Assembly (NCBI RefSeq): GCF_030297595.1
Contig: NZ_AP028138.1
Coordinates: 558,001-622,000, forward strand
DNA length: 64,000 nt
Source: Polynucleobacter sp. HIN7
GTDB taxonomy: Bacteria; Pseudomonadota; Gammaproteobacteria; Burkholderiales; Burkholderiaceae
Direction of reading: 5' to 3'
The notes under the pieces were generated by a model. It was not told the origin of the DNA and did not search any database. It saw nothing but the letters and a program-made list of their open reading frames with translations. Shown one piece after another: positions 1-64,000 of the stretch; the first letter of the stretch is position 1; each line of letters opens with the position of its first letter. The translations under genes and the position numbers were made by a program.

Positions 1-2
1 GA

Positions 3-326
3 GAGCATGCACATGCTCGGCGCCTAGAGGAAATGGGTTATCAAAGGCCCAATAAAGTGGTGGTCATGGCCCCGCATCATGGTAGCAAAACATCATCATC
101 TCAAGTGTGGCTAGATGCCATTCAACCGACCGTGGCATTTTCTCAGCATGGATATCGAAACCGGTATGGGCATCCACATCGTGTTGTGAAAGAACGATAT
201 CGGGATAATCAAATTCCGTTTCTAGAGACAACCACTACTGGTGCTCAACATTGGCATGCTATGACAAACGAGCTGATTGTTGATTTCGTGAGACAGAAGC
301 GAAAGCGATTGTGGCATCACGACTAG
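3..326 (+). CDS. comEC: ComEC/Rec2 competence protein, C-terminal end (partial)
   Basis: The reading frame is open to the left window edge, so only the last 107 or so residues are present. They carry the end of a metallo-beta-lactamase-like domain: a histidine pair in the segment APHHGSKTSS, and a later segment SQHGYRNRYGHPH that matches the end of the ComEC family periplasmic/cytoplasmic hydrolase domain. ComEC is the inner-membrane channel that moves single-stranded DNA into the cytoplasm during natural transformation. The membrane part would lie upstream of the window. The stop is followed by a minus-strand tRNA gene, so the gene ends a transcription unit. Family call is firm for this domain; whether the full gene is intact cannot be seen. 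Confidence 0.85.
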   Translation, partial: EHAHARRLEEMGYQRPNKVVVMAPHHGSKTSSSQVWLDAIQPTVAFSQHGYRNRYGHPHRVVKERYRDNQIPFLETTTTGAQHWHAMTNELIVDFVRQKRKRLWHHD

Positions 327-382
327 CCAATCACGGTGAATACCTAAAGATAGGCATTCTGAGTCGGAAAGGCTTGAGAGAT

Positions 383-459
383 TGGTTGCGGGGATAGGAT
401 TTGAACCTATGACCTTCGGGTTATGAGCCCGACGAGCTGCCAGACTGCTCCACCCCGCG
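383..459 (-). tRNA. Initiator tRNA-fMet (anticodon CAT)
   Basis: Read on the minus strand this 77-nt segment folds as a full cloverleaf. The anticodon CAT is at 423-425. Initiator hallmarks are visible: the first base C is mismatched with A72, and the anticodon stem ends in three consecutive G-C pairs (GGG / CCC). The CCA end is encoded (383-385). It closely resembles the E. coli initiator tRNA. It lies alone between comEC and kup on the opposite strand. Confidence 0.96.
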
Positions 460-471
460 CCTGAGCCTTAG

Positions 472-501
472 ATTCTACCATTTTTTACTTTCACCTGTCG
501 A
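472..501 (-). promoter_or_regulatory. Candidate sigma-70 promoter for the initiator tRNA
   Basis: On the minus strand a TCGACA (-35, plus 496-501) and TAGAAT (-10, plus 472-477) are separated by 18 bases. Each differs from consensus at one position. A start about 6 bases past the -10 would fall a few bases before the tRNA 5' end at 459. Inferred from pattern only. Confidence 0.5.
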
Positions 502-570
502 GCTTTTCCCTGTTTTAAGTGGTTTAAAGGGCGTATCATAGCCACAAGATCATTTTTACCCAATTGTTGA

Positions 571-2511
571 ATGACGATTAGTAAGCCTGAGTACTCCAAT
601 TCATCCCTATTAGAGCCAGTCGAAATCTCGAGTAGTGGTGAGCATCAGAAGAAGAGTTTGCCAATCATGATGCTTGCGGCTTTGGGAATCGTCTTTGGAG
701 ATATTGGTACAAGCCCGCTGTATGCTCTCAAAGAATGCTTTAGTCCAGATCATGGCATTGCATTCTCGAACGAAGCGCTATTTGGAGTGATCTCCATGAT
801 GATCTGGGCGCTTCTGATTGTGGTGACCTTCAAATATGTCTTTGTCGTTATGCGTGCCGATAACAAAGGCGAGGGTGGTGTCTTATCTTTAATGGCGCTT
901 GCCCTGCGCTCCATGAAAAGTGATTCAAAGCAGTATTTCATGGTGATGGTTCTTGGGATGCTGGGTGCCTGTATGTTATTGGGTGAGTCTGTGATTACCC
1001 CAGCGATTTCAGTGCTTTCTGCTGTTGAGGGTATTGCGGTAGCAACCCCCAACTTGGCAGACGCAGTAATCCCAATCTCATTACTAATTTTGGTTTGTTT
1101 ATTCATAATTCAGAAATACGGAACTGCTGCCGTGGGCCAACTCTTTGGACCTATTACTTTGGTATGGTTTTTGGTCTTGGCTGGTTTGGGCGTGATGAAT
1201 ATTGCGAAGTCGCCCGACATTATTTATGCGTTTAACCCTCTGTATGCCATCAACTTCATCTCCGATCATCCGGTTACGGCTTACATTGTTTTAGGCGCTG
1301 TAGTCTTGGTGGTAACCGGTGTTGAAGCCTTATATCTTGACATGGGGCATTTTGGAAAAAATCCTGTACGTCTTACATGGCTAACAATCGCTTTGCCTTG
1401 CTTGCTTCTTAATTATCTGGGTCAAGGTGCTCTGCTGTTATCAAATCCAACTGCTATATCAAACCCGTTTTATCTCATGGTTCCAGAGTGGGCGTTGTGG
1501 CCTATCGTTGGTTTAGCAACCGCTGCAACCGTGATTGCATCTCAGGCGGTCATCTCTGGTGCCTTTTCCATGGTGAATCAAGGGATCCTACTGGGCTTCA
1601 TTCCCCGTATGAATATCTTGCATACCTCAGTTTCAGAGCGTGGTCAGATTTATATACCTGCTGTTAACTGGGCGCTACTAATCATGGTAATCGTTACTGT
1701 GTTGGAGTTTAGGGAGTCTGTGAGTTTGGCGGCAGCATACGGACTTTCGGTTACTTCCACGATGCTGGTGACCACTATTTTGTTAAGCATTGTGATGCGT
1801 CGTGAGTGGCATATTAATCCAATCATTATTTTGTGCATGATCGTGATGTTTTTGGTGATTGATATTGGCTTCTGGACTGCTACCTTAATCAAGATCAAGG
1901 ATGGTGGTTGGTATCCCATCACATTAGCTCTAGTGATGTTTACCTGCTCACTGACTTGGTACCGGGGGCGCAAACTCTTACGTGATAAATTGATTGTTGA
2001 ATCTATTCCGCTTGAGGGATTCATTAAGAATCTGTTGGCTCATCCACCGCATCGAGTCGAAGGCACCGCTATTTTTCTGACCCCGCATATTGATTTTGTA
2101 CCGGCGGCAATGCTGCATAACTTAAAGCACAACCATGTCATGCATGAACGTGTCTTTTTCTTAAAGCTGAGTACCTGGGACGTGCCTTTTGTCCGAGATG
2201 AAGATCGCTTATCTCTGAAAGACCTTGGTGGAAATGTTTATGTTGTGCGCAGTGTGCATGGCTTTAAAGAAACCCCTGATATCAATAAAGTACTTGAATT
2301 AATTACCAAGCAGTATGGGTTGCCATTTGATTTAATGGATACTACCTTCTTCCTCGCGCGAGACGCCATCACGCCATCTAAATCTCCAGGAATGGCCGTT
2401 TGGCGCGAGCGTCTCTTTGCTTGGATGATGCAAAATGCTGCTAAGCCATCGGATTTTTATAACATTCCGGCTAATCGCTTAGTTGAGTTGGGTGCTAAGG
2501 TCGAGATTTAA
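571..2511 (+). CDS. kup: Potassium uptake permease Kup
   Basis: A 646-residue KUP/HAK/KT family potassium:proton symporter of the inner membrane. The family signature GDIGTSPLYA is at residues 43-52, followed by a series of hydrophobic segments (about 12) up to about residue 460. A soluble C-terminal domain of about 180 residues then follows, the usual architecture and length. An NKGEGG motif follows the second membrane segment. The gene starts 111 bases after the tRNA on the opposite strand, and no strong ribosome-binding site is seen before the ATG. Its stop overlaps the next gene's start (TAATG), so the two are probably co-translated. Confidence 0.95.
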   Translation: MTISKPEYSNSSLLEPVEISSSGEHQKKSLPIMMLAALGIVFGDIGTSPLYALKECFSPDHGIAFSNEALFGVISMMIWALLIVVTFKYVFVVMRADNKGEGGVLSLMALALRSMKSDSKQYFMVMVLGMLGACMLLGESVITPAISVLSAVEGIAVATPNLADAVIPISLLILVCLFIIQKYGTAAVGQLFGPITLVWFLVLAGLGVMNIAKSPDIIYAFNPLYAINFISDHPVTAYIVLGAVVLVVTGVEALYLDMGHFGKNPVRLTWLTIALPCLLLNYLGQGALLLSNPTAISNPFYLMVPEWALWPIVGLATAATVIASQAVISGAFSMVNQGILLGFIPRMNILHTSVSERGQIYIPAVNWALLIMVIVTVLEFRESVSLAAAYGLSVTSTMLVTTILLSIVMRREWHINPIIILCMIVMFLVIDIGFWTATLIKIKDGGWYPITLALVMFTCSLTWYRGRKLLRDKLIVESIPLEGFIKNLLAHPPHRVEGTAIFLTPHIDFVPAAMLHNLKHNHVMHERVFFLKLSTWDVPFVRDEDRLSLKDLGGNVYVVRSVHGFKETPDINKVLELITKQYGLPFDLMDTTFFLARDAITPSKSPGMAVWRERLFAWMMQNAAKPSDFYNIPANRLVELGAKVEI

Positions 2512-3005
2512 TGAAGTACGCCGATCGATTTTTAACTGTTGCTATTCTTTTTGGATTGACGATTGTTCCAGTCAATGCATCAACAAGTGACGAACTTGAG
2601 CTTGAAAAGTTGAATCAAATCGAGGCTCAACTAACGTTGCAGCGTGAATGGGTTGAATATCGTTGGAAGAAAACGAGTGCGGAGTGTTATGAGAAGTTTT
2701 TCGTAAACTCCTGTCTTGGCGATGCAAGAGCTAAGTATCGGAAAGAAATCGATCCGATTCGGGCACAAGAAGTATTGCTCAATGAAAACCAACGCATTAT
2801 TAAAGAGCGTATCAAGACTGAACGCGATGCTCGCAGGGCTGCTGAGCGGGCTGATCCGAAACGTGCACAAGAACGCGCTGAGAATGAAAAAGCATTTTTA
2901 CAAAAACAAAAGGATGCGGCAGCCCGTGCTGCAGACTTAGAGGAGCGTCGTAAAGATGCTCCACGACGTGCACAAGAGAATAAATCTGGTGTGAAATTAG
3001 ACTGA
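2511..3005 (+). CDS. Small exported Arg/Lys/Ala-rich protein of unknown function
   Basis: I do not recognise a characterised family. The 164-residue product begins with a signal peptide (hydrophobic stretch VAILFGLTIVPVNA, likely cut after residue 23). Next comes a segment with two cysteines eight residues apart (CYEKFFVNSC) that could form a disulfide in the periplasm. The last 90 residues are highly charged, rich in Arg, Lys, Glu and Ala, and probably a long helix or coiled coil. The start overlaps the kup stop by one base and radA begins one base after its stop, so it sits in a kup-X-radA transcription unit. The context gives no clear function. Confidence 0.75.
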   Translation: MKYADRFLTVAILFGLTIVPVNASTSDELELEKLNQIEAQLTLQREWVEYRWKKTSAECYEKFFVNSCLGDARAKYRKEIDPIRAQEVLLNENQRIIKERIKTERDARRAAERADPKRAQERAENEKAFLQKQKDAAARAADLEERRKDAPRRAQENKSGVKLD

Positions 3006-3006
3006 T

Positions 3007-4368
3007 ATGGCAAAGACCAAAACCCTCTATGTTTGCCAAGCGTGTGGAGGCAGTTCTCCTAAATGGCAGGGCCAATGTCCTGCATGCGATGCATGGAACA
3101 CGCTTGAAGAGTCTTTGGCTGAGACCGCCAACCATCGTTTTCAGGGATTGGCCAAGTCAATCCCGCGACAAAAATTAGTGAGCATTGAAGCACAGGATTC
3201 GCCTCGTTTGCCCACAGGAATTACGGAGCTCGATCGCGTGCTGGGTGGGGGATTGGTAGCCGGTGGAGTAGTTTTGCTCGGCGGTGATCCTGGAATTGGT
3301 AAATCCACCTTGCTATTGCAAGCCCTCGCTGAGCTCAGTATGCAAGGGATTGATGTTTTATATAGCTCCGGAGAGGAGTCTGCTGCTCAAATTGCCTTGC
3401 GAGCTCAACGTATTTCTTTAAATGCACCTCAGCTTGAAATCTTGGCAGAGATTCAGTTAGAAAAGTTATTGCTATCGGTTGAAGCTGCGCAGCCGCAGGT
3501 ATTGGTGGTTGATTCTATCCAAACTTTATATTCCGAGGCATTCACATCCGTACCTGGATCAGTCGCTCAGGTGCGTGAGTGCGCCGCCCAGTTAACACGT
3601 CTCGCAAAGTCAAGTGGCATCTGTGTTTTATTGGTTGGTCACGTGACCAAGGATGGTCATCTAGCTGGTCCACGCGTACTTGAACATATTGTCGATACGG
3701 TTTTGTATTTCGAGGGCGATACCCATTCGTCATTTCGCTTAGTGCGCTCGATTAAAAACCGCTTTGGGGCGGTCAATGAGCTCGGCGTCTTTGCGATGAC
3801 CGAGAAAGGTCTCAAGGGTGTCAACAATCCGTCCGCTCTTTTTCTATCGCAACATCCGCAAACGGTGCCCGGCTCCTGTGTATTGGTAACGCAGGAGGGG
3901 AGTCGGCCACTGTTGGTTGAGATTCAGGCGCTGGTTGATACGGCGCATATTCCTAATCCTAGACGCCTAGCGGTTGGCTTAGAACAGGCGCGTTTGGCCA
4001 TGCTGTTAGCGGTCTTGCACCGTCATGCTGGAATCGCTTGCTTTGATCAGGATGTGTTCCTAAATGCAGTGGGTGGTGTCAAAATTACCGAACCAGCTGC
4101 CGATCTTGCGGTTTTGCTTGCGATCACATCATCAATTCGTAATCGTGCTCTACCAAAACATTTGGTGGTATTTGGTGAGGTTGGCTTGGCTGGAGAAATT
4201 CGCCCATGTCCGCGCGGTCAGGAGAGACTCAAGGAGGCCGCTAAATTGGGATTCAAGATTGCAATAATTCCAAAGGCTAATTTGCCAAAATCCAAAATTA
4301 CCGATTTACAAATGATCGCAGTTGAGCGGATTGATGAGGCCATCGCTGCTATCAACGACCTGTATTAG
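3007..4368 (+). CDS. radA: DNA repair protein RadA
   Basis: 453 residues, the normal RadA length. Order of parts: an N-terminal zinc finger with C10, C13, C24 and C27; a RecA-like ATPase with Walker A GDPGIGKS at 93-100 and Walker B around VLVVDSIQT; the RadA-specific KNRFG motif near residue 250; and a C-terminal Lon-protease-like domain. RadA is a hexameric helicase that extends heteroduplex during homologous recombination and during natural transformation. The comEC end about 2.7 kb upstream makes a role in DNA uptake plausible, but that is inference. The gene converges on prmB with only six bases between. Confidence 0.96.
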   Translation: MAKTKTLYVCQACGGSSPKWQGQCPACDAWNTLEESLAETANHRFQGLAKSIPRQKLVSIEAQDSPRLPTGITELDRVLGGGLVAGGVVLLGGDPGIGKSTLLLQALAELSMQGIDVLYSSGEESAAQIALRAQRISLNAPQLEILAEIQLEKLLLSVEAAQPQVLVVDSIQTLYSEAFTSVPGSVAQVRECAAQLTRLAKSSGICVLLVGHVTKDGHLAGPRVLEHIVDTVLYFEGDTHSSFRLVRSIKNRFGAVNELGVFAMTEKGLKGVNNPSALFLSQHPQTVPGSCVLVTQEGSRPLLVEIQALVDTAHIPNPRRLAVGLEQARLAMLLAVLHRHAGIACFDQDVFLNAVGGVKITEPAADLAVLLAITSSIRNRALPKHLVVFGEVGLAGEIRPCPRGQERLKEAAKLGFKIAIIPKANLPKSKITDLQMIAVERIDEAIAAINDLY

Positions 4369-4374
4369 AAAATG

Positions 4375-5280
4375 CTAGCGGCGTAAATCCTCTGCCTCAA
4401 TCAAGCATACCTGCCGATCACCCGCTGATACATCCATCCAAATCGGGGAAAGATGCCCAAAAGCTTTTTGGAAATGATCATATTCATTGCCAATCTCAAG
4501 CAATAATGCGCCGCGTTCATGAAGGTATTCGCCAGCGGAGCGAATGATCTCACGGACCAGATCCATACCATCTGATCCACCAGCCAGTGCCTCACGCGGC
4601 TCAGCACGATATTCTGGAGGCAGGGCTTGCATTGACTGTTCATTTACATAGGGTGGATTACAAACAATTAAATCAAATCGTAAATCCTGTTGGGCAATTG
4701 GTTCCCATAGATCGCCATGCAGTAATTCAATGCGATCGCTTAAGTGATGGCGATCAAGATTGCGAGCGGCCAGAGCGAGAGCTGGCAAAGAGAGATCGCT
4801 AGCCACAACCTGCAAGTCGGGGTAATAAAGGGCCATGAGAACCGCCAGTGAACCATTACCGGTGCATAAATCAAGCACCTTGCCATCTGCGGGTAACCAA
4901 GACTCAAGCGCTTCATGAGCGATTAGCTCGGCGATGAATGAGCGCGGAATGATGCTTTGCGGAGTGCAGTCAAACGGCACCCCCATCAACCAAGCTTCGC
5001 CCAAAAGGTAGGCGAGAGGTTGACGTGACCCAATCCGTTTTTGAGCCACCGCGAAAGCCTTTTGGCTAAGCTCTCCAGAAATCATGGAGTCTAGATGCTC
5101 AAGAGTTTCTGAAGGCGATCGCTCTAATTGTTTGCTGACAATCCACAATGCCTCGGCCTCTGCATTACTCGCACCATGTCCGTAATGAAGATCAGCCGAT
5201 TCCAGAAGACTTTGAATGCGTTGACAACACGCATCAATTGTCATGCTGGGCAAATTGGTTGTTATGGGAATGGGGTCCAT
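4375..5280 (-). CDS. prmB: Ribosomal protein uL3 N5-glutamine methyltransferase PrmB
   Basis: An S-adenosylmethionine-dependent methyltransferase. It has an SAM-binding loop (LDLCTGNGSLAV) and the catalytic NPPY motif (CNPPYVNEQS), which holds the target glutamine amide. The RSFIAELI segment before the SAM loop and the length near 300 fit PrmB, which modifies ribosomal protein L3, better than the shorter release-factor enzyme PrmC. Start is uncertain: a TTG at 5313 overlaps the dapE stop and gives 312 residues; the ATG at 5280 used here gives 301; an ATG at 5244 gives 288. It is the last gene of dapD-dapE-prmB. Confidence 0.88.
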   Translation of the reverse strand: MDPIPITTNLPSMTIDACCQRIQSLLESADLHYGHGASNAEAEALWIVSKQLERSPSETLEHLDSMISGELSQKAFAVAQKRIGSRQPLAYLLGEAWLMGVPFDCTPQSIIPRSFIAELIAHEALESWLPADGKVLDLCTGNGSLAVLMALYYPDLQVVASDLSLPALALAARNLDRHHLSDRIELLHGDLWEPIAQQDLRFDLIVCNPPYVNEQSMQALPPEYRAEPREALAGGSDGMDLVREIIRSAGEYLHERGALLLEIGNEYDHFQKAFGHLSPIWMDVSAGDRQVCLIEAEDLRR

Positions 5281-5305
5281 GGGCAATAGCTTACCCAGCA
5301 AATCC

Positions 5306-6457
<1,152 letters not shown>

Positions 6458-7285
6458 TTAGTCACGCAAGAGTTCATTAATAGCCGTCTTCGCTCTGGTT
6501 TGAGCGTCAACCTTTTTCACAATCACTGCCGCATACAAGCTGTATTTACCATTGCTTGCTGGAATCGATCCTGGAACCACGACGGATCCTGCCGGAACAC
6601 GACCATAATGAACCTCACCAGTTTCGCGGTCATAAATCTTGGTACTCTGGCCAATATAGACGCCCATTGAGAGAACGCTGTTTTCTTCAATCACCACTCC
6701 TTCAACCACCTCGGAGCGAGCGCCAATAAAACAGTTGTCTTCGATGATGACAGGACCCGCTTGAATGGGCTCTAGGACACCACCAATACCTACGCCGCCA
6801 GAGAGGTGAACGTTTTTACCGATTTGCGCACAGGATCCAACCGTGGCCCAGGTATCGACCATCGTACCTTCGTCCACATAGGCGCCAATATTGACATAGG
6901 AGGGCATGAGCACAACATTTTTGCCAATGAATGAGCCGCGACGAGCAAAAGCGGGTGGCACTACCCGAAACCCACCTTTGGCAAAGTCTTCGGATGAGTA
7001 ATTTACAAATTTGCTGGGTACCTTGTCGTAAAACTGGGTAAAGCCACCGGCTGACATTGGCTGGTTGTCTTCAAGGCGAAACGAAAGCAATACCGCTTTT
7101 TTGACCCACTGATTGACATCCCATTGACCGACGCCTCGTTTTTCGGCAACCCGAATTGAGCCATTGTTGAGACCGTCTAAAACAGTGCTAACTGCTTGTT
7201 TAATGTCGACCGGTGCTGAGCTCGGAGATAAATTCCCACGGTTTTCCCAGGCTTGTTCAATAGTGTTTTGGAGGGCTTGCGTCAT
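6458..7285 (-). CDS. dapD: Tetrahydrodipicolinate N-succinyltransferase DapD
   Basis: 275 residues, the family length. The central half is a left-handed beta-helix of hexapeptide repeats (segments such as [17 protein letters not shown] and [14 protein letters not shown]). The enzyme transfers succinate from succinyl-CoA to tetrahydrodipicolinate, the step just before the DapC and DapE reactions. It is the first gene of dapD-dapE-prmB. A candidate promoter lies about 70 bases upstream in the gap shared with the divergent smc gene. Confidence 0.97.
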
Positions 7286-7353
7286 AAGGTGTAGATAACT
7301 ATAGGATTGATAAGGATTTTTAGAAAAAACTGAAATATAAATACTTAATAGTC

Positions 7354-7383
7354 ATTATATTGGGGCTTGTACGGAAGGGTTAA
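7354..7383 (-). promoter_or_regulatory. Candidate sigma-70 promoter for dapD-dapE-prmB
   Basis: On the minus strand a perfect -10 TATAAT (plus 7354-7359) has a weak -35 TTAACC (plus 7378-7383) 18 bases upstream. It would give a leader of about 60 bases before dapD. Pattern evidence only. Confidence 0.45.
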
Positions 7384-7464
7384 ATGGTCCTGGGATTGTT
7401 ATCATCTTGGATTAGAACGTTTAGACCATTAATCCCCTAATTTGCCTTACTAAGAAGAACATCC

Positions 7465-10400
7465 GTGCAACTGAAATCAATCAAATTATCTGGCTTCAAA
7501 TCTTTTGTTGACCCAACCCATTTTGAGTTACCTGGCCAGTTAATTGGTGTGGTTGGTCCGAATGGTTGTGGTAAGTCGAACATTATTGATGCGGTTCGCT
7601 GGGTTCTAGGAGAGTCACGGGCGAGCGAGTTGCGCGGTGAGTCGATGCAAGACGTCATATTTAATGGCTCTGGCTTACGTAAACCATCTGGTCGGGCCAG
7701 CGTAGAACTCATTTTTGATAATGCCGATGGTCGTGCACAAGGTCAATGGTCTAGTTTTGCTGAGCTCTCAGTTAAGCGTGTCTTAACCCGCGACGGTAAC
7801 TCAAGTTACTACATCAACAATCAGGTGGTACGCCGTAAAGACGTGCAAGATATTTTTCTTGGAACCGGCCTTGGACCGCGTGCATACGCGATTATTGGCC
7901 AAGGCACTATTTCTCGTATTTTGGAGTCCAAGCCCGAGGAGTTACGCGTTTTTCTAGAGGAGGCTGCTGGCGTCTCGAAATATAAGGAGCGCCGCAAAGA
8001 AACCGCTGCCCGCTTAGAAGATACTCAGGAGAATCTCGTTCGCGTTCAGGACATTTTGCGGGAGCTAGAACAGCAGTTAGCACGTTTGGAAGCACAGGCT
8101 GAGGTGGCTAGTCGTCATAACGAACTGCTGACTCAGATGAAATCGCAGCAGCAATTACTGTGGTTTGTAAAGCAAACCGAGTCAGGTAAGGAGCAAGAGA
8201 AACACGCCAACTCCATTCGTGAAACCCAGGTCAAATTAGAAGAAGAAACTGCAAAGCTGCGTCACGCAGAGTCCGAGCTAGAAACGATGCGCACGCAGCA
8301 GTATGCACTGCAGGACGTGGTATCCAAAGCACAGGGCGATTTATACGAAACCAATGCGGAAATTAGTCAAGTTGAAGCCGAGATTAAATACGTTCATGAA
8401 TCCCGCCAACGCCTTCAAGAACAAGTAGCTGATTTGCAGGCCCAACTTGATCGCTGGACTACGCAAGAGAAGGAGGCTGCTCAAGCGCAGCGCCAGGCCG
8501 AGCAAGAGTTCCGGGCTGCGAGTGAGAACGAAATAAAATTGCAAGCAGAGTTTGGGGCTCTGCAAGCGCAAGCACCTTCCTATGATGAACGTTTGCAGTC
8601 GGTAACCCAAGCACTCGATGGCGCGCGCGCTGCATTGGCAAGCCTTGAGCAGCGACTTGTTAGTTTGCAAGAGCGGATTCATGCTGGTGAAGCCCAGTTT
8701 GAAGACGCCACCTCACGGTCGACTCGTTTACACGATGAGTTGACTACCATGCGTAAACCAGATGATCAAGCCTTGCAAATGGCTACGGATCGTCACATCA
8801 TGGCTTTACGCAAAGCAGATGAAGCAAAAGCTAAGGCGCTTCAAAACCAAGAGCACGTGCCTGTCACCGATGCCAAGCGGCAAGCTGCATTGGATCAGAT
8901 TCAAAAAGCAAATCAGGATGTGCAGCAAAGCGAGGCCAAACTCAGCGCACTGGCTGCTTTACAAGCAAGTGTTCAAGCACAAGGCAAGATTGGCCCTTGG
9001 TTAGAAAGTAAAGGCTTAAAAGAGAGTAGACGCTTATGGCAGGAGCTTAAAGTTGAAAAGGGTTGGGAGCCCGCTCTGGAGTCAGTATTACGCGAGCGCC
9101 TAGCGGCATTAACCGGTAAAAGTCTGAATGAGACTCTAAGCCTTGCTAAAGAGGCGCCACCAAGTCGCTTAGCCATTCTTTTGACCGATGATTTGGAGTC
9201 TGGGGAGATTAAGGCTCCATCGGGATTTGTGCCATTTATCTCACGTGTGCAGGCATCTGGTGTCATCGCCAATGTTTTGCAAGAGTGGTTGAGCAATATT
9301 TATATCGCTGATACCTTGGAGGATGCGTTACGGCGACGTACACAACTCACCCGTGGCGCTGCTTTGGTCACCGCACAAGGACATTTGGTGACGCGCGCTG
9401 GTGTCCAGCTGTATGCGCCTGATTCTGAGCAGGCGGGAATGTTGGCTCGTGCACAAGAGATGGCAAGCCTTGAGAAGCAACTTAAGGCGCAACAGTTAAT
9501 TCAGAGCGAGTTGCAAAGCGAGCTCGAGCAAGCTAATGCGAACTATCAGGCTGCACTTGCTGCTGCCGATCAATCCCGAGTTGCCGCAGAGCAAGCCGTT
9601 CAAGAGGCGCATGCCTTTGAAGTTGAAAAAATGCAATTAGTGCAAGCTAAAGAGCAGTACAGTACTCGGGCTGCACAAATCGATTCTGAGTTATCGGAAA
9701 TTAATCAACAGTTAAATAGTATTTCTGTGGCGAAGACTCAAACTGAAGAGCAGCTCCGGGATACGAACGCACAAAAATCAGACCTGGAATCTCAGCTCTC
9801 AACTGCTCAGAATGACCTGGAGCAAGCTAGTGCTGCTCGCGAGGAATTACGCCTTGCTTTGCGTCAAGCCGAAATGACTGCTCAAGAAGCCACATTTAAT
9901 ACTCGCTCCTTACAGCAACGCATCAATGATCTACAGCGTGATCAAAGTACTGCTAGAACCCAAATTATGGAGCTTCAGGACCGCTTTGATGCTAATCAAA
10001 ACGAGCTAAAGACCTTGAGTGATGAGGCAGCGCAAAACAAATTACAAAGCTTGTTGGGCATCCGTTCTGAGCGCGAGGCTTCGTTAGCAAAGGCTAGAAC
10101 CGAGCAAGAGGCGATGCAGCACCAGTTACGTCAGGCGGATGAAGCGCGTTTAATGCTTGAGCAAACCCTACAGCCGATGCGCGACCGAGTGGTTGATCTG
10201 CAGTTGCGAGAGCAAGCAGCTCGCTTGAGTTATGAGCAGTTCACAACTTTATTGAATGACGATGAGGCGGATTACCAAGCACTTGCTGAGCGCTATAGCC
10301 CAGATCTGCGTGCGAGCAGTCTGCAAGGAGAGGTCACTCGCCTTAATAATGAGATTCAATCATTGGGACCCGTCAACATGGCTGCTCTTGATGAGCTATC

Positions 10401-10980
10401 GAGTAGCCGTGAGCGCAAGTCATTCTTAGATGCGCAATCAGCCGATTTAAATGAGGCGATCCAGACATTGACAGATGCGATTGCAAAGATTGATGCTGAG
10501 ACACGTGATCTATTGCAAGGCACATTTGATCAGGTGAACACCCATTTTGGGCGATTGTTCCCTGAGCTCTTTGGTGGTGGTAATGCGCAGCTCGTTATGA
10601 CAGGCGAAGAGATCTTAGATGCAGGTGTCCAAGTGATGGCGCAGCCGCCCGGTAAGAAAAATAGCACAATTCATTTACTCTCCGGTGGGGAGAAGGCTCT
10701 GACAGCTATCGCCTTAGTCTTCTCCTTATTCTTACTAAATCCAGCACCCTTCTGTTTGCTCGATGAGGTGGATGCCCCCCTTGATGATGCGAATACGATG
10801 CGCTATTCTGAGATGGTCGCACGGATGTCAGATAAAACTCAGTTCGTCTTTATTTCACACAACAAGATCACCATGGAAATTGCCAGCCAATTAATTGGCG
10901 TAACGATGCAGGAACAAGGCGTATCGCGGATTGTTGCTGTTGATATTGCGTCGGCTGTTTCGATGGTGGAGGCGGCTTAA
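7465..10980 (+). CDS. smc: Chromosome partition protein SMC
   Basis: 1171 residues. An N-terminal ATPase half contains Walker A GPNGCGKS at 31-38. Two long coiled-coil arms, rich in Gln, Glu, Ala and Leu, flank a hinge at roughly 500-650. The C-terminal ATPase half has the ABC signature LSGGEKALTA near residue 1072 and Walker B LLDEVDAPLDDAN. SMC dimers entrap DNA and organise and segregate the chromosome with ScpA/ScpB. The start is GTG; no ATG nearby fits the conserved MQLKSIKLSGFKSF start. The stop overlaps the zipA start by one base (TAATG). Confidence 0.97.
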   Translation: MQLKSIKLSGFKSFVDPTHFELPGQLIGVVGPNGCGKSNIIDAVRWVLGESRASELRGESMQDVIFNGSGLRKPSGRASVELIFDNADGRAQGQWSSFAELSVKRVLTRDGNSSYYINNQVVRRKDVQDIFLGTGLGPRAYAIIGQGTISRILESKPEELRVFLEEAAGVSKYKERRKETAARLEDTQENLVRVQDILRELEQQLARLEAQAEVASRHNELLTQMKSQQQLLWFVKQTESGKEQEKHANSIRETQVKLEEETAKLRHAESELETMRTQQYALQDVVSKAQGDLYETNAEISQVEAEIKYVHESRQRLQEQVADLQAQLDRWTTQEKEAAQAQRQAEQEFRAASENEIKLQAEFGALQAQAPSYDERLQSVTQALDGARAALASLEQRLVSLQERIHAGEAQFEDATSRSTRLHDELTTMRKPDDQALQMATDRHIMALRKADEAKAKALQNQEHVPVTDAKRQAALDQIQKANQDVQQSEAKLSALAALQASVQAQGKIGPWLESKGLKESRRLWQELKVEKGWEPALESVLRERLAALTGKSLNETLSLAKEAPPSRLAILLTDDLESGEIKAPSGFVPFISRVQASGVIANVLQEWLSNIYIADTLEDALRRRTQLTRGAALVTAQGHLVTRAGVQLYAPDSEQAGMLARAQEMASLEKQLKAQQLIQSELQSELEQANANYQAALAAADQSRVAAEQAVQEAHAFEVEKMQLVQAKEQYSTRAAQIDSELSEINQQLNSISVAKTQTEEQLRDTNAQKSDLESQLSTAQNDLEQASAAREELRLALRQAEMTAQEATFNTRSLQQRINDLQRDQSTARTQIMELQDRFDANQNELKTLSDEAAQNKLQSLLGIRSEREASLAKARTEQEAMQHQLRQADEARLMLEQTLQPMRDRVVDLQLREQAARLSYEQFTTLLNDDEADYQALAERYSPDLRASSLQGEVTRLNNEIQSLGPVNMAALDELSSSRERKSFLDAQSADLNEAIQTLTDAIAKIDAETRDLLQGTFDQVNTHFGRLFPELFGGGNAQLVMTGEEILDAGVQVMAQPPGKKNSTIHLLSGGEKALTAIALVFSLFLLNPAPFCLLDEVDAPLDDANTMRYSEMVARMSDKTQFVFISHNKITMEIASQLIGVTMQEQGVSRIVAVDIASAVSMVEAA

Positions 10981-12002
10981 TGCCGCTTGATCAGTTTGCA
11001 TCTCAATTGGGTTTGTCAGAGCTTCAACTGGCGCTAGGAGCTTTTGGGGTTCTGTTCCTTACTTGGGTGGTGATCTATAACGTTCGCAATGCTCGAGCAA
11101 AATCCAAAGCAATCGAAGAGCGTATTGAGCCAAGCTCTAATGTCACTGATGAAGAACTAATCGAGGCACCCCCTGTTTCTGTCGATACAGTAAACCAAGG
11201 CCCGGCACCTCAAACGATTGATCCCCGGATCGATTGCGTGATCACTCTGCGTTTTAACCAAGCCATTTCTGGGTTGGAGATTTTGGAGGCTCTTAAATCG
11301 TGGAGCGATCTACCAATTGCGTGGATGGCCGATGGGCTTTATGCAACTGGCGCAAATGAGGGTGTTTGGGAGCCCCTAGAGGCAGATCATTCGTATCTTG
11401 AGATTCAGCTTGCAGTTCAACTCGCTAGTCGGCGTGGCCCCATTGGGGTCCTTGAGTTATCGGACTTTTGTTCCCGTGTTCAGGTGTTGGCAGAGTCCTT
11501 GGATGCCCAAATTGATATGCCAGCTGTAAATACTATGCTAGAGAGCGCAAAAGAACTGGATGCCCTTGCTGCGCAAAGCGATATTTTGTTGGGAATGAAC
11601 ATTGTGTTTGATCAGCAAACATGGTCTTGGCCCCATATTGAGTCAGCCCTTACCCAAAGAGGCTACCGCATGAGCCCTCAGGAATATGCCTTTGAATATG
11701 CAGTCGATGGTAAGCCAGTATTTCGGACGGGGACATTTGATCGGCAAGCGCCAATTGGACAAGTCACTTTCTTGCTGGAAGTGCCTGTGGTTGCACAACA
11801 TTTGCGACCCTTTGAGCTGATGCTCAATGAGGCTGCGGATGTGGCACAGACCTTGCAAGGACGCTTGGTTGATGACAACGGAGTTCACTTAACTGAGAAC
11901 TCGGTGTATGTGATTCGCCAACAACTTGATTCTCTTTATGCTCAGCTTGACAAAGCAGGCATCCCTGCAGGGTCCGGCACGGCACTCCGTTTATTCTCTT
12001 AG
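10980..12002 (+). CDS. zipA: Cell division protein ZipA-like
   Basis: 340 residues with one N-terminal membrane segment (about 17-37, LQLALGAFGVLFLTWVVIY) followed by an acidic linker. The C-terminal globular domain (about 195-330) matches the FtsZ-binding domain of ZipA. ZipA tethers FtsZ filaments to the inner membrane. The position between smc and ligA is the typical place for zipA in betaproteobacteria and also next to ligA in E. coli, which strengthens the call despite low sequence conservation. Start is coupled to the smc stop. Confidence 0.85.
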   Translation: MPLDQFASQLGLSELQLALGAFGVLFLTWVVIYNVRNARAKSKAIEERIEPSSNVTDEELIEAPPVSVDTVNQGPAPQTIDPRIDCVITLRFNQAISGLEILEALKSWSDLPIAWMADGLYATGANEGVWEPLEADHSYLEIQLAVQLASRRGPIGVLELSDFCSRVQVLAESLDAQIDMPAVNTMLESAKELDALAAQSDILLGMNIVFDQQTWSWPHIESALTQRGYRMSPQEYAFEYAVDGKPVFRTGTFDRQAPIGQVTFLLEVPVVAQHLRPFELMLNEAADVAQTLQGRLVDDNGVHLTENSVYVIRQQLDSLYAQLDKAGIPAGSGTALRLFS

Positions 12003-14036
<2,034 letters not shown>

Positions 14037-14104
14037 CAACAAAATCAGTTTGGTATTTCGAGCTTTAAGTCTTATTCTTTTGGTTTCTTAATTGACCAAT
14101 AAAT

Positions 14105-14602
14105 ATGAATTCAGCCCGCTTGCTTACAAAGTATTTTGCCAATAATCCCATTGAGTTATTTCGTCAAATTATTCAATTGATTTTGATCAATTCAAAGTTG
14201 ATATGGAATAATAAGTTACAAATTCATGGCCACATTACTGCCAGCGGACTTGTTATTCAAAACAATAAGGTTCTTCTAATCCGACATCCTTATATCGGCA
14301 AGTATTTTCAGCCTGGAGGACATATTGATGATGGTGAGACTTATTTGGAAGCCGCAATTCGTGAAGTGCATGAGGAAACAGGTTGGATATGCATGCCATC
14401 AAAAGAATGCGGTCATGTTTTGGATATCGACGTGCATTTGATACCTGAGAATGCAAAAAAGTTTGAGGGTGCCCATTGGCACATTGATCTGTGCTACCAG
14501 TTGAATCCTATAGAGCAAACTGGTGCAAGCGAGAGCCTATCTGCCGAATGGGTTGAGATCAGTCGCGTTGAATCTCCAAGAGTTCGTAGGGCATTTAAAT
14601 AA
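14105..14602 (+). CDS. Nudix hydrolase of unknown substrate
   Basis: 165 residues. A complete Nudix box begins at GGHIDDGETY and continues to REVHEETGW (G-x5-E-x7-REUxEExGU pattern), so hydrolysis of a nucleoside diphosphate linked to another group is expected. The substrate cannot be told. The first 45 residues are rich in Ile, Asn and Leu and not part of the Nudix fold. The gene is visibly more AT-rich than its neighbours and has no clear ribosome-binding site. It sits between ligA and the convergent glnD, so recent acquisition is possible. Stop is 14 bases from the glnD stop. Confidence 0.8.
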   Translation: MNSARLLTKYFANNPIELFRQIIQLILINSKLIWNNKLQIHGHITASGLVIQNNKVLLIRHPYIGKYFQPGGHIDDGETYLEAAIREVHEETGWICMPSKECGHVLDIDVHLIPENAKKFEGAHWHIDLCYQLNPIEQTGASESLSAEWVEISRVESPRVRRAFK

Positions 14603-14616
14603 GCAATGCGCCTTGA

Positions 14617-17190
14617 TCAGGCCGCTAACACTTCCAACAACTCAGTCTCGAGCTGAATTTGCAGCTTTGGATTCTTACTAAGATTGCTACCATCAAGCAA
14701 CATGATGTCTTCCACTCGCTCACCCAAGGTATTAATACGTGCGGTATGAAGTGAGATTTGGTGCTTAACAAGCGCTTTAGCGACTGCGTATAGAAGACCG
14801 GAGCGATCTGCTGCCGAGAGGGTGAGAGCAAAGTATTGATTGCGTTCATCTGGCTGCAAATTAACCCTAGCTTGGATTGGAAAGCTTTTCGATTGTCGAG
14901 ATAAACGACCCATATTGGGTTCTGGTAGCGGCGCTGATTTTTTGATGGACTCCGCAAGTTCATACTCAACTAACTGAATCAAGTCGCGATAGCTGCCACC
15001 TTCATCAACTAAATGACTGCCAGATATTTGGAAGGTATCTAAGGCATAGCCATGCTTTGTTGTATGAATCCGCGCATCCCAAATGGAAAAATGATGGCGC
15101 TCAAAATAGGCGCAGATGCGGGCGAATAAATCCAATTGATCTTTGACATAAACCGCAACTTGTAAACCCTCGCCCGCTTGTGAGAGACGGGCACGGACAA
15201 TTGGTTCATTCGTATGGACGTTTGCATACAAGTGTCGTGTAAGCCACGCAATATCATTAGCCTCGTGGCGCAAGAAAAATGCCACATCTAATTTCTGCCA
15301 TAAGGCTTGAGGTGCATCGTCATCAATTCCTGCTAGACGCAGTTGGGTTAACGCTTCCTCCTTATGCTGAATCAGTTCGGATGATAGATCGGGTTTGGCG
15401 CCCCCCAAGACCCGAAGAGTTGCCCGATAGAGATCCTCTAATAACTTACCTTTCCAGGCGTTCCAGACCTTAGGGCTAGTACCCCGAATATCTGCAACGG
15501 TCAGCAAGTAGAGTGCGGTTAAATGACGTTCGTCACGCATGCGTTTTGCAAAGGCAGTAATGACCGCAGGATCGGTGATATCCTGCTTTTGAGCAATTTG
15601 ACTCATCGTTAGATGTTCGGCAACTAACCAAACTAATAGCTCGGTTTCATCGTTGGCTAAGCCGTGGTCTTTGGCAAAGGTACGGGCATCGCGTTTTCCG
15701 AGTTCGGAGTGATCGCCCCCGCGCCCCTTAGCAATGTCATGGAATAGGGCAGCCAAGACAATAATCCAGTTTTTATCAAAGCTTGCAATCAGGTTGCTAC
15801 AGAATGGGAACTCATGGGTATGCTCAAGAATCATGAAGCGTCGTACGTTACGCAAGACCATCAAGATGTGTTGATCAACGGTGTACACATGAAATAAATC
15901 GTGCTGCATTTGGCCGACAATGCGACGGAAGGATGGCAAATAACGTCCCAGAACACTGGTCTGATTCATCAGGCGAAAGGCGGTGGTCACACCATCCGGT
16001 AATTTGAGTAATTCCATAAACACAGCACGATTTCGTGGGTCTTTGCGCCACGAGGCATTCATAAGCTGCCGTGCGTTATAGAGGGCCCGAAAGACGCTTG
16101 CTGACAAACCATTGATGGCTGGGTTTTGGGCAAACACTAAAAATGTCCGCAATATTTGTTCGGGATGTTTTTGGTAAAGCTGGGGATCAACAATATCTAA
16201 TAAACCTTGGCGCTCGATAAACATTGTGTTATCGGGACCTGGGATGGGATAGGTCGTGCGTGATTCATTGGGAAATAAGATTGCTTCGATGTTTTGAAGC
16301 AGAATCATGTTGAGCTGGCTCACGGCCTTGGCCGCCCAGTAATAACGTCGCATCAGCTCTTCGCTGGCCAGCCTGCCTGATTCTTGATCAATCCCGATCT
16401 GCTTAGCCAGACTGGCTTGAAGATCAAATACTAGAACGTCTTGACGACGTTTTGCAAGCAAATGCAAATTAGCTCGAATGTTTTGCAATAACTTCTGATT
16501 GCGATTGAGTTCTTTGAGCTCGCGCTCTGTGATTAACCCTTTTTTGAATAAATCAGTAAAGCTATTGCCAAGGGATGCAGCTTTACTAACCCATAGAATG
16601 ATTTGTAGATCACGCAATCCCCCTGGACTCTCTTTGCAATTTGGCTCGAGTGCATATGGTGTTTCTTGAAACTTATAGTGACGCTGCTGCTGCTCCAATA
16701 ACTTCGCCTGGAAGAATGCCTTGGGATCCATCGCTTCATCAAGACTGCGCTTGAATAACTTAAATAAGCCGCGATGACCACCCAGTAAGCGCGCCTCTAA
16801 AACCGAGGTACGCACGGTAATATCTTGTTGGGCTTCTGATAAACACTCGGACAGCGTGCGAACCGCAGAGCCGATTTCTAGACCCGAGTCCCAACACAGC
16901 GCAATGAAGGATTCCAGGTTGGACTGCAGTTGCGGATCCTCACTGCGTGCATCATCAAGCAAAATTAAGATATCAATATCGGAGTGAGGAAATAATTCAG
17001 AGCGACCATAGCCACCAACGGCTAGCAAGGCAGCATCCGTACTAAGATTGCAGCGATTCCATAAATCCAGCAACTGTTGATCGGTTGCTTGGGTTAAACG
17101 CTGCATTAACTTGCCAATATTCTGGTGAACTAAAAAATCAGAACACGCTAAGCTCCGTGCATCTTTGAGTGGATGGGATTCCGAACTCAT
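14617..17190 (-). CDS. glnD: Bifunctional PII uridylyltransferase/uridylyl-removing enzyme GlnD
   Basis: 857 residues. The N-terminal nucleotidyltransferase motif [15 protein letters not shown] is at 59-73. A central HD domain contains [15 protein letters not shown] near residue 490. Two ACT domains (about 680-760 and 790-857) bind glutamine. GlnD adds UMP to PII proteins when glutamine is low and removes it when glutamine is high, so it sets nitrogen regulation. It lies downstream of map on the same strand with 26 bases between, the same adjacency as in E. coli (map-glnD-dapD), though dapD is displaced here. Confidence 0.96.
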
Positions 17191-17216
17191 GAACGCGTTC
17201 TAAAGATGAGGAGAAT

Positions 17217-18053
17217 CTAAGCAGCGACTACGCTGGGTCGGTAGTTTAGGCTGCCAACGCAAGCAGGAGCCTTTGGTGTATCAGCAGACCAGGTTAAGAC
17301 CTCAACGCCATGGTGAGTGACTAAAACAGTGTGTTCCCATTGGGCTGAAAGACTACGATCTTTTGTTTTCACGGTCCACTGATCGGGCATGGTTCGGATC
17401 TCGCGTCGACCAGCATTAATCATTGGTTCAATCGTGAAGGTCATGCCTTCTTCTAATACTTCCCCGGTACCTGGTTTTCCATAATGAAGAATCTGAGGAT
17501 CTTGATGGAATACTTTACCGATACCGTGGCCACAGTATTCGCGTACCACCGAGTAGCCAGCCTGTTCGGCATGCGACTGAATGGCAGAGCCAATATCTCC
17601 TAAACGGGCTCCTGGTTTTACCTGGGCAATTCCAAGCCACATGCATTCAAACGTGACTTGGTTCAATCGGGTAGCCAAGATTGAGATGTCGCCGACTGCA
17701 AACATTCGACTGGTATCCCCATAGTAGCCGGCTTGGGTAATGACCGTGATGTCGAGATTAACAACGTCGCCATTTTTAAGTACTTTGTCACCTGGAATGC
17801 CATGGCAAATGACATCATTGACCGAGGTGCAGATCGATGCCGGAAAAGGCGGGTAGCCTGGGGGTTGATAATTTAATGGGGCGGGGATGGTCTTTTGCAC
17901 ATCACGCATGTAGGCGTGACAAAGACGATCCAATTCCCCGGTACTCACGCCGGGTTTGACAAAGGGGCCAATGTAATCGAGAACCTCGCTCGCAAGGCGG
18001 CCAGCCTCTCGCATCCCATTTAGATCTTTTTCATCAGTAAATACGCTGTGCAT
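17217..18053 (-). CDS. map: Methionine aminopeptidase type I
   Basis: 278 residues from the ATG at 18053 (MHSVFTDEKDL...). An upstream in-frame extension to 18170 is open, but it would run across the rpsB leader and adds no family sequence, so I reject it. Metal ligands of the pita-bread fold are visible: D in NLDITV, D in YGDTSR, H in GHGIGKVFH, E in FTIEPM and E in QWEHTVLV. It removes the initiator methionine from nascent proteins. Divergent from rpsB, in the same arrangement as in enterobacteria. Confidence 0.95.
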   Translation of the reverse strand: MHSVFTDEKDLNGMREAGRLASEVLDYIGPFVKPGVSTGELDRLCHAYMRDVQKTIPAPLNYQPPGYPPFPASICTSVNDVICHGIPGDKVLKNGDVVNLDITVITQAGYYGDTSRMFAVGDISILATRLNQVTFECMWLGIAQVKPGARLGDIGSAIQSHAEQAGYSVVREYCGHGIGKVFHQDPQILHYGKPGTGEVLEEGMTFTIEPMINAGRREIRTMPDQWTVKTKDRSLSAQWEHTVLVTHHGVEVLTWSADTPKAPACVGSLNYRPSVVAA

Positions 18054-18123
18054 AGCGCATATTATGGCCGAATCTGGTTGATTTTGAGTAATTGCCGAAT
18101 CACTAGTGGATTGATATTTAAGG

Positions 18124-18129
18124 TATAAT
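18124..18129 (+). promoter_or_regulatory. Candidate -10 element for the rpsB-tsf operon
   Basis: A perfect TATAAT in the gap between map and rpsB. No good -35 was found at the usual distance. Transcription would start near 18136 and give a leader of about 100 bases. Confidence 0.5.
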
Positions 18130-18135
18130 TTTGGA

Positions 18136-18238
18136 ATCGGTCTCATGGTGAGACTGAAATCCCAGATCAAGCCATCCAGGGTGGCGCTTTTGAGCGCAGT
18201 CAGGACTTGATCTTAGAACCAACCCTTAGGAGATTGTA
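18136..18238 (+). promoter_or_regulatory. Structured 5' leader of rpsB, probable S2 autoregulatory region
   Basis: The leader can fold into several helices. A 6-bp hairpin GTCTCA/TGAGAC is at 18140-18154. A perfect 8-bp helix AGATCAAG (18164-18171) pairs with CTTGATCT (18206-18213). Inside it are GCGCT/AGCGC (18184-18197) and an alternative GCCA/TGGC pair. The ribosome-binding site TAGGAGA is at 18227-18233. In E. coli the rpsB leader (which contains the t44/tff RNA) mediates repression by S2. That this betaproteobacterial leader works likewise is inference. Confidence 0.5.
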
Positions 18239-18988
18239 ATGTCAGTGACAATGCGTGAAATGCTGGAAGCTGGGTGCCATTTTGGCCACCAAACGCGCTT
18301 CTGGTCCCCCAAGATGGCCCCTTACATTTTTGGTCATCGCAACAAAATTCATATCATTAATTTAGAGAAGACCTTGCCCATGTTTCAGGATGCCCTGAAA
18401 TTTGTGCGTCAGGTAGCTGCCAACCGCGGCACAATTCTCTTTGTTGGTACTAAGCGCCAGTCTCGCGAAATTATTGCCCAAGAGGCAACTCGTGCAGGTA
18501 TGCCTTATGTTGATAGCCGTTGGCTTGGAGGCACCCTGACCAATTTCAAAACGGTAAAGGGTTCGATCAAGCGCTTAAAAGATATGGCCGCTGCAAAAGA
18601 GGCGGGCGATTGGGAGAAGCTCTCGAAAAAAGATGCCCTCACCAATGAGCGTGAGTTTGATAAGTTACAAAAATCACTTGGTGGTATTCAAGACCTCAAC
18701 GGTGTACCGGATGCTATTTTTGTTGTGGATGTGGGCTATCACAAAATTGCAATTACCGAAGCCAACAAATTGGGTATTCCTGTGATTGCCGTAGTGGATA
18801 CCAATCACTCACCAGAGGGCGTTGATTACATTATTCCGGGTAACGATGACTCGAGTAAAGCAGTCATTCTTTATGTTCGCGGTATTGCAGATGCCATCCT
18901 AGAAGGTAAAGCAAATGCGGTACAGCAAGTCCTCGAGTCTGTTAAAGAGGGCGAAGAAGAGTTTGTTGAAGAAGGGAAGGAAGACTGA
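18239..18988 (+). CDS. rpsB: 30S ribosomal protein S2
   Basis: 249 residues with the S2 signatures: [20 protein letters not shown] at the start and the segment [14 protein letters not shown] near residue 200. The C-terminus is acidic. S2 binds late to the small subunit head-body junction and is needed for S1 association. A strong ribosome-binding site (TAGGAGA) precedes the ATG by five bases. First gene of the rpsB-tsf-pyrH-frr run; its TGA overlaps the tsf ATG by one base. Confidence 0.98.
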
Positions 18989-19869
18989 TGCCCGCGATTA
19001 CCGCAGCAATGGTTGGCGAACTCCGCGCCAAAACCGACGCTCCCATGATGGAGTGCAAAAAAGCATTAACGGAAGCCGATGGTGATTTAGCTAAAGCCGA
19101 AGAGATCCTGCGTGTGAAGTTGGGAAGCAAGGCTAGTAAAGCTGCATCACGGATTGCAGCAGAGGGTGTAATTGTTTCCCATATTGATGGAGCAACCGGG
19201 GCTTTATTGGAAGTGAACTGCGAGACTGATTTTGTATCCAAAAACGATGACTTCTTGGCATTTAGTAATGGCTGCGCCAAGCTGGTTGCCGAGAAAAATC
19301 CCGCAGATGTCGCCGCTTTGGCCGCTTTAGAACTTAATGGTAAGCCTGTCGAGGCTGTGCGCACCGAATTGATCGGAAAGATCGGTGAGAACATGAACCC
19401 CCGCCGCTTCAAACGTTTTGCTGGTGGTGGCCAATTGGTTTCTTATCTTCATGGCAACCGAATCGGTGTGATGGTGGAGTATGAGGGTGATGCAACAGCA
19501 GCGAAAGATGTCGCCATGCACATTGCCGCAATGAAGCCTGTTTCTCTATCGACTGCTGACGTTCCCGCAGAAAATATTGCAACCGAGCGTAAGATTGCTG
19601 AGCAAAAGGCTTTGGAGTCTGGCAAGCCAGCTGATATCGCTGCCAAAATGGTTGAGGGTTCGGTTCAAAAGTATTTAAAGGAAGTCTCTTTATTGAACCA
19701 AGCTTTTGTAAAGAACGACAAGCAAACCGTTGAGCAAATGCTAAAAGCAGCCAATACGACGATTAAATCCTTCACCCTTTATGTTGTCGGCGAAGGAATT
19801 GAAAAGCGTCAAGATGACTTTGCTGCAGAAGTAGCTGCTCAGGTTGCTGCTGCAAAGGCAACTGCCTAA
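18988..19869 (+). CDS. tsf: Elongation factor Ts
   Basis: 293 residues. The N-terminal UBA-like domain contains [18 protein letters not shown]. It is followed by the EF-Ts core with [12 protein letters not shown], where the TDFV motif intrudes into the EF-Tu nucleotide site. EF-Ts recycles EF-Tu by releasing GDP. It is translationally coupled to rpsB through an ATG that overlaps the rpsB stop. pyrH follows after five bases. Confidence 0.98.
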
Positions 19870-19874
19870 GGTAT

Positions 19875-20585
19875 ATGCCGGGATATCAACGCGTTCTACT
19901 GAAGTTATCGGGCGAGGCCCTAATGGGTGATGATGCCTATGGAATCAATCCGAAAACGATTGATTCCATGGTCACCGAAATCGCTGAGGTGGTTCAATTG
20001 GGCGTTGAAATCGCCATCGTGATTGGTGGCGGCAATATCTTTCGTGGTGTAGCCGGTGGCGCAGCCGGGATGGATCGGGCCACCGCTGATTACATGGGGA
20101 TGTTAGCTACCATGATGAACTCATTGGCATTACAAGATGCGCTAAGACAAAAAGGCGTTGAGGCAAGAGTGCAGTCTGCTTTGCGAATGGATCAAGTGGT
20201 CGAGCCTTATATTCGGCCGCGAGCCATTCGAGCCATGAAAGAGGGCAAGGTTGTGATCTTTGCTGCTGGTACCGGTAACCCATTCTTTACAACTGATACT
20301 GCAGCCGCATTGCGTGCCGCGGAAATGGGTGTCGAGGTGATGCTCAAAGCAACTAAGGTGGATGGCATCTACAGCAGCGATCCTAATAAAGATCCAAGTG
20401 CAACGTTGTATTCCACTATTACTTTTGATGAGTGCCTCATCAAAAATCTTCAGGTGATGGATGCAACTGCATTTGCTTTATGCCGCGATCGAAAATTACC
20501 TATCCGCGTGTTTTCGATCTTAAAACCAGGTGCATTATTAAGTGTTGTGCGGGGCGAGCCAGAAGGTACCCTAGTTCACGTTTAA
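19875..20585 (+). CDS. pyrH: Uridylate kinase PyrH
   Basis: 236 residues, amino-acid-kinase fold. Motifs: [11 protein letters not shown] at the N-terminus (phosphate binding), [11 protein letters not shown], the UMP-binding region [12 protein letters not shown], and [14 protein letters not shown] near the ATP site. The hexameric enzyme phosphorylates UMP to UDP, feeding pyrimidine nucleotides and UDP-sugars for the envelope genes further along. Located between tsf and frr as in most proteobacteria. Confidence 0.97.
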
Positions 20586-20597
20586 AAGGAGAGTGGC

Positions 20598-21158
20598 ATG
20601 TCGGCTGGACAAATAAAGACCAATGCAGATCAAAAAATGCAAAAGTCAATTGAGGCATTTAAAGCTAATCTCGCAAAAATCAGAACGGGTCGTGCCAACC
20701 CTGGTATTTTGGAGCACCTAATGGTGGATTATTACGGTAATCCCACGCCAATCTCGCAAGTGGCTAATCTAGGGCTAGCCGATGCGCGCACCATTAATGT
20801 GACCCCATGGGAAAAAAATATGGTCGCGGTAGTTGAGAAAGCGATTCGCGAATCAGACCTCGGTCTAAATCCTGCAACTCAGGGTACGGTGATTCGAGTG
20901 CCAATGCCCCCCTTAACTGAGGAGCGTCGCAAAGAGCTGACCAAAGTCGTGAAAGCAGAAGGCGAAGAGACTAAAGTAGCAATTCGGAATTTGCGACGTG
21001 ATGCCAATGAGCATTTAAAGCGCTTAACCAAAGACAAAGAAATCTCTGAGGATGATGAGCGTCGTGCTCAGGATGAGATCCAGAAACTGACCGATAAATT
21101 TGTGGCGGATGTGGATAAATTGGTCATTGAGAAGGAAAAGGAAATCATGACGGTTTAA
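20598..21158 (+). CDS. frr: Ribosome recycling factor
   Basis: 186 residues, the standard length. Characteristic segments are [15 protein letters not shown] and the [13 protein letters not shown] hinge region. With EF-G it splits the post-termination ribosome. A good ribosome-binding site (AAAGGAGAG) lies before the ATG. Its stop codon TAA lies at the centre of a perfect palindrome (21142-21170) that separates it from uppS. Confidence 0.97.
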
Positions 21159-21170
21159 CCGTCATGATTT
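21142..21170 (+). repeat. Perfect 14-bp-arm palindrome spanning the frr stop codon
   Basis: Left arm 21142-21155 and right arm 21157-21170 are exact reverse complements around a single T. In RNA this gives a 12-bp stem with a TTTAA loop, and the frr TAA lies in the loop region. There is no T-run after it, so it is a poor intrinsic terminator. The uppS ATG is only six bases downstream. Confidence 0.9.
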
Positions 21171-21176
21171 GGTCAC

Positions 21177-21965
21177 ATGACCCAAGCAGCTACCAGCTCT
21201 ACGCTTGCAGTTCCTGCCGTTGGTAGTGTTCCCAGGCATGTAGCCATCATCATGGATGGCAATGGTCGTTGGGCAACTAAACGATTTATGCCGCGCGTAG
21301 CTGGGCATTCAGAAGGGCTTGAGGCGGTACGTAAGGTGGTTGAGGAGTGCGTCAAGCAAAACGTTGAATATCTGACCTTATTTGCCTTCAGTTCAGAGAA
21401 CTGGCGTAGACCTCCTGAGGAAGTGGGATTTTTAACAAAACTCTTTCTGAAATCCCTTCGTAAAGAGGTTGCTCGCCTTGCTGAAAATAATATTCGTCTG
21501 AAGATGATTGGTGACCTTAGTCGCTTTGGAAGTGCGATTACCGAAATGGTCGAGTTCTCGGAAGAAAAAACGAAAGATTGCAATCGCCTAACCCTGACGA
21601 TTGCCGCTAATTACGGTGGGCGCTGGGATATCTTGCAAGCGATGCAAAAAGCACTCGCGCAAAACCCACATCTTGATCCAGATGGCATTTCTGAGGAGTG
21701 GTTGGCCCCCCATCTTTCGATGGCCTATGCACCCGAGCCTGATTTATTTATTCGTACGGGTGGTGAGCAGCGGGTTAGTAATTTCCTCTTGTGGCAATTG
21801 GCATATACCGAACTGTATTTCACAGATATTCTTTGGCCAGACTTTGATGCCGCTGAATTACAAAAAGCATTTCTTTGGTATGCCCAGCGGGAGCGTCGCT
21901 TTGGTCGCACCAGTGCCCAGCTGGCGGAAGGGTCCAACCCCATTTCCCTCTCCGATGCCGTCTAA
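21177..21965 (+). CDS. uppS: Undecaprenyl diphosphate synthase (cis-prenyltransferase)
   Basis: 262 residues. Motif [14 protein letters not shown] places the catalytic Asp at D27. Motif HSEGLEAVR follows, and the C-terminal [20 protein letters not shown] binds diphosphate. It condenses isoprenyl diphosphate units into C55 undecaprenyl diphosphate, the carrier lipid for peptidoglycan and O-antigen. No clear ribosome-binding site precedes the ATG; a strong palindrome ends six bases before it, so translation may depend on coupling to frr. Followed by cdsA after five bases. Confidence 0.96.
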
Positions 21966-21970
21966 TTGGC

Positions 21971-22804
21971 ATGCTTAAAACTCGGATCGTAACTGCCGTC
22001 ATCATGCTGGCCATTTTGTTGCCAGTATTGTTTTTGCTACCCCCAATCTATCTCTCCGGATTATTTTTATTAATCCTAGTGGCAGCGGCTTGGGAGTGGA
22101 GTCGCTTGATTGCTCCCAATGCATCGTATGCAGCCTATTTTTATGCACTGGCGTGCGCCATGGTTGTTCTTTTCCTGTGGCTCTTTGCAATCCCTGCGGT
22201 AGAAATCGCATTACTGAGTATCGCGCTTGCGTTTTGGATCATTGGCATGCCAATGATCTTGTCCCAAGGGATTCATCTTTCGCTGTCACGGTGGCGATTT
22301 ATTTTTAGCGTTCTTGGGTTCATTATTTTGCCGAGCGCATGGCTATCTTTGGATTTGCTTCGTGAAATCGGCTTGGGGTGGTTATTAAGCGCATTGATAT
22401 TAGTTTGGCTCGCTGATATTGGCGCCTATTTTGTTGGCAAGTCCTTTGGTCGACGAAAGCTTGCAAGCCAAATTAGTCCAGGTAAGTCTGTGGAAGGGGC
22501 TCTCGGTGGCTTAGCCCTATGCTTAGGTTACGCCATCGGCTGCGCACACTATTTACCGGTGAACGATACCCTGTTTGGGTCGTTTCAGTCGAAATGGGGC
22601 TGGGGCTGGATGCTTCTCATGACTGCAGTTTTGGTGGCTTACAGCATTATGGGAGATCTATTTGAGTCGCAACTCAAGCGGATCGCAAAAGTAAAGGACA
22701 GCAGCCATTTATTACCAGGGCATGGTGGATTTTTGGATCGTGTCGATGCTTTACTGCCGGTCATGCCAATTGCTGCATTATTCTCGATAATAGTGAGAAG
22801 CTAA
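21971..22804 (+). CDS. cdsA: Phosphatidate cytidylyltransferase CdsA
   Basis: 277 residues from the ATG at 21971 (MLKTRIVTAVIML...). A longer in-frame extension overlaps uppS and is not family sequence. The protein has about eight membrane segments. The family signature near the C-terminus (SQLKRIAKVKDSSHLLPGHG, then GFLDRVD) is complete. It makes CDP-diacylglycerol from CTP and phosphatidate for phospholipid synthesis. Order here is uppS-cdsA-dxr, whereas E. coli has dxr-uppS-cdsA. Confidence 0.95.
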   Translation: MLKTRIVTAVIMLAILLPVLFLLPPIYLSGLFLLILVAAAWEWSRLIAPNASYAAYFYALACAMVVLFLWLFAIPAVEIALLSIALAFWIIGMPMILSQGIHLSLSRWRFIFSVLGFIILPSAWLSLDLLREIGLGWLLSALILVWLADIGAYFVGKSFGRRKLASQISPGKSVEGALGGLALCLGYAIGCAHYLPVNDTLFGSFQSKWGWGWMLLMTAVLVAYSIMGDLFESQLKRIAKVKDSSHLLPGHGGFLDRVDALLPVMPIAALFSIIVRS

Positions 22805-22819
22805 AAAAAGACTTTGCTT

Positions 22820-24028
22820 ATGCACGACCCTATCGCCCGTAATCTCTGTATTTTAGGATCTACCGGATCAATCGGGATGAATACGCTTGATGTGGTTCGG
22901 GCTCATCGTGATCAATTTAGGGTAAGCGCACTCACTGCTGGTCGGCAAATTGAACGTTTGGCAGAGCAGTGCTTGGAGTTCAGACCCAAGATCGCAGTGG
23001 TTCACTCGGCCCCTGATGCCAACACCCTAAAAGAATTACTCGAAGGTAAAGGACTAACGATTGCTGTGCATCATGGTGAGGCGGGTCTCATTGCCGCAGT
23101 CTCAGAGAGCGACTGCGATACCGTGATGGCGGCTATTGTTGGTGCTGCGGGTCTTTTGCCCACCTTACGCGCGGCTGAGCTCGGTAAGCGGGTACTGCTT
23201 GCGAATAAAGAATCTCTAGTGATGGCCGGAGATATTTTTATGAATGCCGCAATCCGAGGCGGCGCAGAGTTGTTGCCAATCGATAGTGAACACAATGCAA
23301 TTTTTCAGTGCTTGCCGCCGCACTTTACCAGTCCAAAAAATACTTCGAGCACGAAAGAACGTTTGGGGGTTGAGGAAATTTGGTTAACGGCTTCTGGTGG
23401 ACCCTTTCGGAATACCCCAATTGATCAGTTGGCTAATATCACGCCAGATCAGGCATGCGCTCATCCAAATTGGGTAATGGGTCGCAAAATTTCAGTTGAT
23501 TCTGCAACCATGATGAACAAAGGCCTTGAGGTAATCGAGGCGCATTGGTTATTTGGATTGCCCCTCGAGCAAATTAAGGTGCTCATTCATCCGGAGAGTG
23601 TGGTGCATTCGATGGTGCGCTATCGAGATGGCTCGGTCATGGCTCAGCTCGGACAGCCAGATATGCGCACACCCATTGCATTTGGCTTGGCTTGGCCTAA
23701 TCGCATTGATGCTGGTGTTGCGCCTCTCAATTTGACTCAGTTATCCGGTTTGCACTTTACCGAACCTGATCTTTTGCGTTTTCCATGCTTAGGTCTTGCC
23801 TTTGCTGCTGCAAGGCAAGGGGGGGCAAGCCCCACGGTTCTAAATGCCGCGAATGAGATTGCCGTCGCTGCATTTTTAGAAGGCCGCTTGCCATACCTAA
23901 AAATTGCGCAGGCTGTTGAGTTCGCGCTTAATCAGTTTCCCGGCCAAAAGGCAGGATCCTTGGATGAGGTTCTAACGGTTGATCGAGAGGCTCGCCTCAA
24001 AACCAGCGATTGGATTGCACGCCAATAA
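22820..24028 (+). CDS. dxr: 1-deoxy-D-xylulose 5-phosphate reductoisomerase
   Basis: 402 residues from the ATG at 22820; an in-frame TTG at 22814 would add two residues. The NADPH-binding motif LGSTGSIGMNTLDV is at the N-terminus. Metal/substrate residues lie in PIDSEHNAIFQCL, and the MMNKGLEVIEAHWLF segment follows. It is the second enzyme of the methylerythritol phosphate pathway, supplying isoprenoid units used by the adjacent uppS product. Clustered with envelope genes in one long plus-strand run. Confidence 0.96.
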   Translation: MHDPIARNLCILGSTGSIGMNTLDVVRAHRDQFRVSALTAGRQIERLAEQCLEFRPKIAVVHSAPDANTLKELLEGKGLTIAVHHGEAGLIAAVSESDCDTVMAAIVGAAGLLPTLRAAELGKRVLLANKESLVMAGDIFMNAAIRGGAELLPIDSEHNAIFQCLPPHFTSPKNTSSTKERLGVEEIWLTASGGPFRNTPIDQLANITPDQACAHPNWVMGRKISVDSATMMNKGLEVIEAHWLFGLPLEQIKVLIHPESVVHSMVRYRDGSVMAQLGQPDMRTPIAFGLAWPNRIDAGVAPLNLTQLSGLHFTEPDLLRFPCLGLAFAAARQGGASPTVLNAANEIAVAAFLEGRLPYLKIAQAVEFALNQFPGQKAGSLDEVLTVDREARLKTSDWIARQ

Positions 24029-24030
24029 AC

Positions 24031-25155
24031 ATGGAAGCGATTTCAACACTTCTTTATTTCTTAATCACCATTGGGATCTTGGTGAGTTTTCATGAATTTG
24101 GTCATTACAGCGCCGCTCGGATGTGCGGGGTGAAGGTGCTGCGGTTTGCAGTTGGCTTTGGCAAGCCACTTCTAACTCTGAAATCAAAATCTGGAACCGA
24201 ATGGGTCATTGCCGCGATTCCTTTGGGCGGCTATGTGAAGCTTTTGGATGGACGTGATTCGGAGCAGCAGATATCAGCTGAAGAGCAAGCCGTAGCCTTT
24301 GATAACCAGCCCTTATGGCAGCGTTCCTTCATTGTGGCTGCCGGTCCGCTAGCGAACTTCTTATTGGCAATCATTCTGCTGGCGTTCATCTATATCAATG
24401 GCGTACCCCAATTACCTGCACAAATACAGGCGCCTGCTGAGCAAACCATGGCAGCCCAGTTGGATATGGAAAAGGGTGATGAGATTTTGGCTTGGAAGAC
24501 TGCAGGCGATGACGAATTTATACCAATTGTGAGCTGGAATGATTTACGCTGGCGTTTATTGGATGCAATCACTGCGGAGCGTGGCTTCTCATTGGAGCTG
24601 GAGGCGGAGTCTGGTAAGCGCCACATCGTGGAATTTAAGGCAGATGCTCTGCCTCGTCTGTCACCGGGAACAGACCCCTTTGCTCGTTTGGGCATTCTAC
24701 CCATTCCAGGTAAAGATTCCGAGGGAGAATCTACATGGTTTGAGCTCCAGCTCGGCCCAATCGATTCCCTGATTTATGCCAGTGAACGGGTTTGGTTGAT
24801 TACCAAAGTCTCGACCCGAATGATGATTGGCTTAATTACCGGGGAGACCTCCTTAAAACAGCTAAGTGGTCCGATTAGTATTGCCGATATGGCGGGCAAA
24901 TCGGCCCAGTTTGGCTGGCAATCCTTCGTTTCTTTTCTAGCACTTCTCAGTATTAGTATTGGATTGCTAAACCTCATCCCTTTACCAATGCTGGACGGTG
25001 GTCAGCTCCTGTATGATGCATGGGAGTTGGTCTCTGGAAAGCGCTTATCCACTCAGTTGCAAGCGGTTTTCCAGCGTTTTGGCTTTATATTAATTATTGC
25101 GCTCACACTATTTGCTGTATTTAACGATCTACAACGCTTATTTCTGTCTTCATGA
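24031..25155 (+). CDS. rseP: Site-2 membrane metalloprotease RseP
   Basis: 374 residues from the ATG at 24031, three bases after the dxr stop; an in-frame TTG at 24010 would overlap dxr and is less likely. The zinc site H21-E22-x2-H25 (HEFGH) lies in the first membrane segment. One or two PDZ-like regions are periplasmic, and the C-terminal LDGGQLL motif supplies the third metal ligand. RseP cuts anti-sigma-E RseA inside the membrane and clears signal peptides. Its stop overlaps the bamA start (ATGA), directly linking it to outer-membrane assembly. Confidence 0.94.
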   Translation: MEAISTLLYFLITIGILVSFHEFGHYSAARMCGVKVLRFAVGFGKPLLTLKSKSGTEWVIAAIPLGGYVKLLDGRDSEQQISAEEQAVAFDNQPLWQRSFIVAAGPLANFLLAIILLAFIYINGVPQLPAQIQAPAEQTMAAQLDMEKGDEILAWKTAGDDEFIPIVSWNDLRWRLLDAITAERGFSLELEAESGKRHIVEFKADALPRLSPGTDPFARLGILPIPGKDSEGESTWFELQLGPIDSLIYASERVWLITKVSTRMMIGLITGETSLKQLSGPISIADMAGKSAQFGWQSFVSFLALLSISIGLLNLIPLPMLDGGQLLYDAWELVSGKRLSTQLQAVFQRFGFILIIALTLFAVFNDLQRLFLSS

Positions 25156-27497
25156 TCCGTTTTTCGTCATTTCCTAACCGCCTGATGCAATATTTAGCCT
25201 CGTGCTTTTGCATCATTTTGTTGGCCAATGCAGGATTGACTCAGTCAGCATTGGCTGCGGACTCATTTATCGTCAAAGACATTCGGATTGAGGGTTTACA
25301 GCGGGTTGAGCCTGGTACGGTATTTAGTTATCTCCCTGTTCAGGTGGGTGAGCGTTTTACCCCTGAAAAGGCTGCTGATTCAATTAAAGCCTTGTATGCC
25401 ACTGGATTTTTTCGGGATGTTCAGATTCAGGCGCAAGGTGATGTCTTAATTGTGATTGTGGACGAGCGCCCCACGATTTCTCGTATTGAGTTCACGGGTA
25501 TGAAGGAGTTTGACCCTGAAGTGGTCCGCAAATCATTGCGAAGCGTCGGGGTAGCTGACGCACGTTTTTATGACAAAGCCTTAATTGATAAAGCAGAGCA
25601 GGAGCTCAAGCGTCAATATGTGAGTAAGGGATTGTTTGCTGCTGAGGTGGTTACAACGGTTACACCAGGAGCTCGCAATCAAGTGGCGATCTTCTTCAAT
25701 ATTGATGAAGGACCAGTGGCCAAGATTAAAGAGATTAATTTCATCGGCAATAAGGTATTTAGTGAGAGTACTTTGCGCAGTCAGATGCAGCTTCAAACCG
25801 GTGGTTGGTTATCGTGGTACTCCAAAGATAATTTGTACTCAAAGCAAAAGCTAACCGCTGACCTCGAGACCATTCGTTCGTATTACCTCAATCGGGGCTA
25901 TCTCGAGTTTGTGATTGAATCCACCCAGGTTTCTATTACCCCCGATAAGCGCGATATCTATCTAACCATCAGTATTCGTGAAGGCAATAAATTTACAGTC
26001 AAGAACATTAGTCTTGCTGGGGAATTGCTAGGCAAGGAAAAAGAGTTCCAGTCTCTATTGAAGATCAAAGCTGGCGATACTTTCTCCTCTGCAAAACTAG
26101 CGGAAAGTACCAAGGCCATTGCTGAGAAGTTAGGTTCGTATGGCTATGCCTTTGCGGTGATTAATCCGCAGCCCGATATCCGACGTGATTTAAACGAGGT
26201 GGATATTACGCTGGTCATTGATGCCGGTCGGCGCGTGTATGTGCGCAAAGTCGAAATCACAGGGAACTCAAAGACACGGGATCTGGTAATTCGGCGAGAA
26301 ATGCGACAGTTTGAGAGTGCCTGGTTTGATAGTGAAAAGATCCGAATTTCGAAGGAGCGGATTGGTCGAACCGGCTATGTAAAGGATAGTGAAATCACCA
26401 CTTCCGATGTTCCCGGCTCCCCCGATCAAGTCGATGTGAACGTGAAGGTTGAGGAAAAGCCAACGGGTGCGATTTCGATTGGTGCTGGATTTTCTTCTAC
26501 TGAAAAATTGATCCTGACCGCTGGTATTAACCAAGAGAATGCATTTGGAACTGGAACCAGTATTGGTCTTAATTTCTCGCTCGGTAAAATTAATCAATCC
26601 TTGGCACTATCACAATTTGACCCTTATTTTACTGAGGATGGTATTAGTCGTTACACCGACTTTTTCTATCGCTCCAATAAGCCGCTGTATTACGTGGGTG
26701 ATCCTGACTATCAGATTAAGTCTTTTGGTACTAACTTAAAGTTTGGGGTGCCTTACACTGAGGTTGATCGGGTGTTCTATGGAACGGCGCTCGAGTTTTT
26801 TGATATTTACGTCACTCAAAATACCCCGCAACCCTACCAAACCTATGTACAGGATTGGGGTCAAACCATCCCCAGTCGTTTGCAAACCTACAATATTCCA
26901 GTGAATGTGGGCTGGGCGCGTGATGGTCGTGATAGCGCACTCATTCCATCAAAAGGTTCTTTGCAACGCTTGTCTGCAGAGGTTGGAACACCATTGGGCA
27001 ATCTTCTGTACTATCAGTTAAATGCCCAATATCAGCAATATCACTCATTTTCTAAAGGTAATATCTTGTCTTTTAATGGCGAGGTTGGGTATGGAGAAGC
27101 CTACGGTAATAAGCCATACCCCATTACCAAGAACTATTTCGTTGGCGGTATTGGATCAGTTAGGGGTTATGCCCCGGGTTCCTTAGGTCCAACTTATTTC
27201 AACACCACAACCGGCACCTTCTTGCCTACTGGCGGTCAATCGAAGATCGTCACCAATGTGGAGTACACCTTCCCAGTCCCGGGTTCGGGGGCAGACAAAA
27301 CCTTGCGCCTCTTTACCTTTGCGGACGGCGGTAATGCCTTTCAGGATATCAATTTAGTCCTGAAATACTCTTACGGTGTTGGCTTGTCTTGGATTTCCCC
27401 ATTGGGACCATTAAAATTTAGCTACGGCATACCGGTAAATGCACAGCCTACTGATAGAATCCAAAGATTGCAGTTCCAAGTGGGTACAGCGTTTTAA
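25152..27497 (+). CDS. bamA: Outer membrane protein assembly factor BamA
   Basis: 781 residues. A signal peptide ends near ALAADSF. Five POTRA repeats cover about residues 38-430 and recruit the Bam lipoproteins. The C-terminal 16-strand barrel includes the conserved VRGY motif of loop 6 (GSVRGYAPGSLGP near 670). The last residue is Phe, the usual C-terminal barrel signal. BamA inserts beta-barrel proteins into the outer membrane. Start overlaps the rseP stop by four bases, and skp, its periplasmic chaperone partner, is next. Confidence 0.97.
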   Translation: MIRFSSFPNRLMQYLASCFCIILLANAGLTQSALAADSFIVKDIRIEGLQRVEPGTVFSYLPVQVGERFTPEKAADSIKALYATGFFRDVQIQAQGDVLIVIVDERPTISRIEFTGMKEFDPEVVRKSLRSVGVADARFYDKALIDKAEQELKRQYVSKGLFAAEVVTTVTPGARNQVAIFFNIDEGPVAKIKEINFIGNKVFSESTLRSQMQLQTGGWLSWYSKDNLYSKQKLTADLETIRSYYLNRGYLEFVIESTQVSITPDKRDIYLTISIREGNKFTVKNISLAGELLGKEKEFQSLLKIKAGDTFSSAKLAESTKAIAEKLGSYGYAFAVINPQPDIRRDLNEVDITLVIDAGRRVYVRKVEITGNSKTRDLVIRREMRQFESAWFDSEKIRISKERIGRTGYVKDSEITTSDVPGSPDQVDVNVKVEEKPTGAISIGAGFSSTEKLILTAGINQENAFGTGTSIGLNFSLGKINQSLALSQFDPYFTEDGISRYTDFFYRSNKPLYYVGDPDYQIKSFGTNLKFGVPYTEVDRVFYGTALEFFDIYVTQNTPQPYQTYVQDWGQTIPSRLQTYNIPVNVGWARDGRDSALIPSKGSLQRLSAEVGTPLGNLLYYQLNAQYQQYHSFSKGNILSFNGEVGYGEAYGNKPYPITKNYFVGGIGSVRGYAPGSLGPTYFNTTTGTFLPTGGQSKIVTNVEYTFPVPGSGADKTLRLFTFADGGNAFQDINLVLKYSYGVGLSWISPLGPLKFSYGIPVNAQPTDRIQRLQFQVGTAF

Positions 27498-27508
27498 TTG
27501 TAAGGAAA

Positions 27509-28042
27509 ATGATGATGATTCAGGGATTAATGACCAAAGGGTCTAAATTAGCTATAACTGCATTCTTAACGGGTATTTGTTCTGTTGCTTTTGCCCAAGA
27601 GACTGCTCCTCGCATTGCGTTTGTGAATGCCGAAAAGATTTTTGTTGAGTCCAATATGGCAAAAGCAGCCCAATCACGTTTGCAAAATGAGTTTGCGAAA
27701 CGTCAGAATGAAATTCGGGATGGTGCTCAGAAAATTAAAGCCGCTGCTGAGAAATTAGATAAAGAGGCTGCCGTGATGCCTGAGGCTGAAAGAATTCGCA
27801 AGCAGAGGGAGTTGGCCGACTTTGACCGTGAGTTGCAACGCAAGAATCGCGAGTTAAACGATGATGCCAATCAACGTAATGCGGAAGAGCGAGCAAAAAT
27901 TGCTGAAAAGGCTAATCTTGCCATTCGGCAGGTGGCTGAACAGCGTAAGATCGACGTGATTTTTCAAGAACCCCCAGCGTACCTCAATCCAAGACTTGAT
28001 GTGACCGATGAGGTTATCAGGGTATTAAATAATCTGAAGTAA
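27509..28042 (+). CDS. skp: Periplasmic chaperone Skp/OmpH
   Basis: 177 residues with a signal peptide ending at AFA before QETAP. The mature part is the OmpH family: a short beta core (RIAFVNAEKIF) and a long, highly charged helical hairpin about 90 residues long. The Skp trimer holds unfolded outer-membrane proteins between the Sec channel and BamA. Strong ribosome-binding site TAAGGA. There are three consecutive ATG codons, so the exact start could shift by one or two residues. Between bamA and lpxD as in E. coli. Confidence 0.94.
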   Translation: MMMIQGLMTKGSKLAITAFLTGICSVAFAQETAPRIAFVNAEKIFVESNMAKAAQSRLQNEFAKRQNEIRDGAQKIKAAAEKLDKEAAVMPEAERIRKQRELADFDRELQRKNRELNDDANQRNAEERAKIAEKANLAIRQVAEQRKIDVIFQEPPAYLNPRLDVTDEVIRVLNNLK

Positions 28043-28047
28043 TTCAC

Positions 28048-29121
28048 ATGCCAACTGCCATCGAGCTAGCCGAACAATTTCAAGTTAGCTTGGTGGGGGA
28101 TGGTTCCCGATTATTGCGTGGGCTTGCTCCGCTTGAGCGAGCCCAATCTGACGAGCTCTCTTTTTTATCGAACCCTCTCTATCGCCAACAGGCACTTGAT
28201 AGTAGTGCGGGTGCATTAATCGTCAGTGAAGCAGACCTAAAGTTCCTGCAAGGGCGCGCTCAGACTACAAAGACAAGTTATCTGGTATCAAAAAATCCTT
28301 ATGCCAGCTTCGCTAAGATGGCGCAGTGGTTTGCAAAGCAAAGTGCTCCAATCCACCCCCCAGGAACTAGTCCGATGGCGGTCGTGGATAAAACGGCCGT
28401 GATACCTGCCTCATGCCATATTGGACCCTTTGTGCAAATTGGCCCCGGTGTTCGTTTAGGAGAGCGTGTGGTTCTTCTGGGTCAAATTAGTATTGGTGAG
28501 GGCACTACATTAGGTGATGATTGCCTCATTTACCCCAACGTCACGATTTATCACGATTGCACAATTGGCGATCGTTGCATTATTCATAGCGGTGCCGTGA
28601 TAGGGGCTGATGGTTTTGGCTTTGCCCCTGACTTTTCATCACATGGTGGTCAATGGCTCAAAATCCCACAAACGGGTGGGGTAAAGATTGGTCAGGATGT
28701 TGAAGTGGGGGCCTGCACGACGATTGATCGTGGTGCAATGGCGAACACCACGATTGGGGATGGCTGTAAGATCGACAATCAAGTCCAAATTGCGCACAAC
28801 GTAGTAATTGGTGTTCATACCGTGATTGCTGGTTGTGCCGCCATTGCTGGCAGCACCACCATTGGTAATTATTGTGTGATCGGTGGCAATGCGAACTTTG
28901 CCGGTCATCTTCAGATTGCAGACCGCACCACCGTATCGGGCGGCACCCCCGTGATTCGTTCTATAACGGAGCCCGGTACACACATTACCGGTGTTTTTCC
29001 TTCCATGCCCCATTCCGCCTGGGAGCGAAATGCAGCGATTTTGCGCGGACTGGATAAAATACGGGAGCGGATTCGAAGCCTTGAAGGCAAAGCATCCGAT
29101 TCGGTTAGTAAACCCGATTAG
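28048..29121 (+). CDS. lpxD: UDP-3-O-acylglucosamine N-acyltransferase LpxD
   Basis: 357 residues. An N-terminal uridine-binding domain contains the [10 protein letters not shown] segment. A hexapeptide-repeat left-handed beta-helix (about 100-310) includes [16 protein letters not shown] and the QIAHNVVIG catalytic-histidine region. A short C-terminal helix ends the protein. It N-acylates UDP-3-O-acyl-glucosamine in the third step of lipid A synthesis. Part of skp-lpxD-fabZ-lpxA-lpxB; all spacings are short. Confidence 0.96.
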
Positions 29122-29140
29122 TAACTTTTATGGACATGCT

Positions 29141-29587
29141 ATGAGTCAAGCAGTGATTGATATTCACAAGATTCTGAAACTACTCCCCCATCGATATCCA
29201 TTTTTGTTGGTCGATCGGGTCATTGAGTTAGATCCCGGAAAAACCATCAAGGCATTGAAAAATGTCACGATGAATGAGCCATTCTTTCAGGGTCATTTTC
29301 CAGACTTTCCGGTGATGCCAGGTGTTCTCATTATTGAAGCACTGGCTCAAACCGCGGCACTCTTAACATTTTCCGAAGAGCATGACCCAGAGGATGTGTA
29401 TTACTTTGCAGGAATCGATGGCGCGCGTTTTAAACGGATCGTATTACCTGGTGATCAGCTCATCATGCACGCTACATTTGAGCGCGGTAAGGCTGGTATT
29501 TATAAGTTTCAGGTTAAAGCGACCGTCCAAGATGAATTAGCAGCTGAGGCATCCATTACCTGTGCGGTTCGAAAGAAGAGTGTGTAA
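29141..29587 (+). CDS. fabZ: 3-hydroxyacyl-ACP dehydratase FabZ
   Basis: 148 residues from the ATG at 29141 ([10 protein letters not shown]...). A longer frame reaching back into lpxD is not family sequence. The hot-dog fold active site is visible: H in [12 protein letters not shown] and E in LIIEALAQ. FabZ dehydrates hydroxyacyl-ACP in fatty acid elongation and competes with LpxA/LpxD for hydroxymyristoyl-ACP, which explains its place among the lpx genes. The stop overlaps the lpxA start (TAATG). Confidence 0.96.
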
Positions 29588-30381
29588 TGGCCACAATCCA
29601 TGCAAGTGCCATCGTTGATTCCAAGGCGCAATTAGCCGATAACGTCGTTATTGGACCTTATGCTGTGATTGGGCCTCATGTCACCATGGGTTCAGGTTGC
29701 ACGGTTGGTTCGCATTCCGTGATTGAAGGGCATACAAGTCTTGGACAAGATAATCGGATTGGTCACTTTGCAGCCATCGGCGGCGAACCGCAGGACATGA
29801 AATACCGTGGTGAGCCAACCCAATTGATCATTGGTGACCGCAATACGATTCGGGAGTTCACGACCATTCATACGGGTACTGCGCAAGATCAGGGCATCAC
29901 CCGAATTGGCAATGACAATTGGATCATGGCTTATGTACATATTGCGCATGATTGCCAAATTGGTAATCACACCATCTTCTCAAGTAACGCCCAAATTGCC
30001 GGGCATGTTGAAGTAGGAGATTGGGCGATTCTGGGTGGAATGTCGGGTGTTCATCAGTTTGTTCGTATTGGGGCGCATGCGATGTTAGGTGGGGCCTCGG
30101 CACTTGTACAAGATATCCCCCCATTTGTGATGGCGGCGGGCGATAAAGCTGGACCCCATGGAATCAATGTCGAGGGCTTAAAGCGCCGCGGCTATTTACC
30201 GGAGGCGATTATGGAGCTCCGTAATGCCTATAAGGTTTTATACAAAGATGGGCTGAGTTTTGAAGAGGCAAAAGTTGCGATCGACGCCATGGCAAAGCAG
30301 CAAGCGGATGTCAAAACCCAAGAAGCCTTGCTTCAGTTTCATCAATTCTTAGCCGCCTCTAGTCGCGGCATTATCCGGTAA
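29587..30381 (+). CDS. lpxA: UDP-N-acetylglucosamine O-acyltransferase LpxA
   Basis: 264 residues. The left-handed beta-helix of hexapeptide repeats fills the first 190 residues, with a helical C-terminal domain after it. The segment [12 protein letters not shown] and the catalytic-histidine region [10 protein letters not shown] are both present. It carries out the first step of lipid A synthesis, transferring a 3-hydroxyacyl chain from ACP to UDP-GlcNAc. Coupled to fabZ by a one-base overlap; lpxB follows six bases later. Confidence 0.97.
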
Positions 30382-30387
30382 CTGATT

Positions 30388-31548
30388 TTGCCGAGTCTGG
30401 CTTGTGTTGCAGGAGAGCCGTCTGGGGATTTAATCGCAGCCCCTGCGCTTTCAGCCCTAAAGCAAATACCGTACACTCGCGATCTTAGGATGTTTGGGAT
30501 TGGCGGGCCTGCTATGCAAGCAGAAGGTTTTATCTCCCGTTGGCCGATGGAGACCTTAAGTGTGCGTGGATACGTTGAAGCGCTTGCGCAACTGCCTGCT
30601 ATTTTGCGATTACGCTCCGAGTTGCTGCACTATCTTTTAAAGGTCGAGCGGCCTGATATCTTTCTAGGCATTGATGCACCTGACTTTAATCTGGGGGTCG
30701 AGACCCGCTTAAAGCAGCATGGAGTCCCAACGCTTCATTTAGTTTCCCCATCCATTTGGGCTTGGCGAGGTGGCCGCATTCATAAAATTGCTCGCGCGGT
30801 CGATCGGGTTCTGTGCCTGTTTCCATTTGAGCCAGAGATTTATGAGAAGGCTGGAATTGCTGCAAGCTATGTTGGCCACCCCTTAGCCAGCGAGATCCCA
30901 GAAATTGTGGATCAAGCTGCAGCAAAGAACGATTTAGGTATTGATGGCATCACCATTGCGGTGTTACCAGGCAGTCGTCAGTCGGAGATTGAGTTAATCG
31001 GCCCACTATTTTTTGAGACCATTGCCATTCTTGCAAAGCAATTGGAGGGCCAGAAGGTTCATTTTGTTCTTCCTATTGCCGCACCTCATTTACGACCTGC
31101 CATTGAGCGTTTACAGCAGCAACTCCTAGCCAGTCATCCCGATGTCCAATTGATCCTATTGGACGGAGATGCTAACCTGGCATTAGCCGCTGCCGATGTG
31201 GTCTTGATCGCCAGCGGGACCGCAACCCTACAAGCGGCGCTTTGGAAAAAACCCATGGTGATTTCATATAAGGTGCCTTGGCTAACTGCCCAGATTATGA
31301 AACGACAAGGGTACTTGCCATACGTGGGTTTGCCTAATATTCTGTGTGGCGAGTTTGTGGTGCCCGAGCTTTTACAAGATGCAGCCAAGCCTGAGGCCTT
31401 GGCTCGTGAAGTGATGCATTGGCTGAGCCACCCCGCAGCCGTTCAAAAACTTCAAAAGCGTTTTGAAGAGCTGCATCGGATACTGAAAAGGCCAACAGGG
31501 CTTTTGGTAGCTCAAGCGGTTGAACAAACCCTGCGTGAGAGAGCATAG
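30388..31548 (+). CDS. lpxB: Lipid-A-disaccharide synthase LpxB
   Basis: 386 residues, GT19 glycosyltransferase with a GT-B fold. Conserved segments: AGEPSGDL near the N-terminus, SPSIWAWRGGRIHKI, and LPGSRQSEIE at the start of the nucleotide-binding half. It joins UDP-diacyl-GlcN and lipid X to form the lipid A disaccharide. The start is TTG at 30388; the family N-terminus lies immediately after it, so no alternative ATG is likely. Followed by rnhB. Confidence 0.95.
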   Translation: MPSLACVAGEPSGDLIAAPALSALKQIPYTRDLRMFGIGGPAMQAEGFISRWPMETLSVRGYVEALAQLPAILRLRSELLHYLLKVERPDIFLGIDAPDFNLGVETRLKQHGVPTLHLVSPSIWAWRGGRIHKIARAVDRVLCLFPFEPEIYEKAGIAASYVGHPLASEIPEIVDQAAAKNDLGIDGITIAVLPGSRQSEIELIGPLFFETIAILAKQLEGQKVHFVLPIAAPHLRPAIERLQQQLLASHPDVQLILLDGDANLALAAADVVLIASGTATLQAALWKKPMVISYKVPWLTAQIMKRQGYLPYVGLPNILCGEFVVPELLQDAAKPEALAREVMHWLSHPAAVQKLQKRFEELHRILKRPTGLLVAQAVEQTLRERA

Positions 31549-31554
31549 TTCACC

Positions 31555-32136
31555 ATGAGTATTTGGATTTGCGGAGTTGATGAAGCGGGGCGCGGTCCAT
31601 TGGTTGGTGCAGTTGTCGCTGGAGCGGTCGTACTGGATCCCCGGCAACCCATTATTGGACTTAAAGACTCAAAAAAGTTAAGCCCTGCCAAGCGTGAAGT
31701 GCTTTATGCTGAAATTGTGTCAAGGGCAAGGGCTTGGGGTATTGGCGAAGCATCCCCCCAAGAGATTGATGAGCTCAATATCTTGCAAGCGACCATGTTA
31801 GCCATGCAACGAGCGATACAGTCCCTAGTTGATCGAATGGGTGAGTGGCCAAGCGAAGCGCTCATCGATGGTAATCGTTGCCCATCCCTACCTATACCAG
31901 CGCGTGCAATTATTCAGGGAGACGCAAAAGAGCCGGCCATTTCAGCTGCATCGATCTTGGCTAAAGTGCATCGCGATCAACAGATGCAAATCCTGCATGA
32001 ACAATTTCCTCAATATGGCTTTAATCAGCATATGGGCTATCCCACCGAGGCCCATATTGCAGCCCTTAAACACTATGGCCCATGCGCGGATCATCGACGC
32101 TCCTTTGGGCCAGTACGGGAGCTCATCAATGCATAA
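31555..32136 (+). CDS. rnhB: Ribonuclease HII
   Basis: 193 residues. The catalytic acidic pair is in [12 protein letters not shown] and further acids are in the [19 protein letters not shown] region. It cuts at ribonucleotides embedded in DNA and in RNA-DNA hybrids. It follows lpxB as in E. coli, but the dnaE gene that usually comes next in enterobacteria is absent here; an RNA methyltransferase gene begins inside the last eight bases instead. Confidence 0.96.
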
Positions 32137-32956
32137 CTCCAAGGGTGTTATTTCTTCTAAAGAAAATCATTTACTCAAGCGCATTCGTCAGCTTCAGCAA
32201 GCGGGTAGCAAGGGGCAGAGGGCTCGCCAGGAGTTTCAGCTTGCGGTCATGGAAGGCATCCATTTACTCCAAGTCTGGCAAGGCGACCCGCGTTTACAGA
32301 GCATCCTGACTACTCCATCAGCACTCGCAAATACAGAGATTGCAGCGATTATTGATGCTCATTGTGAGCAATGCCCAGAAGTTGAGATCCAGCTGCTTGA
32401 TGAGTCTTTATGGTCCTCTATCAGCGAGCTAGAGCATGCTCCGCAAATCATGGGCTTAGTTCGCCTTGAATCTCCAAAGTCTACTGCAAAGAATCTGCTC
32501 GGTGATACTGTAATTCTGGATGCTATTCAGGATGCTGGGAATGTCGGAACGATTTTGCGTACCGCTTTAGCTTGTAATTTCAATCAAATTGTGTGTACGG
32601 TTGGAACCGCCCATATTTGGTCGCCGAAGGTGCTTCGTGCGGCCATGGGAGCACATCGTTACCTGACTTTTTATGAGGCACAAAGCATCGATGATGTGAC
32701 CAGTAATATTGAGGCACCCTTATTGGCAACGACCATGACTGCCGAGCGCTCACTGTACTCTATTGAAGCGCGTCTACAAAAGCCGGTTGCTTGGGTATTT
32801 GGTAATGAGGGACAAGGGGTCTCCCCAGAGCTCTTGGGACAAGCCACTCCAATTCGGGTTCCCCAAAATCCACAGCTGGAGTCTTTAAATGTGGCGAGCA
32901 CCGCCGCCATTTGTTTGTATGAAACCCTGCGGGCCCGAGGGCAATTTAATTCCTGA
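32129..32956 (+). CDS. SPOUT (TrmH/SpoU) family RNA 2'-O-methyltransferase
   Basis: 275 residues from the ATG at 32129, which overlaps the rnhB stop by eight bases. A longer upstream frame inside rnhB is not family sequence. An N-terminal substrate-binding domain (about 1-115) is followed by the knotted SPOUT domain. All three SpoU motifs are present: [21 protein letters not shown], and the [15 protein letters not shown] segment. It probably methylates a ribose in 23S rRNA or tRNA. Target not determinable from sequence; it resembles RlmB/TsnR-like enzymes. Confidence 0.88.
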
Positions 32957-32962
32957 GCCTTG

Positions 32963-33799
32963 CTAGCCAAGGATGGTTTTATCAGAACGAATGGCCTGAA
33001 GGATGGTGGTTGCAATCTCTTCAATTGATTTGCTAGTGGTCGAGACCCATGGAATGGACTCGCGTCGCATCATGGCAGTGGCTTCATTAATCTCATATCG
33101 ACAGTTTTCTAGCTTGGCATAGTTACTTCCCGGCCGGCGTTCATTCCGGATCTCAGAGAGGCGTTCGGGGTCGATCGTTAAACCAAAAATCTTTTGTTTA
33201 TGAGAGAGAAGATCTTTGGGCAGCTGGCCGCGCTCAAAATCTTCGGGGATTAAGGGGTAGTTGGCTGCCTTTAATCCATACTGCATCGCCAAATAAAGGC
33301 TAGTTGGTGTTTTACCAACCCGAGATACGCCCACCAGAATTACATTCGCATCGACCAGATTTTGATTGGACTGGCCATCGTCATGGGCTAAGGAATAGTT
33401 AATCGCTTCAATCCGGTTTTTATAAGCATCCGTATCAGCATTGTGATGCAGGCGATTGATTGCATGGGTTGAGCGCATTCCTAGCGTTTGTTCAAGGGGT
33501 GCCACAAAGGTTTGGAACATATCAAGCACTAAAGCTTTGGCTTGCCCAACGATCTGGTTTACCTCTGGATTGACAAGGGTGGTAAAAACAATCGCTTGGC
33601 CATACTTGGGATCGGTGCCATTAATTTGAGATACCGCGTCATGCGCTTTATCGATGGTATCCACAAAAGGAATACGAACCTGTCGAAAGCTAGCCTCGAA
33701 CTGAGCTAGGATCGATTGACTAAAGTTTTCAGCGGTAATACCCGTTCCATCAGAGACGATGTAAACAATGCGAGGTAGGGTATTGGCCGGAAGAGTCAT
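32963..33799 (-). CDS. ppsR: PEP synthase regulatory kinase/pyrophosphorylase PpsR
   Basis: 278 residues of the DUF299 family. The nucleotide-binding P-loop is GVSRVGKTPTSLYLA near residues 152-166, and the N-terminus YIVSDGTGITAEN is typical. These enzymes inactivate PEP synthase by ADP-dependent phosphorylation of a threonine and reactivate it by phosphate-dependent removal. The gene is divergent from ppsA with about 130 bases between, the usual pairing, which fixes the substrate as PpsA rather than pyruvate phosphate dikinase. Confidence 0.94.
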   Translation of the reverse strand: MTLPANTLPRIVYIVSDGTGITAENFSQSILAQFEASFRQVRIPFVDTIDKAHDAVSQINGTDPKYGQAIVFTTLVNPEVNQIVGQAKALVLDMFQTFVAPLEQTLGMRSTHAINRLHHNADTDAYKNRIEAINYSLAHDDGQSNQNLVDANVILVGVSRVGKTPTSLYLAMQYGLKAANYPLIPEDFERGQLPKDLLSHKQKIFGLTIDPERLSEIRNERRPGSNYAKLENCRYEINEATAMMRRESIPWVSTTSKSIEEIATTILQAIRSDKTILG

Positions 33800-33930
33800 G
33801 GTGGTTATTGCGATAAAGATTGATTAAAAAATAGGCAAATTAAGGTCCAGTAATACAATACTGATCATTCAAGTATGCCCGATTTTAGGAGCAACGCTTT
33901 AGCCAGTTTTTTAACTTTACGAGAGTCTTT

Positions 33931-36318
33931 ATGTCTATGCAAAATAAGCAAAACGCCTATGTTTTGCCTTTTGAGGAGCTGCGTGTCGGCGATGTTGAGT
34001 CGGTAGGCGGTAAAAATTCCTCACTGGGTGAAATGATTTCACAATTGGCATCTGCAGGGGTCCGTGTGCCAACCGGTTTTGCCACCACATCCATCGCATT
34101 TCGGGATTTTTTAAAACACAATCAACTGGATCAAAAGATTTCGGAGCGGCTTGCTAAGCTCAATGTTGATGACGTTCGTGCTTTGGCAGAAGCGGGTGCG
34201 CAGATTCGTTCGTGGATCGAAGGAGCTGCTTTTCAACCTCAGTTAGAGGCCGAAATACGAGCAGCTTTTCAAAAACTCGATGCATCCGGCAAAGGATCGT
34301 TTGCGGTCCGCTCTTCGGCAACGGCTGAGGACCTACCTGACGCTTCATTTGCAGGTCAGCAAGAAACCTTTTTGAACGTATCGGGTATTGATGATGTATT
34401 AAAAAAGATCCGTGAGGTGTTTGCATCCCTGTATAACGATCGTGCGATTTCCTACCGTGTCCACAAAGGATTTGCCCATGCAGATGTGGCTCTTTCTGCG
34501 GGTGTGCAGCGTATGGTGCGCTCAGACCTTGGAGCGGCAGGCGTGATGTTCACTCTCGATACAGAGTCTGGCTTTCCAGGAGTGGTTTTTATTACCTCAA
34601 GCTATGGCTTGGGCGAGACCGTCGTGCAGGGTGCAGTTAATCCCGATGAGTTTTATGTTTTCAAAGAGACTCTTGCAAAAGGTAAAAAAGCGATTATCCG
34701 GAAGTCGTTAGGATCGAAATTAATTCAGATGCAATTTGCTCCCCAAGGTTCCACAGAGCGTGTACAAACTGTTGAGGTAGGTCCTGAAGAGCGCAATCGT
34801 TTCTCAATTAGCGATGAAGATGTTACTGAGCTTGCCAAGTATGCGGTCATTATCGAGAAGCACTATGGTCGACCCATGGATATCGAATGGGGCAAAGACG
34901 GTGTGGATGGCAAGATCTACATCCTTCAAGCCCGTCCAGAGACCGTGAAGAGCCAAGCGGCAGATCAAGTGGAACTTCGCTATCGCTTAAAGGGAAATTC
35001 AAAAGTCATTACAACCGGCCGAGCCATTGGTCAAAAAATTGGAGGCGGTCCGGTACGTGTGATTAGGGACGCCAGCGAAATGGATCGGGTTCAGCCTGGT
35101 GATGTTTTGGTGGCTGATATGACCGACCCAAATTGGGAGCCCGTCATGAAGCGGGCCTCAGCAATTGTTACCAATCGAGGTGGCAGAACCTGCCATGCCG
35201 CGATTATTGCGCGCGAGTTGGGGGTCCCTGCAGTTGTGGGCTGTAGTAATGCAACCGATGTCTTACAAGATGGTGCGGTTGTTACTGTTTCGTGCGCCGA
35301 GGGTGATGAAGGACGCATTTATGACGGTCTGATTGAAACCGAGGTTACTGAGGTAAAGCGTGGGGTTCTGCCAGACATACCAGTCAAGATCACCATGAAC
35401 ATCGGCAACCCTCAATTAGCGTTTGATTTCTGCCAACTGCCGAATGCAGGGGTTGGCCTAGCTCGTCTGGAATTCATTATCAACAATTACATTGGCGTGC
35501 ATCCCCGCGCAGTGTTGGAGTACCCCAATATTGACGCTGATCTAAAGCGAGCAGTGGAGAGTGTAGCGCGTGGCTATTCAAGTCCACGAGCATTTTATGA
35601 GGATAAATTGGTTGAAGGTGTGGCCACGATTGCCGCGGCTTTCTATCCCAAGCCAGTGATTGTGCGCCTTTCAGACTTTAAGTCCAACGAGTATAAGAAG
35701 TTGATTGGTGGGTCTCGTTACGAGCCAGATGAAGAGAATCCCATGCTCGGTTTTCGGGGGGCATCGCGGTATGTGTCGGAGGATTTCGGGGAGGCCTTTG
35801 CTCTTGAATGCGCGGCGATGAAGCGGGTACGCGAGGAAATGGGCTTAGATAATGTTGAGATCATGGTGCCGTTTGTGCGCACGATTGCCCAGGCAAAGCG
35901 CGTGATTGACATGATGGCTAAGTTTGGTCTGCAACGTGGAGTGAATGGCCTGAAATTGATCATGATGTGCGAGATTCCATCAAATGCCATTCTGGCCGAT
36001 CAATTCTTGGAGTATTTTGATGGCTTCTCGATTGGTTCAAACGATATGACCCAGTTAACCTTGGGGCTTGATCGCGACTCTGGCATGGAGCTCTTAGCGA
36101 TTGATTTCGATGAACGCGATCCGGCGGTGGAGTTCATGATCGAGCGCTCGATTGATGCCTGCGTCAAACAAGGTAAGTATGTCGGTATTTGTGGACAGGG
36201 CCCGTCTGATCATCCAGACTTTGCCAAGTGGCTGGTCAAAAAAGGAATCACCTCAATCTCACTCAACCCAGACAGTGTTGTACAAACCTGGGAGTTTTTG
36301 GCCAAGAACGGATCGTAA
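33931..36318 (+). CDS. ppsA: Phosphoenolpyruvate synthase
   Basis: 795 residues. An N-terminal ATP-grasp-like nucleotide domain is followed by a swivelling phosphohistidine domain with H422 in [10 protein letters not shown]. The C-terminal PEP/pyruvate barrel carries the catalytic Cys in [13 protein letters not shown]. It converts pyruvate and ATP to PEP, AMP and phosphate for gluconeogenesis on three-carbon substrates. The threonine just before the active histidine (RTCH) is the expected PpsR target. Regulated by the divergent ppsR product, and ends at a strong terminator. Confidence 0.97.
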
Positions 36319-36337
36319 GTTCCTGTCCAACAAGACC

Positions 36338-36369
36338 AATAAGGCGGGCAAGACCCGCCTTATTTTTTT
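36338..36369 (+). terminator. Rho-independent terminator after ppsA
   Basis: An 11-bp perfect stem (AATAAGGCGGG at 36338-36348, CCCGCCTTATT at 36354-36364) has a CAAGA loop and is followed by a run of Ts to 36369. It lies 20 bases after the ppsA stop. The right arm contains the stop codon of the convergent Anbu gene. On the minus strand the T-run is poor, so it mainly serves ppsA. Confidence 0.93.
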
Positions 36370-37202
36370 ACCCTTTTTAGTCGTTTTACTTGGCTTGAAG
36401 ATTTGCCTTTGGGTTTATGGACAGGTACGCTGCCCAGCTTCTTTGACGGCGATAGAATCGAAATACTTTTCTTAGAGCCATTCCAACTGGGTTCTGGAAT
36501 GCTGAGTGCCACTTCTTTTAGTTTCTCACCCCAAATTCGATGCATCATTTCGAAGTAGGGATTATCTTCATCAATCGTGATTAATCTATCTAAATTGAAA
36601 GAGTCTTTCTCATAGACCAAGAGATCGAGCGGTAAGCCAACGGAAATATTACTTTTAATAGTCGAGTCCATCGAGATCAGGACACATTTGGTCGCTAAAT
36701 TAAGCGGGGTATTAAAACGAATCACCCGATCGAGAATGGGTTTACCGTATTTGGATTCTCCAATTTGAAAGTACGGAGTCTCCGGTGTAGTTTCAATGAA
36801 GTTACCGGCAGCGTAAATATTAAATAAACGAGGTTTCTCACCCTGGATTTGTCCACCAAAAATTAAGTTGCAATTGAACTCAATTCCTGACTTTTGCAGA
36901 TCCTCAAAATCGCGCTCTCTTACTTTCTTGACTGCAGAACCAACCACCGTCGCTGCCTCATGACAGCTTTTGGCATTCCAAAGATTGATGCCATCGAACA
37001 TTTCACCTTGGAGCAGAATTTCTTTGACTGCTTGGGTAATGGCTAAGTTACCCGAGCTCATGAGAACAAAAAAACGCTCTCGGTCTTGATGAAAGAGGGC
37101 CATCTTACGAAAGGTACCGATTTGGTCAACTCCCGCATTCGTTCGAGTATCGGCTAAGAAGACTAGGCCTTCATCGAGGCAAAGGGCAACGCAATAGGTC
37201 AT
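36360..37202 (-). CDS. Anbu-type proteasome-like protease
   Basis: 280 residues of the bacterial proteasome-homologue (Anbu, COG3484) family. The N-terminal threonine directly after the initiator Met (MTYCVALCLDEG) would be the nucleophile. D17 (in ADTRTN) and a lysine at mature position 32 (FRKM) fit the catalytic set of Ntn hydrolases such as HslV. The family core is about 235-245 residues; here a basic Ser/Lys-rich tail of about 48 residues follows (ends KRLKRVKK). It is the last gene of a tight operon with an ATP-grasp enzyme, an alpha-E protein and a transglutaminase-like protein. Physiological substrate unknown. Confidence 0.9.
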   Translation of the reverse strand: MTYCVALCLDEGLVFLADTRTNAGVDQIGTFRKMALFHQDRERFFVLMSSGNLAITQAVKEILLQGEMFDGINLWNAKSCHEAATVVGSAVKKVRERDFEDLQKSGIEFNCNLIFGGQIQGEKPRLFNIYAAGNFIETTPETPYFQIGESKYGKPILDRVIRFNTPLNLATKCVLISMDSTIKSNISVGLPLDLLVYEKDSFNLDRLITIDEDNPYFEMMHRIWGEKLKEVALSIPEPSWNGSKKSISILSPSKKLGSVPVHKPKGKSSSQVKRLKRVKK

Positions 37203-37204
37203 GG

Positions 37205-38017
37205 TTACAGCACTTTCACTTGTTGTATGGCAATGCGAGCCCGTAGCTCCTCTTGGCCACCACCGGAACGGATTCCTTTGATGGGTGCAGCTGAATAATA
37301 ATCCCTTCCAATGGCCAAGCGAATATGCCGTTGATCCGTCAGGCAGGCATGGGTTACATCAATACTGATCCAGCGACCTTGATCTGCATCCAAACAAACA
37401 TCTACCCAGGCATGACTTGCTAGGTTTGGAGATTCTTCGGCAAAGAAGTAGCCGCTAACATAGCGCGCTGGAATATTGGCAAACCGACATAGACTTAGCA
37501 TGATGTGACTATGATCTTGGCAGACCCCAGTCTGCATCGCAAATGATTGAGCTGCTGTCGTTGCAAAGGTCGTGACACCTGCTTGATAACGAATGCCGGC
37601 ACGAATCGCATCGGCTAGAGCCAAAACAGAATCAATGTCACGTTTATTAGGAAGTGCCGATTCAAAATACGATTGCATTGGTTCTGATATTTGTGTGAGG
37701 CTGGATGGCTGTAGAAGATAGTACGGGGACACGGCATGGGTATCATCCCGGTACTCATAGCATCCATGGCTCTTGACTTCTCCTTTGGCAGTAATGCTCA
37801 TTGATTTATAGGGCGCGTCGAGTACTAATGTTTGGCAGGTATTACCAAAAGTGTCTTGAGTGGACTTGGCTTTGACGGGCGACTGAATTTGCCACTTTAC
37901 AATCGTTTGCCCTTTGTTATCTAGTGGGCTTAGTCTTAACTCCTGAATCGAATAGCGAACTGGATTGTCGTATTGGTATTCGGTATGGTGCTCAATTTGT
38001 AAGTGCATAGGTTTCAT
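37205..38017 (-). CDS. Transglutaminase-like cysteine peptidase of the Anbu operon
   Basis: 270 residues from the ATG at 38017 (MKPMHLQIEHHTEYQYDNPV...), starting one base after the alpha-E stop; an upstream in-frame ATG at 38065 overlaps that gene. An N-terminal beta domain typical of bacterial transglutaminase-like proteins comes first. The catalytic core follows with Cys in TGVCQDHSH, His in ASHAWVDV and Asp in SIDVTHA. No signal peptide, so probably cytoplasmic. Such proteins more often hydrolyse amide or peptide bonds than cross-link. In this operon it may trim a peptide made by the ATP-grasp partner (inference). Confidence 0.9.
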   Translation of the reverse strand: MKPMHLQIEHHTEYQYDNPVRYSIQELRLSPLDNKGQTIVKWQIQSPVKAKSTQDTFGNTCQTLVLDAPYKSMSITAKGEVKSHGCYEYRDDTHAVSPYYLLQPSSLTQISEPMQSYFESALPNKRDIDSVLALADAIRAGIRYQAGVTTFATTAAQSFAMQTGVCQDHSHIMLSLCRFANIPARYVSGYFFAEESPNLASHAWVDVCLDADQGRWISIDVTHACLTDQRHIRLAIGRDYYSAAPIKGIRSGGGQEELRARIAIQQVKVL

Positions 38018-38018
38018 C

Positions 38019-38996
38019 TTAGGCAACGGCAAGGGGGATGAGGTATGCATTACTGAGCTCGTCACCGATGTGATTAATTCGTTTTAAGAACTGCTTCGTG
38101 AACTCTTCAAGACCCATATGAAAGACTTCGTTGATATCAGAGTAATCAAGGTCAGCTTGGAGTTTGCCGATAAGACGTTCAATCTCTTTGGAATTCTGAT
38201 TCCGAATTTCACCCAGCAGCATAATTAAATCACCCACGCAATAGCGTAGTGAACGGGGCATTTGTTGATTAAAGATTAGGAGTTCTGCTGCCTTTTGCGG
38301 GGTAATTTGGTCTGAGTAAATTTGGCGGTAGATCTCAAAAGCAGATACAGATCGCAACAGGGCGGCCCAGTGATAGAAATCAAAGAATGCTGAATCCGCC
38401 TCTTCATGGACATCTTGAATAGGTTTTAATTGGCGCAAGCTTGCTGGATCTTGGTACTTGGTTTCTAGGATGCGAGCAGTATTATCGGCGCGCTCTAGTA
38501 AGGTGCCAATGCGCATGAAGTAATAGGCCTCATTTTTCAGCATCGTGCCATGCATGACCCCCCGGGAGAGGTGGCAGCGATATTTAACCCAGTCTAGAAG
38601 GCTACTGGGATCAGCATAATCCTGTTTGGTAAGTAATTGCGTTAACTCAAGCCAGGTGGTGTTTTGGGTTTCCCACAGCTCAGATGTAATCCGTCCACGA
38701 ATCGCTCGCGCGTTTTCACGGGCGGCGCGCAAGCAAGACACGATACTCGATGGATTATTCGCATCAGCGATCATGAACCGCAAAATGGATTCCTGGTTCA
38801 TCTGGGAGTGGCTCGCTAGGAACGCCGGTTCTAGTTTAGAGATGGTGAGTAACTTACGCCAACTTTGGTCTCGGTATTCAGAGGGCTGCGGCAGCAAAGA
38901 GGTTTGATAGTTCACATCGAGCATACGCGCGGTATTCTCAGCCCGCTCGGTATAGCGAGCCATCCAGTAGAGGCAATCGGCGGTACGGCTTAACAT
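38019..38996 (-). CDS. Alpha-E domain protein (COG2307)
   Basis: 325 residues, almost entirely helical, opening with the family signature MLSRTADCLYWMARYTERAE, then ENTARMLDV. Alpha-E proteins have no known fold-level enzyme motif and nearly always occur beside circularly permuted ATP-grasp genes, as here (three bases away). Conserved Arg, Glu and Tyr residues suggest a partner or substrate-binding role in peptide-bond or amide formation. No signal peptide or membrane segment is seen. Function not established. Confidence 0.9.
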   Translation of the reverse strand: MLSRTADCLYWMARYTERAENTARMLDVNYQTSLLPQPSEYRDQSWRKLLTISKLEPAFLASHSQMNQESILRFMIADANNPSSIVSCLRAARENARAIRGRITSELWETQNTTWLELTQLLTKQDYADPSSLLDWVKYRCHLSRGVMHGTMLKNEAYYFMRIGTLLERADNTARILETKYQDPASLRQLKPIQDVHEEADSAFFDFYHWAALLRSVSAFEIYRQIYSDQITPQKAAELLIFNQQMPRSLRYCVGDLIMLLGEIRNQNSKEIERLIGKLQADLDYSDINEVFHMGLEEFTKQFLKRINHIGDELSNAYLIPLAVA

Positions 38997-38999
38997 GGA

Positions 39000-40412
39000 C
39001 TAATCCTCCAGTACCCAAGTATCTTTGGTGCCACCACCTTGTGAAGAGTTCACCACCAAAGAACCCTCCTTGAGGGCAACGCGGGTTAACCCTCCCGGAA
39101 CCATCTTGATGGTTTTGCCAGAGAGCACAAAAGGTCGTAGATCAATATGGCGCGGGGCAATTCCAGACTCAACAAAGGTTGGACAGGTTGATAGAGATAG
39201 CGTCGGTTGAGCAATATATTGATCGGGATGTTGAATTAAGTTCGCTCGAAAGCGCTCAATTTCCTCTTTGGTGGATGCTGGACCTACCAGCATGCCATAG
39301 CCACCAGCGCCATGAGTTTCTTTGACGACCAGCTCATCAAGATGAGCCAAGCTGTAAGCCAGATCTTCGGCCTTGCGGCATTGATAAGTCGGTACATTGT
39401 TAAGAATCGGCTTTTCACCTAAGTAGAACTCAATCATTTGCGGCACATACGGATAAATGGATTTATCGTCCGCAATTCCAGTGCCAATCGCGTTGGCTAG
39501 AGTGATATTGCCCGCACGATAGGCATTGAGTAAGCCGGCTACGCCTAAAGCAGAATCGGATCGAAATGCTAAGGGATCTAAAAAGTCGTCATCAATGCGT
39601 CGATAGATTACATCGACCCGCTGAGGCCCTTGGGTGGTTCGCATGAACACTTCTTCATCTTTGACAAACAGGTCCTTACCTTCGACCAGTTCGACACCCA
39701 TCTGTTGAGCAAGGTAAGTATGTTCAAAGTAGGCCGAGTTAAACATGCCTGGGGTGAGAACAACTACATTTGGTTTTTTTACTCCCTCTGGCTTAACGGA
39801 TTTGAGGCATTCCAATAGAAGGTCGGGGTAGTGCTCCACGGGGGCAACTCGATAGCGTTGGAATAGATCGGGAAAGAGGCGCATCATCATTTTGCGATCC
39901 TCAACCATATAGGACACGCCAGATGGTACGCGCAGATTGTCCTCTAGGACATAAAACTCACCTGCGCCTGCACGCACAATATCAATCCCGGCGATTTGAG
40001 CATAAATATTCCGCGGTACATCGATATGGCGCATTTCCGGTCGATATTGAGCATTATTAAAAATCTGCTCCCCGGGAATAATCCCAGCTTTAATGATTGC
40101 TTCGTCGTGATAGACATCATGAATAAAGTGATTGAGTGCGGTCACGCGTTGCCGAAGTCCTGCTTCAAGCGTCGACCATTCTTCTGCTGTGAATATCCGT
40201 GGGACTTGGTCAAATGGAATAGTGCGCTCAGTCCCCAAATCATCACCATAGACTGCAAAGGTGATGCCAACCCGACGAAAGATGAGATCGGCCTCAGCCC
40301 GTTTAAGGGCCATCAGAGCATCACTTTGCTCAGTTAGCCATTGCTGAAAGATGGCGTAGTGGGGTCTAGCCGCACCATGCACATCAAACATTTCGTCAAA
40401 CGGGGTTTTCAT
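39000..40412 (-). CDS. Circularly permuted ATP-grasp family ligase (COG2308)
   Basis: 470 residues from the ATG at 40412 (MKTPFDEMFDVHGAARPHY...). An ATG at 40481 would add 23 residues lacking family character and would fall inside a repeat array. It is a type-2 circularly permuted ATP-grasp protein: conserved YVLEDNLRVPSGVSYM, KETHGAGGYGML (ATP phosphate loop) and the C-terminal SSQGGGTKDTWVLE. ATP-grasp enzymes join a carboxylate to an amine or thiol through an acyl phosphate, so an amide or peptide product is expected. First gene of the four-gene operon with alpha-E, transglutaminase-like and Anbu genes. Confidence 0.92.
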   Translation of the reverse strand: MKTPFDEMFDVHGAARPHYAIFQQWLTEQSDALMALKRAEADLIFRRVGITFAVYGDDLGTERTIPFDQVPRIFTAEEWSTLEAGLRQRVTALNHFIHDVYHDEAIIKAGIIPGEQIFNNAQYRPEMRHIDVPRNIYAQIAGIDIVRAGAGEFYVLEDNLRVPSGVSYMVEDRKMMMRLFPDLFQRYRVAPVEHYPDLLLECLKSVKPEGVKKPNVVVLTPGMFNSAYFEHTYLAQQMGVELVEGKDLFVKDEEVFMRTTQGPQRVDVIYRRIDDDFLDPLAFRSDSALGVAGLLNAYRAGNITLANAIGTGIADDKSIYPYVPQMIEFYLGEKPILNNVPTYQCRKAEDLAYSLAHLDELVVKETHGAGGYGMLVGPASTKEEIERFRANLIQHPDQYIAQPTLSLSTCPTFVESGIAPRHIDLRPFVLSGKTIKMVPGGLTRVALKEGSLVVNSSQGGGTKDTWVLED

Positions 40413-40466
40413 AGTCTTTACGGTATTACGCCGGAATGACAAATCATCCGTAAATTGGCATGGCTT

Positions 40467-40493
40467 GGTGCAAATATGCACCTAAATGGTGCA
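40467..40493. repeat. Three alternating GGTGCA/TGCACC repeats upstream of the Anbu operon
   Basis: GGTGCA at 40467-40472, TGCACC at 40477-40482 and GGTGCA at 40488-40493, with spacers of four and five bases. The first two form a 6-4-6 palindrome, and the last two form an alternative hairpin. They lie 55-81 bases before the ATP-grasp ATG and just after the smpB stop on the same strand. They could be an operator or mutually exclusive RNA hairpins; function is inferred. Confidence 0.6.
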
Positions 40494-40503
40494 AGAAACA
40501 GGA

Positions 40504-40953
40504 TTATGAGAGTTGACCGCGCACGATTCTGGCTTTTTCTCGCTCCCAGTCACGCTCTTTACTTGCCTCGCGCTTATCGTGTTGTTTCTTTCCGCGGGCA
40601 AGCCCAATTTCACATTTAACTCGACCCTTTGAGAAGTGCAAATTGAGCGGGACCAAGGTATAGCCTCGCTGCTCAACTTTGCCGATGAGTTTCCGAATCT
40701 CGCTCTCATTTAAGAGGAGCTTGCGGGTTCGGGTGGGGTCGGCATGAATATGAGTCGATGTCGAGGAGAGTGGACTGATGTGAGAACCAATCAAATAAAT
40801 TTCAGCATTACGCACTACGACATACGCTTCCTTAATTTGCGCACGACCAGCACGAATTGCCTTAACCTCCCACCCTTCGAGGACAAGGCCCGCTTCATAG
40901 CGTTCTTCAATAAAATAATCAAAGAAGGCTTTTTTGTTATCGACGATACTCAT
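40504..40953 (-). CDS. smpB: SsrA-binding protein SmpB
   Basis: 149 residues. N-terminal [20 protein letters not shown] and the [19 protein letters not shown] segment form the OB-fold that binds tmRNA. The basic C-terminal tail (KRERD-like, here [16 protein letters not shown]) enters the mRNA channel of stalled ribosomes. It is essential for trans-translation. Divergent from ratA-rnfH with 34 bases between starts, the same arrangement as in E. coli. Confidence 0.97.
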
Positions 40954-40987
40954 GGTTTAGAGTTTTTATAGGTTCCACGGTTTCATT

Positions 40988-41422
40988 ATGGCAGACGTCA
41001 ATAAGACGGTTTTGATTGGTCAATCCGCTGACCGCATGTACAGCCTAGTAACGGATGTTGCGCGCTATCCAGAGTTTTTACCCTGGTGCGGCGGTGTGGA
41101 TATTTATGAGCAAACCGAAACGGTTCTCGATGCCAAAATTAAGATCCACTTTAAAGGGATTGAGCAATTCTTTCATACGCGAAATGCCAACCATCGCCCT
41201 GATTCGATTGATATGCAATTTGTTGATGGTCCATTTAAAAAGTTCACTGGCCAGTGGCGCTTCATTCCCTTGCGCGATGATGCATGCAAGATTGAGTTCA
41301 ATTTGCACTGGGAGTTCAAAAGTGCCATCTTGGATAAGATCATAGGCCCGGTGTTCTCCTACATCGCCAGCACCTTTGTGGATTGCTTTGTAAAGCGTGC
41401 GGAGCAACTCTATGGCCACTAA
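40988..41422 (+). CDS. ratA: RatA/COQ10 START-domain protein
   Basis: 144 residues of the polyketide cyclase/START superfamily related to COQ10 and RatA. It begins MADVNKTVLIGQSADRMYSL and has the VTDVARYPEFLPWCGG segment typical of the family. Annotated in E. coli as a ribosome association toxin; in other bacteria and in mitochondria the fold binds ubiquinone. Which role applies here cannot be told from sequence. Its 3' end overlaps the rnfH start, matching the E. coli smpB/ratA-rnfH locus. Confidence 0.88.
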   Translation: MADVNKTVLIGQSADRMYSLVTDVARYPEFLPWCGGVDIYEQTETVLDAKIKIHFKGIEQFFHTRNANHRPDSIDMQFVDGPFKKFTGQWRFIPLRDDACKIEFNLHWEFKSAILDKIIGPVFSYIASTFVDCFVKRAEQLYGH

Positions 41423-41774
41423 AGCGCAGACCATGGAAATACTTTTATGCGATGCGCGCCAGGATCCGCCATTACTTCAAATTCATCATCTTCCGTTAAA
41501 GGGTGTTACAAAGCCCACGGTGGGTTGGGCGCTTCAAAGCTTGGGCATTGCCAAAGATCAAGATGATCCAGTGATTAGCCGTAAGGGCTGCTATGGGGTA
41601 TTTGGTAAGCGCAAGGATTGGAGTAGCCCGCTATATGCCGGCGACCGTTTAGAGCTCTATGCACCATTACGCATTGACCCTAAATTAGCCAGACGAAAGA
41701 AGGCCAATCGCGATAAAGATAGCCTTTTAAAGGCCAAAGCCATGCGCCGGCAAGCTGCGAAACCGAGACCTTAA
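41412..41774 (+). CDS. rnfH: RnfH family ubiquitin-like protein
   Basis: 120 residues from the ATG at 41412, which overlaps the ratA stop by eleven bases; a GTG at 41397 would add five residues. The beta-grasp core includes VGWALQSLG and KDQDDPVISRKGCYGVFGK. The C-terminal AGDRLELYAPLRIDPK is the RnfH family signature. A basic Lys/Arg-rich tail follows. Function is poorly known; it always pairs with ratA. Small size and context make the call reliable. Confidence 0.88.
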   Translation: MATKAQTMEILLCDARQDPPLLQIHHLPLKGVTKPTVGWALQSLGIAKDQDDPVISRKGCYGVFGKRKDWSSPLYAGDRLELYAPLRIDPKLARRKKANRDKDSLLKAKAMRRQAAKPRP

Positions 41775-41797
41775 AGGAGTCCTCGACCCAGAACCTT

Positions 41798-41803
41798 TAT
41801 AAT
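41798..41803 (+). promoter_or_regulatory. Candidate -10 element for guaBA
   Basis: A perfect TATAAT in the 54-base gap between rnfH and guaB, about 26 bases before the guaB ATG. No convincing -35 at 16-18 bases upstream. Suggests guaBA has its own start. Confidence 0.4.
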
Positions 41804-41828
41804 CGGATTTTGCGACTAGGGGTTTTGC

Positions 41829-43295
41829 ATGCGACTCATACAAAAAGCACTGACCTTTGATGACGTGCTCCTTGTGCCGGCCTACTCGGCCGTCCTTCCT
41901 CGTGACACCAGTTTGGTCACCCAGTTAACTCGCGATATTACGATCAATATTCCCTTGGTATCGGCCGCGATGGATACGGTCACTGAGGGTAGGCTCGCGA
42001 TTGCCATGGCAAGTGAGGGTGGTATCGGAATCATCCACAAAAATCTCAAGCCTGCCGAGCAGGCTAAAGAAGTGGCTAAAGTAAAACGTTTTGAGTCGGG
42101 GGTCCTGCGGGATCCCATCACCATTCCTCCAGAAATGACCGTGCGTCAGGTGATTGCTCTATCGAGGGAGCATGGCTTTTCAGGATTCCCCGTGCTGCAA
42201 GGAAAAACCGTAGTTGGCATCATCACCAACCGCGATCTTCGGTTCGAAGAGGATTTAGATGCAAGCGTGAAGACCAAGATGACCCCACGTGAGCGTCTTA
42301 TCACCGTGAAGGAGGGCGCAAGCCTTGAGGAGGCCAAGCGCTTAATGAGTAAGCATCGCTTAGAGCGCGTACTCGTTGTGAACGATGCCTTCGAGTTACG
42401 CGGCTTAGTGACCGTTAAGGATATTCTGAAGGCGACCGAGCATCCCAATGCTGCTAAAGATGGTGAGGGTAAGTTGCGCGTTGGCGCTGCCGTCGGTGTG
42501 GGCCCGGATAACGATGAACGTGTTGAGCTGCTGGTGAAGGCCGGTGTTGATGTGATTGTGGTCGATACCGCACATGGCCATAGTCAAGGCGTTCTCGATC
42601 GTGTGAAATGGGTCAAGAAGCACTACCCTCAGGTTCAAGTGATTGGCGGCAATATAGCGACTGGCGAGGCTGCGAAAGCACTCGCAGACCATGGTGCTGA
42701 TGGTGTAAAAGTCGGCATTGGTCCGGGCTCGATTTGCACCACTCGCATCGTGGCGGGCGTCGGGGTTCCACAAATTACGGCCGTGGTGAATGTTGCCAAT
42801 GCGCTTAAGGGAAGCGGTATTCCATTAATTGCAGACGGCGGTGTGCGCTACTCAGGAGATGTTGCAAAAGCCCTTGCTGCGGGTGCCAATAGCGTCATGA
42901 TGGGTGGCATGTTTGCTGGGACGGAAGAAGCCCCTGGTGAGGTCTTTTTATATCAAGGACGATCCTATAAGAGTTATCGTGGCATGGGTTCATTAGGCGC
43001 CATGGCCGATGGTGCTGCTGATCGCTACTTCCAGGAAGATATCAGCGCAGCCAATGCCGAGAAATTAGTCCCCGAGGGGATTGAGGGGCAGGTGCCTTAC
43101 AAAGGAAGTGTCCTGAGTATCTTGCATCAACTGAGTGGTGGTATTCGTTCGTCGATGGGCTATTGTGGTTGCAAAACCATTGCGGAATTACATGAGAAGG
43201 CCAGTTTTGTGGAGATTACTTCTGCAGGCGTACGAGAGTCGCACGTCCATGATGTGAAGATCACGAAGGAAGCCCCTAACTATCACATTGACTAA
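41829..43295 (+). CDS. guaB: IMP dehydrogenase GuaB
   Basis: 488 residues. A TIM-barrel catalytic domain is interrupted by two CBS domains (about 92-205). The active-site cysteine is in [13 protein letters not shown], and the mobile flap and [19 protein letters not shown] segment are present. It oxidises IMP to XMP with NAD, the committed step to GMP. The next gene, guaA, starts within or just after its last codons, so the two form the classic guaBA operon. Confidence 0.98.
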
Positions 43296-43314
43296 GAGTC
43301 GCTTGGGCAAAACT

Positions 43315-44922
43315 GTGCACGATACGATTCTGATTCTGGATTTTGGTTCGCAAGTTACCCAATTGATCGCCCGCCGTGTGCGGGAGTCAAAAGTCTATTC
43401 TGAGATCTGGCCGTATGACTCGGATCCGGAACGAATCAAAACATTTGTTCAAGAGCGTCGCTGCAAAGGAATCATTCTTTCGGGTGGACCAAGTTCAGTG
43501 ACGGAGCCCAATAGTCCTAGGGCCCCCGAAATTGTTTTCCAACTTAATGTTCCAGTTCTAGGTATTTGTTACGGCATGCAAACGATGGCCACCCAATTGG
43601 GCGGTCGGGTTGCTTCAGCCGAGTCTTTGGGAAAAGCACGTGAGTTTGGGTATGCCGAGGTGCGTGCCCGGGGCCATACGGATTTGCTAAATGGCATTGA
43701 GGACCATCGCACCGCCGAGGGACATGGAATTCTCAAAGTATGGATGAGTCATGGCGACTCAGTTACTGAGCTACCTCCAGGGTTTAAGTTAATGGCCTCG
43801 ACGCCATCCTGCCCGATTGCAGGAATGGCCAATGAAGAAAAACATTTCTACGGCCTGCAATTTCATCCTGAGGTAACTCACACCTTAAAGGGCAAAGAGA
43901 TCTTAAATCGTTTTGTACATGACATTTGCCAATGCCGAGCTGATTGGGTGATGGGTGACTACATTGCTGAAGCAGTAGCGAAGATCAAGGAGCAGGTCGG
44001 TAGTGATGAAGTTATTTTGGGTCTGTCGGGCGGCGTGGACTCCAGCGTGGCTGCAGCCCTGATTCATCGAGCCATTGGACCTCAACTAACGTGCGTATTT
44101 GTCGATCATGGCTTGCTGCGCCTTCATGAAGGCAAGATGGTGATGGATATGTTTGCCCGGAACTTAGGGGTCAAGGTGATTCATGTGGACGCCTCGCATG
44201 AGTTCCTGTCCCAGTTAAAGGGTGTGACCGATCCGGAGCAAAAGCGCAAAATCATCGGTAAAGAGTTTGTGGAGGTATTTCAGCGCGAGTCTGGCAAGAT
44301 CAAAAATGCCAAGTGGCTTGCCCAGGGTACGATTTATCCGGATGTCATTGAGTCAGCAGGTCAGGGTAAAAATAGTGCCCACACCATTAAGAGCCATCAC
44401 AATGTTGGTGGATTGCCTGAGGATATGCACCTCAAACTTCTTGAGCCATTACGAGAGTTATTTAAAGATGAAGTGCGAGCCTTGGGCGTTGAGCTAGGTT
44501 TGCCAAAAGAGATGGTCGATCGCCATCCCTTTCCGGGTCCGGGGCTGGGTGTCCGAATTTTGGGAGAGGTTAAATCCGAATTTGCCGATCTTTTGCGCAG
44601 AGCGGATGCCATCTTTATCGAAGAGCTTCGTAATACGATTGACCCCAGCACCCAGCAATCCTGGTACGCATTGACGAGTCAGGCATTTGCAGTCTTTTTG
44701 CCCGTGAAATCGGTTGGGGTCATGGGCGATGGACGTACCTATGAATACGTCGTTGCACTGCGCGCAGTCCAAACCCAAGACTTTATGACTGCGCATTGGG
44801 CACATCTGCCACACGAACTGCTTGGCAAAGTATCGAATCGCATCATTAATGAAGTGCGCGGTATCAATCGTGTGGTCTTTGACATCAGTGGGAAGCCACC
44901 CTCCACAATCGAGTGGGAATAG
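43315..44922 (+). CDS. guaA: GMP synthase (glutamine-hydrolysing) GuaA
   Basis: 535 residues from the GTG at 43315, matching the usual family N-terminus [13 protein letters not shown]. Upstream TTG codons at 43303 and 43288 are in frame and the latter overlaps guaB by eight bases. An N-terminal class I glutamine amidotransferase has nucleophile Cys in GICYGMQ and His-Glu in FHPEVTHT. An ATP-pyrophosphatase domain follows with [10 protein letters not shown], then the C-terminal dimerisation domain ending KPPSTIEWE. It aminates XMP to GMP. Confidence 0.95.
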
Positions 44923-44944
44923 CTATTTGTCTTTAGGAGTTTGT

Positions 44945-45643
44945 ATGAACCCCCTGCGTCGTCTGGTCATTAGTTCAGCTGCTTTAGCTCCCTTAGGTTG
45001 CGCAACCGCTACCTTTGACCGCGGAATTCCGGTAGCCGCTCCCAAAAAAATCCCCAGTGTGCGCTCACCCCAATTGGGCCAGGAGTGGACTTATCTGCAG
45101 TTCGATACATTCTCAAGTAAGTTACTCGATGTGGTGACCGAGCGTGTTGAAATTGTCGGGCCAGGAGTCACGATCTCCCGTAGCAATCAAGATGGTGCAA
45201 CGCTTCCAAGTGAGATTCAATCGTCATGGGGAATGATTGCAACGGATCCGCATTGGGGCCGAATCTTGAACTATGGCCCCCCGATTCCTCTTTGGCCAGA
45301 GCAAATGCAGGCTAACTGGAGTAAACAATTTACAACGCGCTACTCGATTGCAGGTTATTCAGATAACTCATTTGGTTGGCAGCAGTATATGTATTGCGCT
45401 GGCTGGGAAAAGCTCAAGGTCCCGGCAGGAGAGTTCACCTGTTTGCGCTATCAGAACCTGATTAATTTTCAGAGTGATGATGCTAATAAACTGGATTGCA
45501 TTCGCCATGAAATCATTTGGTTTGCTCCAGAGATTGGTCGTTGGGTCGCACGCGAATCCTCTGGTTCCTATCAAATCCAGGGCCAAATTGGTGCGGTATT
45601 ACTCGAGAACAGCACAGCCTGGCAATTGCGTTCTTGGAAGTAA
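44945..45643 (+). CDS. Secreted protein of unknown function, paralogue 1
   Basis: 232 residues from the ATG at 44945, with a clear AGGAG ribosome-binding site at 44935-44939. The N-terminus is signal-peptide-like, ending at C19 (LAPLGC). The lipobox is imperfect, so lipoprotein status is uncertain. I do not recognise the family. It is clearly homologous to the next gene over its whole length: shared segments include LGQEWTY, EIQSSWGMI, DPHWG, PLWPEQM, AGEF, EIGRWVARES and a terminal LRSWK. Tryptophan-rich. Tandem duplication is the simplest origin. Follows guaA by 22 bases. Confidence 0.75.
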   Translation: MNPLRRLVISSAALAPLGCATATFDRGIPVAAPKKIPSVRSPQLGQEWTYLQFDTFSSKLLDVVTERVEIVGPGVTISRSNQDGATLPSEIQSSWGMIATDPHWGRILNYGPPIPLWPEQMQANWSKQFTTRYSIAGYSDNSFGWQQYMYCAGWEKLKVPAGEFTCLRYQNLINFQSDDANKLDCIRHEIIWFAPEIGRWVARESSGSYQIQGQIGAVLLENSTAWQLRSWK

Positions 45644-45648
45644 CCCGT

Positions 45649-46371
45649 ATGCTATTTAAATACCTTTCTTGGCGAAGCGTAGCCACTGTGATGGCTAGCT
45701 TGTTATTGACCGCATGCCTGGGTTCGGTATCGCATATCCCAAAGACTGAGATTGCACCCCCTCAATCAATCCACTTGGTTCGAGCACCAGCGGTAGGTCA
45801 GCAGTGGGTCTATGAAGTTCGCAATATTTTTAATGGCGAGTTGGTTGATATTTTGACCGAGACCGTGGTCTCAGTGAGCCCAAAAGTACAAATTGCCAGA
45901 GAGGGTAAAAAACTGGGTAAGTTACCCGATGAGATTCAAGAGCCTTGGGGAATGATTTTGCAAGATCCCCACTGGACCCCACCGCAACGATTTACTAAAG
46001 CTGTTCCACTCTGGCCACAAGAAATGAAGCCTGGCTGGTCTGGGTTTTATCGGACTCGCTATCAGGTAGTTGGATTTCCAGATAATGATTTTTACTGGGG
46101 CTTAACCATTCAAGCAAATGCTTGGAATCGAATTAAAACTCAGGCTGGTGAGTTTGATGCTCTCTATTATGTGAACACCGCAGATTATTTTGAGAGCGAC
46201 GACTTCATGCGCTACGTCAATAATCGACGTGATCAAGTTTGGTTTGTCCCACAAATTGGACGCTGGGTGGTGCGTGAGAGTTTTGGTGAGTATCTCTGGC
46301 TGGGGATGGTCGGCTGGTCCCAGTCTATCAAGGAGGACTATCTACGCTGGGAACTAATTTCTTGGAAGTAA
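45649..46371 (+). CDS. Probable lipoprotein of unknown function, paralogue 2
   Basis: 240 residues from the ATG at 45649; an upstream frame extending into the preceding gene is rejected. A clear lipobox LLTAC places the lipidated Cys at residue 23. The mature domain parallels the preceding protein: VGQQWVYEV, EIQEPWGMI, DPHWT, PLWPQEM, RTRYQVVGFPDNDF, AGEFDAL, QIGRWVVRES, and a terminal LISWK. Family not recognised. Probably a periplasm-facing membrane-anchored domain; the shared ligand or role is unknown. Five bases separate the paralogues, so they are likely co-transcribed. Confidence 0.78.
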   Translation: MLFKYLSWRSVATVMASLLLTACLGSVSHIPKTEIAPPQSIHLVRAPAVGQQWVYEVRNIFNGELVDILTETVVSVSPKVQIAREGKKLGKLPDEIQEPWGMILQDPHWTPPQRFTKAVPLWPQEMKPGWSGFYRTRYQVVGFPDNDFYWGLTIQANAWNRIKTQAGEFDALYYVNTADYFESDDFMRYVNNRRDQVWFVPQIGRWVVRESFGEYLWLGMVGWSQSIKEDYLRWELISWK

Positions 46372-46380
46372 GTCCGGTTT

Positions 46381-47034
46381 ATGTATTCCGTTAAAGAAAT
46401 TTTTGCAACTTTGCAAGGTGAGGGAGCTCAGGCTGGGCGGGCCGCTGTATTTTGCCGATTTGCGGGTTGCAATCTGTGGTCTGGGCGTGAGGAAGATCGT
46501 TCATCTGCTATTTGCCAGTTCTGTGACACGGATTTTGTCGGAACCGACGGCATTGGGGGCGGTAAGTTCGTAAGCCCGGAGGAGCTTGCGCAGGCGATTG
46601 AAAATGCTTGGATTGACTCCATGGGAACGCGACTTTATCGCTATGTAGTGATGACCGGTGGAGAGCCTTTATTACAGCTCGATGAACCTTTAATTAAAGC
46701 CTTGCATGCCAAGCAGTTTGAGATCGCAATTGAAACGAATGGAACGATTGCGGTTCCCAAAGGGATTGACTGGGTTTGCTTAAGCCCTAAGGCTGGGGCT
46801 GATCTCATTGTGAAGCAGGCTCATGAAATTAAGTTGGTCGTTCCGCAAGCAGGGCATCAACCAATTGAATCCGTTTTGCATCGCTTTGAGGCAATGGACT
46901 TTCGCCACCGTTATATCCAGGCGATGGATGGACCAAATCTAAGCGACAATATGGCCTTTGCGATCCAACTGTGCCAAAAGTATCCACTATGGCGCTTAAG
47001 TGTGCAAACCCACAAGATGATTGGAATTCGGTAA
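46381..47034 (+). CDS. queE: 7-carboxy-7-deazaguanine synthase QueE
   Basis: 217 residues, a short radical-SAM enzyme. The cluster motif is C-x14-C-x2-C (the Cys of FAGC, then CQFC), the non-canonical spacing found in betaproteobacterial QueE rather than CX3CX2C. MTGGEPLLQ is the SAM-binding GGEP motif. It contracts 6-carboxytetrahydropterin to 7-carboxy-7-deazaguanine, the second step after QueD in queuosine synthesis. The stop overlaps the queD start by one base. Confidence 0.94.
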   Translation: MYSVKEIFATLQGEGAQAGRAAVFCRFAGCNLWSGREEDRSSAICQFCDTDFVGTDGIGGGKFVSPEELAQAIENAWIDSMGTRLYRYVVMTGGEPLLQLDEPLIKALHAKQFEIAIETNGTIAVPKGIDWVCLSPKAGADLIVKQAHEIKLVVPQAGHQPIESVLHRFEAMDFRHRYIQAMDGPNLSDNMAFAIQLCQKYPLWRLSVQTHKMIGIR

Positions 47035-47492
47035 TGCAGCAACTTACGATAACTCGCCGCCTCGAATTTGATGCGGGCCATCGCATTCCCAATCATGGTG
47101 GGCAATGCCGCCACTTGCACGGCCATCGCTATGCAATCGAGTTAACCGTTGAAGGTCCTGTCCATGAAAGTCGCGGGCAGGCAGATGACGGTATGGTGAT
47201 TGACTTTGGTGATATCAAACGCATTGCATTGACCCATTTGGTGGAGCCCTGGGATCATGCATTTTTGGTTGCCAAGCAGGACACCTTGCTACTGAACTTC
47301 CTCAAAAGCCTGCCTAACCATAAAACCGTCGTATTGGATGATGTGCCTACAGTTGAGAACCTGGTTAAGTTTGCTTTTGATCGTTTAGCACCAATTTTTG
47401 CAGCCGAGACCCAAGGAAAACTTTCCCTTTCTAGTGTGCGGCTCTATGAGACCCCCAATTGCTGGGCTGATTATCCTGTTCGAATGGCTTAA
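47034..47492 (+). CDS. queD: 6-carboxy-5,6,7,8-tetrahydropterin synthase QueD
   Basis: 152 residues from the ATG at 47034. Zinc ligands H16, H29 and H31 lie in DAGHRIPN and CRHLHGHRY, with catalytic Cys C25. VIDFGDIK, WDHAFLV and PTVENL complete the family pattern. It converts 7,8-dihydroneopterin triphosphate to 6-carboxytetrahydropterin, the substrate of the adjacent QueE. queC and queF are not in this window. Confidence 0.94.
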   Translation: MQQLTITRRLEFDAGHRIPNHGGQCRHLHGHRYAIELTVEGPVHESRGQADDGMVIDFGDIKRIALTHLVEPWDHAFLVAKQDTLLLNFLKSLPNHKTVVLDDVPTVENLVKFAFDRLAPIFAAETQGKLSLSSVRLYETPNCWADYPVRMA

Positions 47493-48891
<1,399 letters not shown>

Positions 48892-48898
<7 letters not shown>

Positions 48899-49542
48899 AA
48901 CGTGCACTGCAAGCAATTATCTCCAGCCTGATTTTTTTGGTATCCACACCACTCATGGCACTCGAAGAACCAAAATACACTGTAATTGAAAGCGCTGCTC
49001 CATTTGAGTTACGCCAATATGCGCCCATGATCATCGCCGAGGTTACTGTGGATGGGGATATGAGTGATGCGGGAAGCAAGGGGTTTCGCTTAATCGCTGG
49101 ATATATTTTTGGTAAAAATCAAAGCAAAGCCAATCTATCGAACGATGCAAAATCAAATGAAAAGATTGCAATGACCGTTCCAGTCACCATGGAGCCTGCC
49201 AGTGAGAAGATTGCCATGACCGCACCAGTTACGATGGAAAACCAAGCGGGACCCAATCAATGGCGGATGTTCTTTGTGATGCCTAGTCAGTACACCTTAG
49301 CTACCTTGCCAACACCGCTAAGCCCTGAAGTTAAGCTCAAGGAGATTCCGGTGCAGCGGAAGGCCGTTATCAGTTTTACCGGGTTTAATTCGGAAGAAAA
49401 GACGCAAGAAAAGACTGCAGAACTCAGGGCTTGGATGAAATCGAAGAATCTAACCCCATTGGGTGAGCCACAATTGGCGCGTTACAACCCACCTTGGAGC
49501 ATTCCTTTTCTGCGACGCAATGAGGTTATGCTGGACTACTAG
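48892..49542 (+). CDS. SOUL family haem-binding-like protein, exported
   Basis: 216 residues. A signal peptide (hydrophobic LQAIISSLIFLVSTPLMA) is followed by a SOUL domain: EEPKYTVIESAAPFELRQY, the KIAMTAPVTME motif, and the C-terminal ARYNPPWSIPFLRRNEV. SOUL proteins bind haem in some organisms; in bacteria the role is unclear. The segment EKIAMTxPVTME occurs twice, 45 bases apart (49159-49194 and 49204-49239). Start overlaps the ldcA end by seven bases, and its 3' end overlaps convergent rlmJ by 17 bases. Confidence 0.88.
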
Positions 49543-50389
49543 TTTCTAAGTCAAACCTTGCGCCCGTATCCTCGCCCAAGACCCTTTGTAAGATTGGTAG
49601 GGCTCTTTCTAGAAAGGGCGCCAAGGTCCAAACCGGATTCATCACCCATACCCCACTCGCTTGAAGTCGCTTTTCACCAACCGAATGAGCGATACGTAAC
49701 TCGGCTCTTAGCCATGGGCGTTGGAATTGCTCAGATAAAGTACGTAAACGTTTGATGAGTTGTTTGGACTCTGGGCGCTGTAAGACGGGATACCAAATCA
49801 GATAAGTACCGGTTGCAAATCGGTCTAAGGCCTCATGTAAGCTGGTTTCGACTGCTCGGTAATCAGATTTGAGCTCATACGATGGATCCATGAGGATCAA
49901 ACCCCGACGGCTTGGTGGGGGTAGCAGAGACTTTAGGCATGTGAAACCATCGTGTTGGCGTACTTCAATCTGGGAGCGCTTATCTAGGCTTGCAATATTG
50001 GTTTGTAAAACACCAATATCACTTGGGTGAAGCTCAAACAATCGAAGGCGATCTTGAGAGCGTAGGAGATGCGCCATGATCAATGGAGAGCCAGGATAGA
50101 CATCTAGCGCCCCTTTGGGATTGCAATCTACAATCACCTCTCGATAAGGCTTAAAGTCTGAGTTATCAAACTCCGGGCTTGCCCATAGACGATCGATTCC
50201 GCCTTGGGATTCTTGGCTAATTACCGCATAACCATCGCGCAGTGAATAGATACCTGCACCCGCATGGGTATCAATAAACATTACTGCCCCATCTTTTTCT
50301 TGCAGGTATTGCGCGCTATGTATCAGCACTAAGTGTTTTAAAACATCGGCATGATTACCCGCATGAAATGCGTGGCGATAACTAAACAT
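49526..50389 (-). CDS. rlmJ: 23S rRNA (adenine-2030-N6)-methyltransferase RlmJ
   Basis: 287 residues. Begins MFSYRHAFHAGNHADVLKH, the RlmJ (formerly YhiR) signature. The SAM-binding DTHAGAGIYSL and the catalytic LMDPSYELKSDY (a DPPY-type motif) are present. It methylates A2030 of 23S rRNA during assembly. Last gene of a minus-strand run; its start overlaps the end of the PAP2 gene by eight bases. Confidence 0.94.
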   Translation of the reverse strand: MFSYRHAFHAGNHADVLKHLVLIHSAQYLQEKDGAVMFIDTHAGAGIYSLRDGYAVISQESQGGIDRLWASPEFDNSDFKPYREVIVDCNPKGALDVYPGSPLIMAHLLRSQDRLRLFELHPSDIGVLQTNIASLDKRSQIEVRQHDGFTCLKSLLPPPSRRGLILMDPSYELKSDYRAVETSLHEALDRFATGTYLIWYPVLQRPESKQLIKRLRTLSEQFQRPWLRAELRIAHSVGEKRLQASGVWVMNPVWTLAPFLERALPILQRVLGEDTGARFDLETSSPA

Positions 50390-51161
50390 TGGACTGCGGT
50401 TTATTTTGGCGCATTACAAACACCAGCAGTGTGATGAGGACAAGCGCGCTACCGAGGTGTTGTAAAAGTTGGTTGTGCGGAAAATCCAAAACCGTAGTTT
50501 GCAAAATATAGAGCTCCAAGATCCCCGCTACTGCAATGATCCGAGGAATGAGGCTAGTTGGGGTAAGGTATTGATACTTCACATGATTCATGAGGCGACT
50601 AGCAATCAGCCCACACCAGATACCGAGTGCGGATCCCACCAAAATATCCCCCGGCCAGTGGGCACCAACGGCACTGCGTGATATACCGGTCAGAGTAGCA
50701 ATCACAAATAACACAAGCAATAAATTACGACGTGCTGGACTGGTGGAAAAAAATAAGGCGCTTGCTACCGAGAACACCGTGAGAGTATGACCAGAAGGGA
50801 GCGCATGTTGAAGTAAGGGGTTACCCAAAATCGTAAAACTGTTCTCTGCTAATACGCCTGCAGGTCTGGGTAAATTAATCAAGGGTTTTAAGATGAGACT
50901 AAGGATGGCTGCAAAGCCGCCAGCGAGCAGAGCGGCACAGAGCTGCCGAGGAGCAATGATGAGCAGGGGAAAGCATAAGGCAAACACTCCCCAACCATTG
51001 CCTAAGAATGTAAACCACGCCCACACCCAGTTTGGTAGGACTTGAGCAGCTTGATTCATCCACAAAAAGAGTTCAACTTCGTGCCCACTCAATACCAAGG
51101 TGAGCCAAAGGATGAGTGGCAAAAGTGGAACTGCCCAGGCACGACCCAGTGACATGGGCAT
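50382..51161 (-). CDS. PAP2 family membrane phosphatase
   Basis: 259 residues with about six membrane segments. The three PAP2 motifs are visible: KPLINLPRP (KxxxxxxRP), PSGHTLT, and SRSAVGAHWPGDILVG (SRxxxxxHxxxD). Enzymes of this family remove phosphate from lipid phosphates or diphosphates, including undecaprenyl diphosphate and lipid A. Neighbouring glycosyltransferase and flippase-like genes suggest a prenyl-lipid or LPS substrate. The C-terminal extension carries two further membrane segments. Exact substrate unknown. Confidence 0.88.
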   Translation of the reverse strand: MPMSLGRAWAVPLLPLILWLTLVLSGHEVELFLWMNQAAQVLPNWVWAWFTFLGNGWGVFALCFPLLIIAPRQLCAALLAGGFAAILSLILKPLINLPRPAGVLAENSFTILGNPLLQHALPSGHTLTVFSVASALFFSTSPARRNLLLVLFVIATLTGISRSAVGAHWPGDILVGSALGIWCGLIASRLMNHVKYQYLTPTSLIPRIIAVAGILELYILQTTVLDFPHNQLLQHLGSALVLITLLVFVMRQNKPQSNV

Positions 51162-51163
51162 CT

Positions 51164-52420
51164 TTATGACGCGCGGGCGCGATCAGCCGCAGTAATTTGC
51201 ACAGCTAATTGCTCCATCACCTGGGACACCGAAATGGATTTCATGCACACATTATCTTGACACGGTGTCTTGCGATGGTTGGCTGCACTGACGCACGGTG
51301 AGCAGGCGAGGTTGGCAGTGATCGGAATGGAGTTACCGAGCGAACCGTATAGAGCCGGAGTCTCTGGTCCAAATAACACCACCGTATGCAAGGCAGTAAC
51401 GGATGAGAAATGCCCAGGACCCGAATCATTGGTCACCATCGCATGCGCAAGCGTATAGAGAGCAGGGAGTTCAGAGAAACGAACATGGCCAGCAAAATTC
51501 AGAGCGCGCTTGACGTTGGCTGCCAAGCGTACACCCTCAACATAGGTATGCTCTGCAGGTGATCCGGTAATTAGGATTAAGTCTTCGGGATAGCGCTGAT
51601 GAACTGCCATAATGAGTTCGGAGAAGCGTTCAGGAGCCCAACGCCGTTGAGGTAATAAATCACTAGCATTTGGATTAATCAAAATGATGCGCTGCTGGCC
51701 CACTTTGAATGGAATGAGAGCTTGCTGAGCTAAATTCTCAATCCGGATCTGCAAGTTTTGTTTGACACTAGGATCGATGACCGCCTGAGCGAGACGAATT
51801 TCATCATCGGTAATCGCAATTTTGCTAAATGGCAACTCTTCCCGCTCAGCAAATGCAGCGTATACCAAAGAAATAAAATTCTTGGCAATATGAATATGGG
51901 GGTTGTAATGCACCTTGCGTGTGAGCATGGTGCCACGCCATAAACCTTCACCATGAAAAATATCGTACCCGACCCGCCGTCTTGCGCCGCATAAACCCGT
52001 TAATAGGGCAGTAAAGCGCGAGAAGAGTTCTAAATCAATTACGGTATCAATGCGATGAATGCGGGCTTTGACTAAAAATCCAAAGGTATCAAGTGCCAAC
52101 TTCCAAAGACTGGAGGAGTCAATCGTAAAAATATGTTTGGGGTTTACAGTGTTGAGTAAACCCAAGCTCGCCGCATTGCTTTTAAAGATTAAGAAGTAAA
52201 TCTCCGCGCCATTTGCTTGTGCTTTACGCATGGCAGGATCCACCAAAATTGCACTACCCATCTCAGAGAGTTCAATAAATAGGAGTCGCTTAGGCGGGCC
52301 TGATTTTCTGAATGGTTTTGCAATCAAATCGAATAAAGCCACAATCGGACTGGCAAGAGCGCAAAGCGGGACACCCACCCAGTGATCAATGGTTCGCATT
52401 GCGTTAACGCTGATTGCCAT
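51164..52420 (-). CDS. Glycosyltransferase family 9 (heptosyltransferase-like)
   Basis: 418 residues. The C-terminal nucleotide-sugar half has LINPNASDLLPQRRW and VTNDSGPGHFSSVT, the GT9 signatures of ADP-heptose:LPS heptosyltransferases. The N-terminal 40 residues contain a hydrophobic stretch (VPLCALASPIVALFDLIA) that could anchor it to the membrane, which is unusual for WaaC/WaaF. A late Cys-rich patch (CSPCVSAANHRKTPCQDNVC) resembles that of other divergent GT9 proteins. A good ribosome-binding site (AGGA) precedes the ATG. Donor and acceptor unknown. Confidence 0.85.
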   Translation of the reverse strand: MAISVNAMRTIDHWVGVPLCALASPIVALFDLIAKPFRKSGPPKRLLFIELSEMGSAILVDPAMRKAQANGAEIYFLIFKSNAASLGLLNTVNPKHIFTIDSSSLWKLALDTFGFLVKARIHRIDTVIDLELFSRFTALLTGLCGARRRVGYDIFHGEGLWRGTMLTRKVHYNPHIHIAKNFISLVYAAFAEREELPFSKIAITDDEIRLAQAVIDPSVKQNLQIRIENLAQQALIPFKVGQQRIILINPNASDLLPQRRWAPERFSELIMAVHQRYPEDLILITGSPAEHTYVEGVRLAANVKRALNFAGHVRFSELPALYTLAHAMVTNDSGPGHFSSVTALHTVVLFGPETPALYGSLGNSIPITANLACSPCVSAANHRKTPCQDNVCMKSISVSQVMEQLAVQITAADRARAS

Positions 52421-52466
52421 TCTATTTTCCTAACAGTCGAAGACTGTATTTTATGCTGAGCGGGGC

Positions 52467-53480
52467 CTACTTCCGTTTTAGTAGTTGATAGGCGCCTGGA
52501 AGAACACATAACAGGGTAATGGCCCCATAACTAATTGACCCTAAAACAGTCAATGATGGGCTCACGCCCCAGAGGGCCAACACTGATGCCAAGGTGGCCT
52601 CACGCAAACCCCAACCAGAAATACTAATGGGCAGCATTAATAGCAAACTCAAGGCTGGTAAACCGATCATAAGAGCTTCGGTGGGAACATCCGCTCCATA
52701 GGCTTTTAAGCAAAAGCCAAGCGCCAGAATATTAAAACAATGAATGCCTACCGCAAAAATAGCTTGCCCAATATTCGTTGGCCACGCAAAGGCAAACCGA
52801 ATTCCAGATAAGGCATGATCCAAAGAAAAGCGTGCTAAGAGCGAACGAATCATGGTCATTAATGGTTGATAGGTCAGCGCAAAGGCTAATACAACGCCGC
52901 CCCCCAGCATCAGTGCCAAGACCCAATAGCCTAATTCAGTTCCCCAGGAGGCTAGGGTAGCCCCACCCAATACCAAACCAATCCCACCCAAAATGTTATT
53001 GCCCATGAGGCCGACCACGCGATCCAGAAGGGTCATTGCAAAGCCTAGCCGTAATTTTGGGTTCTGCTTAGCAATGTCTTCAGCATGAGAAAGCTCTTTT
53101 GTAAGCTCTTGTTGTTGGCTGAGCTGGCCGCTAGGAGTTAAGTGCGTACCGGCAATGGCTCGGTAACTATCACCACCTAAAGTGCTCGGTAAGCCCTGAT
53201 TAATTAATCCCCCCGAGAAATACAGTCCAATGTATCCCATTAGACTCCCCTGAAATCCTGCGCGTCGCATGAATAATCCCCAACGTAGGCCACCGCATAC
53301 AAAGGCGGCAGTAATGCACAGCGCACCAGCAACTAGCCATTGGGCTTCTAGTTGCAACTCGGATTCAAAAAGGGTTTTCCAATCAATACCGCTCGTCGCT
53401 TTCCACAGCAATGCAATCGATAGAACAATCCGAATCGTGGGCCAACTCTTCTTTAGTACGGTTTTCCATGAGGCGCTCAT
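52467..53480 (-). CDS. UPF0104/YbhN-type flippase-like membrane protein
   Basis: 337 residues from the ATG at 53480, which overlaps the upstream gene's stop (ATGA); an in-frame upstream ATG is rejected. About eight membrane segments; the segment ISGWGLREATLASVLALWG near the C-terminus is characteristic of the lysylphosphatidylglycerol synthase transmembrane/AglD family. Members flip lipids or act as membrane partners of glycosyltransferases. Its position between GT39 and GT9 genes suggests a role in a lipid-linked sugar pathway. Function inferred. Confidence 0.83.
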   Translation of the reverse strand: MSASWKTVLKKSWPTIRIVLSIALLWKATSGIDWKTLFESELQLEAQWLVAGALCITAAFVCGGLRWGLFMRRAGFQGSLMGYIGLYFSGGLINQGLPSTLGGDSYRAIAGTHLTPSGQLSQQQELTKELSHAEDIAKQNPKLRLGFAMTLLDRVVGLMGNNILGGIGLVLGGATLASWGTELGYWVLALMLGGGVVLAFALTYQPLMTMIRSLLARFSLDHALSGIRFAFAWPTNIGQAIFAVGIHCFNILALGFCLKAYGADVPTEALMIGLPALSLLLMLPISISGWGLREATLASVLALWGVSPSLTVLGSISYGAITLLCVLPGAYQLLKRK

Positions 53481-54994
53481 GGGCGTAAGGATAATGCCTC
53501 TCGCTGCGGGTTTGCCTTTCCGCCCCAACCCTGGCAGTAACTGAGCTCAAATTGGCTAAGTGCTTCACCCATATGGCCGATGCTCAGTCGATCCAAGGGG
53601 CGACAGGTCCGAAATTGACCTTCCCCCACCGGAGGCTTAAAGGACATTTGCGACCAATTGAGCAAAATAACATTCGATCCCTCGGGCAGTGACCCAAACC
53701 ATAGATCAAATTGATCAAATCGATCATCCAATACAAAAACAGAGGTTGGTCTGGCATACCAAGCGACTCGGCTTGCCAAGGTCCAGTTCTGGACTGCAAT
53801 ACCACTTGCCTTGAGTTCTTTCACCAAAAGATTAGCAAGTGTGGATGCGGAACGCCAACCATATAAATCAGCTAGCGGATTCGATTTCATTTGATTAGCA
53901 ACTGGATAGCCGGCGGTCATTACGAGTGTTAGTCCGACGACAACCAGCGTCCCTTGGATTGCCAAAAATAAACTAATCAACCAACGCTTGCCTTGCTCCC
54001 ACCAAAGTGCAAGCCCAACGCCCGCTAAAGGGGCTAAGCAAAACCAAGCAGGTGTGGTCCAGTGCGGCAAGCCGCCACCTCCGGACAAGATAGCAAATAC
54101 TGCAAAGGGGAGCGCAAAGAAAATAAATAACACCACCAGCTTTTTGGAAGGCTGGGCTGGTGACGAGCGCAGCATACTCCACGAGCCCAGTAAGGGTAGA
54201 AATCCAAACACGCCGATTTGGATTCCAATAAAAGTGGCCACTCGGCGCCATTTCCATTCACCACCGGCGCCATGATCAATTTGATATCGAAATGAGATCC
54301 AGTCATGGGCGGCATTCCACAGAAGAACAGGACTAATGAGAAGCAGTGCAATCAGGATGGCAATGTAAAACCCTGGCTCCCGCAAGACGCTCCACCGTGG
54401 GACGGTCAAGCAAGCAACGCTAAATGCCAGTGCATATAAAATAGCTGTGTATTTACTCAATCCAGCCAATCCAAACAACACCCCCAATAGAATCCATTGG
54501 CTAAAACGATATTGCCCATCTTGCACAATCCACCGCAGGGCCATCCACAAAATACCGAGGGCAAGAGGCGTTAATAGGGAGTCAGGTACCAGCCCAACAG
54601 CTAGTACATGCGGTAGGGGGGCAAAAACAATCACTGCAACGGCAAATAATCCCGCACGTGAGAACGATTGCGTCTCTGATTGTGGGTGATAAAGATTCCA
54701 GAGTTGCTCGGCAATCTGATAGACCAGCGCGCAGGAGATAATCCACAGCACAATCGGAATGAGTCGCAAAATGCCATCGGGCGCATCAATTGCGACTAGC
54801 GGCCACTGTATCCAGCCCACCAGCGGCGGGTGATCAAAATAACTCCATGCAAGACGATCTGCATAGAGGGCATAATGCGCCTCATCAACCGATAGCTCAG
54901 TCGTAAAGCCCAATGCCAAATGAATAATTGTGCCGAGCGCAATCAGAATAAATGCCCAAGCATAGGGTGTTTGCTTGGTAATTAGCGTCGACAT
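53477..54994 (-). CDS. GT39/ArnT-like membrane glycosyltransferase
   Basis: 505 residues with about eleven membrane segments. The catalytic acidic motif of the family is in TELSVDEAHYALYADRLA, followed by YFDHPPLVGW. These enzymes use polyprenyl-phosphate sugars to glycosylate lipids or proteins on the periplasmic side; ArnT adds aminoarabinose to lipid A. No arn genes are in the window, so the sugar is not known. It is coupled to the flippase-like gene downstream, and follows the dehydrogenase gene by six bases. Confidence 0.87.
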   Translation of the reverse strand: MSTLITKQTPYAWAFILIALGTIIHLALGFTTELSVDEAHYALYADRLAWSYFDHPPLVGWIQWPLVAIDAPDGILRLIPIVLWIISCALVYQIAEQLWNLYHPQSETQSFSRAGLFAVAVIVFAPLPHVLAVGLVPDSLLTPLALGILWMALRWIVQDGQYRFSQWILLGVLFGLAGLSKYTAILYALAFSVACLTVPRWSVLREPGFYIAILIALLLISPVLLWNAAHDWISFRYQIDHGAGGEWKWRRVATFIGIQIGVFGFLPLLGSWSMLRSSPAQPSKKLVVLFIFFALPFAVFAILSGGGGLPHWTTPAWFCLAPLAGVGLALWWEQGKRWLISLFLAIQGTLVVVGLTLVMTAGYPVANQMKSNPLADLYGWRSASTLANLLVKELKASGIAVQNWTLASRVAWYARPTSVFVLDDRFDQFDLWFGSLPEGSNVILLNWSQMSFKPPVGEGQFRTCRPLDRLSIGHMGEALSQFELSYCQGWGGKANPQREALSLRP

Positions 54995-55000
54995 AGAACG

Positions 55001-55894
55001 TCAGACTTTGTTAGCTATGTAAAGTTGGTAAAGAGCGTGATAGCCATCGCGTGCCATCCCGTCATCGAGCATTAGTTGGTAGAGACGCTTTGCTTGCTCC
55101 AAGCCAGGTAAATGAAGTCCCATCTGCTCTGCAGATTCAACTGCAAGACCAATGTCTTTCATAAAGTGCTCAGCCATAAATCCTGGGGCAAAGTCGCCTT
55201 TAATCATGCGCGGCCCTTGCACATTGAGCTGGGTGCCGCCTGCTGCGCCACTACCAATCACTTTGAGGACCGCCGAGGCATCAAGCCCCGCCGCTTGGGC
55301 ATAGCGAATACCCTCGCAAACTCCCATGATGGTCGATGCAATCACAATTTGATTGCAGAGTTTGGCATGCTGACCGGATCCAGCAGGACCTAGTAGCGCA
55401 ATGTTATTGCCCATGCATTGCAAGATTGGTAAAGCACATTCATAAGCACTTGGATCACCACCAACCATGATGGAAAGACGCGCATCGCGTGCGCCAATAT
55501 CACCACCGGATACCGGTGCATCTAGAACAAAGACTTGGCGTTCACGAGCGAGTTTTGCAATTCGCACAGCCAATGCTGGACTAGAGGTGGTCATATCAAT
55601 GGCAATGCAGTTTGGCTTTGCGCCAGCCAAAATACCATTCGTTCCTAAATAAACCTCTTCAACGTCTTTGGGATAGCCAATGATGGTGATCACCACATCG
55701 CACTGAGCAGCCAATTCTTTTGGAGAAGAATGCCAAATCGCTCCTTGCTCAAGTAATGCCGCCGCCTTCTCGGGAGAGCGGTTAAAAAGATGCAATGGAT
55801 AGCCCGCCTTTAATAGGTGCGAAGCCATGCTCTTGCCCATGATGCCAGTGCCAATAAAACCAATAGCTGGCAAGGATGTTGTTCTAGAGTTCAT
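55001..55894 (-). CDS. 3-hydroxyisobutyrate dehydrogenase family oxidoreductase (GarR/GlxR-like)
   Basis: 297 residues. An N-terminal Rossmann fold has GFIGTGIMGKSMASHLLKAG and binds NAD(P). DAPVSGGDIGARDARLSIMVGG holds substrate, and the catalytic Lys is in GSGQHAKLCNQ. The C-terminal domain is helical. Best matches by motif are tartronate semialdehyde reductase and 3-hydroxyisobutyrate dehydrogenase; which acid it reduces or oxidises cannot be decided. Located in a minus-strand run after an MFS carrier with nine bases between. Confidence 0.88.
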   Translation of the reverse strand: MNSRTTSLPAIGFIGTGIMGKSMASHLLKAGYPLHLFNRSPEKAAALLEQGAIWHSSPKELAAQCDVVITIIGYPKDVEEVYLGTNGILAGAKPNCIAIDMTTSSPALAVRIAKLARERQVFVLDAPVSGGDIGARDARLSIMVGGDPSAYECALPILQCMGNNIALLGPAGSGQHAKLCNQIVIASTIMGVCEGIRYAQAAGLDASAVLKVIGSGAAGGTQLNVQGPRMIKGDFAPGFMAEHFMKDIGLAVESAEQMGLHLPGLEQAKRLYQLMLDDGMARDGYHALYQLYIANKV

Positions 55895-55903
55895 GGGCCT
55901 ATT

Positions 55904-57079
55904 TTAAAGGGGCTGGGCTCGCACAGGTTTGCGCTGAACCCCAAGCCAGATCAGGGCAAGGCCAATGATTGTGAGCGGAACAATTGATCCTAAATTAAGG
56001 AGGGTCCAGCCTTGCGTCGTGATTAGAACGCCGGAGCTCAATGCAGACAAAGCGGTGGCTAGAAACACAAAGAAATTAATGGCACCTTGAGCCTTATCAC
56101 GCTCCGATGGGCGATAAGCCTCTAAGGCTAGGGTGGTACTACTCGTAAATAGAAAGTTCCAACCCACCCCCAGTAAAAATAGTGCAGTCAAAAAATGGAA
56201 AAAAGTAATGCCTGATAGAGCAATCATGACGCAGGCGATGTTGAGTACCACTCCCATTCGCAAGACCCACATCACGCCGATACGCTTAATGAGGGCGCCA
56301 GTAAAAAATCCAGGAGCAAACATGCCAATCACATGCCACTCAAGAACCCATGCGGTTTTATCAAAACTAAATTGACAGGCTTCCATCGCTAAGGGTGTTG
56401 CCGCCATGAGTAGGTTCATTACACCGTAGGCGAGTGCGGCAGTAAGAGTGCAAACAATAAATAAGGGCTGGCGCATGATTTCGGAGAGAGGGCGACCGGG
56501 CTCTTGGTTGGGATCCCCGCGTTTTTCAGGAAAGCGAATCTGACTAATCACTGCGAATGCGATCACCGCAACACCAGCTAAGGTGATATAGGCGCCTGCA
56601 AAAGGTTGCATGAACCAATCGCGCGTCCAGCTTGCCATATTGGGCCCTAAAACAGCGCCCAAGATGCCTCCAGCCAACACCCATGAGATCGCTTTCTCTT
56701 TGGCTGTTTTATCCGCAAGTTCTGCGGCAGCAAACCGATAGAGTTGAGCATTGGCGTTATAAAACCCCGCAATGATTGTTCCAAGATTTAAAAGCCAAAA
56801 TTGTTTCTCTAAGGTCGCAAAAGCACACAAGAGCGACGAAAACAGGGCTACGAGTAAGGCAATCTGAAAGGAGCGCTTTCGACCCAAGCGCTGTTGAACT
56901 CTAGCCACGAGGGTAGTTGCCATGGCGCTGCCCACCACATACGCCATCACCGGCAGAGTTGCTAACCAAGGCTCGGGTGCCAGCGCAAAACCCACTAGGC
57001 CATTAATGGCAATAAAGGTAACGTTATTGGTGAGATAAAGCCCCTGTGCCAGGGTCAGAAACCAGAGATTTTTATTCAT
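55904..57079 (-). CDS. Major facilitator superfamily transporter
   Basis: 391 residues, twelve predicted membrane segments. The MFS loop 2-3 motif appears as VARVQQRLGRKRSFQ. The YNANAQLYRFAAAELA segment in membrane span 4-5 recalls a subgroup common in proteobacteria (YebQ-like). No substrate can be named. First gene of the minus-strand run and divergent from the DUF3047 gene with 28 bases between the two starts. Confidence 0.85.
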   Translation of the reverse strand: MNKNLWFLTLAQGLYLTNNVTFIAINGLVGFALAPEPWLATLPVMAYVVGSAMATTLVARVQQRLGRKRSFQIALLVALFSSLLCAFATLEKQFWLLNLGTIIAGFYNANAQLYRFAAAELADKTAKEKAISWVLAGGILGAVLGPNMASWTRDWFMQPFAGAYITLAGVAVIAFAVISQIRFPEKRGDPNQEPGRPLSEIMRQPLFIVCTLTAALAYGVMNLLMAATPLAMEACQFSFDKTAWVLEWHVIGMFAPGFFTGALIKRIGVMWVLRMGVVLNIACVMIALSGITFFHFLTALFLLGVGWNFLFTSSTTLALEAYRPSERDKAQGAINFFVFLATALSALSSGVLITTQGWTLLNLGSIVPLTIIGLALIWLGVQRKPVRAQPL

Positions 57080-57107
57080 TCTGCATGGTCATAAAAGCTC
57101 TACGATA

Positions 57108-57914
57108 ATGCATTGCATGATGCGTAGGCATACTGCTCTAATCCCTTTGTATCTTCTTCTTGGCTATCTGCTTCAAGGTTGCGCCGGGTTTGGTACTGAC
57201 TCTAGTCAGTCCAGTGCAGATAAGCTCGACCCCTTGGTGGCTCGTGAAGATATCAAGAAGTTTTCAGCACAACCTGCGAATGAACCCCTTAGAGGATGGA
57301 GCTTTTATCGCTTGGCACCCTATAAGAAAAATACTGCTTATCGCCTTGAGAACTACCAGGGTCGAACAGTGCTCAGTGCGAATGCAAAAAAATCAGCCTC
57401 AGGGTTGGCGGTAAAACTCAAACCTCGGCCATCGCAACATCTTTGGCTAGAGTGGGAATGGAAAGCCACCGGTACTTTAGATAAAGCAAATAATTTAGAT
57501 CGATATGCGGATGATGCGCCATTGCGAATCCTAGTTGCATTTGATGGCGATCGATCAAAGTTAACTTTGAAAGACAAAATGGTCGGTGAGCTTGCGCAGA
57601 TCATGAGTGGACAAGAAATGCCATATGCCACACTCATGTATATCTGGTCACCTAATGGTCAGCTCAATCAAATCAAGCCAAATTCACATACGAATCGGAT
57701 CAAGATGATTGCAGTCGATGCCGGTAAAGAAAACCTCGGACAATGGCGTAAGCACAGCAGAGACCTAACCGCTGACTATGAAGCGGCTTATGGTTACGCA
57801 CCAGGGAATTTGATTGGAATTGCACTCTTGACGGATACAGACAATACTAACTCTGAAACCAAAGCCTATTATGGGGATATTGAGCTGAAATATAAGAACT
57901 ACAAGCCCAATTAA
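57108..57914 (+). CDS. DUF3047 lipoprotein
   Basis: 268 residues from the first ATG; ATGs at residues 4 and 5 are also possible. A lipobox LLQGC puts the modified Cys near residue 25. The mature protein is a DUF3047 domain: GWSFYRLAPYKKNTAY, then KPRPSQHLWLEWEWKA, and a final EIALLTDTDNT-like segment. The domain resembles beta-sandwich carbohydrate-binding or lectin-like folds, but no function is established. Divergent from the MFS gene; separated from mrp by 89 bases. Confidence 0.85.
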   Translation: MHCMMRRHTALIPLYLLLGYLLQGCAGFGTDSSQSSADKLDPLVAREDIKKFSAQPANEPLRGWSFYRLAPYKKNTAYRLENYQGRTVLSANAKKSASGLAVKLKPRPSQHLWLEWEWKATGTLDKANNLDRYADDAPLRILVAFDGDRSKLTLKDKMVGELAQIMSGQEMPYATLMYIWSPNGQLNQIKPNSHTNRIKMIAVDAGKENLGQWRKHSRDLTADYEAAYGYAPGNLIGIALLTDTDNTNSETKAYYGDIELKYKNYKPN

Positions 57915-58003
57915 TCACTGGCTTGGGAAATTTCCTTTAGTTCCCGTTATGATCACTTTAAAAGATATATTTCTTGCATTAGAAACGCTTTAAGGAGACA
58001 AAA

Positions 58004-59092
58004 TTGTCGGTTAGTACGGAACAGGTTCAACAAGCCCTCAAAGGGGTAAAGGATCCAAATACACAAATTGATTTTGTGAGCTCAAAATCAGTTCGTAATC
58101 TCAAAGTCAATGATGGAGATGTTTCTCTCGATATTGTTTTGGGTTATCCAGCTAAAAGCCAAATTGATCTGATTCGTCAATTAGTGGTCAGTGCCATTCG
58201 AGAACTTCCTGGGGTAAAAAATGTCAGCGTGGCGATTACCACCGATATTGTCGCGCACGCTGTGCAACGTGGAGTCAAGTTACTCCCTGGTGTAAAAAAT
58301 ATTATTGCAGTCGCCAGCGGTAAGGGCGGTGTTGGAAAATCAACCACCGCAGTGAATCTAGCCTTGGCATTAGCTGCTGAGGGCGCTCAAGTCGGAATCT
58401 TGGATGCGGATATCTATGGCCCCAGTCAGCCCATGATGCTGGGCATCACTGGGCGCCCCGAGTCGCTAGCCGAGAATACGATTGAGCCGATGGAAGGACA
58501 TGGCTTGCAAGCCAGTTCAATTGGATTTTTGATTGAGCCCGATAACCCCATGGTGTGGCGAGGCCCCATGGTGACCTCGGCCTTAGAGCAGCTATTACGC
58601 CAAACACGTTGGCGTGACCTAGATTATCTGATTGTGGATATGCCACCAGGAACTGGTGACATTCAGTTAACACTTTCACAAAAGGTTCCGGTCACCGGAT
58701 CCGTGATTGTCACCACACCTCAAGATATCGCTCTACTTGATGCTCGTAAAGGGCTCAAGATGTTTGAGAAAGTCGGAATTCCTATCATCGGCATTATTGA
58801 GAATATGAGCACGTATGTGTGCCCCAAGTGCAATCACGAAGAGCATATATTTGGTGAGGGCGGTGGCAAGAAAATGTGCCAAGACTATGGCGTTGACTTT
58901 CTTGGTGCTCTCCCACTCAATCTCTCGATTCGTGAACAGGCAGACTCTGGAAGACCCACGGTGGTCGCAGATCCTGATGGCGCAATTAGCTCGATCTATA
59001 AAGGGATTGCGCGTCAAGTCGCCATTCGCATTGCCAACCTTAGCAAAGACATGACCAGTAAGTTCCCCAGCATTGTGGTGCAAAAGACCTAA
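58004..59092 (+). CDS. apbC: Iron-sulfur cluster carrier protein Mrp/ApbC
   Basis: 362 residues. An N-terminal DUF59 (MIP18) domain (1-90) is followed by a deviant Walker A GKGGVGKSTTAVN of the MinD/NBP35 type. The C-terminal CPKC motif (TYVCPKCNHEE) binds a bridging 4Fe-4S cluster. It assembles or delivers Fe-S clusters. The start is TTG at 58004, preceded by a strong TAAGGAG site seven bases upstream. Its place directly before a formate dehydrogenase locus rich in Fe-S proteins suggests it serves them, though Mrp is a general factor. Confidence 0.94.
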   Translation: MSVSTEQVQQALKGVKDPNTQIDFVSSKSVRNLKVNDGDVSLDIVLGYPAKSQIDLIRQLVVSAIRELPGVKNVSVAITTDIVAHAVQRGVKLLPGVKNIIAVASGKGGVGKSTTAVNLALALAAEGAQVGILDADIYGPSQPMMLGITGRPESLAENTIEPMEGHGLQASSIGFLIEPDNPMVWRGPMVTSALEQLLRQTRWRDLDYLIVDMPPGTGDIQLTLSQKVPVTGSVIVTTPQDIALLDARKGLKMFEKVGIPIIGIIENMSTYVCPKCNHEEHIFGEGGGKKMCQDYGVDFLGALPLNLSIREQADSGRPTVVADPDGAISSIYKGIARQVAIRIANLSKDMTSKFPSIVVQKT

Positions 59093-59104
59093 CGGATCAA
59101 TGCT

Positions 59105-59665
59105 ATGCGTTTTGCCATCGTCATTCGAAAGCAAAAGATTGATAATCCATGGCAAAACTATCGTTGGTGTTTACTTCAGGTTGTTCCTGATATTGGGCAG
59201 TTTGGTAATTCTTTAGAACAGGCGGGTACACCCATTAACCCTAAGGTGGTTGGACGACTTCTAGAGCGGGATGATGATGGCGAGTCTTGGGTATTCGCAG
59301 GATTTGACTTCCAGTTCTTTCGGGATGAGGCTGAAGGCTACTATTTAAATTCCACCTCACCTGATCCATGTTGGTTTGTGATGTGGCGTCTTGAGACTGA
59401 TTTCGAGTCTTATTTAGAGCCAAATTCAATTCCGATGGTAAGTAATGATGATGGGGCGGGGCTTGCAATACCTCATCGATTAATGTTGAGCTACAACGAG
59501 GCAGCCCGATTGATTGATGGGGGGGAGCAGGTCGATACAAGCCCACTGCAAGACGAGATGAAAGTATTCTTAGCCCAATACGTTGCAGAGAATTACAAAC
59601 CGGAGCCCAAAAAACGTGCGAAGCCAGCCTCCTTTAAAGGCGCCAACCGCCCAGCGGAGCCTTAA
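59105..59665 (+). CDS. DUF3305 protein of the formate dehydrogenase locus
   Basis: 186 residues. The family start is visible (MRFAIVIRKQKIDNPWQNYR), with a central FDFQFFRDEAEGYYLN and PCWFVMWR. A basic, proline-rich C-terminal tail (KPEPKKRAKPASF) ends it. No signal peptide, so cytoplasmic. DUF3305 genes sit next to DUF3306 and molybdenum formate dehydrogenase genes in many proteobacteria; an accessory or maturation role is likely but unproven. Overlaps the next gene by one base (TAATG). Confidence 0.88.
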   Translation: MRFAIVIRKQKIDNPWQNYRWCLLQVVPDIGQFGNSLEQAGTPINPKVVGRLLERDDDGESWVFAGFDFQFFRDEAEGYYLNSTSPDPCWFVMWRLETDFESYLEPNSIPMVSNDDGAGLAIPHRLMLSYNEAARLIDGGEQVDTSPLQDEMKVFLAQYVAENYKPEPKKRAKPASFKGANRPAEP

Positions 59666-60333
59666 TGGCCGAAGATAATTTTTTATCTCGCTGGTCTCGA
59701 AAAAAAGCTGGGCTTGCAGAAGAGGCCGCTCCAGCGCCATCGACTGCTCCCGTTACTAAAGCACCCGATACGCTATTAAAAGAAGTAAATGATGAAGTAA
59801 GTAATGAAGAAAAAAAAGAAATTTTTGCCCCAGATCAGGCGCAGCAGCCCCCGACTCCAACCATTGAGGATGTTGAAAAAATTGATGTGAAATCACCTGA
59901 TTTCTCGGCCTTTATGCGTCCCGATGTCGATCCTGTCGTACAGCAGGCCGCTCTTAAGAAAATGTTCAGCGATCCGCACTTTAATGTGATGGATGGTTTG
60001 GATATTTATATTGATGATTACTCAAAACCCGATCCAATTCCACTGGATATGCTCAAACGCATGCAGCAATCTGAGCTCTTGGGTATCTTCAAATCGACCG
60101 AGGAGCTCTATCCCGATAGTAAGCAAGACGCCTTGGATCAAGCGGATGCAATTCAAACATCGGCCAAGGAACATACGCAAATTGAGCAATCATCACAACC
60201 AGCTCCCATGGATAACCAGGACGCTGCTCAGCCAATCGATATAGAATCAGATTCATTAAACCCAAAAGTAGTTGATGAGAAACCTAGTGGAGAGAGACAG
60301 GCAAAACGCGATTCCGATACTTCAGGGTCTTAG
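59665..60333 (+). CDS. DUF3306 protein of the formate dehydrogenase locus
   Basis: 222 residues. It starts with the family motif FLSRWSRKKAGLAEE, then a low-complexity Pro/Ala/Glu linker. A conserved core follows: FMRPDVDPVVQQAALKKMF and DPHFNVMDGLDIYIDDYSKP. The C-terminal 80 residues are acidic, Gln/Asp/Ser-rich and probably disordered. Cytoplasmic. Always neighbours DUF3305; together they probably assist formate dehydrogenase assembly. Molecular role not known. Confidence 0.88.
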   Translation: MAEDNFLSRWSRKKAGLAEEAAPAPSTAPVTKAPDTLLKEVNDEVSNEEKKEIFAPDQAQQPPTPTIEDVEKIDVKSPDFSAFMRPDVDPVVQQAALKKMFSDPHFNVMDGLDIYIDDYSKPDPIPLDMLKRMQQSELLGIFKSTEELYPDSKQDALDQADAIQTSAKEHTQIEQSSQPAPMDNQDAAQPIDIESDSLNPKVVDEKPSGERQAKRDSDTSGS

Positions 60334-60352
60334 CGCGAAGCTTTAAAACAAA

Positions 60353-62446
60353 ATGAGTAAAAAATTAGTCTGCGATTGCAATCGCAGTATGCCTCTTGAC
60401 CCAAAAGAAATGGGCATGCCCATTCATACATCCTTATGCCGCCAAGAGGTGGGACAGTTTCTAAATGCTCTAAATGAGTCTGAGCCGATTGTGGTCGCTT
60501 GTACGCAAGAGCGTGCTTTGTTTACTGAACTTGCGAGTCAGGCAGAAAAACCTCTGATTGCACCCCTTCAATTTGTCAACATTCGTGAGATGGCTGGATG
60601 GTCTAAGGATGCGAAGGAATCACACCCAAAGATCAAGGCTTTACTTTCAGTAACCGATTTGCCTGAGCCCGATGCGGTTCCGATTGTTGACTATCACAGC
60701 GATGGACGCGTACTGATCATCGGACCTGGAGATCAAGCCATCTATTGGGCGCAGCGCCTTGGTCAGTCATTGGAAGTGAGTGTCTTGTTAACGGAGCCCA
60801 GCCCGTTGCCCACTGGGCGAAGCTACCCAGTATTTACTGGAAAGATTACAAGTCTCGAAGGTTATCTAGGGCGCTTTATCGCCAAATGGGAGCTTACTAA
60901 TCCCATTGATCCAGAGATGTGTACGCGATGCGGGGCATGTGTTGCTGTATGCCCTGAAAATGCGATCGATTTGTCGTTTCAAATTGATTTGGATAAATGC
61001 AAATCCCACCGTGCCTGCGTCACTGCGTGTGCTGGCATCGGCGCAATTAATTTTGAGCGAGCAGAACGTTCTCGTGAGGGCGAGTTTGATCTGATTCTTG
61101 ATCTGCAAACGAATCCTAGTATTCAAATTAGTCAAAAACCTCAGGGATATTTTGCGCCTGGCGTAGATCGATTCGAGCAATCCTTGGCAGCCAGTCAATT
61201 GCTTGGAATGGTTGGTGAGTTTGAGAAGCCAAAATATTTTGTCTATACCGAAAAAATTTGTGCCCATGGACGTAATGGCAAGGTCGGTTGCTCCGCATGT
61301 ATTGATGTGTGTTCAACAAAAGCAATTCAGTCAGTATTTAAGGATGGACAGGGTAAGGTAGAAGTCAATCCAAACCTCTGTATGGGATGCGGCGCTTGTG
61401 CGACGGTTTGTCCATCAGGTGCGATGCGTTATAACTTTCCGAGCGTCGCGTATCAGGGGCGGCAGATCAAAACACTGGCACAAACCTACTTGAGTGGCAT
61501 TGCTAGCTCGAAGCCTGGTCATAATGCGCCAAGCTTATTGATACATAGCCAACAAGCTGGCACCACGCTTTTAGAAAATCTTGGGCGAGCTGCCCGCACG
61601 AAACCAAAAGAAATTGTTGGGCTGCCTGCATTTGTGATTCCATTTGCTGTTGAACATATTGCTTCAACCGGAATTGATTTGTGGTTTGGTGCAATGTCGT
61701 ATGGTTTCGGTGAGGTTGTTTTGCTACTGAGTGGTGACGAAGACCCTGGATACCGAAGTGCGCTTACCGAGCAGGCTGACTTGGCCAATTCAATTTCACA
61801 AGCATTAGGCTATGGCCAACGTGTACGCTGCATCATGGCTTCCTCAAGTTCGGATATCAATGCAGTTAATCAGGTCATGGCTGAGTTACTTAATCGTAAA
61901 GCCCAAAAATTAATGGCACCTCCGGCAAGCTTTGCTTTGGCGATGCAAAAGCGCGAGACCCTTGAAATGAGTTTGGAGCATTTATTGGAATTTGCTCCAC
62001 AGGCGCTCCCCGCCGAGGGTGTTCCACTGCCAGCCCACTCACCCTTAGGGGCAATTGCGGTCAATAAAGAGGCGTGCACGCTTTGCATGTCCTGTGTGGG
62101 GGCATGCCCTGAGGGCGCTTTATTGGATAATCCCGATGAGCCACAGCTCTCATTTATCGAAAAACAGTGCGTGCAGTGCGGACTATGTGAGCAAACCTGC
62201 CCTGAAAACGCAATCACTTTAAGCCCCCGCTTGAGTTCGATTGAGCAGCGCAAGCAAAAGGTTTTACTCAATAAAACCGAGCCATTCCATTGCATCAGCT
62301 GTGGCAAGGCATTTGGCACCCTGAAGATGGTCGAGTTGATGCTTGGTCGAATTGGCACCCATCACGCTTTCTCAGGTGAGGCTTTGAATCGCCTGAAAAT
62401 GTGTAGCGATTGCCGTGTCGTGGATATGATGAAAAAAGAACTGTGA
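60353..62446 (+). CDS. 697-residue polyferredoxin of the formate dehydrogenase locus
   Basis: At least six cysteine-cluster regions: CTRCGACVAVCP (from C190), an irregular CKSHRACVTAC, a divergent CSACIDVC, CMGCGACATVCP (about 343), CTLCMSCVGACP (from 575) and CVQCGLCEQTCP (about 606). Extra Cys pairs lie at the N-terminus (CDC) and C-terminus (CISC, CSDC). Residues about 118-150 (VLIIGPGDQAIYWAQRLG) look like a degenerate dinucleotide-binding fold. No signal peptide, so it is cytoplasmic or membrane-peripheral. Likely an electron-transfer or maturation subunit linked to formate dehydrogenase. The partner is not known. Confidence 0.88.
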   Translation: MSKKLVCDCNRSMPLDPKEMGMPIHTSLCRQEVGQFLNALNESEPIVVACTQERALFTELASQAEKPLIAPLQFVNIREMAGWSKDAKESHPKIKALLSVTDLPEPDAVPIVDYHSDGRVLIIGPGDQAIYWAQRLGQSLEVSVLLTEPSPLPTGRSYPVFTGKITSLEGYLGRFIAKWELTNPIDPEMCTRCGACVAVCPENAIDLSFQIDLDKCKSHRACVTACAGIGAINFERAERSREGEFDLILDLQTNPSIQISQKPQGYFAPGVDRFEQSLAASQLLGMVGEFEKPKYFVYTEKICAHGRNGKVGCSACIDVCSTKAIQSVFKDGQGKVEVNPNLCMGCGACATVCPSGAMRYNFPSVAYQGRQIKTLAQTYLSGIASSKPGHNAPSLLIHSQQAGTTLLENLGRAARTKPKEIVGLPAFVIPFAVEHIASTGIDLWFGAMSYGFGEVVLLLSGDEDPGYRSALTEQADLANSISQALGYGQRVRCIMASSSSDINAVNQVMAELLNRKAQKLMAPPASFALAMQKRETLEMSLEHLLEFAPQALPAEGVPLPAHSPLGAIAVNKEACTLCMSCVGACPEGALLDNPDEPQLSFIEKQCVQCGLCEQTCPENAITLSPRLSSIEQRKQKVLLNKTEPFHCISCGKAFGTLKMVELMLGRIGTHHAFSGEALNRLKMCSDCRVVDMMKKEL

Positions 62447-62455
62447 ACAACATTC

Positions 62456-63091
62456 ATGAGCGAAGCAAATATTCCCCAGACACCAGAACTTAGCCAAGAG
62501 GGCTTAGCTGAAGACTTGGCACGTGCCGATTTGTATGGCCTGCTCGCAAACTTATTTTTTCAGCCGCCAGACCAAGTATTGCTCGATCAAATAAGCGCAT
62601 CTGGAAATGCAGATAACCCTGATAATCAGGCACCATTGGCAAGTGTTTGGACCGACTTGGTTGAGGCAGCCAAGCATAGTAAGGCATCGGATTGGAAGGC
62701 CGAATACGACAGTAGTTTTTTGGGAGTCGGCAAACCCAATGTGTTTTTATATGGCTCCTACTATCTCGCTGGGCATTTGCATGAAAAGCCGCTCCTAGAC
62801 ATTAGGCGCTCACTTTTGCAATTTGGGCTGGAGGCCTCTGATTCAGTTGCCGAAACCGAGGATCATATTGCAGCCTTATTTGAGGTCATGCGTTACCTCA
62901 TCGCGGGGGAGGATGTGGAGGTAGCGAATTTGACTAATCAGCGAATATTTTTCAACGATCATATTCGCCCTTGGTATGACGAATTGTGCGATGCAATCGA
63001 TGCTGATCCGGAAACCCATTTGTACAAAGCCGTCTCGGCGCTGACCCGAGAGTTTTTGGCGATTGAGGGTCAAGGTTTTGATATGGTTTAG
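62456..63091 (+). CDS. TorD/DmsD/NarJ-type molecular chaperone
   Basis: 211 residues, all-helical. ARADLYGLLANLFFQPP and the FLYGSYYLAGHLHEKPL segment are typical of the redox-enzyme maturation protein family. Such chaperones bind the Tat signal of a molybdoenzyme and hold it until cofactor insertion is complete. The nearest client is the Tat-signal formate dehydrogenase subunit starting at 63510. Last gene before a 142-base regulatory gap. Confidence 0.9.
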   Translation: MSEANIPQTPELSQEGLAEDLARADLYGLLANLFFQPPDQVLLDQISASGNADNPDNQAPLASVWTDLVEAAKHSKASDWKAEYDSSFLGVGKPNVFLYGSYYLAGHLHEKPLLDIRRSLLQFGLEASDSVAETEDHIAALFEVMRYLIAGEDVEVANLTNQRIFFNDHIRPWYDELCDAIDADPETHLYKAVSALTREFLAIEGQGFDMV

Positions 63092-63111
63092 TCAAATTCA
63101 ATTGACACCAT

Positions 63112-63160
63112 AGTTTTTGCATTTAAGGGTAAATCCTAGCGTCTAAAACATGCAAAAACT
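63112..63160. repeat. 10-bp inverted repeat upstream of the small Tat gene
   Basis: AGTTTTTGCA at 63112-63121 and TGCAAAAACT at 63151-63160 are exact reverse complements 29 bases apart. They lie in the gap between the TorD-like gene and the small Tat gene, upstream of the FNR-type box. Could be a looped operator pair; function inferred. Confidence 0.6.
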
Positions 63161-63194
63161 TACATAAATATTTCAATTCTTCTAAACTCAAAGT

Positions 63195-63210
63195 GTTGAT
63201 ATGCATCAAC
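63195..63210. promoter_or_regulatory. FNR/CRP-family binding site (TTGAT-N4-ATCAA)
   Basis: GTTGAT-ATGC-ATCAAC is a perfect match to the FNR consensus and extends one base further on each side. Its centre is about 31 bases before the ATG of the small Tat gene. A TATATT (63211-63216) directly follows and could be a -10, so a bound regulator would overlap the promoter and act as repressor there, or activate from an unseen start. Confidence 0.7.
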
Positions 63211-63233
63211 TATATTCGTGTAAAGGAATATTT

Positions 63234-63455
63234 ATGGACAGCAAAAAAGTTGTAGACGCTCAAGAAAAATCCAAACCATCGCGTCGTAAATTTTTCATTG
63301 GCGCGGGAGTCACTGTTGGTGCGGCTGCTGTTGCTTCTCAAACACCGCTTGGTCAGGCGATTGTTCAGGATGTTGCTGAGGCAGTCACCAGTAAGCCTGA
63401 TGGCTATCATCTGACCGCTCACATTAAGAAGTATTACCAAACAACGCTCGTTTAA
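63234..63455 (+). CDS. Small twin-arginine-signal protein of formate dehydrogenase loci
   Basis: 73 residues from the ATG at 63234, with an AAAGGA ribosome-binding site; an ATG at 63201 would overlap the FNR box. A Tat motif SRRKFFIG is followed by a hydrophobic Ala/Val stretch. The short mature end YHLTAHIKKYYQTTLV matches a small family found just before formate dehydrogenase alpha genes. The signal region may stay as a membrane anchor. Its stop codon lies within a hairpin that ends in a T-run. Role unknown; possibly an export or assembly partner. Confidence 0.85.
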   Translation: MDSKKVVDAQEKSKPSRRKFFIGAGVTVGAAAVASQTPLGQAIVQDVAEAVTSKPDGYHLTAHIKKYYQTTLV

Positions 63456-63468
63456 TCGAGCGTTTTTT
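63443..63468 (+). terminator. Hairpin with T-run between the small Tat gene and the formate dehydrogenase gene
   Basis: Stem AACGCTCG (63443-63450) and CGAGCGTT (63457-63464) with loop TTTAAT, followed by Ts. It includes the stop codon of the upstream gene. As the downstream gene is in the same direction, it may act as a partial terminator that lowers expression of the large subunit, or as an mRNA-stabilising end. Confidence 0.75.
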
Positions 63469-63509
63469 ATTGAACAAAATTATTTATTGCTTATCGCAGG
63501 AGTCTCATC

Positions 63510-64000
63510 ATGAGCCTAACTCGCAAATCAACCTCAACCTCTAGCCGGGTTCCTTCCCAACTGATTGGTAGCCTATCCCGCGGATTGCGTTCAGCAGTTC
63601 CGACTATGGACCGCCGTACGTTCTTAAAACGTTCCGGTATTGGTGTTGGTGCTGGTATTGCCGCTACTCAATTAAATATGCTCCAAAAAGCGAATGCAGC
63701 TGAGACCAAAGCGATGCTTGATGGCAAAGGCAAGATTGAAGTGAAGCGCACAGTTTGTACCCATTGCTCAGTGGGGTGCTCGTTTGATGCAACCGTTGAA
63801 AATGGGGTTTGGGTTCGTCAAGATCCCGTCTTTGAATCGCCAATCAATATGGGTGGCGCATGCGCAAAGGGCGCTGCATTACGTGAGCATGGGCATGGCG
63901 ACTATCGTTTGCGCACCCCCATGAAGTTAGTGGATGGCAAATACCAGAAAATTTCTTGGGATCAGGCGCTTGATGAGATTACCGCCAAGATGAAAGATCT
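63510..64000 (+). CDS. Formate dehydrogenase catalytic (alpha) subunit, N-terminal part
   Basis: Starts at the ATG at 63510 with a CAGGAG site just before it, and remains open to the window end (163 codons seen). A Tat signal DRRTFLKRSG begins near residue 33 after an unusually long n-region, and is cut near NAAE. The first Fe-S cluster motif of the molybdopterin oxidoreductase family follows: CTHCSVGCSFDA, with the fourth Cys in GGACAKGAA. The enzyme would be periplasmic and oxidise formate using a molybdenum or tungsten bis-MGD cofactor. The preceding genes agree. Cofactor ligand (Cys or selenocysteine) lies beyond the window. Confidence 0.93.
   Translation, partial: MSLTRKSTSTSSRVPSQLIGSLSRGLRSAVPTMDRRTFLKRSGIGVGAGIAATQLNMLQKANAAETKAMLDGKGKIEVKRTVCTHCSVGCSFDATVENGVWVRQDPVFESPINMGGACAKGAALREHGHGDYRLRTPMKLVDGKYQKISWDQALDEITAKMKD

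Follow-up and report, generated by a model that had tools for sequence, protein, structure and literature searches.

An Anbu-type four-gene operon of Polynucleobacter with predicted nitrogen control

The locus

The window, that is the whole stretch of 64,000 nucleotides analysed here from Polynucleobacter sp. HIN7, carries on its minus strand four tightly packed genes preceded by two conserved upstream elements and followed by a hairpin:

39000..40412, minus strand: ATP-grasp gene, circularly permuted ligase, 470 aa, ATG start
38019..38996, minus strand: alpha-E gene, 325 aa
37205..38017, minus strand: transglutaminase-like gene, cysteine hydrolase, 270 aa, ATG start
36360..37202, minus strand: Anbu gene, Ntn-hydrolase, 280 aa
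40477..40493, minus strand: NtrC-type palindrome TGCACC-N5-GGTGCA, from a pattern search
40456..40471, minus strand: second conserved upstream element with GCACCAAGC, from column conservation in 24 clade loci
36363..36482, minus strand: lysine-rich tail at the Anbu C-terminus, final 40 residues
36338..36364, no strand assigned: terminator-like hairpin common to Anbu and the convergent PEP-synthase-like gene

The gaps, from ATP-grasp to Anbu, are 3, 1 and 2 bases. An earlier, sequence-only reading had placed four minus-strand genes here with gaps of one to three bases, and the open reading frame calls agree with it; the four families had been named correctly, as Pfam and PDB matches attest, and its statement that the gene association was known holds, since the same four families make up the published Anbu operon. 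Two longer starts were discarded: the ORF finder's GTG at 40481 for the ATP-grasp gene overlaps the palindrome, and alignments with relatives begin at the ATG, while a GTG at 38065 for the transglutaminase-like gene overlaps alpha-E.

The four genes are probably co-transcribed. Hairpins inside the operon reach 5-6 pairs and a long one occurs only after Anbu, where it overlaps the stop codon (a 12-pair stem on the minus strand, with an imperfect T tract, and 11 pairs on the plus strand). Terminator-like sites in the region number 7 against 4.9 in shuffles (sd 2.3), no clear excess, the hairpin at the Anbu end being the longest. With ATP-grasp, alpha-E, transglutaminase and Anbu in one unit, the locus is, judged by gene content, a member of the published Anbu operon type. 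As far as the Yersinia and Pseudomonas operons are described in PMC6376114 and PMC5666114, they share with the window the conserved order of the four families, intact Thr1/Asp17/Lys32(33) and the lack of an unfoldase gene; the window differs by the lysine-rich Anbu tail of its clade and by a palindrome that lies near the start codon and has no sigma54 element with it.

The four proteins

The ATP-grasp protein matches Pfam CP_ATPgrasp_2 (PF14403, 5.7e-167), PF04174 (7.8e-154) and PDB 3n6x (6.7e-218), the closest solved ATP-grasp, which is named 'putative glutathionylspermidine synthase'. Residues E157, D158, N159, R161, K364, G370, G371 and G373, which we take to have nucleotide- or metal-binding and catalytic roles, are invariant in 22 aligned proteins (that of the window and 21 chosen from 33). 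Family match and conserved residues together argue for a circularly permuted ATP-grasp ligase. Phosphate release from ATP is reported for the Yersinia homologue, in the part of PMC6376114 consulted. The alpha-E protein (Pfam Alpha-E, PF04168, 4.1e-99) is predicted to be all helical, with an AlphaFold2 model at pLDDT 88, and bears the motif ER-A-[ED]-NTAR twice, at 15-24 and 166-175; against PDB sequences it had no match up to E 10. The third protein matches Bact_transglu_N (PF08379, 4.6e-21) and Transglut_core (PF01841, 5.5e-19). Its putative triad C166-H202-D220, presumably the catalytic Cys-His-Asp, falls within segments aligned with PDB 3isr and marks it as a probable transglutaminase-like hydrolase.

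Anbu itself, the only PF00227 match in the genome, scores 21.5 bits, just below the Pfam Proteasome cut-off of 22.4. Five solved Anbu chains (PDB 5loy, 5nyw, 5nyj, 5nyf, 5lox) match it at 2e-83 to 2.1e-68, and the sole other PDB match is a proteasome beta at 0.58. Thr1, Asp17 and Lys32 (numbered after Met removal) were found in 35 of the 35 Anbu proteins read and are invariant across the 17 chosen for alignment; Thr1, Asp17 and Lys32(33) are the catalytic residues named for Anbu in PMC6376114, as far as consulted. The earlier reading had called the Thr1 nucleophile and D17 intact, to which Lys32 can be added, and the loss of catalytic residues that it had proposed as grounds for rejection was looked for in the alignments and did not appear in the window Anbu. 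HslV and the 20S proteasome beta subunit have the Ntn-hydrolase family and the catalytic residues in common with it. However, the partner ATPase of HslV has no counterpart over the curated cut-off (7 HslU matches in the genome, all below it), and the assemblies published for Anbu are open lock-washers or helices, not closed rings. An extended C-terminal helix for tight dimers and a 12-14-mer lock-washer are described for published Anbu.

The alignment with the solved chains reaches query residue 240 of 280, and beyond their length comes a tail whose last 40 residues hold 13 K/R and 0 D/E. Its net charge of +13 is the highest found at the C-terminus of any of 55 window ORFs (mean 0.4, sd 3.0), and all 20 full-length clade proteins read carry such a tail (11-17 K/R, 0-1 D/E). 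No title among the Anbu and proteasome papers listed deals with it; within this limited search, the lysine-rich tail of the window clade appears to be a new observation, and it gives a concrete handle on Anbu in Polynucleobacter.

The tail may function as acceptor or as docking site in a protein tag-and-degrade or tag-and-release system, where proteins would receive a peptide or amino acid from ATP-grasp and alpha-E, to be transferred or removed by the transglutaminase-like enzyme, and Anbu would degrade the tagged proteins or act like a deubiquitinase, with more turnover in nitrogen starvation. This hypothesis has been published (Iyer 2009; Valas and Bourne 2008, as cited in the parts of PMC6376114 and PMC5666114 consulted), and both the proteasome ancestry of Anbu and the nitrogen induction described below would suit it. 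We nonetheless think it unlikely: the operon lacks an unfoldase partner, many Anbu genes are found apart from the other three, published Anbu cleaved none of the proteasome substrates tried, proteasome peptides included (PMC6376114, in part), the P. aeruginosa protein is reported to be inactive in a set of assays, one of them with labelled casein, and no specific complex was detected among the Yersinia operon proteins in the portion of PMC6376114 consulted.

Putative promoter signals of nitrogen control

The palindrome TGCACC-N5-GGTGCA, a perfect match to the NtrC consensus, stands 64 bases before the ATP-grasp ATG and is the only match in the window at one mismatch or fewer, a looseness at which shuffles give 0.77. 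Perfect copies number 3 in the 1.8-Mb genome, against about 0.4 expected from the base composition of the window, and the other two precede glnA-ntrBC and an ammonium-transporter gene. Within our limited literature search this common palindrome seems to be new. Counted against the nitrogen reading is the one-mismatch pattern, found 14 times genome-wide against 6 for its reverse. In all 24 clade loci the best NtrC-type site lies at -80 to -82 (searched from -100 to -60). The second element begins 22 bases after the palindrome start, with most columns invariant in the 24 loci, and is probably either a second NtrC half-site or a remnant of a sigma54 -24 element. Two marks of an NtrC-controlled gene were thus found, the palindrome upstream and ntrC in the genome; the third, a sigma54 -24/-12 promoter, was absent at 8/12 or better within 450 bases upstream. 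We count it against the nitrogen reading that the operon lacks such a promoter in a genome which retains both rpoN and an NtrC of the GAFTGA type; NtrC binding could also mean repression. We predict, from these sites, that NtrC regulates the window operon.

Relatives extend the pattern. Among 33 named loci with an ATP-grasp match, a sigma54 site (10/12 or better) was found in 17, an NtrC site in 19 and at least one of them in 26, with base-shuffle rates of 0.9% and 1.6%; the counts are not independent because the loci are related. Seven of the 33 have neither, which we count against the nitrogen reading, and over 40 upstream regions of relatives a sigma54 site (at least 10/12) occurs in 7. Since Anbu genes away from the operon (a Comamonadaceae-type set) show sigma54 and NtrC sites in 1 and 2 of 46, nitrogen control follows the ligase/alpha-E core and not Anbu alone. 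Among 12 paralogous clusters with a long transglutaminase, an NtrC-type site precedes 7 and a sigma54 site 1 more, by the same score and with no shuffle control.

These sites agree with reports of nitrogen induction from Pseudomonas putida and Burkholderia cenocepacia. In the excerpts of PMC8050072 consulted, P. putida PP_2685 (a proteasome beta subunit, taken as Anbu) and PP_2688 (ATP-grasp) rise by log2 +4.44 and +3.99 on nitrate versus ammonium, and the PP_2688 promoter is induced 3.7-fold at nitrogen depletion; this likeness to the window is one of published expression. The NtrC-sigma54 regulon of B. cenocepacia includes a DUF404/407, DUF403 and transglutaminase cluster, I35_5080-5083, which shares ATP-grasp, alpha-E and transglutaminase with the window and, unlike it, holds a further, large transglutaminase protein (PMC5491218, in part). 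Three published points count the other way: the PP_2685 promoter construct gave no nitrogen response (same excerpts of PMC8050072), the B. cenocepacia cluster as listed in PMC5491218 is without Anbu, and operon expression was unchanged under various conditions in the part of PMC5666114 consulted.

This last report, with the missing sigma54 element of the window clade, would suit a palindrome that belongs to another regulator, the operon being constitutive or otherwise controlled and nitrogen playing no part in the genus. We hold this to be improbable, as the identical motif precedes glnA-ntrBC and the ammonium-transporter gene, the palindrome agrees with the NtrC consensus, sigma54 and NtrC sites occupy the equivalent position in more distant operons, and 59 of 61 genomes have ntrC matches above the family cut-off.

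Upstream of the operon the window clade has no sigma54 element, and rpoN is gone from most of its genomes; each of the 22 genomes without rpoN in which the NtrC motif could be read has also lost GAFTGA. A genome-wide count of sigma54-like sites did not separate rpoN-positive from rpoN-negative genomes. A literature search for Polynucleobacter and rpoN gave one paper with a single mention of the genus; within this search and among the first papers listed for Polynucleobacter and NtrC, the joint loss of element, rpoN and GAFTGA is apparently a new observation. The change from sigma54-dependent to sigma54-independent NtrC sequences within one genus offers a natural series for the study of activator partner switching.

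A proposed make-and-break operon

Our preferred reading, at somewhat less than even odds (about 45%), is that the locus is an operon of the known Anbu type, used in nitrogen limitation, which makes and breaks an amide bond. When nitrogen runs short, phosphorylated NtrC would bind the palindrome at 40477-40493 and turn on the four genes, together with glnA-ntrBC and the ammonium-transporter gene, a step suggested by the palindrome site and by published data in other bacteria. The ATP-grasp ligase, with alpha-E as helper or scaffold, would then, to go by its family, activate a carboxylate with ATP and join it to an amine, yielding a peptide-like or isopeptide conjugate. Both hydrolases, the transglutaminase-like one with Cys-His-Asp and Anbu with Thr, keep their residues intact and may cut or transfer amide bonds, whereby the conjugate would be trimmed or undone and nitrogen recovered. 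The logic would resemble glutathionylspermidine synthetase/amidase or the gamma-glutamylation salvage routes more than an unfoldase-driven protease. In favour of this reading we also count the phosphate release by the Yersinia ATP-grasp, the failure of published Anbu to cleave proteasome substrates, the presence in this genome of one proteasome-family match and of no HslU match over the cut-off, and the coupling of Anbu with ATP-grasp and alpha-E across genomes. Glutathionylspermidine synthetase/amidase couples ATP-grasp amide synthesis to a cysteine amidase, in one fused protein with known substrates, whereas the window has separate proteins, a circularly permuted ATP-grasp, and alpha-E and Anbu besides.

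The side-by-side bond-forming and bond-breaking families, the name of 3n6x and the correlation of these domains with urea metabolism in marine metagenomes (PMC3597751, in part) would also accommodate a nitrogen-containing store or small peptide metabolite, a polyamide or peptide-polyamine that the two hydrolases would mobilise at a later stage. We doubt it: a nitrogen store made during nitrogen shortage is unexpected, and none of the four genes encodes a transporter. Far more speculative, and in our view very improbable, is that in Polynucleobacter each of the 12-14 Anbu subunits bears its own target, the lysine-rich tail acting as acceptor (or polyanion anchor) for amide conjugates from ATP-grasp/alpha-E and the transglutaminase; a nitrogen-starvation signal would load this proteasome-like ring with amino acids or peptides and later unload it, and in most of the genus the NtrC that reads the switch would have become independent of sigma54.

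Predicted nitrogen control of the ATP-grasp/alpha-E core is what the evidence adds to the sequence-only reading. That reading had ended in a self-contained tagging or peptide-metabolite system: its families, catalytic residues, layout and literature statement stand, while the system itself is possible, one of several published guesses, with no specific support, and its composition varies. The operon is widespread, and promoter sites common with glnA and the ammonium-transporter gene narrow the conditions for a substrate search. Anbu is present in 160 of 300 genomes sampled from the host's order, and ATP-grasp and alpha-E accompany it in 40 of 40 genomes with Anbu. Gene-set composition is not fixed. 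In the stretches fetched, ATP-grasp and alpha-E matches are both missing from 46 of 80 named Anbu loci, and three relatives within the genus (L054-L056) have ATP-grasp, alpha-E and Anbu in a row with no transglutaminase match. A relative outside the genus (G039) has the other three genes without Anbu. All four genes are fragmented in one relative, G017, so that the whole set can degrade jointly.

Operon layout and an NtrC-type palindrome

The sequence-only reading had proposed a four-gene operon, and the ATP-grasp, alpha-E, transglutaminase-like and Anbu genes were indeed all found in the window, separated by gaps of 3, 1 and 2 bases. None of the four proteins matched NCBIfam at 0.001; alpha-E shares about 75% identity with named Polynucleobacter proteins and 98% with a metagenome cluster, on which grounds the host is probably Polynucleobacter or closely related. 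A 12-pair hairpin, with an imperfect T tract on the minus strand, spans the Anbu stop codon, between the operon and a convergent gene that encodes PEP-utilising and PPDK domains (terminator-like sites overall: 7, against 4.9, sd 2.3, in shuffles). Upstream of the operon lie two features:

window 40477-40493, intergenic, upstream of the ATP-grasp gene: NtrC-type palindrome TGCACCATTTAGGTGCA (pattern match)
window 40504-40953, same (minus) strand as the operon, directly upstream, 91 bases from it: smpB (trans-translation; Pfam)

The palindrome fits the NtrC consensus. NtrC-type sites precede the operon and two nitrogen loci: the 1.8-Mb genome contains three exact matches to TGCACY-N5-RGTGCA, where about 0.4 would be expected from the window's base composition. 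The second copy is upstream of glnA-ntrB-ntrC (glnA named by Pfam, ntrC by profile match, ntrB by position), and the third upstream of a gene matching Ammonium_transp, where it overlaps, in addition, the 5' end of a small divergent ORF. Only perfect sites were used, because with one mismatch tolerated the count rises to 14, and the reversed pattern then gives 6. At 24 operon loci of the clade that contains this genome (the window, L031-L050, L058, L063 and L064), the best site in a search from -100 to -60 lies at positions -80 to -82 relative to the ATG. Both arms are exact in 20 of them, and the arms are conserved far above the bases farther upstream. Outside these 24 loci, L051 (genome G003) carries a perfect site at -78, and the site of L053 (G015), at -58, is weak. 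Judged from this pattern, NtrC may induce the operon in the window genome.

Nitrogen-type sites in relatives

Among 40 upstream regions of 300 bases (the window and 39 relatives; the loci are related and counts are taken as they stand), NtrC sites occur in 27 and sigma54 sites, scored at 10 of 12 or better, in 7; base shuffles of these regions give 1.1% and 0.75%, respectively. Named Anbu loci, here the best 80 of 595 confirmed, were fetched with up to 9 kb per side, less on short contigs; 33 of these 80 have an ATP-grasp match, and 46 have neither ATP-grasp nor alpha-E within the fetched stretch. Upstream of the 33, kinship being ignored, sigma54 sites are present at 17 loci and NtrC sites at 19 (shuffle rates 0.9% and 1.6%), with at least one type in 26 and neither in 7. 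Comamonadaceae-type Anbu genes stand away from the operon (47 loci, 46 with sufficient upstream sequence, the scan covering only Anbu's upstream); there sigma54 sites were found in 1/46 and NtrC sites in 2/46. One locus of this set, L164, has a ligase cluster about 5 kb from Anbu.

Four loci with such Comamonadaceae-type Anbu genes, taken from L117-L186, were read by eye (L120, L123, L126 and L160). An alpha/beta-hydrolase-like gene follows Anbu within 50 bases in all four, a naming checked by Pfam in two. Upstream of Anbu, three of the four carry what we take to be a mutS-like gene; in L123 another gene lies between it and Anbu.

Loss of sigma54 and a changed NtrC

The sigma54 gene rpoN (PF04552) was found in 24/24 panel genomes outside the genus and in only 14/37 within it, the negative set including a few incomplete genomes, while an ntrC match above the family cut-off is present in 59/61. 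The sigma54-contact motif GAFTGA could be read in 33 of the 37 genus genomes (G001, G003 and G025 yielded none that could be read, and G009 was not among the sequences retrieved). It is intact in 6, all rpoN-positive and including the window genome, and altered in 27, mostly to GAFPGA: 22 without rpoN and 5 with it. None of the 22 rpoN-less genomes with a readable motif retains GAFTGA. In the genus ntrC loci (L092, L097-L107, L109-L111, L222-L242) the Walker B aspartate is altered in 16/31, and in G023 a stop codon lies inside the ntrC match. The operon palindrome is retained in genomes with altered GAFTGA; the window genome has rpoN and GAFTGA intact, yet no sigma54 element was found at its operon. 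NtrC proteins of Rhodobacter and Caulobacter lacking GAFTGA are reported active at sigma70 promoters (PMC10274813).

The operon's control by nitrogen has in part been published already. In Pseudomonas putida on nitrate versus ammonium, PP_2685, annotated as bacterial proteasome, beta subunit, and taken here to be Anbu, rises by 4.44 log2 and the ATP-grasp gene PP_2688 by 3.99; nitrogen depletion induces the PP_2688 promoter 3.7-fold and leaves the PP_2685 promoter construct without response (PMC8050072). The NtrC-sigma54 regulon of Burkholderia cenocepacia includes DUF404/407, DUF403 and transglutaminase genes, in a cluster listed there without Anbu (PMC5491218). A COG3484 proteasome-type protease appears in a sigma54 regulon survey (PMC12316311), and a marine metagenome study ties the operon's domains to urea metabolism (PMC3597751). 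A further report gives operon expression as unchanged under various conditions and Anbu as up-regulated in nitrogen-limited P. putida (PMC5666114). The present analysis maps this control in the genus.

Gene content across genomes

Of 61 panel genomes (the window genome, 36 of the genus, 24 of the order), 40 have an Anbu match, 43 an ATP-grasp match and 43 an alpha-E match; all 40 Anbu-bearing genomes carry both others. The three with the pair and no Anbu match are G015 (L053), G021, whose contig stops within the transglutaminase gene, and G039 (L062), where a transglutaminase-like gene adjoins the pair. A row of ATP-grasp, alpha-E and Anbu, with no transglutaminase match in the stretch, occurs in G005 (L056), G006 (L055) and G029 (L054), and outside the genus in G037. 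Searches for ATP-grasp, alpha-E and Anbu all came back empty in six genus genomes (G001, G009, 84% complete, G010, G018, G027 and G031). G017, a small one-contig genome, shows joint decay: all four genes are fragmented (L058, G017:C1:977600-982700), and the palindrome stays perfect despite this. Across a wider sample of the order, Anbu is present in 160/300 genomes and 83/134 genera.

A second cluster (L252-L263) combines a transglutaminase frame of about 1130 aa with a frame of about 870 aa for ATP-grasp/alpha-E, and has NtrC-type sites in several genomes of the genus; searches with the ATP-grasp, alpha-E and transglutaminase profiles gave no match to it in the window genome. In stretches of about 800 bases, as raw counts without shuffle control, 7 of these 12 paralogous clusters have NtrC-type sites upstream (10 of 12 or better) and one further cluster a sigma54 site; the G011 site, near the stretch end, is probably within the gene.

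Catalytic residues and the Anbu tail

Catalytic residues are intact and the Anbu tail is basic. ATP-grasp residues E157, D158, N159, R161, K364, G370, G371 and G373, whose roles we presume to be catalytic, are invariant in 22 aligned proteins (the window protein and 21 chosen from 33). In the transglutaminase-like protein, Cys166, His202 and Asp220 fall within segments aligned to 3isr. The alpha-E protein, predicted to be all helical, carries two copies of an ER motif (residues 15-24 and 166-175); a sequence search for a solved relative returned none. Counted without the initial Met, Thr1, Asp17 and Lys32 of Anbu are present in 35/35 proteins read. The Thr1 and Asp17 claimed from sequence alone hold, and all three residues are invariant across an alignment of 17 chosen from the 35; they are also the set named for Yersinia Anbu (PMC6376114).

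These genes point to amide chemistry, in which alpha-E may cooperate with the ATP-grasp protein, and the transglutaminase-like hydrolase and Anbu may reverse the amide bond. Anbu is the sole proteasome-family match in the whole genome, with no HslV and no HslU match over cut-off, and published Anbu failed to cleave proteasome substrates (PMC6376114, PMC5666114). Because of both, we argue for a special amide substrate rather than bulk proteolysis, which leaves room for tagging.

In all 20 full-length clade proteins read (the window and L031-L049), Anbu extends 40-61 residues beyond residue 240, the end of the alignment to solved chains (240-251 aa), and from residue 239 on holds 11-17 K/R and 0-1 D/E. 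The tails of G003 and G025 are about 30 residues long, with 3 K/R and 2-3 D/E; G005, G006, G029 and G032 have none or nearly none, and Anbu proteins of other families read have 0-5 K/R in the C-terminal part. Among the best 80 of 595 named loci, a basic tail occurs only in L112-L115, which may overlap the same species, the others having 1-9 K/R and 1-11 D/E. The C-terminal helix preceding the tail region forms the Anbu dimer, according to one study (PMC5666114), and therefore the tail should sit outside the particle core. The C-terminus of the window's Anbu is the most basic among those of 55 non-overlapping window ORFs of at least 150 aa.
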